A stretch of 47,190 nucleotides of DNA, taken from positions 1 to 47,190 of the IMG/VR virus record IMGVR_UViG_3300025112_000024. One strand, 5' to 3'. Position numbers and translations under genes: made by a program. Below the pieces are notes generated by a model. It had not been told where the DNA came from, did not search any database, and worked only from the letters and a program-made list of their open reading frames with translations. Shown piece after piece: positions 1 to 47,190 of this stretch; positions within the stretch are counted from its first letter, which is position 1, and every line of letters begins with the position of its first letter. Source of the stretch: a virus.

Positions 1-67
1 CCACGAAGGCGCAAAGGATAAGAAGAAAGGCTGCGTTGTGTGCAGCGTCGTATTGAGTGCGATTCAT
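1..67 (-). CDS. 5' part of a small unknown protein, cut by the window edge
   Basis: An ATG at 67 (minus) opens a frame that stays open for 22 codons to the left edge; the visible residues begin MNRTQYDAAHNAAFLLILC. The ATG overlaps the stop of the upstream gene as ATGA (64-67). A strong ribosome site AAGGAG (complement of 73-78) lies 5 nt before the ATG, so this gene is read by coupled or re-initiated translation. The hydrophobic stretch AAFLLILCAFV hints at a membrane segment. Function unknown; it belongs to the leftward array of tiny, probably early genes. Confidence 0.6.
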   Translation of the reverse strand, partial: MNRTQYDAAHNAAFLLILCAFV

Positions 68-279
68 GCTCGCTCCTTGTCATTCCAGAAATCAGCCCAA
101 GCCTCACGCTCTTCATAGGCAAGAGCTTGGTCCAAGAGAGTTTGATACCAGTCATCGACAACCTCCTCGGTCATCTCTGTCTCGTCAGCCATAGCGTCGA
201 GGACCGCACTCTCCTCGAATTCTGTGATGGCATCTCCAAGGATGAAGCCCATCTCTGCGGTGTAGTCGTTCTTGATCAT
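64..279 (-). CDS. small acidic protein, unknown function (71 aa)
   Basis: I take the ATG at 279, giving MIKNDYTAEMGF..., instead of an in-frame ATG 48 nt further upstream (327), because the -10 box of a near-perfect promoter (286-291) lies 6 nt upstream of 279 and would be inside the coding region otherwise. The protein is very acidic, with alternating Glu/Asp and aromatic residues (EEVVDDWYQTLL, EREAWADFWNDKERA), mostly predicted helical by eye, with no cysteine or membrane segment. Small acidic proteins are common among phage early host-takeover genes, but no family is recognised. The next leftward gene overlaps its stop by 4 nt. Confidence 0.7.
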   Translation of the reverse strand: MIKNDYTAEMGFILGDAITEFEESAVLDAMADETEMTEEVVDDWYQTLLDQALAYEEREAWADFWNDKERA

Positions 280-285
280 GCGTCT

Positions 286-314
286 ATTATACCTTGTTTG
301 GGGTGAGGGTGCAA
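286..314 (-). promoter_or_regulatory. sigma70-like promoter, TTGCAC-N17-TATAAT, giving a leaderless start
   Basis: On the minus strand the -35 TTGCAC is 309-314 and the -10 TATAAT is 286-291, with an exact 17-nt spacer. Only 6 nt separate the -10 from the ATG at 279, so the expected start of transcription falls on or next to the A of the ATG. The spacer half CCCCAAACAAGG is identical to that of the promoter at 524-552. The -10 also contains the TAA stop of the upstream gene, so the promoter is embedded in that gene's 3' end. Confidence 0.8.
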
Positions 315-517
315 GAAGAATCTCCAAGAAATTTTCTCTTGGCTCTGTTGGTGTACTTCAGGGAAGAAGCGTCCCACTCTTGCATGATGTTAGTGATTGC
401 GATTCCGTAGTTGACCCAATCGACTGAGTGAATCACGATGTTGTCCTGTGAGACCCAGACAGAGCAGATGCCTTTAGGGTCAGAGGGGAGAGCGTCGATG
501 GTGAGCGTTCTGTTCAT
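287..517 (-). CDS. small protein, unknown function (76 aa)
   Basis: Begins MNRTLTIDALPSDPKG at 517, immediately downstream of the promoter at 524-552, and has no ribosome-binding site other than the start itself. The middle (SVWVSQDNIVIHSVDWVNYG) alternates hydrophobic and polar residues like beta strands, and the C-terminus is basic (NRAKRKFLGDSS). Its last residues, CTLTPNKV, are encoded by the promoter of the next gene, so this tail may be constrained by DNA function more than by protein function. No family recognised. Part of a leftward early-type array. Confidence 0.7.
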   Translation of the reverse strand: MNRTLTIDALPSDPKGICSVWVSQDNIVIHSVDWVNYGIAITNIMQEWDASSLKYTNRAKRKFLGDSSCTLTPNKV

Positions 518-523
518 GTGTGT

Positions 524-552
524 ATTGTACCTTGTTTGGGGTTAGAGTGCAA
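524..552 (-). promoter_or_regulatory. sigma70-like promoter, TTGCAC-N17-TACAAT, giving a leaderless start
   Basis: Minus strand: -35 TTGCAC at 547-552, 17-nt spacer, -10 TACAAT at 524-529, then 6 nt to the ATG at 517. It is almost the same 30-bp cassette as the promoter at 286-314, with the same distance to the start codon, which makes a chance match very unlikely. Confidence 0.8.
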
Positions 553-570
553 GCCTTTTCTGTGATTTAT

Positions 571-681
571 TCACACAATCAGGCAGGCAGCAAATAGGAG
601 CGCGAAGAAGAGCATGTCTAATAGTACTTGTCTCATATAGGTATAAGGGGCAAAACTCGGCCAACCGAAGGTGATTTCCAT
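571..681 (-). CDS. possible small membrane protein (36 aa)
   Basis: A short frame from ATG 681 to TGA 571 encodes MEITFGWPSFAPYT... followed by a continuous hydrophobic run (LLDMLFFALLFAACLIV) that ends at the C-terminus and could form one membrane helix. It lies just upstream of the promoter of the next minus gene, with the same direction and the same tight spacing as the rest of the array. There is no good SD; a TATAAA-like element (684-689) lies 2 nt upstream of the ATG. The length is near what chance can give, so I am only moderately confident. Confidence 0.4.
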   Translation of the reverse strand: MEITFGWPSFAPYTYMRQVLLDMLFFALLFAACLIV

Positions 682-844
682 GATTTATATTGGGTCATCC
701 TAGGGCGCGAGTGTAAGTGCTTATGGGACAAAGGCTTGCGGAAAATTTCGCGTAAAAGGGACTCCTAGGGCTACCCCCAATCCCCCCACACATGGAACCT
801 TATTATCATTAAAGGGGTCCCAAAAAAAATTACTATAATAAAAT
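682..844. promoter_or_regulatory. divergent intergenic control region
   Basis: This stretch separates the leftward early-type array from the rightward late genes. I see no tRNA or convincing longer frame in it. At its right end TATAAT (834-839, plus) stands 5 nt before the ATG of the first rightward gene, without a recognisable -35 at 17 nt, so it looks more like a late-type (-10 only) promoter than a sigma70 one. C-rich and G-rich stretches around 770-790 and 811-820 could pair, but no clean terminator is visible. Confidence 0.45.
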
Positions 845-1174
845 ATGGCACCAAAACTCCCACAACATCCTTTAGAAGTAAATCTCGGTTTCAAAAAATT
901 CCAAATTATTCAGAAATCATTAACCAAGGATAGTTTGTATGGTTGTGTAGAATTTCCTAAGAACACGCTCACAATAGATCCAAACCAATCTTTAGAAGAT
1001 TATAAATGGACCCTTCTCCACGAAATTTGTCACATTGGTTTTGACCTGTTTGGATTAGGTGATGATGACGAGATGCCCCAGGTAAGTAATGAATATTTAA
1101 CCACAGTAACATCCAACATGGTTCAAATGTTAGCAGGACTTAATCCTGAGTTATTTAAATTTATTTTTGAATAG
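845..1174 (+). CDS. HExxH metallopeptidase-like protein
   Basis: 109 aa. The segment LLHEICHIGFDLFG carries an HExxH zinc motif (H59, E60, H63), and a following NEYL gives E83 as a plausible third ligand, an arrangement seen in ImmA/IrrE-like and other small zinc peptidases. It lacks the DNA-binding or export domains found in larger relatives. It opens the rightward gene run, after a TATAAT box 5 nt before the ATG and without an SD. Possible roles are processing a virion or host protein, or attack on a repressor; neither can be chosen from sequence. The fold assignment rests on the motif alone. Confidence 0.6.
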   Translation: MAPKLPQHPLEVNLGFKKFQIIQKSLTKDSLYGCVEFPKNTLTIDPNQSLEDYKWTLLHEICHIGFDLFGLGDDDEMPQVSNEYLTTVTSNMVQMLAGLNPELFKFIFE

Positions 1175-1176
1175 AG

Positions 1177-1195
1177 TTCCTACATAAAGTAGGAG
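1177..1195 (+). promoter_or_regulatory. hairpin covering the ribosome-binding site of the next gene
   Basis: TTCCTAC (1177-1183) pairs with GTAGGAG (1189-1195): six Watson-Crick pairs plus one T-G, loop ATAAA. The SD of the next gene, AGGAG (1191-1195, 7-nt spacing to ATG 1202), is entirely in the 3' arm. The loop and flanks read CTACATAAAG, similar to the late-promoter-like CTATATAAA found upstream of other genes here. It begins 3 nt after the previous stop. Confidence 0.5.
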
Positions 1196-1201
1196 CTTAT
1201 T

Positions 1202-2149
1202 ATGGCATTTGGAGATATACCAACAACGGAAGCAGAATCCACGAATCAGTGTTGTGTAATAGTAACAGAAGTTGAAGGAGACTTGAAGATCTATCCTCTT
1301 CATAACATATACGATATAGGAGGGGAAAAACGATATAAAATCGCGGGGTTTTCAGTTATTACTGGGAGTAAGATGTGCATTCCTGAGTCGGGAGAAACAA
1401 TACGACCTCAATTTACACCCTGGCCTAACGCATTTAAAGGGATAACACTTGATTGTATGGGTGGTGAGTATCCTGAGTCTGAAAAAGGAAAAGTAAAACC
1501 TTTAGTTCACTTTGGTGGCGGACCGCAGGTCGCCGTCGCTCAGTGTGATATGTCATGGTATCATGTTAACTGGGAACAGTGTGCTCAACCATGCGAAGCA
1601 GATGTGAGTGAAATTGAGGATTGTCCTAATTACCAACCTCCTGAGACTGCCCCTGGTTGGGAGTACACTGGTGACCCTAGACCAAATTGTTGTTGTTTCA
1701 AAAGAGAAGTTAAAGACGTAGATTTTGAGATTACATTTAGGAGAGATTTGGCTGATCTTACAGGTGTTATTGGACAGGGCGGAGGAACATTCGGCGTAAT
1801 TGGTCATGTCGGGAGAATCATTACTGACAGTTGTGGAACTGATTTTATGCAAGAAGTGGTTAAAAATCCTGCTATGAAAGGTATGATGGGAAAGTTAGTT
1901 AATTGTTTGTGTAAGTGGGAGGGCAAAGATAGGGATATGGAGATGCCTGATATGCAGGGTAGTGAGGATCCTGGTCTAGGAGATGTTCTTGAAGATGTGG
2001 TTCCTGGATTAGGTATTGCCGAACGGTATCGGAATCCTTTGGGTGATTATACGCCCCCTGGGCTGCGAAGTAGAGGTTATAACGAGGGGTCTGATGGACA
2101 AAATGTACAACCTTGTTGGTGTAGCATGCGTGCGGGGCTCGGATTTTGA
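1202..2149 (+). CDS. cysteine-rich unknown protein (315 aa)
   Basis: The product has 16 cysteines in 315 residues, many in pairs or clusters: NQCCVIV near the N-terminus, CAQPC, NCCCF, NCLCKW and a C-terminal QPCWCS. The N-terminal third looks like beta strands (DLKIYPLHNIYDIGG, RYKIAGFSVITGS); the middle has a Gly-rich stretch (GVIGQGGGTFGVIGH). There is no signal peptide or membrane helix. It lacks the regular four-cysteine module of the proteins at 2830-4073 and of the last gene, but the N-terminal part of that last gene has comparable CxC and CC clusters, so the two may be related virion proteins. No family recognised. The SD AGGAG sits in a hairpin. Confidence 0.7.
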   Translation: MAFGDIPTTEAESTNQCCVIVTEVEGDLKIYPLHNIYDIGGEKRYKIAGFSVITGSKMCIPESGETIRPQFTPWPNAFKGITLDCMGGEYPESEKGKVKPLVHFGGGPQVAVAQCDMSWYHVNWEQCAQPCEADVSEIEDCPNYQPPETAPGWEYTGDPRPNCCCFKREVKDVDFEITFRRDLADLTGVIGQGGGTFGVIGHVGRIITDSCGTDFMQEVVKNPAMKGMMGKLVNCLCKWEGKDRDMEMPDMQGSEDPGLGDVLEDVVPGLGIAERYRNPLGDYTPPGLRSRGYNEGSDGQNVQPCWCSMRAGLGF

Positions 2150-2170
2150 GCGCTGGGATGAAAAGCTCCT

Positions 2171-2254
2171 ATGGCTAAAAAAAAATTTGGGAGCCCCTAC
2201 GGGGCACTATATAAATATGAGGCGTGTGGAATAAAAGGATTACACCATGGGTGA
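2171..2254 (+). CDS. possible 27-aa peptide overlapping the next start
   Basis: ATG 2171 opens MAKKKFGSPYGALYKYEACG..., ending at TGA 2252-2254, which overlaps the next gene's ATG as ATGGGTGA. The overlap style is typical of this genome and the composition is protein-like, but the SD is poor and the same DNA holds a hairpin and an exact late-promoter motif, so it may be non-coding leader. Confidence 0.3.
   Translation: MAKKKFGSPYGALYKYEACGIKGLHHG
2193..2217 (+). promoter_or_regulatory. hairpin followed by T4-type late promoter TATAAATA
   Basis: GCCCC (2193-2197) and GGGGC (2201-2205) form a tight 5-bp hairpin with loop TAC. Five nt later lies TATAAATA (2210-2217), which matches exactly the T4 late promoter core recognised by the gp55/gp33/sliding-clamp system. 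The expected start would be near 2223, giving a leader of about 24 nt to the ATG at 2247 with the SD AAAGGAT inside it. No -35 is evident, as expected for late promoters. Confidence 0.6.
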
Positions 2255-2633
2255 TAAACCAATGATTAATGATAAAGGTTATATAGACGTTAATTCAGCT
2301 TTAAAGCTTAAGGAAGCTGAGGGGCGCGTCGAGGTAGAGAAAATGAATGCTGAATCTGATGCAAAATTCAGAGAACTTCTTATTAAAGAGAGTGCAAAAG
2401 AAACTGCATCAAAACACTTAGCAAAGTTCGCAGGTTTTTACCTAACTTTCCTTGTTTGCATGTTCATTTTTTCAATACAATTTGTGCCTGAAACGAGTAT
2501 TGCAGTTGTCGCAGGGTTAATTACGCTTGTTGTAACGAATTTATCGACCATTCTTAAAGGAATCGTAGAGAATGGAGACGCTAAGGAAGAAGCGCTTCAT
2601 GACGAAGCTAAAAAGAGAGGATTATTGAAATGA
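2247..2633 (+). CDS. two-helix membrane protein, holin candidate (128 aa)
   Basis: Residues 1-60 are charged and helical (SALKLKEAEGRVEVEKMN...), followed by two hydrophobic segments, about 61-80 (FAGFYLTFLVCMFIFSIQFV) and 84-105, and a charged tail ending KKRGLLK. Two membrane helices with a charged C-terminus is a class II holin-like layout, although the long N-terminal coil is unusual for one. It overlaps the next gene (another small membrane protein) by 4 nt, so the two are translationally coupled and may act together. It follows a T4-type late promoter and SD AAAGGAT. No endolysin is recognisable nearby, so a lysis role is only a suggestion; a virion or host-membrane role is equally possible. 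Confidence 0.65.
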   Translation: MGDKPMINDKGYIDVNSALKLKEAEGRVEVEKMNAESDAKFRELLIKESAKETASKHLAKFAGFYLTFLVCMFIFSIQFVPETSIAVVAGLITLVVTNLSTILKGIVENGDAKEEALHDEAKKRGLLK

Positions 2634-2824
2634 ATTGGTTTTGGGGTTTTTGGTTTAAAGATAAATATAGAACACCGTTTAGTGTTTATAAAATGAGTTT
2701 TGCTGAATTACTTATTTTAGGTAGTATGATTTTTGGAATAGGATGCGGAGCTACTTTAGGAATAAAAAGTCTTATACCACAAGTAGAAAAATCTGTTACG
2801 GCTGAAAGCGCAATCAAAGGTTAA
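2630..2824 (+). CDS. single-helix small membrane protein (64 aa)
   Basis: The N-terminus is aromatic and basic (MNWFWGFWFKDKYR), followed by one membrane segment at about residues 24-47 (SFAELLILGSMIFGIGCGA) and a short polar tail. It starts within the stop of the upstream two-helix protein (ATGA overlap). The pair resembles small coupled membrane proteins of phage lysis cassettes, but no lysis motif is specific enough to decide. Its 3' end supplies the SD AAAGG for the next gene. Confidence 0.65.
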   Translation: MNWFWGFWFKDKYRTPFSVYKMSFAELLILGSMIFGIGCGATLGIKSLIPQVEKSVTAESAIKG

Positions 2825-2829
2825 TTCGT

Positions 2830-3399
2830 ATGGCTCAATTTCCTCAATTTCCTCAAGGGCCAGGGGGGCAAGGCTTAGGTGGCGCGTTTAGGTATCACTG
2901 CGTGGACTGGGGCTTCAACGCGCAGTCAAACGTTCTGGAGAGACGTTGTGTTGGGAAGTACGGGTCTCGATTTGACGGTCATGCGACTTTGAGTGAATGC
3001 CAGACGTTTTGTGAAAACCAAATCAGATTGCCAAGGAGGGGAGATAAGTGGCGTTGTGTAAATACGCAGGGTGTATGGGGATGCATAGCACAACCAGCAG
3101 AACTCTTTGGACCTAACGAAAGTCAATATGACACTAAAGATGCATGCGAGAGCTTTTGTCTTCCACCAACATCTCCTATCACAGGTGGCGCAGCTAGGGA
3201 ATATTGGGTCTGTAAGGAGTCCCCTGTGACAGGAGGATTCATCGGCAAGTTCCGAACATGTAAAAAAGTGTTCGTGAACTATGGCGCTATACCTCCTAGT
3301 GGAGTATACAGTACTTTAGCTGAATGTCAAGAAAACTGTCAATCTGACTATGAGAGGAGGGACTCTCCCAGGCCTACAATCCCTCCAAGGACAGGATGA
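2830..3399 (+). CDS. protein of three four-cysteine modules (189 aa)
   Basis: All 12 cysteines fall into three copies of one pattern, [WYH]-C-x(n)-C-x(n)-C-x3-C: C24/C40/C57/C61, C76/C85/C106/C110 and C128/C144/C166/C170. The modules share a leading aromatic residue, a Y/T-S-L-x-E-C type lead-in to the third cysteine (YSTLAECQENC) and CxxxC at the end. The middle module (WRCVNTQGVWGC...) is very close to the modules of the gene at the right end of the window. The spacing suggests two disulfides per module, unusual for a protein made in bacterial cytoplasm. There is no signal peptide. It overlaps the next gene by 4 nt. Function unknown; a surface or adhesion role on the virion is an inference. 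Confidence 0.75.
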   Translation: MAQFPQFPQGPGGQGLGGAFRYHCVDWGFNAQSNVLERRCVGKYGSRFDGHATLSECQTFCENQIRLPRRGDKWRCVNTQGVWGCIAQPAELFGPNESQYDTKDACESFCLPPTSPITGGAAREYWVCKESPVTGGFIGKFRTCKKVFVNYGAIPPSGVYSTLAECQENCQSDYERRDSPRPTIPPRTG

Positions 3400-4073
3400 G
3401 TCATAGTGCTGAGTGGCCTGGGAATCACGGTTGGTGGTGCGATGAGAGCACCTGGGCCTGTGTGCCTGCGGACGGAGTGGGTGGCGTTCATAACACTAAA
3501 GAAGGTTGTGAGAGGGTTTGTATTGAGCCTCCGCCGCCTCCACCGCGCACCCCTGGGTATATTTGCAGGCAGTCGGGAGTTGATCTAACTTACTATGAAT
3601 GTGTAAAAGTGGCGGATGGTGCGACGTATAAGGATCTTAGGGCCTGCAACGCGAGGTGCGGGAGTCCGCAACCAACGGGGACCACCCCTCGGCCTGTCCC
3701 CGAAGATATGGGGTCTAATGATTTTCCTGCGTTTGCTCCCCCAACCACTCCCCAAGGCCATGGTTCTATACAGAAATGGGCCTGCAATGTACGGGACTTA
3801 GTATGTACAAAAGACCCTAATGGGATTTATAATACTTTAGCTGATTGTGTTCGTGTATGTCAGGAGCCTTCTACTAGAATAATTGAACGTAGACCAATAA
3901 TTCCCACTAGATCAGCGAAGCCTGTACAAGAAGATAGAATTCCAACCCCTCTTCCAACTACCCCTAGAGGAGGAGTTGGGGATAGGATTACCGTACCTAC
4001 GCGACCGCTAAGAAAGCCACCTCCAACGAGGCCCCCTGGGACGCCAAGGCCAACTAGACCTCTTAAACCTTAA
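3396..4073 (+). CDS. protein of three four-cysteine modules with Pro-rich tail (225 aa)
   Basis: Like its neighbour, it has exactly 12 cysteines, all in three modules: C15/C22/C38/C42, C57/C69/C84/C88 and C130/C137/C151/C155. Typical cores are VHNTKEGCERVC and IYNTLADCVRVC. Between modules are Pro-rich linkers (CIEPPPPPPRTPG, TTPRPVPEDMG), and residues 160-225 form a Pro/Arg/Thr-rich tail (PPPTRPPGTPRPTRPLKP). The tail looks like a flexible stalk. It starts inside the stop of the upstream gene. GC content is higher than that of the neighbours, driven by Pro codons. Probably shares a role with the upstream protein and with the large protein at the window end. Confidence 0.75.
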   Translation: MSHSAEWPGNHGWWCDESTWACVPADGVGGVHNTKEGCERVCIEPPPPPPRTPGYICRQSGVDLTYYECVKVADGATYKDLRACNARCGSPQPTGTTPRPVPEDMGSNDFPAFAPPTTPQGHGSIQKWACNVRDLVCTKDPNGIYNTLADCVRVCQEPSTRIIERRPIIPTRSAKPVQEDRIPTPLPTTPRGGVGDRITVPTRPLRKPPPTRPPGTPRPTRPLKP

Positions 4074-4076
4074 GAT

Positions 4077-4208
4077 TTGAAAAAACAGAACGGATTTCGA
4101 AACAAAGACCCTAGATACTGTGAGAAGCTTTCTATAAAACGTAAACTTATTAAGAGGTTGTTTATAGAAGAATCAAAAAGAATACATGGTAAAAACTTTA
4201 GGAGATAA
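4077..4208 (+). CDS. small basic protein with TTG start (43 aa)
   Basis: A frame from TTG 4077 to TAA 4206-4208 encodes a very basic peptide (KKQNGFRNKDPRYCEKLS..., ending HGKNFRR) and fills the gap between two genes exactly. No ATG or GTG is available in frame. Its stop region carries the SD AGGAG of the next gene, the same close coupling as elsewhere. The start codon lies 3 nt after the previous stop with only a weak SD. Function unknown; charge suggests nucleic-acid contact. Confidence 0.5.
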   Translation: MKKQNGFRNKDPRYCEKLSIKRKLIKRLFIEESKRIHGKNFRR

Positions 4209-4210
4209 AC

Positions 4211-4393
4211 ATGGATATTAGTGCTAGAATAAAAAAATTAGAGAACAGGCTTACCAATGCGAGAGGTGGTCATAAAAGAGTTATAGAAGCTAAACTTGGA
4301 AAATTGAAGCGAAGTGTTCCTGTTGTGGAAGAAGTAAAGGCTGCTCCAAAGAAGAAGAAAAAGACTACGAAGAAAGCGGCTAAAAAAGATTAA
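4211..4393 (+). CDS. Lys-rich small protein (60 aa)
   Basis: Helical, charged N-terminal half (ARIKKLENRLTNARGGHK) and a histone-H1-like tail (KKKKKTTKKAAKKD). SD AGGAG lies 6 nt before the ATG. The tail suggests non-specific DNA or RNA binding. It ends tail-to-tail with the minus-strand ParB-like gene; the two stop codons overlap in the four bases TTAA at 4390-4393. Confidence 0.65.
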   Translation: MDISARIKKLENRLTNARGGHKRVIEAKLGKLKRSVPVVEEVKAAPKKKKKTTKKAAKKD

Positions 4394-4971
4394 ATATCTT
4401 TAATTATCCATCCGCTAAGTGTTTCAACTGATTTTAGGCGTTGAGCAAACTCTACTCGATGGTTGCCATCTATTACTTCATATTCTCCGTCTGAATTTTC
4501 GTAGACTAGAATATCAGAAGTTTTTCTAGCGTCCCAGGAAGTGTCTTCTATAGGTCTAATTGGTTCTAAAAACCGAATAATATTCTTAAGCGGGAGATTT
4601 GATTTATGTATTATTTCAAGTTTTGGCTTCTCTAGCAACGCTGCGTACTTGTAATCCTCCATGCAGTCTGGGTGTTCCCTCCAATCGCCTGTAAAAAATA
4701 GCACACTTGATTTATAAATCGCCTGATTTCGTTCTGAAATATTTTTTTCGTAACAGTGCTCCATTTCTAGGTTCATTAATTGAAAATATTTTTCTGTATC
4801 TCGTTTTACTTTGTGAGTTAGCAGGTTTTTAACACATCCAGACAAAAAATCCTTAGCTTTTTGAAGAAGTTCTTTATCTCTAGGAGGAGCACTCCCATAT
4901 AATTTAACGATAGAGCGGATTTTTTCATTAAATTCCGCATTTGTAGGATGAGGCCAAAGGAATTTACTCAT
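4390..4971 (-). CDS. ParB-like (ParB/sulfiredoxin fold) protein (193 aa)
   Basis: The C-terminal part reads ILVYENSDGEYEVIDGNHRV, the signature of the ParB N-terminal/sulfiredoxin-like fold (DGNHR at about 168-172, usually DGxHR), here placed at the C-terminal end and not followed by a helix-turn-helix. The N-terminal 120 residues are Lys/Glu-rich and unrecognised. Proteins of this fold include CTP-binding ParB, nucleases and several phage enzymes acting on nucleotides or phosphate groups. It starts within the stop of the upstream glycosyltransferase (ATGA, 4968-4971), so both are made from one message. Shared operon suggests shared pathway, such as modification of DNA, virion or host surface; which one cannot be told. 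Confidence 0.6.
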   Translation of the reverse strand: MSKFLWPHPTNAEFNEKIRSIVKLYGSAPPRDKELLQKAKDFLSGCVKNLLTHKVKRDTEKYFQLMNLEMEHCYEKNISERNQAIYKSSVLFFTGDWREHPDCMEDYKYAALLEKPKLEIIHKSNLPLKNIIRFLEPIRPIEDTSWDARKTSDILVYENSDGEYEVIDGNHRVEFAQRLKSVETLSGWIIKDI

Positions 4972-5660
4972 TTTTCAACACTTAAAGGAAGTTTTGTATG
5001 TCTTATGAAGGAATCTCGATTTTTATGCCACGAATCTCGGCCAACAAGTTCTCCTCTGGAGTTATGTAATATATTTATATCAATTATTTTATTTTTATAG
5101 CCTTGTAAGAAGGCAGAAGAGGTATAGTGGAGATCATAGAAGTCCCATTCCCCTGAAAAGTAGGGGGGCTTTGTAAGACTTACAGATTCTATAACTTTTC
5201 CTGTTGTTGCTAAAAATAATCCATCTAAAACAACAACTTCGCTAGGTTTTCCATAATAAGTTTCGTATTCTTTTCCCTGTGGGTCTAAGTGGTAGACTCG
5301 TCCGTGGTGCTTCTTCATCGCCCAGTGCTGCTGGTTCCACCAAACAGCGTCTCTACCTAAAAGTGACGTTCCTGCGGGGCCTACAAAACCAATTTTATCT
5401 TCGGATAATAACTTAATCAATTTTGATTTAAAGATTTCTGGTTTTTCTCTAATTTCTATATCGTCATGACACATGATGATGATATCGTCTTCTTTAGGAG
5501 CAGTAGTTAAGTATGCATGTTGGTAAGCGATAAAGATGGAGGAAGCTTTAGGAAGAAGGAATGACTGAATTTCACATTTGGCAAAATAAGAGAGTAATTT
5601 ATCTGTAGTCTCCGTCATATCCTCTATTGATCGAGTACATATATATGCATAGATGTTCAT
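4968..5660 (-). CDS. family-2-type glycosyltransferase, StrF-like (230 aa)
   Basis: After an N-terminal strand-helix unit, DDIIIMCHDDIEI (about 58-70) matches the HxD-type nucleotide-sugar site of the StrF-like subgroup of GT-A glycosyltransferases. It is followed by KIGFVGPAGTS, by VVVLDGLFLATTGKV, and by a FSGEWDFYDLHYTSS segment equivalent to the FD..FHfYD block, ending in INILHNSRGEL. These blocks occur in the family order and the length fits a catalytic domain alone. Acceptor unknown: DNA base, virion protein or host glycan. There is no SD; TATAAT (5667-5672 on minus) lies 6 nt before the ATG. It forms an operon with the ParB-like gene. Confidence 0.7.
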   Translation of the reverse strand: MNIYAYICTRSIEDMTETTDKLLSYFAKCEIQSFLLPKASSIFIAYQHAYLTTAPKEDDIIIMCHDDIEIREKPEIFKSKLIKLLSEDKIGFVGPAGTSLLGRDAVWWNQQHWAMKKHHGRVYHLDPQGKEYETYYGKPSEVVVLDGLFLATTGKVIESVSLTKPPYFSGEWDFYDLHYTSSAFLQGYKNKIIDINILHNSRGELVGRDSWHKNRDSFIRHTKLPLSVEK

Positions 5661-5674
5661 ACTATAATTATAAT
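5661..5674. promoter_or_regulatory. palindromic divergent promoter region
   Basis: The 14 bp contain TATAAT on both strands: 5663-5668 and 5669-5674 (plus), and 5667-5672 (minus). The minus copy is 6 nt from the glycosyltransferase ATG (5660). The plus copies are 18-24 nt from the terminase ATG (5693). No -35 is seen at the proper distance, so it resembles a late or middle promoter more than a sigma70 one. Confidence 0.5.
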
Positions 5675-5692
5675 AGTAAGACAGTAAATTTT

Positions 5693-7237
5693 ATGGAAAA
5701 ACAAGAATTAATCGAAGAATTTAAGAGATGTAAAGAGGACCCAATCTACTTCATATCTAATTATATCAAGGTGGTCCATCCTATTCGGGGATTAGTACCT
5801 TTTAAGCTGTACCCCTTCCAGCACTCAATTCTAAATGCACTAGAGACTAATAGATTCAATATTCTTCGAAAATTTAGGCAGGCTGGGTGTACCACAATTG
5901 CAGCTAGTTACGCATTGTGGATGATTATTTTCCAGAAACACAAGCAAGTTGTTATTCTCTCTAAAGGAGATACAGAAGCTACTGAGGTGTTAGATAGAAT
6001 TAAACTTATGTATGATGAGCTACCGAAAGTTTTTAAACCTGGAATAGCTGAAGATAACAAGCACACGTTAAAACTGAATACTGGGTCAATAATTAAATCC
6101 AGACCTTCTGGAAAGCAGTCAGGTCGATCTCTTGCGGGATCGTTGCTGATTATTGACGAAGCTGCATTTATTGAAAATATTGACACTATCTGGGCTGCAG
6201 TTTATCCAATTATCTCCACGGGTGGTCGCGCATTTGTACTTTCTACAGTTAACGGTATTGGTAATTGGTATCATGATGTATACACCAAAGCTTTAGAAAA
6301 TAAAAATTCTTTTAATGCGATTGACATAGAATGGATCGATCACCCAGAGTATAAGAAACAAGAAGGCTTCTCTGAACTTTATAAAGAGATGGAAGAAAAG
6401 GGGTTGAACGTGGACGCTTGGGAAAAGACTACGCGAGCAAACATGCCTGTTAAACAATGGCTCCAGGAGTATGAGTGCTCGTTTTTAGGTACAGGGGATA
6501 CTTATATCGATGGAGAAATTTTAAAAGATGTAGTAGAAAATGTAAGTGAAGATTATTACTCCAAATATAATAATCGAATGAGGGTTTGGCAAGACCCAAA
6601 ACCTTACTATACTTATGTTTTAGCTTGCGATGTCGCGTTAGGTCGAGACAGAGATTATTCAGCGTTTCATATTATTAACGCCTATAATGGTCAACAGGTA
6701 GCTGAGTTTTATTCAAATAAAACTCCTATTAATACGTTTGCGGAAATTATAGGCACTGAAGCGATGCTATATAATATAGCGCACGTAATTTGTGAGCGAA
6801 ATACTATTGGAAATAACCTGATTGATTGGTTATACACGAACTTAGAATACGAAAACATATGGGCTGATGATCGGGGGTTATTTGGATTTCAGGTTACAGC
6901 ACAAAACCGAGAACAACTACTAGCAACTTTAGAAGAGTCTATACGAACTAATCAAATTAAAATTAACTCAGGAAGAACAGCAGATGAGCTTTTAACCTTT
7001 ATTATTAATGAGGGAGGAAAGCCCACGGCAGAAAGAGGAAAGCATGATGATTTGGTTATGAGTTTAGCCTTAGCTATATATTTATATAGAAATTTATTAG
7101 AAACTACACCTCTTGAGCATATCTCAAAAATTCCACACAAAGATGGATTACCTATGCCTTCCAAGCAAACGAAATATGCATATAGAGGTTCAAATGGACA
7201 AATAGAAGTAGAAGATTTACGATGGCTGATGAAATAA
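5693..7237 (+). CDS. 17: terminase large subunit (packaging ATPase and nuclease)
   Basis: 514 aa from the ATG at 5693; an in-frame ATG at 5627 would lie inside the divergent glycosyltransferase and precede the promoter. The ATPase has a Walker A-like loop KFRQAGCTT (60-68), Walker B LLIIDEAAF (151-159, D155/E156) and the coupling motif STVNG (about 184-188). The nuclease domain has D313 (ACDVALGRDRDYSA), E369 (VICERN) and D452/D453 (HDDLVMSL), matching the D/E/D triad of T4 gp17. The P-loop lacks the usual GK[TS] lysine; Lys60 at the start of the loop probably replaces it, as in other deviant terminases. It packages DNA through the portal encoded next, which it overlaps by 16 nt. No small terminase subunit was recognised. 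Confidence 0.92.
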   Translation: MEKQELIEEFKRCKEDPIYFISNYIKVVHPIRGLVPFKLYPFQHSILNALETNRFNILRKFRQAGCTTIAASYALWMIIFQKHKQVVILSKGDTEATEVLDRIKLMYDELPKVFKPGIAEDNKHTLKLNTGSIIKSRPSGKQSGRSLAGSLLIIDEAAFIENIDTIWAAVYPIISTGGRAFVLSTVNGIGNWYHDVYTKALENKNSFNAIDIEWIDHPEYKKQEGFSELYKEMEEKGLNVDAWEKTTRANMPVKQWLQEYECSFLGTGDTYIDGEILKDVVENVSEDYYSKYNNRMRVWQDPKPYYTYVLACDVALGRDRDYSAFHIINAYNGQQVAEFYSNKTPINTFAEIIGTEAMLYNIAHVICERNTIGNNLIDWLYTNLEYENIWADDRGLFGFQVTAQNREQLLATLEESIRTNQIKINSGRTADELLTFIINEGGKPTAERGKHDDLVMSLALAIYLYRNLLETTPLEHISKIPHKDGLPMPSKQTKYAYRGSNGQIEVEDLRWLMK

Positions 7238-8994
7238 AAAAAGAAGAATTATTAGAAGAAGGTTATACTGAGTTTGGTGGAACCGCAGCGCGAGGAGGCT
7301 CATTTTTCACTCCTACAGGTCCTTTAGGGAAGTTCTTTGCTAAATTCTTTGCATCAACAGCGCAGGCAAAAGCCCTTAAATTAATGGACCAAGGTGGTGC
7401 CTCTCTTGGTGGGGACACTATTACCAGTACAGATGTAATAAAAGATAATGATCCTTCTCATCCTGCTGTAGGAGGAGTAGCTAGAAATCCTGTTCTTCCT
7501 CAAATGGAGATGAACCGTAAGAGACGGTACAAAGAGTATGAGGAGATGGATGAGTATCCCGAAATTGGAGCAGCTTTTGATATTTATGCTGATGACGCTA
7601 CTCAAAGAGGTCCAAGAAATGAAAGATGGACTATTAATTCTGAAAATTCGATGGTAGTAGATGAGATAAATGCTTTATTTGATAAAATTAGATTAGACAC
7701 TTTTTTATGGGATATCGTAAGAAATACTGTGAAATATGGGGATTGTTTTACAGAGCTTATTTTAGATGTAAATGAACCACAACAGGGTATTAGGAAAATT
7801 AAAATTCTTAATCCTAGCTTTGTTTTGAGAGTAGAAAATGAGTTTGGTTACTTAAAAAACTTTCTTCAAGAAGTTCCCAATAATGAAACATTTAATTATA
7901 AATCTACTTATAATACAGAAGAGCCTATTAAGTATATTCGCTTAGACAAAAATCAAATTGCTCATTTCCGTCTTCATACTTCAGATCCTGTATTCTATCC
8001 ATACGGCAAATCGATTGCCGCTTTATGTCATAGAGTTTTTAGATCGTTAAAAATGATGGAAGATGCTATGATGATTTACCGTCTTTCTAGAGCCCCCGAA
8101 AGACGGATTTTTTATGTAGATACAGGTAATCTTCCTACAAGCAAAGCTGAGATGTTTATTGAGCGCATTAAGCAGAAATTTAAGAAAGAAAAATTTTATA
8201 ACTCAGGACAAGGTACTATAGATGCAAGATATAACCCCTTATCTATGGACGAGGATTTCTTTGTTCCTACTAGGAACGGAGCAGGGACAAAGATTGACAC
8301 GCTCCCTGGTGCTCAAAACTTAGGTGAGATTGAAGATGTGCGGTATTATCGTGATAAGCTTCTTGCGGCGTTAAAGGTTCCTAAAGATTATATTGTAGAG
8401 AAGGACTCTTCTCCTGAGCGCAAGGCTAACCTCTCTCAACTTGATGTTAAGTTTGCAAGAACAATTCAAAGAGTTCAAGTAAATATACAAGTTGGATTAG
8501 AAAATATAGCTAAACGCCATCTTCAATTAAAGGGATTTCCTGCTTTATTGATTAGAGAACTAAGGATTAGACTACCCGAGCCTTCTGATATGTCTGCAAA
8601 GAGAAAGCTCGATTTAGACGAACAAAAAACTAGAGTTATAGCAGCAGTACAGCAACTAGGACTTTTCTCTAAAGATGAGATCTACAGAGAGTACTATGAT
8701 ATGACAGACGAAGAAATTGAACGAATGAAAGACGAAATGGAACAACAAACGAAAGAAGAACAAGATCAACAATCGGCTGATGTCGGAGCGGCACAGATGG
8801 CTGGGCCAGGGTACGGAGAGGCAGGAGGACAAGAGCCTGCGGAAAATCAACCCCCAACAACTACTACGGCAGAAGAACGAACACAAGGAATAGAGTCGCT
8901 TATTGGTAAAAAAACTCTAAATGAAAAAAAAGAAGCGATCCTATATAGAATCCTTGAAAAACAGAGAAGTAATTTAGAAAAAATAAATAAATAG
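7222..8994 (+). CDS. 20: portal protein (gp20 type)
   Basis: 590 aa. The hallmark T4-type portal block is present: RRYKEYEEMDEYPEIGAA near residue 95, IYADDATQRG, then WDIVRNTVKYGDCFTEL, a wing/stem region with SRAPERRIFYVDTGNLP, and YYRDKLLAALKVPKDYI before a long helical C-terminus. The C-terminal 90 residues are Gln/Glu-rich and probably flexible. Twelve copies form the vertex ring through which the terminase pumps DNA and to which the neck is attached. It overlaps the terminase gene by 16 nt in another frame and starts MADEIKKEELL. The prohead protease, scaffold and major capsid genes that follow it in T4 are not recognisable downstream. Confidence 0.9.
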   Translation: MADEIKKEELLEEGYTEFGGTAARGGSFFTPTGPLGKFFAKFFASTAQAKALKLMDQGGASLGGDTITSTDVIKDNDPSHPAVGGVARNPVLPQMEMNRKRRYKEYEEMDEYPEIGAAFDIYADDATQRGPRNERWTINSENSMVVDEINALFDKIRLDTFLWDIVRNTVKYGDCFTELILDVNEPQQGIRKIKILNPSFVLRVENEFGYLKNFLQEVPNNETFNYKSTYNTEEPIKYIRLDKNQIAHFRLHTSDPVFYPYGKSIAALCHRVFRSLKMMEDAMMIYRLSRAPERRIFYVDTGNLPTSKAEMFIERIKQKFKKEKFYNSGQGTIDARYNPLSMDEDFFVPTRNGAGTKIDTLPGAQNLGEIEDVRYYRDKLLAALKVPKDYIVEKDSSPERKANLSQLDVKFARTIQRVQVNIQVGLENIAKRHLQLKGFPALLIRELRIRLPEPSDMSAKRKLDLDEQKTRVIAAVQQLGLFSKDEIYREYYDMTDEEIERMKDEMEQQTKEEQDQQSADVGAAQMAGPGYGEAGGQEPAENQPPTTTTAEERTQGIESLIGKKTLNEKKEAILYRILEKQRSNLEKINK

Positions 8995-9000
8995 CTTATC

Positions 9001-9031
9001 TATATAAAACAGTAGCCCATTTTTTGGGGAG
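9001..9031 (+). promoter_or_regulatory. late-promoter-like box and hairpin at ribosome site
   Basis: TATATAAAAC (9001-9010) resembles the TATAAATA late core. Downstream, CCCA (9016-9019) can pair with TGGG (9025-9028) around a five-T loop, and the SD GGGGAG (9026-9031, 6 nt before ATG 9038) is partly in that stem. The stem is only 4 bp, so its effect may be small. Confidence 0.4.
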
Positions 9032-9037
9032 ATTATT

Positions 9038-10672
9038 ATGTTTTCGAATATTTTTGAAGAAAGAGATAAAAAGATTTCAATTTTGGTTAAGTTAGGGGAC
9101 TGCTTAGGTAGATCCCTCAGAGAGAATGTAACTTTGTTTTCCTTAGATGGAGCAAACGAAGAAGTAAGCTATCTTACTGAAAGTGATAAAGTTATAACAG
9201 GGAGATATAATATCGGAAAAGATGTAGTCTTTGAAGAGATTAAAGTCCAAGACTCTTCTATTTTTGAGGATGAGACGTTATACGATCAGTATGTAAATGA
9301 AAAAATACATACATTGATTGAAAATGTTCACTATACAGAGTTTAACTCTGCGGAGACGGCATTTAGTGACCTTCTCTCTTTGTGGGAGAATCGTATTAAA
9401 TTAGATAATCTTCAAGTTAAATTACATAATAAATCTCAAAAATTATCAGAAAATACTAGCATTACTTCTGCTCCTGAATTTGCTCGCTTACTTGAAATTA
9501 CTCCTCAACTTGTAGATTTTCTGAAAGAAAACAGAGATGAGATTATTACAGTACCTGAAATTAGAAACGGGATTACCTTATCAAACACTGTCGCCGAAGC
9601 CTTCGATTTCCCAGCACTAACTCACGAAGAGTTAGAGGAAAAAAAGAGTTATATTCTTAAAGACGGAGTTAGTGAGTCAATCTATGAGATGATTTGCCGT
9701 CAAGAACTGGTTAAACGAGAATTATTAGAATCTAAGCAAGAATTTAATCTTGTATGGGCTTCTAATTCTTCAGTTAAAAAACTTGCAAGTATGATTTTTG
9801 AAAGTGATGAAAAAATTGTAGAAACTATGTGTGAAGTTTTTCAGGAAGTTCCATACATTGCAATTGCTTCTAAAAAATCTTTATTTGAAACATTTTCTAA
9901 CTGTTTAGGAGATGCGGATGGTCTAGGGGTGTCGGAAAAGGACGTTCAACAGTTTTCAGCAAAAATCTTTGAATATAAAAAAGAAGTAAAAGATAACTTT
10001 ATTCAAAGCATTAATGAGAAGTATGGAGTAAATATTCAAAATCTTCAAGAAGTTCCTAGCTTTAAAAGTTTAGTGAATACTCAAGTTGTTATTTTTGAAG
10101 CTTTATCACGGCTTACTCCTAAACGAAGTATTTTAAAACAAGTTCTCTCTGAAGTAGCCACTTCTATGAAAAATAAAGGAGGGGTTGAGAGTATCGATGT
10201 TAATGAGTACTTACAGCAACTCTTTACGGAAGCTTCTTATAGTGAGCTTTTAGAAGCTACAAAAACCTTAGGTCGTTACTCTAAAGTTGATTTTAAAAGA
10301 GTTTCCAAGGACTTAGGAGATATGAAAAAGACTATGGACTCGTTAAAAGATCAAGTAAAAAATAATGAGGAGCCAGAGTACTCGTCTGATGAGAATGTTG
10401 ATCAGAAGAAACTTGCTAAATCCGAGAAAGAAGATACAGCTTCTGAAGAGCCTAAGTCGCCTGTACAAGACAAAGCGGCTGCATCATCAGGACCTCTAGA
10501 GCAGCCTGAGGAGACTGCTGCGGAGGACGCTCCAGGCTCCAAAGAAGAGCCTTCAGCTATGACTCAGAACGATGTAATTACGGATATTGCTTCTCTGGAG
10601 AACATGGTTGCAGATATTACACAAGAATTAAGTGGAAACTCCCCTAAAAAAACTGAAGAAGAAGAAGAGTAG
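9038..10672 (+). CDS. unknown head-region protein with acidic disordered tail (544 aa)
   Basis: Largely helical, rich in Glu, Lys and Ser, with no membrane segment. N-terminal 100 residues look like a small mixed domain (KISILVKLGDCLGRSLREN); 100-425 is a long helical region; from about 430 the chain becomes acidic and repetitive (EEPEYSSDENVDQ, QPEETAAEDAPGSKEEP) ending KKTEEEEE. Position directly after the portal suggests a capsid-internal, scaffold-like or neck protein. It has none of the His/Ser catalytic signs of a prohead protease and is not a major capsid protein by any motif I can see. Its own late-type promoter and SD precede it. Confidence 0.65.
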   Translation: MFSNIFEERDKKISILVKLGDCLGRSLRENVTLFSLDGANEEVSYLTESDKVITGRYNIGKDVVFEEIKVQDSSIFEDETLYDQYVNEKIHTLIENVHYTEFNSAETAFSDLLSLWENRIKLDNLQVKLHNKSQKLSENTSITSAPEFARLLEITPQLVDFLKENRDEIITVPEIRNGITLSNTVAEAFDFPALTHEELEEKKSYILKDGVSESIYEMICRQELVKRELLESKQEFNLVWASNSSVKKLASMIFESDEKIVETMCEVFQEVPYIAIASKKSLFETFSNCLGDADGLGVSEKDVQQFSAKIFEYKKEVKDNFIQSINEKYGVNIQNLQEVPSFKSLVNTQVVIFEALSRLTPKRSILKQVLSEVATSMKNKGGVESIDVNEYLQQLFTEASYSELLEATKTLGRYSKVDFKRVSKDLGDMKKTMDSLKDQVKNNEEPEYSSDENVDQKKLAKSEKEDTASEEPKSPVQDKAAASSGPLEQPEETAAEDAPGSKEEPSAMTQNDVITDIASLENMVADITQELSGNSPKKTEEEEE

Positions 10673-10683
10673 GAACAATCTAG

Positions 10684-12210
10684 ATGGGAAATAATAAGAC
10701 AAACATTGTCTATTTTATATTAGACAGTGAGAATAATCCCACAGAATTTGCTGCAATTGACACAGGCTCTTCTGAGTTTATGGATCCAACGAATCTTGAT
10801 CCACAAACTCTCCTCTTAAGGGAAACCGTTTTTGATAACTCAGGTTCGTGGGGAACTCATTCAGTAAGTGCTGGAGTAGTTGCGTCTGTAATGAGTACTT
10901 CCTCGACGGTTTATAATAACTCGGGTGGCTGGGGTGGAGGCGCAAGTGCTGACGAGTATGGAGCAGCGCACGATACTGTTCAGGCTTATTCAGGAACATG
11001 GCAAAAGATAACAGGCGTAATTGATAATGTTGGGCCTGTATCAGCTAATATCGCTACTAATACAGGTAACATTACTACTAACGCAGCTAATATCAGCGAT
11101 AACGCTGATAACGTAGCAGTAGTTGGGGGTGTATCAGGAAATATTGCTACTAATACTACTTTAGTTGGAGGTGTAATTAATAACCTTAGCCCTGTATCAG
11201 CTAATATAGGATCTACAGCTAGTGCTGACGAATATGGAGCGGCACATGATTCCGTAGCATCGTGGTCTGGTTTCGATCCTTATGGAGGTGCTGGGTGGAT
11301 GGGAGCATGGTATAGAGTTTTCTCTACTTCGGCTGCGTGGAACTCAACAAAGAGTACGGTAGACGCTAAGGAGGCCGATTGGGACTACGCTGCGACCACA
11401 GCCGCAAGCGGCGTTACACACGGCTATGGGGCTCTTTCTGGCTCAATGCAACTTAATGGAGGAGGAAGCTTCTCTGCTATTGCTATAAGTTCTACAGGAG
11501 ATAGTACTTTGAATTATTCTGTTCCTTCTTTTGATCACGGAGCAGAAAAGATTGCGTGGAGGTTACCTGCGCTCATCAGAGACGGTGCAAATATCACTAT
11601 TCCTGGTGGGGATAATAATTTATCGTTTAATTTAACGAGTGGCGGAAAGAGTAATCTTATAGCTAGTGGGATAGAGGCTAAGTCTATTGAGACAGGTACT
11701 TTTACCTCCAATGCTACATCAGTGGCTCTAGGTGTTGGGAATATTACGGTTAGTGCGTATGCCTTAGAAGTAGGGGAACCTACTGCGTGTCCTATTCCTA
11801 ATCCCTTTGGATATATTCAATTAGATTCAGATGATGTTGCCTCATCCGACGAAAAGAATTTAGCCTATTCCAATACTCCAACTTCCATTATTTCTAACAC
11901 AGATGATATTACTTGGGATGATACTAACAAATACTTTGTTTGCGCAGCAGCGGGAACCTATGAAGTTGTTGGGGTTGTTATTTTAGAGGGGGGATCCTCT
12001 CTAGTTGACCTTTCAGTTAAGAGAAATGGATCTGATGTTTTGGTAGGGTCCCCTAGAGTTCATGGCACTGTCGATCCATTGGAACATACAATTAGAGCGG
12101 TTTTCACTATGACTGCGGACTCGAACACTAATATTACATATGAAGCTACAGGAGCGGCAACAGTAAACGCTATCACAGGTTCGACAATGACGGTTAAAAG
12201 ATTAAAATAA
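10684..12210 (+). CDS. fibre-like virion protein with jelly-roll-type C-terminus (508 aa)
   Basis: Low-complexity, Ser/Thr/Asn/Gly-rich, with two copies of ASADEYGAAHD[TS]V (about residues 89 and 180) framing an Asn/Ala-rich repeat (NIATNTGNITTNAANISDNA) typical of trimeric fibre stalks. Short Trp-containing repeats (SGSWG, SGGWG, SGTWQ) recur in the N-terminal part. Residues about 370-508 (YFVCAAAGTYEVVGVVIL ... TMTVKRL) look like the TNF/C1q-like beta sandwich often found at phage fibre tips. Located between head genes and a membrane-anchored small protein; it could be a head fibre, whisker or tail fibre. The next gene's ATG overlaps its stop (TAATG). Confidence 0.65.
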   Translation: MGNNKTNIVYFILDSENNPTEFAAIDTGSSEFMDPTNLDPQTLLLRETVFDNSGSWGTHSVSAGVVASVMSTSSTVYNNSGGWGGGASADEYGAAHDTVQAYSGTWQKITGVIDNVGPVSANIATNTGNITTNAANISDNADNVAVVGGVSGNIATNTTLVGGVINNLSPVSANIGSTASADEYGAAHDSVASWSGFDPYGGAGWMGAWYRVFSTSAAWNSTKSTVDAKEADWDYAATTAASGVTHGYGALSGSMQLNGGGSFSAIAISSTGDSTLNYSVPSFDHGAEKIAWRLPALIRDGANITIPGGDNNLSFNLTSGGKSNLIASGIEAKSIETGTFTSNATSVALGVGNITVSAYALEVGEPTACPIPNPFGYIQLDSDDVASSDEKNLAYSNTPTSIISNTDDITWDDTNKYFVCAAAGTYEVVGVVILEGGSSLVDLSVKRNGSDVLVGSPRVHGTVDPLEHTIRAVFTMTADSNTNITYEATGAATVNAITGSTMTVKRLK

Positions 12211-12449
12211 TGGCTACACAAGATAAAAAAAACGTACTCTCGAAAGAAACATTAATGCCGATGGGTATGGTGATTGCCCTTTGTGGAGGTGTAGTTTGGA
12301 TAAGTAGCCAGCTTACTAATATTAATTATAAGCTAGATATGTTAGAGAATAGTCTGGACGAACAGTGGACTCAACGAGATATGGAGAATTGGGGACTAAA
12401 ACTTAAATTAGAGAACCCAGATATTATAGTCCCAGGAGTAATAGAATAA
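12210..12449 (+). CDS. single-helix membrane protein (79 aa)
   Basis: A membrane segment at about 16-34 (MPMGMVIALCGGVVWISS) is followed by a short coiled region (INYKLDMLENSLDEQWT) and a Trp-containing amphipathic segment ending NPDIIVPG. This N-in, one-helix, coil layout with a closing NP...IVP motif recurs in small phage membrane proteins of unknown role; spanin or holin partner functions are possible but unproved. It is the last plus gene before a bidirectional terminator and is coupled to the fibre gene by a one-base overlap. Confidence 0.65.
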   Translation: MATQDKKNVLSKETLMPMGMVIALCGGVVWISSQLTNINYKLDMLENSLDEQWTQRDMENWGLKLKLENPDIIVPGVIE

Positions 12450-12506
12450 TAATAATGAAAAAGTGGATGTGGCCTAGAACCGCGCACTGCTGAAAAGGTG
12501 CCTAAG

Positions 12507-12523
12507 TATGCTAGTTTAGCATA
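12507..12523. terminator. bidirectional hairpin between convergent genes
   Basis: TATGCTA (12507-12513) and TAGCATA (12517-12523) form a perfect 7-bp stem with loop GTT, followed on the plus side by TGATTTTGTTT. It lies between converging genes, and the minus gene's stop (12511-12513) is inside the stem. The T-tract is interrupted, so termination strength is uncertain. Confidence 0.55.
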
Positions 12524-12738
12524 TGATTTTGTTTGGCTGAGTTAATAACTCTCCATAGGTACCCTTCTCTTAATGAATTTAGTTGAGTTATAAGTACTCC
12601 TAATTTTTTTACTAATTCTTCATTAACTTTTCCTTGTTTTTCTAAGATATCTAATTCTTCTTTACAAGTTTGAAATATCTTTCGCTCTTCTTCTACAATA
12701 GAAAATTCTAATTTTTTAATATCATTAATATGTTTCAT
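12511..12738 (-). CDS. small coiled-coil protein (75 aa)
   Basis: Almost entirely helical and charged (KKLEFSIVEEERKIFQTCKE), with heptad-like hydrophobic spacing and no membrane segment. It starts inside the stop of the UvsW-like helicase gene (overlap 12735-12738) and is made from the same message. T4 also has a small gene (uvsW.1) after uvsW, but I see no sequence match that would prove relationship. Function unknown; a helicase partner is a reasonable guess from coupling. Confidence 0.65.
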   Translation of the reverse strand: MKHINDIKKLEFSIVEEERKIFQTCKEELDILEKQGKVNEELVKKLGVLITQLNSLREGYLWRVINSAKQNHMLN

Positions 12739-14105
12739 AATACCTCTACGGTGTGTCCCTCTCTCTCGTAATGCCGTCTTCTTGCTATAGAATGCTCTCT
12801 AAGATATTTCTCTTTATCTAAAAAATCATATACATATACTTTGTCTTTAGAAGCATGACGCCGCAACGCTCTTCCTAATGCTTGTAAAGTAGCTATTTCT
12901 GATTTCATTCCCCTAGCATTTATGAAGTGGGTGATTTCTTCAATGTTAATCCCTGTTTGGAGTATTTTAGTACCAATGAGGATGCTAGATTCTCTACATC
13001 CTCTGAATCTAGATATAGCTTCATACCTTTCTTCAATCGAATCAGCCCCCTCCAGGAACTGGCATTCGCCTCCAAATAAGTCTTCCAGGGCTCTTCCATG
13101 ATCAAGTGATTTGGTAAGTATAAGTATACGAGCTTCTGGGTGTTTTGTTTTGATGTCATTTACGATATTCCTAATAATCTCATTTCTCTCTGTATTATAG
13201 ACGATATATTCATTGTATATATCCAGGTACCCTAAGTCCTCGTCTAAGCCGCTTGCGGTGTATGAGCGATTAATTAATTGAATTATGGGCTTACTAAGCT
13301 TCCCTTCATCGACTAACGAAGCAGTATCAACGACCTGCCATACAGGCCCCAAAGCTCCCTCTAGATTTTTTCGTGGGATATCTTCGGAAGGAGGGGTAGC
13401 TGTAAAGCCCATTCTATACTGCGCTTTAGAAAACGATTGTATTGCGGGAAGTGTAGTTTTACCGTTGGCGAATTCATGGCATTCATCAATTAAAAGGACT
13501 TCGGTATCTTCTAAATGGGTTTCAAGTATTTTTTCTATACTTTGAACAGTACACAGCATAATATCTCCGTACTCATAACCTTCCCCATAACAAATACCCA
13601 AATTCTTTATACCACAAGAGTTCTTTAGAAACGAATGAGTTTGGGTAAGTAGTTGTTTCGCATTAAATAGGATCACCATCTTTTTTCCACGCAATGCCTT
13701 GATTATTCCCGCCATAATTAAGGTTTTACCAGACCCCGTGGGAGACTTAACAATTCCTCGTTTCTCTTTTAGGGCGATGTCTATTAGCTGTTTTTGATAT
13801 GAATAATACTCGAATCCTTTGATTTTAGGGGTGCTGGGAGTACTTTTATTAAAAATCTCTTCTTCTATAATTTCAGGAATGCAATCAATTTTTTTAAGAT
13901 CTTCAAGTAATTTTGAAAGTAGCCCTGTTCTAAACGCTCCATTTCTGGAAAGAAAGTGGATCTTTCCGTCCCACTGCCTGCGTTTATACGCAGGAGAATA
14001 CGACGCACCTGGCACTCTATGGGAGTACAGGTCATAAAGAGCTTTAAATAGGTCGGGGTTATCGGTCTCTAGTCTAGACTTTAAATTTTTTACATATATT
14101 TTCAT
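12735..14105 (-). CDS. uvsW: UvsW-like superfamily 2 DNA/RNA helicase
   Basis: 456 aa, close to T4 UvsW (about 500 aa). Motif I SPTGSGKT at 121-128, motif II DECH at 207-210, motif III FTATP at about 234-238, and motif VI QALGRALRRH near residue 410. The N-terminal 90 residues (RRQWDGKIHFLSRNGAFRTG) match the small UvsW N-terminal domain that binds nucleic acid. UvsW unwinds R-loops and recombination intermediates and switches origin-type to recombination-dependent replication. It is a minus-strand island within late genes. No SD of normal spacing; TATAAT (14113-14118) lies 7 nt before the ATG. Confidence 0.88.
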   Translation of the reverse strand: MKIYVKNLKSRLETDNPDLFKALYDLYSHRVPGASYSPAYKRRQWDGKIHFLSRNGAFRTGLLSKLLEDLKKIDCIPEIIEEEIFNKSTPSTPKIKGFEYYSYQKQLIDIALKEKRGIVKSPTGSGKTLIMAGIIKALRGKKMVILFNAKQLLTQTHSFLKNSCGIKNLGICYGEGYEYGDIMLCTVQSIEKILETHLEDTEVLLIDECHEFANGKTTLPAIQSFSKAQYRMGFTATPPSEDIPRKNLEGALGPVWQVVDTASLVDEGKLSKPIIQLINRSYTASGLDEDLGYLDIYNEYIVYNTERNEIIRNIVNDIKTKHPEARILILTKSLDHGRALEDLFGGECQFLEGADSIEERYEAISRFRGCRESSILIGTKILQTGINIEEITHFINARGMKSEIATLQALGRALRRHASKDKVYVYDFLDKEKYLREHSIARRRHYEREGHTVEVL

Positions 14106-14112
14106 CCTTACT

Positions 14113-14120
14113 ATTATAGT
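14113..14120. promoter_or_regulatory. overlapping divergent -10 boxes
   Basis: Within a near-palindrome TACTATTATAGTA, the minus strand reads TATAAT (14113-14118), 7 nt from the helicase ATG; the plus strand reads TATAGT (14115-14120), 34 nt before the ATG of the gp26-type gene, which has its own SD GGAG. No convincing -35 on either side. Confidence 0.45.
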
Positions 14121-14154
14121 AATAGGAACATTTCTATTTATTGGAGAAACTTAT

Positions 14155-14898
14155 ATGAAACCTATTGCGCCTGACCATGCTGCGAAGCAAGATATTATTG
14201 AAGAGTTATTAAAAAACTTGCCCCCTGAAACAGCGGTAGAGATCGAGCTACCTTCTGAAAACAGAGTATACACCTTACCTGACCCAGACGGAATTATCAC
14301 ATTACGTCCGATGACGTTTGAAGATGAGAAAGCGTTAGTAAGTGCTTCTCCTAATCAAGATCCAATTAATTTAATTATTGAAAGATGTACCACAAATATA
14401 AATATTGGGGATCTTCTTCCTATGGATAAATTATATATCATAATGAAATTAAGAGAAATTTCTTATGGAGATGATTATAATACACTTTTAATTTGTCCTT
14501 CCTGTAAATCGGAAAATCCCACAACTATTACATTATCAGATTTAAATGTTAATCCTGTGCCAGACGATTTTACTGACCCTATAGAAGTTATACTTCCTAC
14601 TCTTCAAAAAAATGTAAAAGTTCGTATTCCTAGGCTTCGAGACGAAAAATACATGAAAACTACTTCAGACGCATTATCCAATATTTGGAGATTTGTAGTT
14701 CAGATTGAAGATTATACAGATAAGCAGATCATTGTTGAAGTTTTGAAAAAACTCCCCATTAAGGATATGAGGACTATTTTAAATGCTATGAAAACCGATT
14801 ATGGAGTTGAAACAAAAATTCGATTTGACTGTAATTCCTGCAATACTCAATCAGTTATGGAGTTGCCTATCGACGCAAATTTTTTCGACGCGAATTAG
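14155..14898 (+). CDS. 26: gp26-type baseplate/tail assembly protein with zinc-ribbon cysteines
   Basis: 247 aa. It has the layout of the T4 gp26-like baseplate family: an early ITLRPMTFEDEKAL block, then paired cysteines CPSC (114-117) and CNSC (226-229) that would form a zinc ribbon closing on the C-terminal ELPIDANFF. T4 gp26 is about 208 aa and belongs to the baseplate hub; in many other tailed phages, proteins at this position are tail assembly chaperones with a frameshifted long form. The last codons here contain the slippery heptamer A_AAT_TTT (14877-14883), and a -1 frame continues for 60 codons (separate entry). SD GGAG lies 8 nt before the ATG. The helicase gene is divergent upstream. 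Confidence 0.75.
   Translation: MKPIAPDHAAKQDIIEELLKNLPPETAVEIELPSENRVYTLPDPDGIITLRPMTFEDEKALVSASPNQDPINLIIERCTTNINIGDLLPMDKLYIIMKLREISYGDDYNTLLICPSCKSENPTTITLSDLNVNPVPDDFTDPIEVILPTLQKNVKVRIPRLRDEKYMKTTSDALSNIWRFVVQIEDYTDKQIIVEVLKKLPIKDMRTILNAMKTDYGVETKIRFDCNSCNTQSVMELPIDANFFDAN
14877..14883 (+). other. candidate -1 ribosomal frameshift site A_AAT_TTT
   Basis: The heptamer fits X_XXY_YYZ (A AAT TTT) exactly in the reading frame of the gp26-type gene (codons GCA AAT TTT TTC), five codons before its TAG. Slippage by -1 re-pairs the tRNAs on AAA and TTT. Downstream there is a perfect stem TGTAGA/TCTACA (14912-14917 and 14924-14929), extendable by one G-T pair, but its 28-nt distance from the site is longer than the usual 5-9 nt, so its role is doubtful. 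Confidence 0.6.
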
Positions 14899-15065
14899 AG
14901 GGAGTTATTGATGTAGAGTCTCTTCTACAAGAAGCCTATATACTTGTGAACAAAGGTTTTTTCTCCTACAGTGACGTTAAGAGCATGACTAGATTGGAGA
15001 GAAGTTCCTTCATAAAGCTTTTAAAAGAAGATATAGAGAGACAAAACGATGCGATTAAACGGTGA
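14883..15065 (+). CDS. -1 frame extension of the gp26-type gene (about 60 codons)
   Basis: In the -1 frame the sequence stays open from before the slippery site to TGA 15063-15065 and overlaps the next gene by 17 nt. It encodes FRRELEGVIDVESLLQEAYI... followed by GFFSYSDVKSMTRLERSSFI and a Lys/Glu-rich helical end. The S..DV..M...ER..F pattern is like C-terminal parts of tail assembly chaperones and plausibly corresponds to the small gene that follows gene 26 in T4 (gene 51). A full frameshift product would be about 303 aa. No ATG with an SD is available near its start, which argues for frameshifting or coupling. Without it there would be an unexplained 150-nt gap in a very compact genome. 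Confidence 0.6.
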   Translation, partial: FRRELEGVIDVESLLQEAYILVNKGFFSYSDVKSMTRLERSSFIKLLKEDIERQNDAIKR

Positions 15066-16056
15066 AGATTTAGCTGACAGGCAGAATAGGCCAAGCGTTA
15101 CTCAAAAAGTAGCACTTAGAACTTTTTTTCTTAATGGAGGAGAATATGTTGATCCCTACGATGTTAGTAGTGTAGTAATCTTCTCTAAATTAGATAATTT
15201 AGCTCCTGACAGCTTAATAGATAGCTCTACTGGGTTACTCAAAAGTACTCTAACGTCCGATATGATTAAAATGTCGTATGGAATCTCAGGAACAGCCTTG
15301 GATCCCCATGATGGAGGGTATGATGCTACTAATGAACGATATAGAGTTACGTCGAATTTCTTAGCGGATGTTGGGTGGTTTCCCGCTTATGTCCCCTCTC
15401 CCGAAGCTAGTGGTATTATACGACTAGGGGTTGGGGATTATTTATGCGTTCTTGATGGGCAGTTAGATCTTTCTGGCGCTTACTACTTGAATAGTAGTTC
15501 TATCGAAGTGCAGAACTCTGCTTCGGCTGTTTTAGATTACCTTGATGCTTGGACGGTTAAGTTTGCTCAAGCCTCTGAATATCAAGTTATGATAAATGGT
15601 TTTCATCTGTATAATGATGTATTTCAAACTATAACAGAGCCCGTTATATTTACGGCTACAAGTCGCTTAATAAATAAACATGTTAATTTAGGCTCACAGA
15701 CAGACTTAAAAGTAACAACCGATATTACAGTCCAAAATGGCAGTTTAGATAATGCAACAAAAGCTATCCTAGAGGACTCTGCTTTAAGAAACGCGCAATT
15801 TAGGGTTCAAAAACTTAATGACGGTTCTGTTAATTTACCTGCACGAGTGACCGTAGTTGAGTATAGTGATAGCGAAGGCAGCATTACAGTAACATCAGAT
15901 AACACCATGCTATACAATTTTGATACCCAAGCTATCGCTACAGCAGCCAATGCCGATACTTTGGGAGGACCAGTGGGGACATATGCTATAAATTGTGCAT
16001 ACTCGATTTTAGATCAAAATTATATTCAAGGTCCCTTCTACTTTGTTATAAAATAA
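15049..16056 (+). CDS. unknown virion protein (335 aa)
   Basis: Mostly beta-type composition (Ser, Thr, Asn, Val) with no cysteine motif or membrane helix. N-terminal SVTQKVALRTFFLNGGEYVDPY, then VSSVVIFSKLDN, and repeated strand-like segments to the C-terminal YIQGPFYFVIK. Regular strands and position between a tail assembly gene and the tape measure suggest a tail or neck component. I do not recognise it as sheath, tube or neck. Its ATG lies inside the frameshift extension of the upstream gene, preceded by AGAGAG. Confidence 0.6.
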   Translation: MRLNGEDLADRQNRPSVTQKVALRTFFLNGGEYVDPYDVSSVVIFSKLDNLAPDSLIDSSTGLLKSTLTSDMIKMSYGISGTALDPHDGGYDATNERYRVTSNFLADVGWFPAYVPSPEASGIIRLGVGDYLCVLDGQLDLSGAYYLNSSSIEVQNSASAVLDYLDAWTVKFAQASEYQVMINGFHLYNDVFQTITEPVIFTATSRLINKHVNLGSQTDLKVTTDITVQNGSLDNATKAILEDSALRNAQFRVQKLNDGSVNLPARVTVVEYSDSEGSITVTSDNTMLYNFDTQAIATAANADTLGGPVGTYAINCAYSILDQNYIQGPFYFVIK

Positions 16057-16119
16057 TTTTATAAAAAGAATAACCAAAAAAGGTTCTCTGCACGGTACAT
16101 AAGTTAGAGGACATTTTTT

Positions 16120-16701
16120 ATGGCACTAGCAGGCTCAAGAACAGCAAAAGAAAATTCAGCTTTTAACCCCAGTTTTAACCAACTTAATGCATCAGGAGAC
16201 TCATCTTCATGCGAATTTATTGATTGGTTCTTTAGCATTCAAAACCTAACGGGGATGTGGACACGAGCTTGGGTTTTTAATAGTACTCCACAAGCAGCAG
16301 GGGGCGGGGCACTCTCTGGGTGTCCCTCAATTTCTTTTACTTATGTTGACGTAAATTTCGACGTACAAGTAAATCAATCAATTATACCTGCTTCCTATTG
16401 TAGCGGTGGGTTTTCTGCTATGGATATAGATTACATCTCTGACAGTGACGTTGGCGGATGGGGCTTATCAGGAACTTTCTGGACTACGGCAGCGGGAATA
16501 ACGAGACGAAAAGCACTAATTACAGATGTTGCAAGTAATTGTTCACGAAATGCTAATGTTGTAACAAGCAGAATTCCAGGAGCGTATACGCTAAATACTC
16601 CCCTCGACACTTCTAGTCAATTTAATTCAAACTTTATGAAAGTTGCGGAAGCAGCGCAAACTCAGTGCCCGAATTTTGATATTAGTTTAGTCCAGCTTTA
16701 A
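16120..16701 (+). CDS. unknown virion protein (193 aa)
   Basis: Ser/Asn/Gly-rich, with five cysteines (SSCEF, GCPS, SYCSGG, NCSRN, TQCPN) and aromatic-rich beta segments (RAWVFNSTPQ, GWGLSGTFWTT). SD AGAGGA lies 8 nt before the ATG, and TATAAAA-type boxes (16047-16054, 16060-16067) precede it, suggesting its own late transcript and possibly high expression. Its size is near that of a tail tube protein (T4 gp19 is 163 aa), but no matching motif is seen, so this is only one candidate. It ends 20 nt inside the convergent primase gene. Confidence 0.6.
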   Translation: MALAGSRTAKENSAFNPSFNQLNASGDSSSCEFIDWFFSIQNLTGMWTRAWVFNSTPQAAGGGALSGCPSISFTYVDVNFDVQVNQSIIPASYCSGGFSAMDIDYISDSDVGGWGLSGTFWTTAAGITRRKALITDVASNCSRNANVVTSRIPGAYTLNTPLDTSSQFNSNFMKVAEAAQTQCPNFDISLVQL

Positions 16702-17671
16702 TTTGGTACTCGAAATCATAAGGTACTGAATTATTAACAACCCAGGAGTTGAGGTTCTCCCCATCAATATGAGCTTCATTCCAATCCTTGTATCCCGAGG
16801 GTGGTGGGCAGACCGCAAATCCTGTCATCCTCATTTCTTTTCTAAGACGCTCGAATGATCTAATACCTTTTTGCCCTGCAGCGTCATTATCGTATCCTAG
16901 GATAATTTTCCCTCCAAAATCACGAAGTATTTCTGCCTGCGCTTTAGAGCAACTACTGCCGATGGTGCAGGTGGCGTTAATACGTTGCCTGAGAAGCGCT
17001 ACAGCGTCCAGGGGGCCTTCACAGACCACCACATAGTCTTGGGACTCATCGAAGGGGTAAAGTACGTCAGAGGACCTTACAGCCCCTTCAGAAGCAGGGT
17101 TAAGATACTTGGGACTTTGATCTCCTAGTGCTCTAGCCTGGAAGTAGTATACGCTGCCATCTTTAGCAAAGGGAATTATTAGCCTTCCTGCGAATCTCCC
17201 TTCGGAACAAAGATAAAACGGCTCAGATTCAAAAGTCTCCTCGTTAAATAATTTTCTTCCAAAAAGAAAGGACCATGCGTTTTGAACGGCTGCATCTTCG
17301 CTGTAAGCCGACTCGATATTGATAGGTGTAAGAGAAGAAGGGTCTATCTCTGCGTTCTTTTTAGGTACTTTTTCTTCGGCAATAGGCTCTACACCTATGA
17401 AATCAAAGTTTTTTAGGATCAAATCAGTTTGAGCTTTAAGGTAACTTATCCCCTCTACTTCGGCGTAAAATCCTATGAAATTTCCCTTTTTACCAGATTT
17501 GAAGCACTGCCACAGCCCAGTCTCTATATTGATGCTGAGATGTCTTTTCCAGTCATCAGGTATAAATAAAGAGGGCATGATGAATTCGGCATTATTTGCC
17601 GATAGTTTGCCGCTATCTCCAAAATTCTCAAGGAGGTAGTCTCTAATGTATTGAGGTGACACAATGTTCAT
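16682..17671 (-). CDS. DnaG-type DNA primase with Toprim domain (329 aa)
   Basis: The Toprim domain is clear: VVVCEGPLDAVAL (E218), TCTIGSSCSKAQ and KIILGYDNDAAG (D261, D263), followed by YKDWNEA (294-300). The N-terminal part SLFIPDDWKRHLSINIETG with WQCFKSGKKGNFIGF (55-68) is the primase zinc-finger region, but only one cysteine remains, so zinc binding is probably lost. It makes RNA primers for lagging-strand synthesis in place of T4 gp61. It is a minus-strand single gene inside late genes. Its ATG interlocks with the divergent nuclease ATG, it has no SD, and a TATAGT box (17676-17681) stands 4 nt upstream. Confidence 0.85.
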   Translation of the reverse strand: MNIVSPQYIRDYLLENFGDSGKLSANNAEFIMPSLFIPDDWKRHLSINIETGLWQCFKSGKKGNFIGFYAEVEGISYLKAQTDLILKNFDFIGVEPIAEEKVPKKNAEIDPSSLTPINIESAYSEDAAVQNAWSFLFGRKLFNEETFESEPFYLCSEGRFAGRLIIPFAKDGSVYYFQARALGDQSPKYLNPASEGAVRSSDVLYPFDESQDYVVVCEGPLDAVALLRQRINATCTIGSSCSKAQAEILRDFGGKIILGYDNDAAGQKGIRSFERLRKEMRMTGFAVCPPPSGYKDWNEAHIDGENLNSWVVNNSVPYDFEYQIKAGLN

Positions 17672-18449
17672 ATCTACTATATCAGAGTCGAAGTACCAGA
17701 CTTTTCGGCAATGCGGCCTGAAATATCGCTATCGCTATGTCGAGAGGCTCCCTGAGCCCACTGAGACCAACACAGAAGCCCTTCACTTTGGGTCCTACAT
17801 CCACAAAGTCCTTGAAGAAGGGGTAAACGCTACAACAAAGGATCAACTCCTTAAAATTGCAGAAGAGACCCGAGGGACTTATAAAATTACAAAAAAATAT
17901 ACAGGCAAAGATGTTATCTGTATAGAGAATTTTCTAAAATTTAATTCCCAACTGTCAGAGTCGGTGTCTACGGAGCAAGTCTTCGAAGTTCCTATTAAAG
18001 ATGATATCACTCTTAATGGAATTATTGACCGTGTAGTAAAAGGCACAGACGGAGGGTACCTTGTTATTGATTATAAGACTTCTAAAAGAGAAAAATCAAA
18101 AGTAGAGCTTTACCAAGATAGCCAACTAAAAGGGTACGTGTATGCAATCAGTAAATTATACAATGTACCGTATAATCAAATTGTAGCCGCTCATTACTAC
18201 CCCTTAACAAATAACCTAGTTACTGTTCAATATTCAGTGCCTCAAATTAATCAACATTTACGAACCATTGTGGATCATGTCTGGAAGATTAGAAAGGCAA
18301 AAAAAGAAGACCTTCGACCCAGTAGGAATGATTTCTGTAACTGGTGCCCTTATAAGGGTGCTTGCCCCGAATACTGCACTACCGAAGACGTAACTAAAAA
18401 AGTTACAGAGCTTAAAGCTAAGAAGAAAGCTTCAACTTCCCGAAAATAA
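17664..18449 (+). CDS. RecB/Cas4-family nuclease with Fe-S cluster cysteines (261 aa)
   Basis: All motifs of a PD-(D/E)xK exonuclease of the RecB/AddB/Cas4 group are present: GSYIH (about 43-47), GIIDRV, the active-site IDYKTSK, and QLKGYVYAI (QxxxY). C17 in FRQCGLKYRY together with CNWCPYKGAC (225-234) gives the four-cysteine set of the 4Fe-4S latch typical of Cas4 and AddB. It probably trims DNA ends during recombination-dependent replication or degrades host DNA. SD GAGGTGA (17653-17659) lies in the complement of the primase coding region. The C-terminus is Lys-rich (KAKKKASTSRK) and runs 32 nt past the end of the convergent gene. Confidence 0.85.
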   Translation: MFISTISESKYQTFRQCGLKYRYRYVERLPEPTETNTEALHFGSYIHKVLEEGVNATTKDQLLKIAEETRGTYKITKKYTGKDVICIENFLKFNSQLSESVSTEQVFEVPIKDDITLNGIIDRVVKGTDGGYLVIDYKTSKREKSKVELYQDSQLKGYVYAISKLYNVPYNQIVAAHYYPLTNNLVTVQYSVPQINQHLRTIVDHVWKIRKAKKEDLRPSRNDFCNWCPYKGACPEYCTTEDVTKKVTELKAKKKASTSRK

Positions 18450-18717
18450 ACGGGGAGAAAATCTCTATTTCTATAGATTCAAAAAACTGAAGTACTTGGT
18501 CAGGCGAGTACTTACATTTCTTAGTTAAGTAGTTATAAAGCATCTCTATCTTTATGGGCTTTTGTTTATTAAGAGAAGCGAGAAGTTTAAGCTGAAAGTG
18601 CTTTATAAATTTTTCTGAATATTTATATCTCCATCTTTCTACAAAGGAGGAACTAAGGGTGTCGTTTATAAGATCCAGAAAATCAATAATATCTATATCC
18701 GTATTTTCATTGTACAT
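18418..18717 (-). CDS. small helical protein, unknown (99 aa)
   Basis: Helical, with acidic N-terminus (MYNENTDIDIIDFLDLIND) and basic middle (ERWRYKYSEKFIKHFQ), ending in hydrophobic IEIFSPFIFGKLKLSS. Length is in the range of small T4-type replication or late-transcription accessory proteins such as gp33, but no motif allows such a call. A leader with weak SD (AGG, 8 nt) separates its ATG from divergent promoters at 18731-18749. It overlaps the nuclease gene tail-to-tail by 32 nt; that the frame stays open through such an overlap supports a real gene. Confidence 0.6.
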   Translation of the reverse strand: MYNENTDIDIIDFLDLINDTLSSSFVERWRYKYSEKFIKHFQLKLLASLNKQKPIKIEMLYNYLTKKCKYSPDQVLQFFESIEIEIFSPFIFGKLKLSS

Positions 18718-18730
18718 GTTTAAGCCTATT

Positions 18731-18749
18731 CTAATATATAATATATAAA
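18731..18749. promoter_or_regulatory. AT-rich divergent promoter region
   Basis: CTAATATATAATATATAAA contains TATAAT (18737-18742) and TATAAA (18744-18749) on the plus strand and TATATT on the minus strand. The plus boxes are 10 and 3 nt before ATG 18753, so the plus transcript would again be nearly leaderless; the minus one gives a leader of roughly 10-15 nt. Confidence 0.45.
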
Positions 18750-18752
18750 GGT

Positions 18753-19181
18753 ATGGGATTATTCAGTGAGAAAGTTAGAAATTTTTTGGTAACAGCCTCA
18801 AAGGATGAGGATACCGACGTATCCATCGTCACACGCTCTATATCTGCTGCCAGACCTGGGGATATACTATTCTTTCGATATGAGATGGAAAGATCCCGAG
18901 AGTTTCGCTTTGTCATGGCAGTAACCCCCGTGGTTAAAGATGCTAAAACAGGTAATCTATTGTTGACCTGCTTTAAGCTCCCAGACATGGATTTTGACCA
19001 ACAAGAGCTAGATAATCTATATAAACAGAGGGCCGATGATTGGAAGAAGAAGAAAATTACAACTTTGACCAGTTTATTAGCCCAACCTGCGCATGGATAT
19101 AGAACTTACATTTTAACTAAAGGACCAGGAAATAATGTGTGGGGAAATATCTATCGAATTCGTAGAGCACCTAGAGAGTAA
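18753..19181 (+). CDS. unknown protein before the tape measure (142 aa)
   Basis: Begins MGLFSEKVRNFLV and has a beta-rich middle (PGDILFFRYEMERSREFRFV with VMAVTPVVKDAKTGNLLLTC) and a basic C-terminus (NIYRIRRAPRE). The PGDILFFRY segment and the K..G.LLLTC strand look like an OB- or SH3-like small barrel. It lies directly before the tape measure gene (3-nt gap), the usual place of tail assembly or baseplate accessory proteins. No family is recognised with confidence. Confidence 0.6.
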   Translation: MGLFSEKVRNFLVTASKDEDTDVSIVTRSISAARPGDILFFRYEMERSREFRFVMAVTPVVKDAKTGNLLLTCFKLPDMDFDQQELDNLYKQRADDWKKKKITTLTSLLAQPAHGYRTYILTKGPGNNVWGNIYRIRRAPRE

Positions 19182-19184
19182 TTA

Positions 19185-21113
19185 ATGGTAATACTGGAGT
19201 CACTAACACAAGCCACTGTAGCACTTACTGATGTGATGAAGAATAGTGTGCGTATAGGCACACAAATAGATGAATCTCTTCGTGGGTTTGGTACTTCTTT
19301 TGCATTAGACGGGAAAGAGATTTCAGATCAGTTGCGAGGTCTTAATGGCACTATAAGTGATCGTATGGCTCCTCTTTTGCTGGGAATGCAGGCAGGACTT
19401 CAAGGAAATATCGCAGGGGTTGCCTCACTTGTTAACCAGCAAAAAGTAACAGAAACAGCCTTTAGAGGAACAATGAAGGCGTTTGCTAAATTAGATGCTG
19501 TGATGGGCCTGAGCCGAGAGGCTAACAACCGACTCTTTAGGGGGATGGAAGATTTAGGGGCTGAGTACGGGATGAGTACCGATCACTTGGTTAAAGCTGT
19601 TGAAGGGTTATCGGACAATATGATTGATATGGATTTACTGGGGATGCCTGGGCATGTTGTCGATGCTATAGTCGAAGTAACTGCGATGCTCCCACCTGCG
19701 CTACATGGGCAATTTAAAAAGGTTACTGATCTTATCTTAGGCACTAGCATGAAAGCCCTGCAGCAACGGACAGCTTTAGGTATGGAGGGAGCCCAACAGC
19801 AGCTTATAAACTCTCTAAATACTGCGACAGCCGTTGAGATATTCATTAGAAATATAGGGGTAGGTACTGGGGTCTTTGAATCTATGGGTAAAGGAAGTAC
19901 TGTCGCTATTGCTGCAGCTAAAAACGCTCTTGGAACTACGGCAGCTATGATGCCCGCTATTAATCGAGCCTTAACAGAAGAAGTACGTGTGCGTAGAGAG
20001 ACAACGGCAGACTTCAGAGCAGCGTGGTCTGTTATTAAGAATGATATTCTTGCCGAATTCGAGCTTGTTTTTATGGAGAAGCTCACTCCTATCCTTGTTA
20101 AAGTTGCTGAAAAATTTAAACTAATGAGTGATGATCTACTTCCTAAATTTGGGCAGTGGCTTGAAATGGCAATAAATGTTCTTATAGGGTGGGTAGCACT
20201 TCTCCCAGGAGTTCTCATAGATTTCACTAATGCGGTAGATGGAGTGTGGAAAGGTTTAACGGCTATTGATTGGGGACACCTGTGGATGCAATTTAAGGTC
20301 GGCGCTGCATCTATATGGGATCGCACAAAAGAGATTTTCGTATTTGCAGGGGATACGATGTCTGTAATCTTTAGTGATGTAAGCGCACGAATCTCACTAA
20401 TCGTGGACAAGATTTCAGCAAGCGTAGACGTACTAACTTCTGCGTTTGATGTAGGCTCACAAAAACTAAGCATAGCTATTGCCTCCTTAGATCCGAGATC
20501 ACATATGGGACAGAGGCTCCCCTCAGGACTCCCTTTCGGTACCGACGAGTATAAGAATAAGGAGTTTATGGAATGGGAGCTTAAGGGCCTACAGACGCAG
20601 TTGGATCAAGCTAGAGGAGCGCGAAAGGGATTAGGAAGTTCTATGGGTCCTATGGGCATGAATTTACCTACCCTCTCCGACTGGGCAGGCCCAGACACTA
20701 TGTTAGGTATGACGGGCGATAAGTTCGGGGAGAAGTACGGAAAATCAGTAGGTGAGGGTTTTATAGAGGGACTTGGGAAGGGAGATTTAGGTACGAAATT
20801 ATTTGGTACTTGGCCCGATATAGTCGCACAGCTTTTAGGGCGGACTGCTGAAAATACGGGAAAGGTTGCTGATAAAGTAGATAATGAGGGGTGGGATACT
20901 TCTCCTACACGAATGGGGTTCTTTGCTAGTCAATTAGTGCGGGATGTGGCTACGGTGGCTGGTATTCCTTTAGAGGCAGATACTCTTGGTGGCGCAAAAG
21001 AGCGAGAGGAGACAACTCACGAGTTGTTAGTAGAAATTAGAGACGCACTAAAGACCTACCCAGGTGGGGCAGATATGTGGGAGAACCGACCAGTGGAGGT
21101 AGGGGAGTTTTAA
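19185..21113 (+). CDS. tail tape measure-type protein (642 aa)
   Basis: Long, mainly helical protein with Met/Gly/Ala-rich segments (MAPLLLGMQAGLQGN, GTTAAMMPAINRALTEEV) and a hydrophobic central helix pair (WLEMAINVLIGWVALLPGVL, about 325-345) as seen in tape measures. It lies just before the tube-baseplate junction gene. At 642 aa it is similar to T4 gp29 (590 aa), implying by the usual about 1.5 angstrom per residue rule a tail of roughly 95-100 nm, if the whole chain is extended. The C-terminal third is Gly-rich and polar. It determines tail length and occupies the tube lumen. Confidence 0.75.
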   Translation: MVILESLTQATVALTDVMKNSVRIGTQIDESLRGFGTSFALDGKEISDQLRGLNGTISDRMAPLLLGMQAGLQGNIAGVASLVNQQKVTETAFRGTMKAFAKLDAVMGLSREANNRLFRGMEDLGAEYGMSTDHLVKAVEGLSDNMIDMDLLGMPGHVVDAIVEVTAMLPPALHGQFKKVTDLILGTSMKALQQRTALGMEGAQQQLINSLNTATAVEIFIRNIGVGTGVFESMGKGSTVAIAAAKNALGTTAAMMPAINRALTEEVRVRRETTADFRAAWSVIKNDILAEFELVFMEKLTPILVKVAEKFKLMSDDLLPKFGQWLEMAINVLIGWVALLPGVLIDFTNAVDGVWKGLTAIDWGHLWMQFKVGAASIWDRTKEIFVFAGDTMSVIFSDVSARISLIVDKISASVDVLTSAFDVGSQKLSIAIASLDPRSHMGQRLPSGLPFGTDEYKNKEFMEWELKGLQTQLDQARGARKGLGSSMGPMGMNLPTLSDWAGPDTMLGMTGDKFGEKYGKSVGEGFIEGLGKGDLGTKLFGTWPDIVAQLLGRTAENTGKVADKVDNEGWDTSPTRMGFFASQLVRDVATVAGIPLEADTLGGAKEREETTHELLVEIRDALKTYPGGADMWENRPVEVGEF

Positions 21114-22169
21114 ATGGGATTATTAGATTATTTTGATCAATTTACAGTGGACCAGGGGAACGCTCCTACGGCAAAGTCTAGATCAGGCCAAGGGATTATA
21201 GATAGAAATCTTTATGATAGATCTTATCTTGATTTTAAGTTTCCTAGAAAAGAGGAAGGTGGACCCGACTTTAATGTAAGACTTCCGTTCGTAGAAAATG
21301 TTAAAATTACAGAAAGAAAGAGAGCTAAATATCAAAAATATTCGCCTCTTGGGCGATCTAGTGAGCTTTATACTTACTTAGGATCAGAATCACGAAAATT
21401 AAACTTACAGTTTAATCTTTCGATGAAGCATATTGAGGCTGAAGGGCCTCCTTTAGAGGGATATCTTGCGGCGATCACTGAGGAAGAAACTTATACCCAA
21501 ATAAGAAAGAAATTTAAAGGGGAGGTAACAGAGCCTCCTCCTTCTCAGACAGGTAAGATAGCAACAAAATATTTAGAGGAGGTTTTTGATATTGCTCATA
21601 CTGTTTATCAAAATTGGTTAGCATACTTAAGCGTCGAGGAGTCAACTTATTTGGCTGCGCGGTACGGTATAGCTGATTTAGATGCTCCGTACCCAGATTC
21701 ATGGCCCACTGATGCGTTGCCCTCAGAAAATAACCAATCATCAATCTTAGCAATAGATGACGATTATATTGCTGCTGCTCAGAGTGAGATTTTAGACGCA
21801 AAAATTAGAATAGTAGATTTAGTAATTTATTGGATTAATATTATTAGGACAAGTGTAGTTAATAACGCTATGGACCCTACATTGGGACCTCCTATAATTC
21901 GCTTGAATCACGGTATTATGTACCAGGATGTTCCTTGCATCTGCACTCAGTACTCCTTTTCTATCCCCGATGCGAGTCCTATGGATATAGATACACTTTT
22001 ACCTCATCAAATAAGCGTAACAATGCAGTTAGAGGAGATTCGAACAGGGAACTTCGGAGAATTTAGAGGGATTGGTAAAGATAATAATGCTACGATGATT
22101 CAACGAGACAACTTAGCGGGGTGGGAAGCTGTAATCGTTCAAGGAACAATGGATCCAGGTACTTTATAA
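21114..22169 (+). CDS. baseplate-tail tube junction protein (gp48/gp54 type)
   Basis: 351 aa. The conserved N-terminal block is present: VRLPFVENVKITERKRAKY, then YSPLGRSSELYTYLGSESR and LNLQFNLSM, the P-F-x-E-x-x-x-I-x-E/R...R...Y.G..SR..x.L.F pattern of T4 gp48/gp54. The C-terminal part returns to the same fold (LGPPIIRLNHGIMYQDVPCI, ISVTMQLEEIRTG), with an inserted acidic region about 140-240. These proteins cap the hub and nucleate tube polymerisation. Only one such gene is found here, whereas T4 has two. SD GGGGAG is 8 nt before the ATG, and the tape measure gene ends immediately upstream (TAAATG). Confidence 0.78.
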   Translation: MGLLDYFDQFTVDQGNAPTAKSRSGQGIIDRNLYDRSYLDFKFPRKEEGGPDFNVRLPFVENVKITERKRAKYQKYSPLGRSSELYTYLGSESRKLNLQFNLSMKHIEAEGPPLEGYLAAITEEETYTQIRKKFKGEVTEPPPSQTGKIATKYLEEVFDIAHTVYQNWLAYLSVEESTYLAARYGIADLDAPYPDSWPTDALPSENNQSSILAIDDDYIAAAQSEILDAKIRIVDLVIYWINIIRTSVVNNAMDPTLGPPIIRLNHGIMYQDVPCICTQYSFSIPDASPMDIDTLLPHQISVTMQLEEIRTGNFGEFRGIGKDNNATMIQRDNLAGWEAVIVQGTMDPGTL

Positions 22170-22170
22170 C

Positions 22171-22479
22171 ATGACATCATTAGGAAAAAATCGAGGGCCT
22201 TATTCGGTTGCTTATCAAGATATATCTCATAGGAACTGCAAAGTTCGCACGATTTTAAATACTCCAATATTTGATAACATGATAAAAAATATGGATGTCG
22301 CCTATAATTATGAGGTAGGGTATATCCCTAACGGATTCGCGCATCGACCTGACCTTATTGCAAATGTATTTAATGGAACTCCTGATAAGTTTTGGTTGTT
22401 GATGTTGATTAACAATAAACCTGACCCAAATGAATCATTTAACGTAAGAGAGAGATTGCTTATTCCCAAATCATTATGA
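22171..22479 (+). CDS. 53: baseplate wedge protein gp53-like (102 aa)
   Basis: The second half, HRPDLIANVFNGTPDKFWLL followed by MLINNKPDPNESFNVRERLL and IPKSL, matches the RPDLIS..YGT..YWW.I...N...DP.....G..L.IP pattern of gp53 and LysM-like wedge connectors. It is shorter than T4 gp53 (196 aa) and lacks the variable C-terminal part. In T4 gp53 ties neighbouring wedges to the hub. The following gene starts within its stop (ATGA). Confidence 0.75.
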   Translation: MTSLGKNRGPYSVAYQDISHRNCKVRTILNTPIFDNMIKNMDVAYNYEVGYIPNGFAHRPDLIANVFNGTPDKFWLLMLINNKPDPNESFNVRERLLIPKSL

Positions 22480-25076
22480 CCATTATTCCCACAGCGAACG
22501 TGTACATTAGTTTTTCTAAGACACCGATGCTTCAGTTTCTTAAAGGATCTGAGCTTGCGGTAAAGAAGAGCACAGGGATGTCAGTAGAGGAATTTCAGGA
22601 AGCGGGGATGCCTGATGAGAAAGACGTATTTACTTTTTCTAATAGTAATTTAGAGGATGAAGGAAGCCTTCAGATCTCTGATTTTTCACACGAAATAGGG
22701 TATGAAGGGGGAAATACGATGAATATTACTCTCTTAGATCCTAAGAGAGAATTTGAAAAACGAATTTTTGTAGGAAGTCTTATTTCGGAATTGGCCGCAT
22801 ATGGTGAGGAGTTTCCAGGATTTTCCGATGGACTTCTCGATCCTATGCAGGCGCAGAGATACCTATATTTACTGAATGTTCCTGATAGCGTAAAGGGGCA
22901 ATTAGATCCGCAATTCAAGCTTCTTCGTGAGGCAAAAGAAAAACCAGGTAAGACGGTATATGTAGTCTATGGGATCGGTAAAGACCCCAATACGTGGAGC
23001 GGTCCTCATAAGATGACGGTAGTGAATGCTAAAATAGAAGCTAAAGATATTCGAAAAATTAAGCTAAGACTTGTGAGCGTACCTATGGGAGTCGTTCCTT
23101 CTCAAAACCCTACTTCTTATGGGACTCGGATGAGATTGCCTGAGTTGGCAAAGACAACCATAGTTGGTTATTCTAAGAGATTTACAAATCTAAGACTGAC
23201 GGCAGGTAAGGTAGCTGATGGATATGTTGTTCGGGGTGTCACCGATGCTCAAGCCGAAGACCTAAAAACGGAGGCTCGTTACCCTAATCTTTTTTATGGA
23301 GATCTAGGGGACTATATGGCAGCATGGAGGACTGATAATTTTGCTATTATTTCTGATGAACATCCTCATCTAGGAGGGGAGGTAAAAGAGTTTATAGCCT
23401 CTGTGGATATTCATAGAGTTGTTACTGATACGGTGAAGGACTTCGTACAAAAAGCTACAGCCAATCCAAATGTTGTGGTCCTTTTTCCTAATCTAAATAT
23501 TATTCTTGCACCTCTAATTGAGAAACAAATAATGGAGCTGGGGTGGACATCTGAAGACTGGGCTAAAGGAAGCCAAGAGGGAATTCAAACGCATTTTAGG
23601 AAAACGGCTAACGTTATAAATGCTATCCTAAGTAAGATTGGTTTAGGTTTCGGGCTGTCTTCTGATGTCCAGGATACTGAAGAGGGAACGCAGCCTGTTA
23701 TCCCTGCGGGAGACCTCAACCGATTTAAGAAAAGTCCAACTAATAGCAAGTGGAAAGTATATTACGCTAACATGCTTGGTGTGCTTGGCGCAGGGGACGG
23801 GGAGAATGTATCTGTACATAAGAAGCTTCAGGAGCTTTTTTCCAACTTAAATAAATGGGGAGCGGCCCTATACTCGGCTCAATATGGAGTGATAACTGAG
23901 TCTACTAGTGAAAAAGTAGCTCTGTGGCAGCAACTACAAAAAGAGAGCGATCCTTCTCCTGCGAATAACGCTGAGGAGCATTATGGAGGTGTAGCCGCAA
24001 CATTTGATGCGCTCTTACATGAGAAGGCTTTGGATCATGGAGTAACTATAGTAGGAAGCATGTCAATGATTACTCAGTTTATTTACGGACAAAAACGGCT
24101 TAGTACTAAACATAAGGAGGACATTACTGATGAGTATCTCTCCGATAACTTTAATGATGTTATGATAGGATTTGCTCATTATCCCTTACACAAAGCTGAT
24201 TACATTTTAGGCGAACCAGAAAATAATAAAAAACTCAGAGAACAGACATTTGAGAGACATAAAAAAATGATGGAAGATAATGCAGGATTTGCAGGAGCTT
24301 TTAGGTCTCCTGACTACTTCGCTTTTAGTGAGGGCAAGGAGGGGGAGGCTGCGCTTGATCGTATCAAACAAGAGGGAGTACCTATGTTTAAATATAATAC
24401 ACAGTCCCCTAATGTCACTAAGCTTATTGCAAATTATAATCCAGGGTATTGGGCTGCGCTACAGAGGATGCAGCCTATGGTGAAGATGGACCTATTTGCA
24501 ACTCCCGAAGACCTTGAGGGAGAACTGAGGAAGCCTTTTTCTGAACTCAGTGTCGATAAATTAAAAGCTAGATCTAGAGTAGCTCAAATTAGCCAAGGAG
24601 CAGGTGAGGGTAGCATTAGGGAGGCGATTTTAGCAGGGCTAACAGAAGAGGCAAAGAATTCTGATGTGGGGGCCGCATTTCAGAGCCAAGAAATGATTGA
24701 GGATCTCCAGATTCTTATGGCGCACCAATTGGAGAACGTAGATAATCCACTATTTGGTTCCCTGTGGGTTAACCAAATAGCTTCTTCGGACCAAGATATG
24801 GTTACAGCACAGGGAGAATTGCTTCAAGCTCTCTTTAGAATGGTAAATCAAGTTTCAGTAAGTACTTTACCTATGTTTGCATACTCAGATGCTTCTTTCT
24901 TATTTAAAGAAGCTATTCTCCTTGCTCAATTTCCTAATATGAGACAAACAACAGCCCGACCAGACTCTCCCCTAGACACCTTCCTATCTGGAGTCTACCG
25001 ATTATCTGGATTTAAACATACTATTTCACCTAAAAAAGTAGAATCTCAATTTAAAATGGTTAAAAATAGTATATAA
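22476..25076 (+). CDS. baseplate hub protein, gp27-like by position (866 aa)
   Basis: Large for a hub protein (T4 gp27 is 391 aa). The N-terminal 210 residues have the hub-type beta layout: FSNSNLEDEGSLQISDFS, then EGGNTMNITLLDPKREFE and TVYVVYGIGKDP...KMTVVNAKI, as in gp27/gpD-like tail-hub proteins that compute a local membrane-piercing platform. The rest is helical and mixed without motif I can place. It lies between gp53 and the spike, where T4-type genomes often keep hub or spike genes. It starts in the gp53 stop. Assignment is from layout and neighbours, so moderate. Confidence 0.6.
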   Translation: MTIIPTANVYISFSKTPMLQFLKGSELAVKKSTGMSVEEFQEAGMPDEKDVFTFSNSNLEDEGSLQISDFSHEIGYEGGNTMNITLLDPKREFEKRIFVGSLISELAAYGEEFPGFSDGLLDPMQAQRYLYLLNVPDSVKGQLDPQFKLLREAKEKPGKTVYVVYGIGKDPNTWSGPHKMTVVNAKIEAKDIRKIKLRLVSVPMGVVPSQNPTSYGTRMRLPELAKTTIVGYSKRFTNLRLTAGKVADGYVVRGVTDAQAEDLKTEARYPNLFYGDLGDYMAAWRTDNFAIISDEHPHLGGEVKEFIASVDIHRVVTDTVKDFVQKATANPNVVVLFPNLNIILAPLIEKQIMELGWTSEDWAKGSQEGIQTHFRKTANVINAILSKIGLGFGLSSDVQDTEEGTQPVIPAGDLNRFKKSPTNSKWKVYYANMLGVLGAGDGENVSVHKKLQELFSNLNKWGAALYSAQYGVITESTSEKVALWQQLQKESDPSPANNAEEHYGGVAATFDALLHEKALDHGVTIVGSMSMITQFIYGQKRLSTKHKEDITDEYLSDNFNDVMIGFAHYPLHKADYILGEPENNKKLREQTFERHKKMMEDNAGFAGAFRSPDYFAFSEGKEGEAALDRIKQEGVPMFKYNTQSPNVTKLIANYNPGYWAALQRMQPMVKMDLFATPEDLEGELRKPFSELSVDKLKARSRVAQISQGAGEGSIREAILAGLTEEAKNSDVGAAFQSQEMIEDLQILMAHQLENVDNPLFGSLWVNQIASSDQDMVTAQGELLQALFRMVNQVSVSTLPMFAYSDASFLFKEAILLAQFPNMRQTTARPDSPLDTFLSGVYRLSGFKHTISPKKVESQFKMVKNSI

Positions 25077-25077
25077 T
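25072..25077 (+). promoter_or_regulatory. TATAAT box before the spike gene
   Basis: TATAAT at 25072-25077 overlaps the stop of the hub gene and lies 11 nt before ATG 25089, which has no SD. The expected message would have a leader of about 4-5 nt. No clear -35 was found. Confidence 0.35.
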
Positions 25078-25088
25078 TTAATAGTATT

Positions 25089-26231
25089 ATGGTAGTATCA
25101 AAAAACACAACTTTTTTCTCATTAGGCACAATAGTTAACACTGCTAATTTTGATAATAATGGAACCTTTTGGGCAGTTCTAGACGCTCTAGGTAACGATG
25201 CGTTCCCTGTTAACTACACAAGCCCTTATACTTCTCGAACAGAGGGAGCTATTATTGCCATTCCTGAAGAAGGCAGCAGGGTAATGGTCTGCAGCCCACA
25301 AGCATCAACCGAACTTTTTTATGTAGGATCCACTTTCTTACCTGATGATCCGCAAATTGCTAATCCAGAGACCTCCAATAAAGCAATCGGAGACTCTGCT
25401 GAACCTAAAGAGCCTATTCAACGTGTAGAGCCAAATTTATATCGAATGCAGGGAAAGCCTATGAAGCTTTGCTTTAGGGGTACAAGAGGAAGTGGACTTT
25501 CCATTTCGGAGGAGTTTGAAGGGCCAAAGCCTATGCAAGCAAATATTAAGACAGAGCTTGTAGGGCAGTCAGGAAAAAAGATGTCTATTGTTGATAGCCC
25601 TGGCGTTGACAGCATTATCTTAAAAAATGAGTTCGGGGATGGAATTAGGATTTCAACACATCCAAAGGATATGGGAGTTTGCTCACAAGCTATAACAGTT
25701 CAATCACGAGGCCCTCAGCAGTATATAAATAAAGAAGGGCAAACGGACATTATGATCAAGGATGGTCGGGATTTAAATATCACTAATGAATCTACGGGAT
25801 TTAATAGAAACCCTGATGAGCCTGACAGATATGGAAATATCAATATAGAAACAAAAACAAATGATGTAAATATTATGTCTCGTAAGGATGAGGGTCGGAT
25901 CTTTATTCAATGCATAGATCCAGAGGGAGATAATCAAGTAATAGATATTGAAACAAAAGGTGGAACATCTAGTGTGATCCGAATCAAATCAACAGGAAAG
26001 GTTGAGGTAATCTCAGATGGAAATATGGACTTAGTTTCGGGTGGAGAGATAAATATGAAAGCGGCAGGTGATGTTAATATAGAATCAGGTGGCCAGATTA
26101 GCCTTAAAAGCTCTGGAAATGTGAATGTTGATGGATCTAAAACTTATTTACAAACGGGAACTTCTAACTCATCAAATGATGATGTTTCTCAAACACTTAC
26201 TAGCTACTACTCACAAGGAGTGTATCCCTAA
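25089..26231 (+). CDS. 5: baseplate central spike (gp5/VgrG type, 380 aa)
   Basis: N-terminal OB-type domain (GTFWAVLDALGND, IIAIPEEGSRVMVCSP with FYVGST) followed by a long C-terminal region of octad-like repeats (GKVEVISDGNMDLVSGGEI, NMKAAGDVNIESGGQISLKS, SGNVNVDGSKTYLQTG) that form the triple-stranded beta-prism of gp5, VgrG and gpV. No lysozyme domain is inserted between them, unlike T4 gp5. It pierces the outer membrane when the sheath contracts. No PAAR tip gene was recognised; the next gene starts at its stop (TAATG). Confidence 0.85.
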   Translation: MVVSKNTTFFSLGTIVNTANFDNNGTFWAVLDALGNDAFPVNYTSPYTSRTEGAIIAIPEEGSRVMVCSPQASTELFYVGSTFLPDDPQIANPETSNKAIGDSAEPKEPIQRVEPNLYRMQGKPMKLCFRGTRGSGLSISEEFEGPKPMQANIKTELVGQSGKKMSIVDSPGVDSIILKNEFGDGIRISTHPKDMGVCSQAITVQSRGPQQYINKEGQTDIMIKDGRDLNITNESTGFNRNPDEPDRYGNINIETKTNDVNIMSRKDEGRIFIQCIDPEGDNQVIDIETKGGTSSVIRIKSTGKVEVISDGNMDLVSGGEINMKAAGDVNIESGGQISLKSSGNVNVDGSKTYLQTGTSNSSNDDVSQTLTSYYSQGVYP

Positions 26232-29011
26232 TGGCAACTTTTGACGCAGAAACTTTCTTAAAAGTAACGGGACAAACAGGCACTGGATTTTTCGATGCAG
26301 TGGGGATGGCTTATGGGCTCCCTAGTTGTCTGCTTAATATGGTCAATGATTTAGGGTTATTGAATCTTCTCCCTACGAATGTCCTTATGGATATGCAGCA
26401 AGTAATGGCTGATGCTCAGGCTAAAGCTAACGATGTTACGCAGTGGATTTTTAAGTATATGATGCTGGGGACGGGAATTATGGAGTGGGACAGTGAAACG
26501 GGTCGCTTTAAGTTTGCTTCCGACTTTAATTGGTTTGGATTGGAGAACGACGAGAGCCAGTTTGGTAACGACTTAGCAGGAATCTTAGCTGCTTTTAACT
26601 GGGCTGCTGCTTTCGCAGGACAATTATACGCTAATTATCAATCTATAGCTAACCAAGTAGGTGCAATTACGGATTGTTTGGATAAGTATAAAACTGCCCA
26701 AGAATTCCAGAGTGGAAATGCTGCAAAACAACGCGCAACTATGGCTCCCGCTGAAGTTCAAGCTTTTTTAGATCAGAAATACGCCGCACAAGCTGCTAAA
26801 GTTCAGGGCGCAGTGGATTTTATTAGGAGTTGCGAAAAAGGTTTAAACAATATCGGTAGTGTTATGGCAGCTAGAGCCGCAAACCCCTCCTTAGAACCTA
26901 AATTCTTAGATACGAGAGAGCTTGATCGGTTCTTAGTGGGCACCACTTATAATGAGAAGCGTGTTAGTGCGGACGATCCTGGTCTTAGGGGAGCAGGAAT
27001 AACAGCAGGACTTGATCAGAGCGAAATATTTAGGCTTGTATATGGACCTCCTCGCACAAACCAAGGTCATTACCTTTTAACTAAGGATGGTTTATATTAT
27101 GATTCGCAGCAAGGAGGGCTAGATCCCGTCTACCTCGCAATCTCGGCTACAGTAGAGGCTGGAGATTTGTGGAAGTATGATTACGATCCTAATATTGGAG
27201 GCAAAGGAACCTCTATCTCAATCAATTCTCTAAATGATTATACGGAGAGTTTGTTTGATCCTGATTTAATTGATGATAATAAAGTTTTACAGCGAGAATA
27301 TGATGCCGATCACTTCTTGGCTACCATAATTCAGCAACGAGATAAGCATGTGTTCGATTTATCGTCTAATCTACAGGATTACATCCAAGACTACACTGAA
27401 GACTCCTCTATAGTAGCTAATCAAAGGCAGTTGATTATATCAGAGATTGCAAATCATAACGGTAAGATTCGTAGAAGAAAGAAACAAATTGAAATTGCGA
27501 TGAAAGCTCCTCAAGTATTCGGAGGAAGACGATCTCAACCTTTGTTTGCTTCAGGACAAGTTCCCATTAACAATTTTGCGTATTTAGAACGTTTTAATAT
27601 TGTAGTAGATTTAGAAAAACAAAGGCGATTAATTTTTAAAGAAGGTGAGGTGACGGGAGTAGTTCTTCCTTTGAGACCCTCCTTTGTTGTCGCCCCTCCT
27701 CGTCCTCCTTCAATTAGTGCTGAACATTTAACTGTTCCCGAAATAGGGAAAGGAAGTATTATCTATACACCGTCAGGAACAGGCTCAGGAACAATGCTTT
27801 CTCTTATGGACCTTATTGAGTCTGATGAGTTATTTGCTATTTATAACTTCTTAAATTCTGATGTAGTTACCCCCTCGTCTACCGAATACCAAGTAACCAA
27901 TTGCGCTACTAATGATATGTATAATACAAGTAAGTTGGTGGCTACTAACAATAGAAATGTATTCTTTTCTGGGTTATCCATTCCGTATTTGGAGGGGATT
28001 GTAAAGAATAAATCATCAGATTCTGCCGCTGCTTCCGCTATGGGCTCCTTTGTCCGCTTGCCTGATAATAGGGAATTTAGAGATCTAACATACAACCGAG
28101 AAGGCTTTAGTGTGGAGTGCTGGGTTCATATACCACAAATTCAAGATCAGCATGAGGGATGGTTAGAGAATGGATTTGAAGGTACCTCATCCCCTTCTTC
28201 CCTTACTAAAGTAATTTTAGGGTGTGAGAATGTGGGGAGTAAGCCAGGGGCCTCCGCAATAGATACTTTAGGAAATTTCCGAACTCAAGATAAACTAGCT
28301 CCCGATGGAGGAGATTCTTTTGTGAAGGGAATGCTTATGGGCTTTACGCGAGACGTAAGGATTACCCACCCAGGATTCCCAGCTAGTAACCTATCCTCTC
28401 ATAACTTGCCGACTTCATCGCTAAGTTTCTTTGTAGCCCCAACGCAATCTAGAGACTTCTCTTCTTTATCGTTTATTAATAGTGAGGAGTGTCAAAATGA
28501 TGAGGAATATTTCGGAATGCAGATTCCTGTAAGTAGTGTTTCAGGAGGATGCACCTTTGGGGATGTATCTTCTCAATTTGTTTTAGTTGATTTGGTAGTA
28601 GATCCTCCGCTTAACGAGGTTCGAATGTATGCAGACGGACAACTCATGGGAACTTCAGGTATACATAAAGTATTTGGAGTTAAAGATTATTCGCCCCCTC
28701 AATTACCTAGCTTTATTAAGAGTAATAGTTTCGAGTATTCTTCCACTACAGTAGATGGACCAACTACGTTACATGATGGGCCACGCCTAAATCCCTTCTA
28801 TACTCCGTGGATTGTAGGAGGAGGGTATACTGATGGAATGTATAAGTGGGGTAATTTTATGGGAGGAGATTACGGAGGAAAAACAAGTGGATTACGTGGG
28901 TTCTTAGGTAGTTTAAAATTCTACTCACGAGCCCTAAATAATGAAGAGGTAGATCAAAACTATAAAGCTCAGAAGGGGTACTTTAAGACTATACAAACAT
29001 CAGGTAATTAA
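26231..29011 (+). CDS. large baseplate-region protein with LamG-like C-terminus (926 aa)
   Basis: The first 300 residues are helical and Ala-rich (ILAAFNWAAAFAGQLYANY); a middle region is coiled (NHNGKIRRRKKQIEIAMK). From about 615 the chain reads like a concanavalin/LamG-type beta sandwich: FSVECWVHIPQIQDQ, LVDLVVDPPLNEVRMYADGQ and LRGFLGSLKFYSRALNNEEV (a near-canonical IDDVRIYNRALSDEEI ending). LamG-like domains usually bind glycans. It sits between spike and gp25, an unusual place for an adhesin. No T4 counterpart is recognised. SD AGGAG lies upstream. Confidence 0.65.
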   Translation: MATFDAETFLKVTGQTGTGFFDAVGMAYGLPSCLLNMVNDLGLLNLLPTNVLMDMQQVMADAQAKANDVTQWIFKYMMLGTGIMEWDSETGRFKFASDFNWFGLENDESQFGNDLAGILAAFNWAAAFAGQLYANYQSIANQVGAITDCLDKYKTAQEFQSGNAAKQRATMAPAEVQAFLDQKYAAQAAKVQGAVDFIRSCEKGLNNIGSVMAARAANPSLEPKFLDTRELDRFLVGTTYNEKRVSADDPGLRGAGITAGLDQSEIFRLVYGPPRTNQGHYLLTKDGLYYDSQQGGLDPVYLAISATVEAGDLWKYDYDPNIGGKGTSISINSLNDYTESLFDPDLIDDNKVLQREYDADHFLATIIQQRDKHVFDLSSNLQDYIQDYTEDSSIVANQRQLIISEIANHNGKIRRRKKQIEIAMKAPQVFGGRRSQPLFASGQVPINNFAYLERFNIVVDLEKQRRLIFKEGEVTGVVLPLRPSFVVAPPRPPSISAEHLTVPEIGKGSIIYTPSGTGSGTMLSLMDLIESDELFAIYNFLNSDVVTPSSTEYQVTNCATNDMYNTSKLVATNNRNVFFSGLSIPYLEGIVKNKSSDSAAASAMGSFVRLPDNREFRDLTYNREGFSVECWVHIPQIQDQHEGWLENGFEGTSSPSSLTKVILGCENVGSKPGASAIDTLGNFRTQDKLAPDGGDSFVKGMLMGFTRDVRITHPGFPASNLSSHNLPTSSLSFFVAPTQSRDFSSLSFINSEECQNDEEYFGMQIPVSSVSGGCTFGDVSSQFVLVDLVVDPPLNEVRMYADGQLMGTSGIHKVFGVKDYSPPQLPSFIKSNSFEYSSTTVDGPTTLHDGPRLNPFYTPWIVGGGYTDGMYKWGNFMGGDYGGKTSGLRGFLGSLKFYSRALNNEEVDQNYKAQKGYFKTIQTSGN

Positions 29012-29476
29012 ATGGGAGCAAACACAACAGTAAATTATTATGGAACACCTTACTCTCCACTAACTAAAGAGTATATTTCTGATAAGTTAAGAGGAGGAAG
29101 GGGGATTGCATTTCCTACGGGAAGACTCAAAACCAAGTCGGGTTTTTGTGCTGCAAATACAGGAGTAACGAAGGTAAAAGACGCGCTTCATCAATTGCTA
29201 AAAACAGAGCGGGGGGAGAGGTTAATGCTTCCTAAATTTGGGTGTAATTTGAAAAAGTTTTTATTTCAACCACTTGATGCAATAACGTTTCAGCAGATTA
29301 AAGAGGAAGTTTTATTCTCTTGTTATAATTATTTACAAGGAGCGACTGTTCAGAAAATTAGAGTCCTTAAAGGATCGAATGTTGGAAATTTCGGAACTGC
29401 TTCAATTTTTATTTTATTAGTTCTTAAACTAACTGAAGACGGCACTATTTTTAGTGAGGAGATAACTGTACAATGA
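29012..29476 (+). CDS. 25: baseplate wedge protein gp25
   Basis: 154 aa, similar to T4 gp25 (132 aa). The family core is seen as KVKDALHQLLKTERGERLML, followed by PKFGCNLKKFLFQPLD and a C-terminal beta-strand pair (SIFILLVLKLTEDGTIF): the R-G-E-R/E-x-x-x-P-x-F-G-x-x-L pattern of gp25/GpW lysozyme-like wedge proteins. gp25 begins the wedge core and starts sheath assembly. It overlaps gp6 by 4 nt. Confidence 0.88.
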   Translation: MGANTTVNYYGTPYSPLTKEYISDKLRGGRGIAFPTGRLKTKSGFCAANTGVTKVKDALHQLLKTERGERLMLPKFGCNLKKFLFQPLDAITFQQIKEEVLFSCYNYLQGATVQKIRVLKGSNVGNFGTASIFILLVLKLTEDGTIFSEEITVQ

Positions 29477-31083
29477 GTTTTTCAGGAACCGTAGCATCTG
29501 ATTTTATGAAGTTGGCTAAAGTGCCGACATGGAAAAAGCCTCAGTACATTGATTTTGCTGCGAGTGATTTTCTTTCTCTAAGAGATTCGTTAATTAACTA
29601 TATTAAAGCAGTTTACCCACGGGAGTACGATTATTTTGCGGAATCCGATTTAGGGATGATGCTTATTGAGTGTACAGCATATATGGGTGCCGTCATGTCA
29701 ATGAAAGCTGATATGCTTGCAAATGAAAACTTTTTTGCTACTGCTAGACAAAAGAGTAGCGTAAAAAAGCTTTTAGAGCTTATCGGAGTTAGAATGAGAG
29801 GCCCCCTTTCTGCTGCAGCAGACGCTAAGGCAACCTTCACTGCATCTCCAACAGGAACTACCCCTAGGTATGTTCTTACACCGAGCCAGAGAACATTTAC
29901 GATAAATTCCCCAGAAGATGGAGCGCAGTTAACGTATACTCTCTATAAAACGGTTAATGGTTATGTAGAAGATGCAAATGCTACGGGAGATGTAACCTTA
30001 TATTGGAATGAGTCTGATAACCCCGCAGCCGCATCTAACCCTAGCAGCGTATACACTAACCTAGTAATTCAAGAAGGTGCATTCGTAACGGATACAGGTG
30101 ATTTTGCTGCTACTGAGGGAATAAAAACAATTCCCCTTACTCAGTCTCCTGTAATTGAAGGGAGTGTATCTGTATTTCTTCAAGATTCCCAGTCTGCAGC
30201 GTCAGGAGCGTATACTGAGGTCGATAATGTTTATTTTGCCTCAGGAGCAGGGGATAAAATTTTTGAAATTGTGTATGATGATAGTTACGGTGCCACAGTC
30301 GTTTTTGGAGATGGTACGGTAGGGGTTTCTCCTAATGCTACTGCCTCTTATTTTGTGACGTATCGTGTAGGTGGTGGATCCCGAGGAAATCTTCTACCTC
30401 ACGCTGTAGATATATCTATGAACGCTACTACAGACTCGACCCCCCTGACTGCCCAGGTTCAAAATATCTCAGTCGCGGCGGGTGGTGCGAATGCAGAAAG
30501 TATAGCTAATGCTAAAAAGTATGCGCCTCTCACATTTGCTAGACAAGATCGTTTAGTAACTTTAGAGGATTATAAAGTTTTTGCAAATACTCATATTGCA
30601 AGTGTAGGAACTGTAGGAAAAGCAAATGCGGTTACACGAAAAGCGTACTCATCAGCGAATGTTATTGATATTTATATTTTAGAAAAAGCCTCTGATCTTC
30701 AATTACAAAAGGCCACTCCCTCCTTTAAGAGGGATCTTTTAACTGCTATTAATAAAAAGAAAATGGCAACAGATGAGATTGTGATTGTTGATGGTTTAAT
30801 TAGAACACTAGATTTGGTAATTACGGTTAGTGTTGATAAGGAAGAGAAACTAAATCAATCCTCTATTATCTCAAAAGTTAGAGGTAAGATTTTAAAATAT
30901 ATGAACGCTGATAATAGAGATTTTGGAGAGCCTCTTGTTATTAGCGACTTAAATAGAACTATTTTTGAAGTAGAAAGTGTTAGAATGTCATCTATTGATA
31001 ATATTAGTGATAATATTTTAGTAGATTTTAATGAGATTATCCAACTTAACAACTTAACAATCGTATTTAATTACCTAGACTGA
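29473..31083 (+). CDS. 6: baseplate wedge protein gp6 (baseplate J type)
   Basis: 536 aa (T4 gp6 is 660). N-terminal block YPREYDYFAESDLGMMLIE, then NENFFATARQKSSVKKLLEL and IGVRMRGPLSA is the well-known start of gp6/gpJ proteins. A central FGDGTVGVSPNATASYFVTY leads into RVGGGSRGNL, the baseplate J signature, followed by the DRLVTLEDYKVFA helix and a C-terminal dimer domain. gp6 dimers form the iris ring around the hub. Starts in the gp25 stop; the next gene starts at its stop (TGATG). Confidence 0.9.
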   Translation: MSFSGTVASDFMKLAKVPTWKKPQYIDFAASDFLSLRDSLINYIKAVYPREYDYFAESDLGMMLIECTAYMGAVMSMKADMLANENFFATARQKSSVKKLLELIGVRMRGPLSAAADAKATFTASPTGTTPRYVLTPSQRTFTINSPEDGAQLTYTLYKTVNGYVEDANATGDVTLYWNESDNPAAASNPSSVYTNLVIQEGAFVTDTGDFAATEGIKTIPLTQSPVIEGSVSVFLQDSQSAASGAYTEVDNVYFASGAGDKIFEIVYDDSYGATVVFGDGTVGVSPNATASYFVTYRVGGGSRGNLLPHAVDISMNATTDSTPLTAQVQNISVAAGGANAESIANAKKYAPLTFARQDRLVTLEDYKVFANTHIASVGTVGKANAVTRKAYSSANVIDIYILEKASDLQLQKATPSFKRDLLTAINKKKMATDEIVIVDGLIRTLDLVITVSVDKEEKLNQSSIISKVRGKILKYMNADNRDFGEPLVISDLNRTIFEVESVRMSSIDNISDNILVDFNEIIQLNNLTIVFNYLD

Positions 31084-34000
31084 TGGGCGAGAGTCGATTT
31101 ACTCCCAATAAGAGAACATACGCAAAAAGAAATTTTGTTGATATTCTCGAACAGCTTACTCCCGAGGTTTATCAAACAGAAGACCTCACTATGAGTGGGA
31201 AGGGAGTAGGCGTAGCTTCTCAATTAATTAATGCAAATGTTAGAGTTGCAAATAATATATCACAAATTCTTCCCATTTCAGCGGTCCCGTATTCACAAAC
31301 CTCTAGTCTAAATAATATCTCAGGTATATCGCAATATTTTGTAAAACAAAATGAGCTTACTAAACTATCTCCTTATATTTTAGAGACTAAAATTCTAAAT
31401 CCCTTAGGAAGAAGTATTACCGAGTTCACAACGAGCGCGGGATTTGAGGAATACCTCTCTGGGACCCTCCTTCCCATTATCCAAAATGACACCAACAGTT
31501 TAATTGAGAACATTACAGTTGTTTCAGCGTTAAATGGAAACTCTGAGCCTAGTGCGGTTCATAATTATTTAACGGATGCTTTAGGGTGGTTTTATTTCCT
31601 TAATACCTCAGGAGGGGCTGATCTTAATAGAGATTGGGATCCCTCTTCCTATGTTCTGTCCGCATTTAATAGAGTGTATTTAGGAGACTCGTTCACTACT
31701 GTAGATGGGGTGAAGGGATTAATGAATCTGATTTGGAGAAACTACGGCATGAGTTCTCTCTTTGGAGAAATTACTGCTATACCTCCTGATCTTATTTCTG
31801 GTACGGCTTTATACACTAGCGGAAACCAGCAATTAGAGAAGTTAGAGACGATGGCAGACATCGTATATTCACCCCTGTATATCGATTCGCAGGACTATAA
31901 GGTCCAGAATACTTTTAACGATTTTATGGATGCGGGGACTTACATTGTAGATCAAACCTCCAAAGGCCCCCATCGTAAATTTTTAGAAGCTATCGGATAT
32001 AGTATGACAGATATTATGGATCAAGTGGATAGCCTAGGCTTGATCTATGACATTGAAAATGTCCCTGATAACTTTTTAGAGTATACGGCTCAGTTAATTG
32101 GGTGGAAGTTATTTGGACACTCAACTGATAAGTGGCGACAGCAGTTACGGAATGCGGTAGAGGTTTATAAGAGAAAGGGAACTTTAGATAGTATTCAGTA
32201 TGTAGTAAATTCTCTAATCAAAAATTCAGTATTTGATGTTTCAGGAAACGTGCAGGAGTTATGGGAATCCTATATTCCTTTCTTATGTTGGTACGCGCTC
32301 GCAACGGAAAGTCCTCATTTCTCCAAGATGACGAGTTGGACGCAAGCTAAAGCCAATAGGGCAGGAGTGTATACATTCTCTCCTAGTAGCTTAGTGGATA
32401 ATATCAAACTTACTGTTGATTATATTCTTCTAGATCTTTATAAGGCATACCCAGACCACTTTATCTTCTTTGGAGATAAGTTTCCAGTCTATAGGTTTGT
32501 AACGGTTAATAAAGACGGCACCGCAGGAGACTTGTATACTACAATTTATGAACCAAACGCTAAACCGTATCACTTTCATCCGCGCTCAAGTAGACGCTTT
32601 AAGGCTTTAGGAGAGCAAGCAAAACAGCACAAAGAGTGGAGACAGTTTCAAGCCGCAATAAGTTACGGACCTTTCGGACCTGGAGTTTACATGGCAGGGG
32701 AAGAACACCCCACCGATACTAGACCCACGTATTTATCAGCAACGGGTGATCCTTATTTTGTTTTTTCTTTCCGTCAACAAAAGAACTTTCCCATTCCCCC
32801 GTTTGAGGAGGAGAAATATTACCGTGATTGTTCTATGACTGCGGACATGTTGGCGTTTTTAATGAATCGCTTAAAATGTTTCGGTGTACAGAATCCGTTT
32901 AGGGACCAAATGCATGACTATATTTTAAGCAGTACGGTCACAGCGAGTTCTAATTTAGGCAGTCTTAATGAGTGGCTCTTCTTTGATACTTCTTCTCACT
33001 TACCTCCAAACTATGATAAGATTTTATGGAACATTTCTAAGTATACTTATAATGTTTTAGGATTGTGGAATGGAAAATCTTCTCACCTTTTCGTTGATTA
33101 TGATAATACGGACTTTAATTTTGCTAAGACTACCTTAGAAGGAGACTCTAAGACTGCTCTTTATGAGGCTGCTAGAATTATAAAGAGGTTTGTTCCTGCG
33201 CACGCTATTCCTCGCATCAATATTAATGCAAGTGCTTCTGAGACTCTATCTTTTTCCGCTACGAACTGGGATTATGTTTCTTTAAATAAAGGGGATAACG
33301 GATTTCCTAAACTAGGTACCTCTTCTGTTTTGGCAGGTTTTGAAACGAGTGGTGTTGATATGGGAGGCCCTCCAGGATCACATCATGGAAGAGATCAATT
33401 CAATACCTTTAAGCGAGGAGATGTTGATGTATTTCCTGACGATTTAATCTCGTCTTCCTTAGCACTTACCAATGTTCCCCGCAGAGCTTTAAGGCGAAGA
33501 AATTATAGGTTCCTCTTACCTCAGGAGGGATACCATGATCGAGGAGGATTTAACGGTCCCGTCAATTGGGATACTTCCACTATGGAATTTGGTCTACGAG
33601 GAGGAGAGGAACCAGCGTCAGGCTTAGGAGAACTTACTCTTGGGTATCTCTACTCAGCTAACGCCTTCTATCCCATCCACGACGTAGGAACTCTGTCAGG
33701 CGTTTGGCATCAGTGTGAGGATTTGGGCTCACCACGGAGCTTCTCAGGGGCTCCTACGAGCAGGACGTACCCCTACCGTGGACTAAGCTCTTCTCCCCTT
33801 CTTGGACTGGGTGAGAAGAGGTGGACAAACATAGGAAACTTTAAATTTGCGGCATGGGGAACACCTGCGGCTGGGGGTTTAAACATGAATGATTCTACTG
33901 ATATGGATTCTACCATTATCCGTGTCAGTACTACTAACCAAGCGGGAACAAGTTTACATACTAATCCAAATGGAACCTTTAATCCAATCAACTTAAAGAG

Positions 34001-35942
34001 TGGAGATAAGATAGCAATAATTAGCACAGCCCCTACGACTAATGCATCTGAGAGGCTTGTATTTGATGTTACTGGTACAGCTACCTCAGCCGCGAATTAC
34101 TTTAATTTACCTGTTTCCTATGCGTATGGAGATGATTCTAACTTCTGGAATCACTCAAGTGATTATGCTGATGTGTACATCATAACCACAGAGGGAGGCC
34201 AAGCGCATCATCAAGATAGAGGCCAACTACCTCCAATATACGCAACCATGCATAAGCTATATGAGCGTCAAGCTCTGGAGATGGCAAAGAATCTAATTGC
34301 TAGTGACCCCTCGGCATATTCTGCGAGCGCAGATTGGCGTAATATGGAGCAATCTCTAGCAAATTCGGGAATCGCAAGTGGGTATACTGGGGACACTTTT
34401 GATATCTATAGAGACTTCAAGTTCGGTAGAGGACTTCATAAAACCTTTGCTGACTACTGCTTCTACTATAATCGACATGCTTTAGGTAGAAATGAGATGT
34501 ATAATACAGGTCCTAATATCTTTGCCCACATATTTGGACAGGGTTTATACAATTGTGATTTCTCTATAAAGGGAAAATATGTTTCTCCGACGCTGCAGGG
34601 AAGCTTTATAGCTTCTAGCATAAACTCGTCGATCCCTATTAACGGAGGAGCTTCAGGGGTATTCTCCACATCTGCTGTGTACGCCGTGGATACGCCTAAT
34701 GGTTATGCCTCTGGAACTTACATTGCTAGTGCTAGTGACCAATACGTTCTTCCTATGTCGGGGACGTTTATCCCAGGAAAAGATCTTAACGCAGAGTTTA
34801 GAAATGCTAAGATTCTTAGCGGTATTGAATTTGTACAAACTTCAGGAGCCCCTTCGTCTAATGAATTTAGAATCTTTAAATTAGATCCCTCTTTTGCTGT
34901 ACCAGAGCAAGAGAATTTTTTAATTCAGAATACAGTAATTAAGCAAAAGTCTCATGGAGGATTACCGAGAGTAAGATTTGATTTATCGTCTTATGGTCCA
35001 AGAAGGAATTACTTTATTCAAGATCACACATTCTCTTTATGCATTAGTGCTTTAGTAGGAGATGATAATAGATACGATACAGGAGGGGAACGTATGGGTG
35101 TTTGGATCCACACTAATGCTACCTCTGGGTATATGTGGAGTTTTGTGCCTAACAGTTCTCCTTATGTTACTGAAAGTAATCGCCTCGTAGATGGTAGATG
35201 GATTTTCCATAAAGAATCAGATTTAAGTATTAGAGAAGTAACACAAAATCTAGCTTTCATCCATTCATTTGAATATAAGAGAAAGAGAGAAAGAGAGGAC
35301 GAAACGTACAGGTGTTTGGGAAATATAGATGTTTACGGCTCGGATACTGTGAATAATGCGTCTTTACTTGATCTAACAAGCAGAGATTTAAGTAAGATAA
35401 AAATTAAATTTGATACTAGAAACTATTCCATCTATAATAATATGGAATATTCACAGGTTATTCCTGTTCCTGAAGAGGTGTACAAATTCGATGATGGGGT
35501 TCATACTTCTGCGACCAACTATTATGTGGAAGTTTTTCTGATGCCTACAGTTGATTATAATAAATATCTATTAATTGATAATATTCAATTATATGATGAG
35601 ACTCAAAGGGATAACGCAGGGATAGGAACGGGGTATGGGATTAAAACCAAAGGGACGCCGCTGCGTCCATTTGTAAAAGAAGATAAATTAGAGTTAGAGA
35701 GAGACGAAGTGCAAAACGTATTAAAATTCTTTACAGGGCTTATGGGGTCAGGGGTAGGTATGTACGCTACTACGTATGCATCTAGGGATAAGGATATTAC
35801 GTCTACCATTATGGAGCATCGTGGAGGAAGCCGCATCAACTACAGACTTCATCCTTACTGGATGCCTTATGCAGTCGCCGATGCCAAGGCTCACGCTACG
35901 CCTAAGACCGACCAACTAATTGATTTGGAGGTGCGTAACTGA
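31083..35942 (+). CDS. giant gp7-like wedge protein with gpI-type domain (1619 aa)
   Basis: Located after gp6, like T4 gp7 (1032 aa) but half as long again. Residues 1-300 include an early FVDILEQLTPEVYQTEDL block. At about 320-380 it carries GLIYDIENVPDNFLEYTAQL, then IGWKLFGHSTDKWRQQLRNA and YKRKGTLDSIQYVV, the signature of the phage tail protein I family (gpI), which in contractile systems fills the gp7 place. The remaining 1200 residues are beta-rich with Gly/Ser-rich stretches (GDKFPVYRFV, VGVWIHTNATSGYMW) and probably form several peripheral domains, maybe for fibre attachment. It is the longest complete gene of the window. Confidence 0.72.
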   Translation: MGESRFTPNKRTYAKRNFVDILEQLTPEVYQTEDLTMSGKGVGVASQLINANVRVANNISQILPISAVPYSQTSSLNNISGISQYFVKQNELTKLSPYILETKILNPLGRSITEFTTSAGFEEYLSGTLLPIIQNDTNSLIENITVVSALNGNSEPSAVHNYLTDALGWFYFLNTSGGADLNRDWDPSSYVLSAFNRVYLGDSFTTVDGVKGLMNLIWRNYGMSSLFGEITAIPPDLISGTALYTSGNQQLEKLETMADIVYSPLYIDSQDYKVQNTFNDFMDAGTYIVDQTSKGPHRKFLEAIGYSMTDIMDQVDSLGLIYDIENVPDNFLEYTAQLIGWKLFGHSTDKWRQQLRNAVEVYKRKGTLDSIQYVVNSLIKNSVFDVSGNVQELWESYIPFLCWYALATESPHFSKMTSWTQAKANRAGVYTFSPSSLVDNIKLTVDYILLDLYKAYPDHFIFFGDKFPVYRFVTVNKDGTAGDLYTTIYEPNAKPYHFHPRSSRRFKALGEQAKQHKEWRQFQAAISYGPFGPGVYMAGEEHPTDTRPTYLSATGDPYFVFSFRQQKNFPIPPFEEEKYYRDCSMTADMLAFLMNRLKCFGVQNPFRDQMHDYILSSTVTASSNLGSLNEWLFFDTSSHLPPNYDKILWNISKYTYNVLGLWNGKSSHLFVDYDNTDFNFAKTTLEGDSKTALYEAARIIKRFVPAHAIPRININASASETLSFSATNWDYVSLNKGDNGFPKLGTSSVLAGFETSGVDMGGPPGSHHGRDQFNTFKRGDVDVFPDDLISSSLALTNVPRRALRRRNYRFLLPQEGYHDRGGFNGPVNWDTSTMEFGLRGGEEPASGLGELTLGYLYSANAFYPIHDVGTLSGVWHQCEDLGSPRSFSGAPTSRTYPYRGLSSSPLLGLGEKRWTNIGNFKFAAWGTPAAGGLNMNDSTDMDSTIIRVSTTNQAGTSLHTNPNGTFNPINLKSGDKIAIISTAPTTNASERLVFDVTGTATSAANYFNLPVSYAYGDDSNFWNHSSDYADVYIITTEGGQAHHQDRGQLPPIYATMHKLYERQALEMAKNLIASDPSAYSASADWRNMEQSLANSGIASGYTGDTFDIYRDFKFGRGLHKTFADYCFYYNRHALGRNEMYNTGPNIFAHIFGQGLYNCDFSIKGKYVSPTLQGSFIASSINSSIPINGGASGVFSTSAVYAVDTPNGYASGTYIASASDQYVLPMSGTFIPGKDLNAEFRNAKILSGIEFVQTSGAPSSNEFRIFKLDPSFAVPEQENFLIQNTVIKQKSHGGLPRVRFDLSSYGPRRNYFIQDHTFSLCISALVGDDNRYDTGGERMGVWIHTNATSGYMWSFVPNSSPYVTESNRLVDGRWIFHKESDLSIREVTQNLAFIHSFEYKRKREREDETYRCLGNIDVYGSDTVNNASLLDLTSRDLSKIKIKFDTRNYSIYNNMEYSQVIPVPEEVYKFDDGVHTSATNYYVEVFLMPTVDYNKYLLIDNIQLYDETQRDNAGIGTGYGIKTKGTPLRPFVKEDKLELERDEVQNVLKFFTGLMGSGVGMYATTYASRDKDITSTIMEHRGGSRINYRLHPYWMPYAVADAKAHATPKTDQLIDLEVRN

Positions 35943-37135
35943 TGAGAGGCCAGATTGAAGTTTACTCAGGAGACAAGCTTCTTTTAAGGGAGAGTAATCT
36001 CATCATGGATGGAGCTAGTGAACTCCTAGCTGACATAATGAGTATATCCCCGTCAGTGTCTTCTTTAGGCAATTCTGATTGGAACACAGATAAAAATACT
36101 AGCTCTATATTGGATGCATCAAACTATCGAATTGCTGCAATATCTTTTGGTACTGCTGCTAGTTCTTATCAAAATAACGCTCACGAGTACTTGGAAAATA
36201 AAGCTCTTTTACTTTCAGGAAATACTGGCTCACGGTTTAGAGGAGCCTCGGCTCTCTGCTTATATCTTCAATATGGAGGAGATAGCGCAAATAATGACGG
36301 TGATCCAGTAGGTGGTTTAGCACAATCATATAACCCTGTTCCAGCGTTAACAAGTCCTCCTAACCCCGCTCTGTCTGGGCTTGAAGTACAAAGTGATGTA
36401 TCCGCAATCGTAGGAGCTATCCCAGTCAGTTCGGTTATCGCAGGTAATGGACAGAACTTAAATCTCATCCCTAGAGAGTATCACTACGCTCGACTCCTAA
36501 ACACAGATCTTTCTTCTCTTTCTAGTGTAGCTGCATCATTTATAGGCTGTTGGCCCGAAGGGAGCGGGGCAGGAGGTACGGGGGTATCTGGATTTTCGGG
36601 TACAGACTTCGTTCCTGGGGATGTGTGTTATAGTCGAACCTTTACTGGTCATTTCAATGAAGCATCGTCTATGGACACTTCAGGCTTTGTGAATATGATT
36701 ATGTCCAGTGTACCTAATACAGACGGAGGGCATCCAGACGGATACGGTTTAAGTAGTGCTTTTAGTGGGCTCACCTTATCCGCAAGTGTAGACTCCAATA
36801 TGTCGTGGTCCAGCACAGGAGAGGTTGTTCATATCGTTGGTATAGGCGCAGATGATTTGGCTATGGCAACATTGTATGGAGGCATATATAATATGGGACT
36901 TTGGACTATTGATGTAGGTAAAACACTTCAAGAAGGAAATACTCCCCCTTATTCCTTTGATCCCCTAAATAATCCTAGGAAGTATAGACTGTTTTCTACT
37001 AAATCGTTGACAAAAAATCTGGGTTATGCTAGAACTGTTCAAACAGGTACCGCAGGAACTATCTATCCTGCCTTAGATAACTACGAAAACCTAGTTATAA
37101 AATGGAGAATATATTTTAATCAATTAGCCACATGA
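35942..37135 (+). CDS. baseplate or fibre-associated protein (397 aa)
   Basis: The start MRGQIEVYSGDKLLLRESNL and SNLIMDGASELLADIM resembles the N-terminus of the next gene (GHLTIIKQYTDG, HNIIVSGMGTGLAAL), and the end NLVIKWRIYFNQLAT resembles its FSLIFRWTINF. Both look like a beta-sandwich in which a long variable middle is inserted (here about 300 residues, Ser/Gly-rich). W-x-I-x-F at the very C-terminus recurs in phage tail proteins of unknown fold. It starts at the stop of the gp7-like gene (TGATG). Possibly gp8-like by position, but no sequence support. Confidence 0.6.
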   Translation: MRGQIEVYSGDKLLLRESNLIMDGASELLADIMSISPSVSSLGNSDWNTDKNTSSILDASNYRIAAISFGTAASSYQNNAHEYLENKALLLSGNTGSRFRGASALCLYLQYGGDSANNDGDPVGGLAQSYNPVPALTSPPNPALSGLEVQSDVSAIVGAIPVSSVIAGNGQNLNLIPREYHYARLLNTDLSSLSSVAASFIGCWPEGSGAGGTGVSGFSGTDFVPGDVCYSRTFTGHFNEASSMDTSGFVNMIMSSVPNTDGGHPDGYGLSSAFSGLTLSASVDSNMSWSSTGEVVHIVGIGADDLAMATLYGGIYNMGLWTIDVGKTLQEGNTPPYSFDPLNNPRKYRLFSTKSLTKNLGYARTVQTGTAGTIYPALDNYENLVIKWRIYFNQLAT

Positions 37136-37758
37136 AAAGTTTTACAGAAGAAATGGGAATTACAGGACACCTTACTATCATTAAACAATATACTGATGGT
37201 CAGGAAGAAGTGGTATTTGATGATCATAATATTATTGTTTCAGGAATGGGGACGGGATTAGCTGCATTGTTTACAGGATCTGGTTCTAACTCAATTTTAG
37301 ATTATCAAATTGATAGATTTCAGTTAGGCACTTCAGGTCGAGCTACTGGAGTAGCAACGGATGTTTTAGAGGTTAGTAGTACTTATCAACTTTCAGGGGC
37401 TATTACTAAATCTCAATATGGAGGAGGGAGTAATCTCTTTATAGAGGAAGCAAATTTAATTCGTCCTATAGGTGCTTGGGGTAATAATATAGCATTCGCG
37501 TTAGTACCAGCAGGTAAGATTACTAAAATTAGTGATACTTCCGTGAGGTATACTTTAGTAGCGGATGAAGAATGTGCAAATGGTTTAGTAGATTCATTAG
37601 GGAATACAGGATATTTATCTGAAGTGGGACTATTTTTAAAGAATCCTTTTGGGACAACGGATGCCGATAGTTCTATGTTAGCGGCATATCGAACATTTAC
37701 TGCAATAGAAAAAACTAGTGATTTTAGTTTAATATTTAGATGGACAATTAATTTCTGA
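37132..37758 (+). CDS. baseplate or fibre-associated protein, paralogue of upstream gene (208 aa)
   Basis: A compact version of the upstream protein: GHLTIIKQYTDGQEEVVFDD, HNIIVSGMGTGLAALFTG, then YQIDRFQLGTSG, GYLSEVGLFLKNPFG and a C-terminal FTAIEKTSDFSLIFRWTINF. The L-E/S-E-V-G-L-F block followed by K-T-x-x-F-x-x-x-x-x-W-x-I-x-F is typical of small phage tail proteins located next to fibres. It overlaps the upstream gene by 4 nt and precedes the beta-helix gene by 1 nt. The function is unknown; adaptor between wedge and fibre is a guess. Confidence 0.62.
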   Translation: MKSFTEEMGITGHLTIIKQYTDGQEEVVFDDHNIIVSGMGTGLAALFTGSGSNSILDYQIDRFQLGTSGRATGVATDVLEVSSTYQLSGAITKSQYGGGSNLFIEEANLIRPIGAWGNNIAFALVPAGKITKISDTSVRYTLVADEECANGLVDSLGNTGYLSEVGLFLKNPFGTTDADSSMLAAYRTFTAIEKTSDFSLIFRWTINF

Positions 37759-37759
37759 T

Positions 37760-40700
37760 ATGGTATTTATACGAGGTGACATATACACATCAAGCGGAAG
37801 CACTCCCTTATTTAATTCTTGGACTCCTTATGTGTCCAAGTTTGATACTAGTACCTTTTACAATTGGGAAGAAGATAATGTTCCTTTGTATGACCTAGAG
37901 GAGAGGACTTATGAGCTTTGGGAGCAACAAGGCTTTCCAACGTCTGCCGTTCCTGGAATGTCTTTAGTTGTTTCGGGAAGCGCACCCACGGCAGATCTCC
38001 AAGCAAATTCAAGAATATTCACAACAGTAAGCTCATGTATTGCCGCGCTCCCTAAAGTTATTAGATTTCCCGTCCTTATAGAAGTGGCTAACTTTGGGGA
38101 TCTGGGAGCTTTAGAGCTACATGATTTCCGACTTGAGGAGAAGGGGTCTATTGAAATTATAAATAGAAACTTTGTACGAGACTACACCTCATCTTCTTTA
38201 GTAAAATCAGTAGCTAGTGTTGGAGGTAATACACTACTTACTTCTTATGAATCAGGAGATGTTAGTGGAACTCTATTCTCTGGGACCTCCGAAGATTGTT
38301 CCATTTCAGCACTTAGTATTAGCAGTACTGTTAATAATGGAGGGGGGAGGGATGCCCTTTATCGCTATAGTGCTGTGAACAGTGTTCTTTACCCACAATT
38401 CACTGATAGAGTTGGATGCTTAAATGTAGGCATTAAAAATGCTTCAGCTACGTTCCTTCCTGGTACAGCGGGAGTATTTGGGATTCAAACATACGAGCAA
38501 TCAGACACAGACACCCAATTAGCTATCAATGATGTTAGTGCGGTCAATCAGTTTACAGGTGCGCGATTATTACGAAGCGTCCCTGTTGTAGATACAACGA
38601 AGGCAGGAGGAAATATTTATGGTAATTCTCTTTATAAGTTAAGTATACGAAATTGCGTAGGTCCTATCTATATTAGAAATTTCTTTGTAGACGGAGAATC
38701 AGCGATTGGAGGAGGAGGCCGAGATAATGGAATTGAGGTCAGCGATTCGGATGTTGTACTAGAGAATTGCACAGCCGTAAGATGTAACAATGCAGGCTTC
38801 TACTTGCAAAATTCTAATGTAACTTTATCTAGATCTGCATTTTCTTATAGAAATTATTCCCGAGATACGACTAACACTAGAGTTACTGAAAAAGGTGCAG
38901 GCTTACAAGCGTTTAATAGCCATATTACTTTAAGTGCTGTGGTCTCAGGTACTCACGCTACTAATACTGAGCTACGTCCACCATACGCACACAACCCAGG
39001 ACTAGACCTTCCTGCGTCAGGGTATGATACTGTGTTTTCTATGTCTAGAAACTATGTAGGATTTGATCTACATAATAGCCGAATGGAGGGCGGGTTGGCT
39101 AGATCTGCTGCTGCTCTTCCATACACTGGGGGGATGATTAATACGGAGCTTAATACAGGCTATGGTCTAATAGCTAAAAACTCTTCGTTAAATATCAAGG
39201 GTCTTTTTGATATCTACGGAAACAAAAAAGGCTCTCAACTTAACAATACAGAGCTACAGGTTGAGCAGATTTGCGTAGAAGATCATACTAGTGAAGGGTT
39301 TGTTTGTGATAATTCAAAAATTCTTTACAATACATTTGTTATTAACGGAAACTCCGTAAGCCCTGGAATAACCACAGGCCAAGCTACTAGAAAACAGTAT
39401 GATTTCCGAGCGAATGGACAGCACATTGTTCTGCGAAATAACTCCAGCTTTGAATTAAAAAGAAAAAATCATCTTCCAGAAAAGTATGGGCATATGATTT
39501 TTAGTGGAGCCCATGGAGTTGTTAACAATGCTACGGGGATAGGGTTTGGAATTCTTCCTGCGATTTCGCTAGAAAGCAACTCTTATGCAAACTTTATTCA
39601 CTCTACAATGTACCGAGACGCAGCAGAAGTAGCTCTAAAAACTGTGTCTCCTGGAATGTTGTTACGCTCTAAAGATTCCTCCGAAGCTGAATTCTTTGGC
39701 ACAAAAAATGGAGCTACTGTTTTAGTTGGGCCTGCGGCGTACCAAAAGCAGCAGTATGTTGCAGGTATTGCGGCAGAAAATAATTCAAAGCTAGGCTTGC
39801 ACGGTCCCACTTGTATCGCTCAATTTGGAGTGGATGCATTAGTAGAAAATAATTCTGTACTCGATATTGGGCCACCTCGCGTTAGGGATACTTACGCATT
39901 AGACGGTAGTGGATTCGATTTAAGTGCTCCAGGTAATCACACTTCCGTAGAGCTTCATTCTACTAGGGCCTGCTTGGTTGCTAATCACAACTCTGTTATT
40001 AACATGAATGATTGTGGGGATTACCACAATTTCTGGGGAGAATATTCTCATGGGCGTACAATGCTTATGACTATGACACAAGATTATAAGACTAATGACA
40101 ATCTTGATATAAGTGGTCTTATTAAGAATGGCTCCATTCAATTCTATCCTAACCCTCAAATACGAACAGGAATTACGAGCAACTATTTAGACGATTTAAC
40201 AGGAAATGCGGCGAGAGCATTCAGTTGGATGCCGTTCCCCACGTTTACCGAAAAAACACGAAACAATCAATACCTTATTACTACAGATTTCTTAGCTGGT
40301 GCGGTAATGTCCACTGAAGAGTTGGAAGATGTTACCCAGGGTGGCGTATGTATTAGAGCAGTGGATGGCAGCAAGGTAAATGTTACGAACGTTCACTTCC
40401 CTATAGGAACTGCTAATAGTCCTCTGGACGGGGCATACTACAATGCGAGCGGAGACACTTGTAGCCGATTAATGATTTGGAATATTGCTGATAATTCAGA
40501 ACTAAAGGTAGCCTTTACTTCTGTAAGTGGATGTTACCCTTCAGATGTAGGTTATCATGGCCCTAGTGCGGTCTGGACCTCGGCCCTCGCCCCTGATGAT
40601 TATACATCCCCTGGGCTTCTTCCTGTTCCTGCTTCTGGGGCTCCATCAGGGACTCCAGACACAGGAAGATTGAGTGTTTTAGACACCTTTGGTCGAGGTT

Positions 40701-41422
40701 CTGTGTCTGGTTTATGGTTAGTTCCTAGCGGAGTGGGAGTAAATGATCCTTTTGGTCGATATTTCCCCGTCAGTGGACATATAAATGATGAGACTGAAAA
40801 ACTTTTAGGTGGCGCAGGATTAGCAACAGCAGGAAACCTTACTCTCAATCCAAAGACTGTGTATGGAGCATCAGGATCTAGTTTCCTTAATCAAGGAGTC
40901 TTTAGGATTTACTTCTCACCTAATTCATGCACTAAATTCTTAGCACATGATGCTACTTTTGGTTACAATAAAGGAGCCTTCCCTCACGACGGTGTTCCCG
41001 TAACTTGGATGACGGGGGCTGCAAACCAAGTGTTTGCTCAGGGCTACAATATGTCTGCGCCAGTGTCAGCAATTGTCCCTGTAGGAAGTACTTCTCTTAG
41101 CTCTCTATATCCGAATTTATTAAAAATTAGTGATTGGGATGCTACGCCTTTAGGTGCTGTCCCTACGGGGCTTGCGATGTCGGGATTTTATTACTGTAAA
41201 GAGTTCTTAGATGATAACCCAACTCAATGTATGTTAGATGAGTCTGCAGCTAATACGTTTGCGAATGCTAAAAATGCCGCTTTAGGAGGCTCGGGAAGAC
41301 CTAAAAGAGCTACGATTTATAGGTCGGGAGACAATACAGAACTTGGGGCTGAAGCTTATGATGGCTCTGCAATTAAAGGATTTAGATCAGCAAACATTTT
41401 TGATCTTAAGAGGATGGATTAA
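37760..41422 (+). CDS. beta-helix tail spike or fibre (1220 aa)
   Basis: The N-terminal segment FYNWEEDNVPLYDLEERTYE (about 31-50) is shared with the next gene and is probably the baseplate anchor. From about 100 to 800 the chain has pectate-lyase-like right-handed beta-helix rungs: IEVSDSDVVLENCTAVRCNN, GFYLQNSNVTLSRSAFSYRN and LIAKNSSLNIKGLFDIYGNK, with a regular N-S/N-x-V/I-x-L/I ladder. This is the fold of tail spikes that bind or cleave polysaccharide; no catalytic residues can be named. The C-terminal 350 residues are Gly/Ser-rich. No SD; translation probably coupled to the upstream gene. Confidence 0.72.
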   Translation: MVFIRGDIYTSSGSTPLFNSWTPYVSKFDTSTFYNWEEDNVPLYDLEERTYELWEQQGFPTSAVPGMSLVVSGSAPTADLQANSRIFTTVSSCIAALPKVIRFPVLIEVANFGDLGALELHDFRLEEKGSIEIINRNFVRDYTSSSLVKSVASVGGNTLLTSYESGDVSGTLFSGTSEDCSISALSISSTVNNGGGRDALYRYSAVNSVLYPQFTDRVGCLNVGIKNASATFLPGTAGVFGIQTYEQSDTDTQLAINDVSAVNQFTGARLLRSVPVVDTTKAGGNIYGNSLYKLSIRNCVGPIYIRNFFVDGESAIGGGGRDNGIEVSDSDVVLENCTAVRCNNAGFYLQNSNVTLSRSAFSYRNYSRDTTNTRVTEKGAGLQAFNSHITLSAVVSGTHATNTELRPPYAHNPGLDLPASGYDTVFSMSRNYVGFDLHNSRMEGGLARSAAALPYTGGMINTELNTGYGLIAKNSSLNIKGLFDIYGNKKGSQLNNTELQVEQICVEDHTSEGFVCDNSKILYNTFVINGNSVSPGITTGQATRKQYDFRANGQHIVLRNNSSFELKRKNHLPEKYGHMIFSGAHGVVNNATGIGFGILPAISLESNSYANFIHSTMYRDAAEVALKTVSPGMLLRSKDSSEAEFFGTKNGATVLVGPAAYQKQQYVAGIAAENNSKLGLHGPTCIAQFGVDALVENNSVLDIGPPRVRDTYALDGSGFDLSAPGNHTSVELHSTRACLVANHNSVINMNDCGDYHNFWGEYSHGRTMLMTMTQDYKTNDNLDISGLIKNGSIQFYPNPQIRTGITSNYLDDLTGNAARAFSWMPFPTFTEKTRNNQYLITTDFLAGAVMSTEELEDVTQGGVCIRAVDGSKVNVTNVHFPIGTANSPLDGAYYNASGDTCSRLMIWNIADNSELKVAFTSVSGCYPSDVGYHGPSAVWTSALAPDDYTSPGLLPVPASGAPSGTPDTGRLSVLDTFGRGSVSGLWLVPSGVGVNDPFGRYFPVSGHINDETEKLLGGAGLATAGNLTLNPKTVYGASGSSFLNQGVFRIYFSPNSCTKFLAHDATFGYNKGAFPHDGVPVTWMTGAANQVFAQGYNMSAPVSAIVPVGSTSLSSLYPNLLKISDWDATPLGAVPTGLAMSGFYYCKEFLDDNPTQCMLDESAANTFANAKNAALGGSGRPKRATIYRSGDNTELGAEAYDGSAIKGFRSANIFDLKRMD

Positions 41423-43938
41423 TGGCACAAATTAGATATACAGAAAGCTCATTTCGGTTCACGGAACCTATTAGATTATTTAAACAAAATGATCCTTATT
41501 ATTTCGAGGTGGATAACATCCCCATTAAGCAGCTACAGGAAAACTGCTTATGGCTTAGAGATCAGTTACAACAATCTCTAACAGAAAACGCTGTTCAAGA
41601 TATTAAAAGACAAGATATTGCAGAGTTAAAACCTTATTCGACAGGAGGAGATCGCCTTGTTAGGGTGAAGCCTGGAAGATTTACGGCTAGAGTAAATGAT
41701 GCAACTACTAAACAACCTCTTCAATACTTACAACAGGTAATGGGGACTGCGGTAGGGGATGTAGATGCGTGGAGTGCAGCTACCAATAACCCTGGGACCT
41801 TTGGAACTTCCTATAACAACTTATTAATTACGGCTCTTGCTCGTTTCCAATCGACCCTTGCAGCAGATGCGCTTAACATGAATGGTTTGGCTGAAAGAGC
41901 TTTTACTTGGGCTGTTCGGAGTAGTGATTCTGCAACGGACGCAGCAGGAACAACAGGGGATAGGAAAGCATATACAGGTACTACGGGAGCAGGAGGCTTT
42001 GGTCCTTTTGTAATTACACAAGCTCTTCTTTGGGCTAAGAGTTATGGCAACACTGTTGATAGTTTTTTAATTCCTAGTTATTCTACTACCAACGAAATTA
42101 CTGGGTTCGGAAAGCTTCCTTTAGCTGAAACTACGTTCGTTAAAAAATGGAGAGGGGTTAGCAGGCTCGCAGTAGTTGACGTTCCTAATGAACTATCTGT
42201 TGAAATCCCAGCATTTAGTGATAACGATTTTTATTACATTGACGAGCGGGGAGCTAGACAAATAATTCCTGGGGTTGAGAGTCGGATTGATTTAATTTTC
42301 TTATATACTAAGCCTATTGATGCTGAAAGCGCAAAGATTTTACGAGGCGGGGCTGTGCAGGACATTACTACCCCCGTTCTTGGAGTAGTTCGAGGTGCAG
42401 GTATTGGACCTTCTTACCAAGGATTAACAGATCTAGCATCAACATATACTCCACAGTCAGCGATAGACGAGTTTGGTAACTCAATGATTATGGCTCATGC
42501 GGCTGATAATAATGCTGCAAACCTAGGCTTCTTAGCTACGTCTGGGAATGAGCTTGGGCAGGATGTTCGAGGGTCCTTCCCATCTCCTGACGATCTCCTT
42601 AACTTAGCACCTCTTATCGCAGAAAACTTAGAAGCAAATGCGATAGAGCTAATCGGACAGTCCATCCTTCCTGTTGCTTATGTCTTTGTTCAAAGAGCAG
42701 GTGGACGCGATTTAGAGGGAGCCCAAATTATTGGAGCACAGGATGTTGTAGATATTCGACCTTTCTTCCGCACTGCAGAGCTTACTTACAATGAACGAGC
42801 AGGTATCGCAGCAGCCATGCCTCAGTTGTCTATTGCTAACCCAGCAGTAGGTAAAGCACAGTTGGATATGGAACTGAGGAAGGTAGTGAATCATGTGAAT
42901 GGGTTTATTGCGGACGAAGAAAACCAGCCAGATAATGTAAGTGTTGTTGCGGCAGGATACATCTTTGGAGGATGGAACTTTGGCCCTGAAGGAGCGCTTT
43001 ATGATTTCTATCAATCACAGTTTGCGGGGGATGATGTTACATCCAACGATAGCTTACAGTATATTCGACAGTATATCACTAGTAAATATGGAATAGGAAG
43101 TAACGGAGCGCAAATTAGTATTCCCGCTTATCCTGATTGGGATCAAGCGCAGTGGTGCCAGTTACAAGATCTTAGCGATAAAGGATTATATCCTAACGAT
43201 TATATTAATACTTTCCTAGGCACTACTGAAGATGCGGGTGCAGGTGATGGATCTATTGTTGCAGGAAGCTATAGTCAGATTACTAATGCGAACGGGACAG
43301 GTCCTGATTCTATTAACCCTCCCAGTAGATTATCGAGTTTTGATAACTCAGAGACAGGTGAGGCGTATAGTAGAGTTAACTTCCATTACATTTCTAAACG
43401 TGTTAGATTTAATCGGGAAGCTGCTGCATGGTTAGCCGATTACATGATTGATGTTGAATTAGCTAATTGTCTTCCTCAGACACAAAGAGGATTCTCTAGA
43501 GATGATAACAATCCTATGCCTTCTCAGTACGCAGGTATTTGGGTAGAAAAGGGGTATGATGAGTTTGTTGTATATGTTGCATTTGCCGCAAATGATGTTT
43601 ATCAAGGACCTAACGTTCCTCGGTTCCCCTCACCTCACTCCTTATCCTTCACCACAACAGGTAAGAAAAAGAAAACGACTCAAACTTTATCGGTATCTGA
43701 GCGAGGTGGAGGCAGGTTTAGTAGCTTTATTGTTCCTGTTGAGGATTTATTGAAATCTAATACTACTCCTATTAGTGAATTAAATGGCTTAGGGTACACT
43801 GGCAACCCTAGGGTAGGTAAATGTACATACCCCACAGTTACTTGGAAAATGATAGGAATTCCTACCTCAGACTCTCAGTATCTATACGGAAACTTAAATA
43901 CTACCAACCCCACCATCACTCTCAAGCCGCAAACCTAA
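41422..43938 (+). CDS. structural baseplate/fibre protein with shared anchor segment (838 aa)
   Basis: N-terminus FRFTEPIRLFKQNDPYYFEV and DNIPIKQLQENCLWLRDQL is the same anchor seen in the beta-helix gene. The pattern [DN]-P-Y-Y-x-E-[VD]-D-N-[IV]-P occurs in T4-like marine phage virion proteins of unknown role. After it come Ala/Thr-rich domains (TGDRKAYTGTTGAGGFGPFV), a gp10-like beta region (VVDVPNELSVEIPAFSDN), and a C-terminal domain with aromatic strands (GYDEFVVYVAFAAND). It begins at the stop of the beta-helix gene (TAATG). Likely a second fibre or the connector for it. Confidence 0.65.
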   Translation: MAQIRYTESSFRFTEPIRLFKQNDPYYFEVDNIPIKQLQENCLWLRDQLQQSLTENAVQDIKRQDIAELKPYSTGGDRLVRVKPGRFTARVNDATTKQPLQYLQQVMGTAVGDVDAWSAATNNPGTFGTSYNNLLITALARFQSTLAADALNMNGLAERAFTWAVRSSDSATDAAGTTGDRKAYTGTTGAGGFGPFVITQALLWAKSYGNTVDSFLIPSYSTTNEITGFGKLPLAETTFVKKWRGVSRLAVVDVPNELSVEIPAFSDNDFYYIDERGARQIIPGVESRIDLIFLYTKPIDAESAKILRGGAVQDITTPVLGVVRGAGIGPSYQGLTDLASTYTPQSAIDEFGNSMIMAHAADNNAANLGFLATSGNELGQDVRGSFPSPDDLLNLAPLIAENLEANAIELIGQSILPVAYVFVQRAGGRDLEGAQIIGAQDVVDIRPFFRTAELTYNERAGIAAAMPQLSIANPAVGKAQLDMELRKVVNHVNGFIADEENQPDNVSVVAAGYIFGGWNFGPEGALYDFYQSQFAGDDVTSNDSLQYIRQYITSKYGIGSNGAQISIPAYPDWDQAQWCQLQDLSDKGLYPNDYINTFLGTTEDAGAGDGSIVAGSYSQITNANGTGPDSINPPSRLSSFDNSETGEAYSRVNFHYISKRVRFNREAAAWLADYMIDVELANCLPQTQRGFSRDDNNPMPSQYAGIWVEKGYDEFVVYVAFAANDVYQGPNVPRFPSPHSLSFTTTGKKKKTTQTLSVSERGGGRFSSFIVPVEDLLKSNTTPISELNGLGYTGNPRVGKCTYPTVTWKMIGIPTSDSQYLYGNLNTTNPTITLKPQT

Positions 43939-43944
43939 ATTTAA

Positions 43945-46900
43945 ATGCCCCAAGAGGTTATTAGTTTTCAATGCGGTGAATTCGCAGGAGGGCACGGGCC
44001 TGGATCCATCAACAGGGGTTGCCCTGATTGCGGTCCTGAGGAGCCTACGCTTCCTACTGTTGTTGATCCCGATGGTATTGATGGAGAAAGACCTACCCTT
44101 CCTTCCCCACCTACTACGCCAGAGACAAGACCTGGAGATAAGCTTCCTGGGTGTGTTTGTAGAGTAGTCGGAGACGGAACACCAACAGGGGGGGACGGTC
44201 AAGGTGGAAGTAGCGGTGGTGGAGGCCCCACTACGGGAGGAGGAGGAGGAATCCCTGAACCTCCTGGGGGAGATGTAGGTCAGACTTGTCTCACTTTTGA
44301 ACAGAAATGTTTTCCTGAGCAGGGCGCACCTGATCATTCTGGGGGTTTTGAACAAGCGGCAGCGGATGCAGCTAATAGTGGAGGAGGGGTTAGCGGAAAG
44401 GCAGGAGGAGCATGTACAGGAATTGCTCCAGCATGTTGTGAGGACACTCGGAATCCAGATGATGAGCCGTGCTGTCCTCCTATTCATGTTTGTATTCCAC
44501 GGGACAGACCCACTGTACCAGACGGTGGAATAGACCCCAGCGGAACCCCTCCCACAAGACCTCGAACATTCCCCACCACTCCTGGACCTACCGATGGTTG
44601 GCGATGTGTAGACACCCAAGGGCATATGGGATGTATATATAGTACTTTTTTTGGCCCTAATGAGGTACGATATCCCTCTAGGCAGGCATGTGAGGCTGTT
44701 TGCTTTAGAGGGACTAGGCGTCCACCTACAACTCCTGGACTTACTGATGGTTGGCGATGTGTAAACACCCAAGGGGTGATGGGATGTATGTACACTACAA
44801 ACCCTGCTGGGATACAGTACCCCTCTAAGCAGGCATGTGAGCGTGTTTGCTATATGGACCAGGATGGAGGTCGGCGTCCACCTACAACTCCTGGACCTAC
44901 CGATGGTTGGCGATGTGTAGACTCCCAAGGGGTGATGGGATGTATATACAGTACCTTTTTTGGCCCTAATGAGGTACGATATCCCTCTAGGCAGGCATGT
45001 GAGCGTGTTTGCTATAGAGATGTTGGGCGACCTAAACCTGTATCACCTAATTCGTATTGGAAATGTGTAGAAAATGAGTCTGGAGGTCCCATTACGGGAG
45101 GGGGAGGGCCTGCCCCTGCTGCGAATCAACTACGGGAGTGTATTCTCTTACCTGAATCTGCTTTTGGCCCTAATGATCGTAAGTATAATTCTCAAGCTGA
45201 ATGTAAAAAGAGTTGTGAGACTGGTGGGCCTATTGTTCCTGAAAGTGGGGCATATGTTTGTGAGGAATCAGGACCTACAACGGCAGGAGGAATGGAGCCC
45301 ACAGCAGGCACTACGAGGGATTGTGTTTATACAAACCTTCCTGCTGGTCCAGGACAAAAACGATATAGAAGTGTAGAGGAGTGCCAGAAAGAATGCAGAG
45401 ATGACGGAGATCCTACACGCCCGAGAGGAGGCCCAGGCACGGAGGAGAGTCTATATAAGTGGTATTGCGAAGATGTGCATACTGGACCTATAACAACGGG
45501 AGGAGTAGGAGGGGCTGAGGTAACCCCCACAAGACACTGTGTACGCAAACTTGCTCACGGAGATGACGGGCATGATACCCCAGAGAAGTGCAGGAGGTTG
45601 TGTAGAAATGATGGGCCTACGAGACCTTCTCGACCTCCTCGTACAACACCTACTGGCCCTGGCACAAGACCAGCCACTAAAGTTCCAGGCCCTACCACGG
45701 GTGGAGGCGACGGAGGGTATAAGTGCAGGAGGGCACCTTACTGGTATTGTTTTCATTCTCCTGATGGAGACCCTAATGAACCTGAGATTTGGGCAACTCC
45801 GAGAGAGTGCGAAGAAGCTTGCAAACCTCCTCCTACCACTCCTACTCCTGGGGTAAGAAGACCTACTACACAAGGTCCAGGAGCTTATAAATGTCGAATG
45901 GATCCTTATTGGAACTGTTATTTTGTAAGTAACTTGGAGGCTGATGGCGTTACATCTTGGGCTGAATTAGGTGTGTGTCAAACAAACTGTGGTCCGCGAG
46001 GCGACAAAGGAAGACCTGATACAGACCCAGGAGGAGGTAATTTTTCGGAACGCTGGCGATGTGTGCAGGGAGGACCCGTCACTGGAGGACGAACACCTTT
46101 AGGAGGCGTAAATCGGCGCTGTGAATCTTATTTGGGTGATCCTAATCAAGGCTATCCTTCAAGAGAATTATGTGAACAAGATTGCTTTGGACCTGATGAT
46201 CCAGGAATAGGGACGGTACCTACAAGCCCCACCCCCCCTTCGCCTCCGATGCCCACAAAGCCGAAGACAGTTCCCACTACAGGTGGAGAAGATCCCGATC
46301 CCGATCCTACAAGACCGAGGACAGTTCCCACAACTCCTGGCCCAGGCAAGCCTACCCTGCCTGGACCCGATACTCCAGGGAAAGTGACCGTTTCTCGTTG
46401 GGTGTGTGAGGCGATTGGAACTGTAGCTTACTTAGGAGTTCAGCGCAGATGTATTCGTAGGTGGTATGTTGATGGTTTTAATCTTCCTGGGCACGAGAAG
46501 AAGAGTGAATGTGAGGCTCAGTGTGATAGTGATCTTGACCCTGGGCCAATAAGCCCTCGCCCTCCTACGCTCCCTCCCACCCCTCCCACTCCCCCTGGTA
46601 CTCGACCTCTCCCAACTGGTCCTGTTACCCCTGATTCAGTAGTGAGATGGAAATGTGAGGAGGTAGGATCTGTACCTTATTTAGGAGTTCGAAGGGAATG
46701 TGTTCGTAAATCATATGCAGACACTGGAGGCCCTTACCCAGGTCAACCATCACGAAAAGCTTGTGAGAAGATATGTAGTAATGATTGGGATCCTGGGGGC
46801 AGGCCAAGAACTACTCCAGGAGGAGGACCGTTCACAGTACCTACAGATCCTACAACACCAACTTTTCCCACTTCTCCTAGGCCAACGGGACCGACTTGGG

Positions 46901-47190
46901 AATTAGGTGGATACGTATGTCCCTTTCCTGGAACTCAGTGTGTGTGGAGTGTGTTGGCTGAGCCTACTGATCCTACCGTATGGAGAAGCAAAGCTGCTTG
47001 TGATGGACAATGCATAGTAGCTACTGGTCCCACTACTCCAGGAGGGGGAGGAGGAGGAACACACAGTTTCGGCGGTTATGTTTGTATGAGGAATTCTCAA
47101 AACATAGCCTTAGGTTGCGCTTATGATCAAAATATACCTTCTGTAATGGCAGATGGTGCAAACTACGAAGATTGCATGAAAATATGTTTG
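43945..47190 (+). CDS. multi-module cysteine-rich protein, 3' end beyond the window (>1082 aa)
   Basis: One frame runs from ATG 43945 to the window end without a stop. Residues 1-200 contain irregular cysteine clusters (GCPDCG, GCVCR, ACCED, PCCPP) in Gly/Pro linkers. From about 44599 on, about 13 modules follow, each [WY]-x-C ... C ... C-x3-C, e.g. GWRCVDTQGHMGC with QACEAVC, GYKCRRAPYWYC with ECEEAC, RWKCEEVGSVPY with KACEKIC; the last ends at the window edge. Linkers are Pro/Thr/Gly-rich (RPPTTPGPTDG). The architecture is a stalk of small disulfide-type domains; an adhesin is the simplest idea. Short frames on the opposite strand are shadows. There is no clear SD; the gene starts 6 nt after the previous stop. 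Confidence 0.8.
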   Translation, partial: MPQEVISFQCGEFAGGHGPGSINRGCPDCGPEEPTLPTVVDPDGIDGERPTLPSPPTTPETRPGDKLPGCVCRVVGDGTPTGGDGQGGSSGGGGPTTGGGGGIPEPPGGDVGQTCLTFEQKCFPEQGAPDHSGGFEQAAADAANSGGGVSGKAGGACTGIAPACCEDTRNPDDEPCCPPIHVCIPRDRPTVPDGGIDPSGTPPTRPRTFPTTPGPTDGWRCVDTQGHMGCIYSTFFGPNEVRYPSRQACEAVCFRGTRRPPTTPGLTDGWRCVNTQGVMGCMYTTNPAGIQYPSKQACERVCYMDQDGGRRPPTTPGPTDGWRCVDSQGVMGCIYSTFFGPNEVRYPSRQACERVCYRDVGRPKPVSPNSYWKCVENESGGPITGGGGPAPAANQLRECILLPESAFGPNDRKYNSQAECKKSCETGGPIVPESGAYVCEESGPTTAGGMEPTAGTTRDCVYTNLPAGPGQKRYRSVEECQKECRDDGDPTRPRGGPGTEESLYKWYCEDVHTGPITTGGVGGAEVTPTRHCVRKLAHGDDGHDTPEKCRRLCRNDGPTRPSRPPRTTPTGPGTRPATKVPGPTTGGGDGGYKCRRAPYWYCFHSPDGDPNEPEIWATPRECEEACKPPPTTPTPGVRRPTTQGPGAYKCRMDPYWNCYFVSNLEADGVTSWAELGVCQTNCGPRGDKGRPDTDPGGGNFSERWRCVQGGPVTGGRTPLGGVNRRCESYLGDPNQGYPSRELCEQDCFGPDDPGIGTVPTSPTPPSPPMPTKPKTVPTTGGEDPDPDPTRPRTVPTTPGPGKPTLPGPDTPGKVTVSRWVCEAIGTVAYLGVQRRCIRRWYVDGFNLPGHEKKSECEAQCDSDLDPGPISPRPPTLPPTPPTPPGTRPLPTGPVTPDSVVRWKCEEVGSVPYLGVRRECVRKSYADTGGPYPGQPSRKACEKICSNDWDPGGRPRTTPGGGPFTVPTDPTTPTFPTSPRPTGPTWELGGYVCPFPGTQCVWSVLAEPTDPTVWRSKAACDGQCIVATGPTTPGGGGGGTHSFGGYVCMRNSQNIALGCAYDQNIPSVMADGANYEDCMKICL
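44593..45015 (+). repeat. tandem DNA repeats encoding three near-identical modules
   Basis: Three units start at 44593, 44746 and 44902 (steps 153 and 156 bp) with GATGGTTGGCGATGTGTA. Units 1 and 3 are nearly identical over about 120 bp, including a shared TTTTTTGGCCCTAATGAGG; unit 2 is diverged in the middle. This suggests recent duplication or gene conversion of one module in the Cys-rich gene. Confidence 0.8.

Follow-up and report, generated by a model that had tools for sequence, protein, structure and literature searches.

A conserved slippery heptamer at a T4 gp26-type gene marks a probable frameshifting tail assembly chaperone locus

Does the T4 gp26-type gene at positions 14155–14898 of a viral DNA stretch of 47,190 nucleotides (IMG/VR record IMGVR_UViG_3300025112_000024, hereafter the window) yield a single protein, or do some ribosomes change frame near its stop codon and add a C-terminal extension? 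Our analysis indicates that the gene is very probably a frameshifting tail assembly chaperone (TAC) locus of a T4-related myovirus, which would encode a TAC-N of 247 aa and a TAC-NC of 303 aa. The features on which this reading is built are listed here.

14155–14898, + strand: T4 gp26-type gene, proposed TAC-N, 247 aa (PF12322, PHROG_150, AlphaFold2, Foldseek)
14877–14883, + strand: A_AAT_TTT heptamer, overlapping T_TTT_TTC, in X_XXY_YYZ phase; its AAT is not kept clade-wide
14880–14886, + strand: T_TTT_TTC slippery heptamer, the invariant site, in phase and conserved in both homologue sets
14896–14898, + strand: zero-frame stop codon TAG (read from the sequence)
14886–15065, + strand: −1-frame extension, 59 aa plus stop, proposed TAC-C domain (conserved pattern, PHROG_987, AlphaFold2)
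15049–16056, + strand: next gene, 335 aa, overlapping the extension by 17 nt; no family match of useful significance
19185–21113, + strand: candidate tape measure protein, 642 aa (N-terminal sequence and composition)

The gp26-type gene and its 3′ end

The product of gene 14155–14898 matches the T4_baseplate family PF12322 (E=6.3e-23; 82 bits against a curated cut-off of 24.5) and the baseplate hub family PHROG_150 (E=5e-29). An AlphaFold2 model of the product, made with 33 homologues as input, has a pLDDT of 89.8. When this model was searched against BFVD using Foldseek, the top viral structure matches were T4-like baseplate hub proteins, the best being the SP-15 baseplate hub subunit (E=2.4e-18, TM 0.78), and gp26 of Aeromonas phage 25 was matched at 1.3e-6. 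The Foldseek search against the PDB returned nothing significant; HK97 TAC (2ob9, E=6.6) and yqbN (3klu, E=3.3) were found there with low rmsd, neither at a significant level. The gene is a T4 gp26-type gene, and the identity given to it in a preliminary description of this DNA is thus borne out by PF12322, PHROG_150 and the predicted fold.

The window also contains a T4-type portal and large terminase together with several baseplate genes, and the virus is therefore a T4-related myovirus. The 642-aa ORF at 19185–21113 has no PHROG or other family match; its N-terminus resembles that of a tape measure protein, which makes it a candidate for this role. The candidate gene lies ~4 kb downstream of the gp26-type gene, with other genes between them.

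The 3′ end of the gp26-type gene reads ...GCA AAT TTT TTC GAC GCG AAT TAG and contains two overlapping canonical in-phase −1 heptamers, namely A_AAT_TTT and, three bases downstream, T_TTT_TTC. A slip at either heptamer would give the same peptide, ...DANFF|RRELEGVIDVESLLQEAYILVNKGFFSYSDVKSMTRLERSSFIKLLKEDIERQNDAIKR, and the fusion product would be 303 aa long, compared with 247 aa for the unshifted short form. No stop codon interrupts the −1 frame between 14835 and 15062, which leaves 59–60 codons beyond the slip (60 when counted from 14883), and its stop codon at 15063–15065 gives a 17-nt overlap with the gene that starts at ATG 15049. The preliminary description had placed A_AAT_TTT in the right phase near the stop codon and had reported a −1 frame of 60 open codons with a 17-nt overlap, and each of these points holds in the sequence.

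Conservation of the slippery heptamer and the −1 frame

The homologue scan used the gp26 protein alone as query and was thus blind to the extension. It recovered 65 environmental relatives of the 14155–14898 protein, with identities of 38–100%. All 65 of these clade homologues carry T_TTT_TTY in phase, 10–25 nt before the zero-frame stop, and in all 65 the −1 frame is protein-like and open for 51–63 codons beyond that stop. In a second, independent set, comprising relatives of cyanophage S-RIM8 gp26, T_TTT_TTC and a −1 extension are present in 80/80 sequences, two short extensions stopping at contig ends. The same heptamer and an open −1 frame also occur in XacN1, LR756511, ORM_20, PA5oct and S-RIM8. 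The −1 frameshift suggested in the preliminary description therefore finds both its heptamer type and its frame kept throughout the two sets, with no conserved separate start for the downstream frame.

Codon-level statistics were obtained for the 55 distinct clade sequences. All 55 use TTT as the slip Phe codon, compared with 77% TTT elsewhere in these genes (p=5e-7 if independent), while the A-site codon is TTC in 43/55. The codon preceding the slip TTT is AAT in 46 of the 55, the others having GAT, AGT or GGT. Synonymous constraint in the clade also peaks at the slip site (1.76x). The heptamer first put forward as the slip site, A_AAT_TTT, is indeed present and in phase in the window, but the invariant site is T_TTT_TTY, A_AAT_TTT being missing in part of the clade.

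Past the zero-frame stop, the −1 frame differs among homologues by 0.35/0.23/0.49 at codon positions 1/2/3 and thus shows a codon-like pattern of substitution; it is under purifying selection. The encoded extension carries the pattern E..L..EAYILV..F.Y.DVK.MTR.ER..F, conserved across the 55 distinct homologues, and matches PHROG_987 at E=0.0023; a known-phage search with PHROG_987 gave no useful match. The extension is predicted by AlphaFold2 to form a small helical domain (pLDDT 84).

Probable origin of the proposed extended product and a constrained element downstream

In six homologues (L050, L054, L056 and L059–L061), a −1-frame stop codon stands directly before the heptamer, and the shift is therefore confined between the heptamer and the zero-frame stop. 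We infer the following course of events, including the occurrence and efficiency of the shift and a chaperone function of the products. Most ribosomes would terminate at 14896, giving TAC-N (247 aa). A minority would slip at T_TTT_TTC (14880–14886), where the two Phe tRNAs would move back one base, from UUU-UUC to UUU-UUU, and these ribosomes would read on to 15065, giving TAC-NC (303 aa) with its C-terminal helical TAC-C domain. If lambda gpG/gpGT is a guide, the tape measure protein may be coated by many copies of TAC-N and few of TAC-NC, and the tail tube subunit may be recruited by the TAC-C part.

The −1 frame could instead be a separate small gene for a stand-alone gp51-like protein, translated either from a start of its own or by ribosomes that re-initiate once past the zero-frame stop. 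The window does contain a GTG at 14946, and the public annotation of S-RIM8 has a 46-aa 'baseplate hub assembly catalyst' that begins at an internal ATG. In most homologues, however, the first −1-frame ATG after the slip lies at ~+105 nt, beyond the conserved EAYILV core, and homologue L064 has no ATG, GTG or TTG anywhere in its −1 frame. No start codon for separate synthesis of the extension is conserved among the homologues, in agreement with the earlier remark that the extension has no start codon with SD of its own. Furthermore, simple re-initiation is excluded because the codons for the conserved −1-frame residues E and L lie ahead of the zero-frame stop, and a separate gene would leave the invariant T_TTT_TTY unaccounted for. 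We regard a separate gene as largely refuted and extremely improbable.

A one-base insertion into the mRNA would produce the same frame change, and there is a homopolymer run at the site in which RNA polymerase might add a base, such that some mRNAs encode the fusion. Transcriptional slippage of this kind usually needs runs longer than six T, whereas most runs here are just six T and end in C (TTC in 43/55 of the distinct clade sequences and in 80/80 heptamers of the second group); conservation extends to the reading phase of a tandem-slippage heptamer and not to the run length, and we consider transcriptional slippage very unlikely. Slippery motifs also arise randomly in AT-rich DNA, and nine of them, in any phase, lie inside gene 14155–14898, as might be expected if a heptamer had come by chance to stand before an open frame, or if the frame reflected a sequencing error or a decayed gene. 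Such an origin, to which we give a negligible probability, is refuted by the fact that over 145 homologues keep the site and that selection on their −1 frame is purifying, and by the rarity of the motif, since 14155–14898 is the only one of the 30 forward window genes checked that has an in-phase −1 heptamer close to its stop.

Stimulatory RNA structures are a common but non-obligatory feature of −1 frameshift sites, and frameshifting in certain tailed phages seems independent of stimulators (PMC5009743). For the ribosomal frameshift proposed here, RNAalifold predicted no conserved pairs among the homologues. A downstream hairpin seen in some homologues, CTAGAAGAAG...CTTCTTCTAG, was rejected as a stimulator, as it shows no compensatory changes and is broken in many sequences. 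Within the extension there is a further conserved feature.

14931–14942, + strand: hyper-conserved GAAGCCTATATA element inside the extension, 12 nt (synonymous constraint)

The element is the strongest synonymous-constraint peak (1.91x) and keeps a fixed place, 44 nt downstream of the heptamer. Specifically, its synonymous sites are nearly invariant in the clade, with Ile encoded by ATA in 47/47 and Ala by GCC in 45/48. The sequence GCCTATATA is found in place 48 times; elsewhere in 307 kb of clade sequence there is a single further copy on the + strand and none on the − strand. No covarying structure was found around GAAGCCTATATA, and the Rfam search gave no match to a stimulator or to the element. 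GAAGCCTATATA might be a new kind of cis element, specific in sequence and distinct from a conventional hairpin or pseudoknot, through which the frameshift ratio is set, although we hold this to be rather unlikely; a phage or host factor might bind it, for example, or it might pair over a long range. To that extent, the element offers a lead on how the ratio of short to long chaperone is set. A role of GCCTATATA as a general phage promoter was considered separately and discarded, given that CCTATATA is not enriched in the window and that GCCTATATA occurs off-site once in 307 kb.

Short and long chaperone forms in other phages

Phage lambda makes a short chaperone, gpG, and a rarer, −1-frame-extended form, gpGT (PMC5009743). 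The window gene resembles this pair in that it would combine a short form with a −1-extended form; the likeness drawn is one of layout, and in the window other genes separate it from the candidate tape measure gene. A 2016 review described G-T frameshifting as widely conserved 'except T4' (PMC5009743). For T4-like phages, poly-T frameshift signals in TAC-N genes are attributed to Vladimirov, Gautam and Davidson (2022, Virology 566:9–15) in PMC12846349, and separate short and long TAC genes in some of these phages are attributed to the same study in PMC10885494. As represented in such citing accounts, the T4-like TAC genes are gp26-type, with a poly-T −1 site near the 3′ end and a −1-frame C-terminal extension, like the window gene. 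The preliminary description had called frameshifting at a gp26-type gene less familiar, a view that does not survive, as both the frameshifting TACs of T4-like phages and the two-gene alternative are, by these accounts, already in the literature. Because both solutions have been described, the window gene is a well-supported new example of a known mechanism. The 2022 study may not have covered the present environmental clade, and GAAGCCTATATA is unmentioned in the passages that cite it. A TAC locus with a conserved −1 shift at GTTTTT and a −1 frame unbroken in all genomes has also been reported for Pakpunavirus Adele/Andersonviridae (PMC12846349), which belong to different phage families and use GTTTTT as opposed to the T_TTT_TTY found here.

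The G/GT frameshift rule was long said not to hold for T4 (PMC5009743). Both T4 gene 26 and T4 gene 51 match PF12322 (8.2e-65 and 1.8e-53, respectively), the family of the window gene. The first ~200 residues of T4 gp51 are a second copy of the PF12322 domain, and the C-terminal tail that follows can be aligned in register with the extension, the pairwise signal being weak (P about 0.03). When the fusion profile was set directly against T4 gp26 or gp51 in pairwise HH comparisons, the signal was also too weak to decide. Of the 11 scored frames that bear the extension in distant phages, T4 gp51 and Va1 gp51 included, 7 ranked in the top 25 when a profile was run against 1282 six-frame segments taken from 12 records, and Va1 gp51 came first (hypergeometric 1e-10, a value that ignores ORF length; the SP-15 frame is absent from the 11). 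The 'gene-51-like tail' of the preliminary description has weaker support than the gp26 assignment: gp51 is a full second PF12322 domain plus a tail with some resemblance to the extension. Among the records compared, only T4 and Va1 have two PF12322 genes, and both carry a gp51-type long gene. In T4 the short and long forms would come from two genes on opposite strands, in contrast to one gene plus a frameshift in the window, and the two T4 genes fit a duplication in place of frameshifting. T4 genes 26 and 51 look like paralogues for the short and long chaperone forms (gp51 is L073 6480–7229).

Extensions in the +1 frame were found at three loci, each unannotated or partly annotated.

L067 3700–3920: Bacillus phage SP-15
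L069 3650–3893: Listeria phage LIS04
L070 3700–3995: Streptococcus phage GXN1

The gp26 genes of SP-15 and LIS04, each with an unannotated extension, have the tail tube gene on one side and the tape measure gene on the other, which is the position of lambda G/GT. SP-15, LIS04 and GXN1 (three distinct sequences) share NCC_CGA_TTY close to the junction, which suggests +1 frameshifting; a scan for relatives of SP-15 gp26 recovered SP-15 alone. The comparison fits one chaperone family that makes short and long forms in three ways across T4-like groups, namely through a −1 shift in most of the T4-like groups examined, through a +1-frame extension in Thornevirus and relatives, and from two genes in T4 and Va1.

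The 46-aa 'baseplate hub assembly catalyst' of S-RIM8 (L075 4158–4357) probably corresponds to a truncated −1-frame half of a gp26 product made by frameshifting, and small genes labelled 'gp51' or 'baseplate hub assembly catalyst' in cyanophage records, S-RIM8 being one example, are probably mis-annotated halves. Microcystis phage Mel-JY01 (L076 4240–4476) has its extension in the +1 (or −2) frame after a gp26-like gene, close to TTT TTT TGG.
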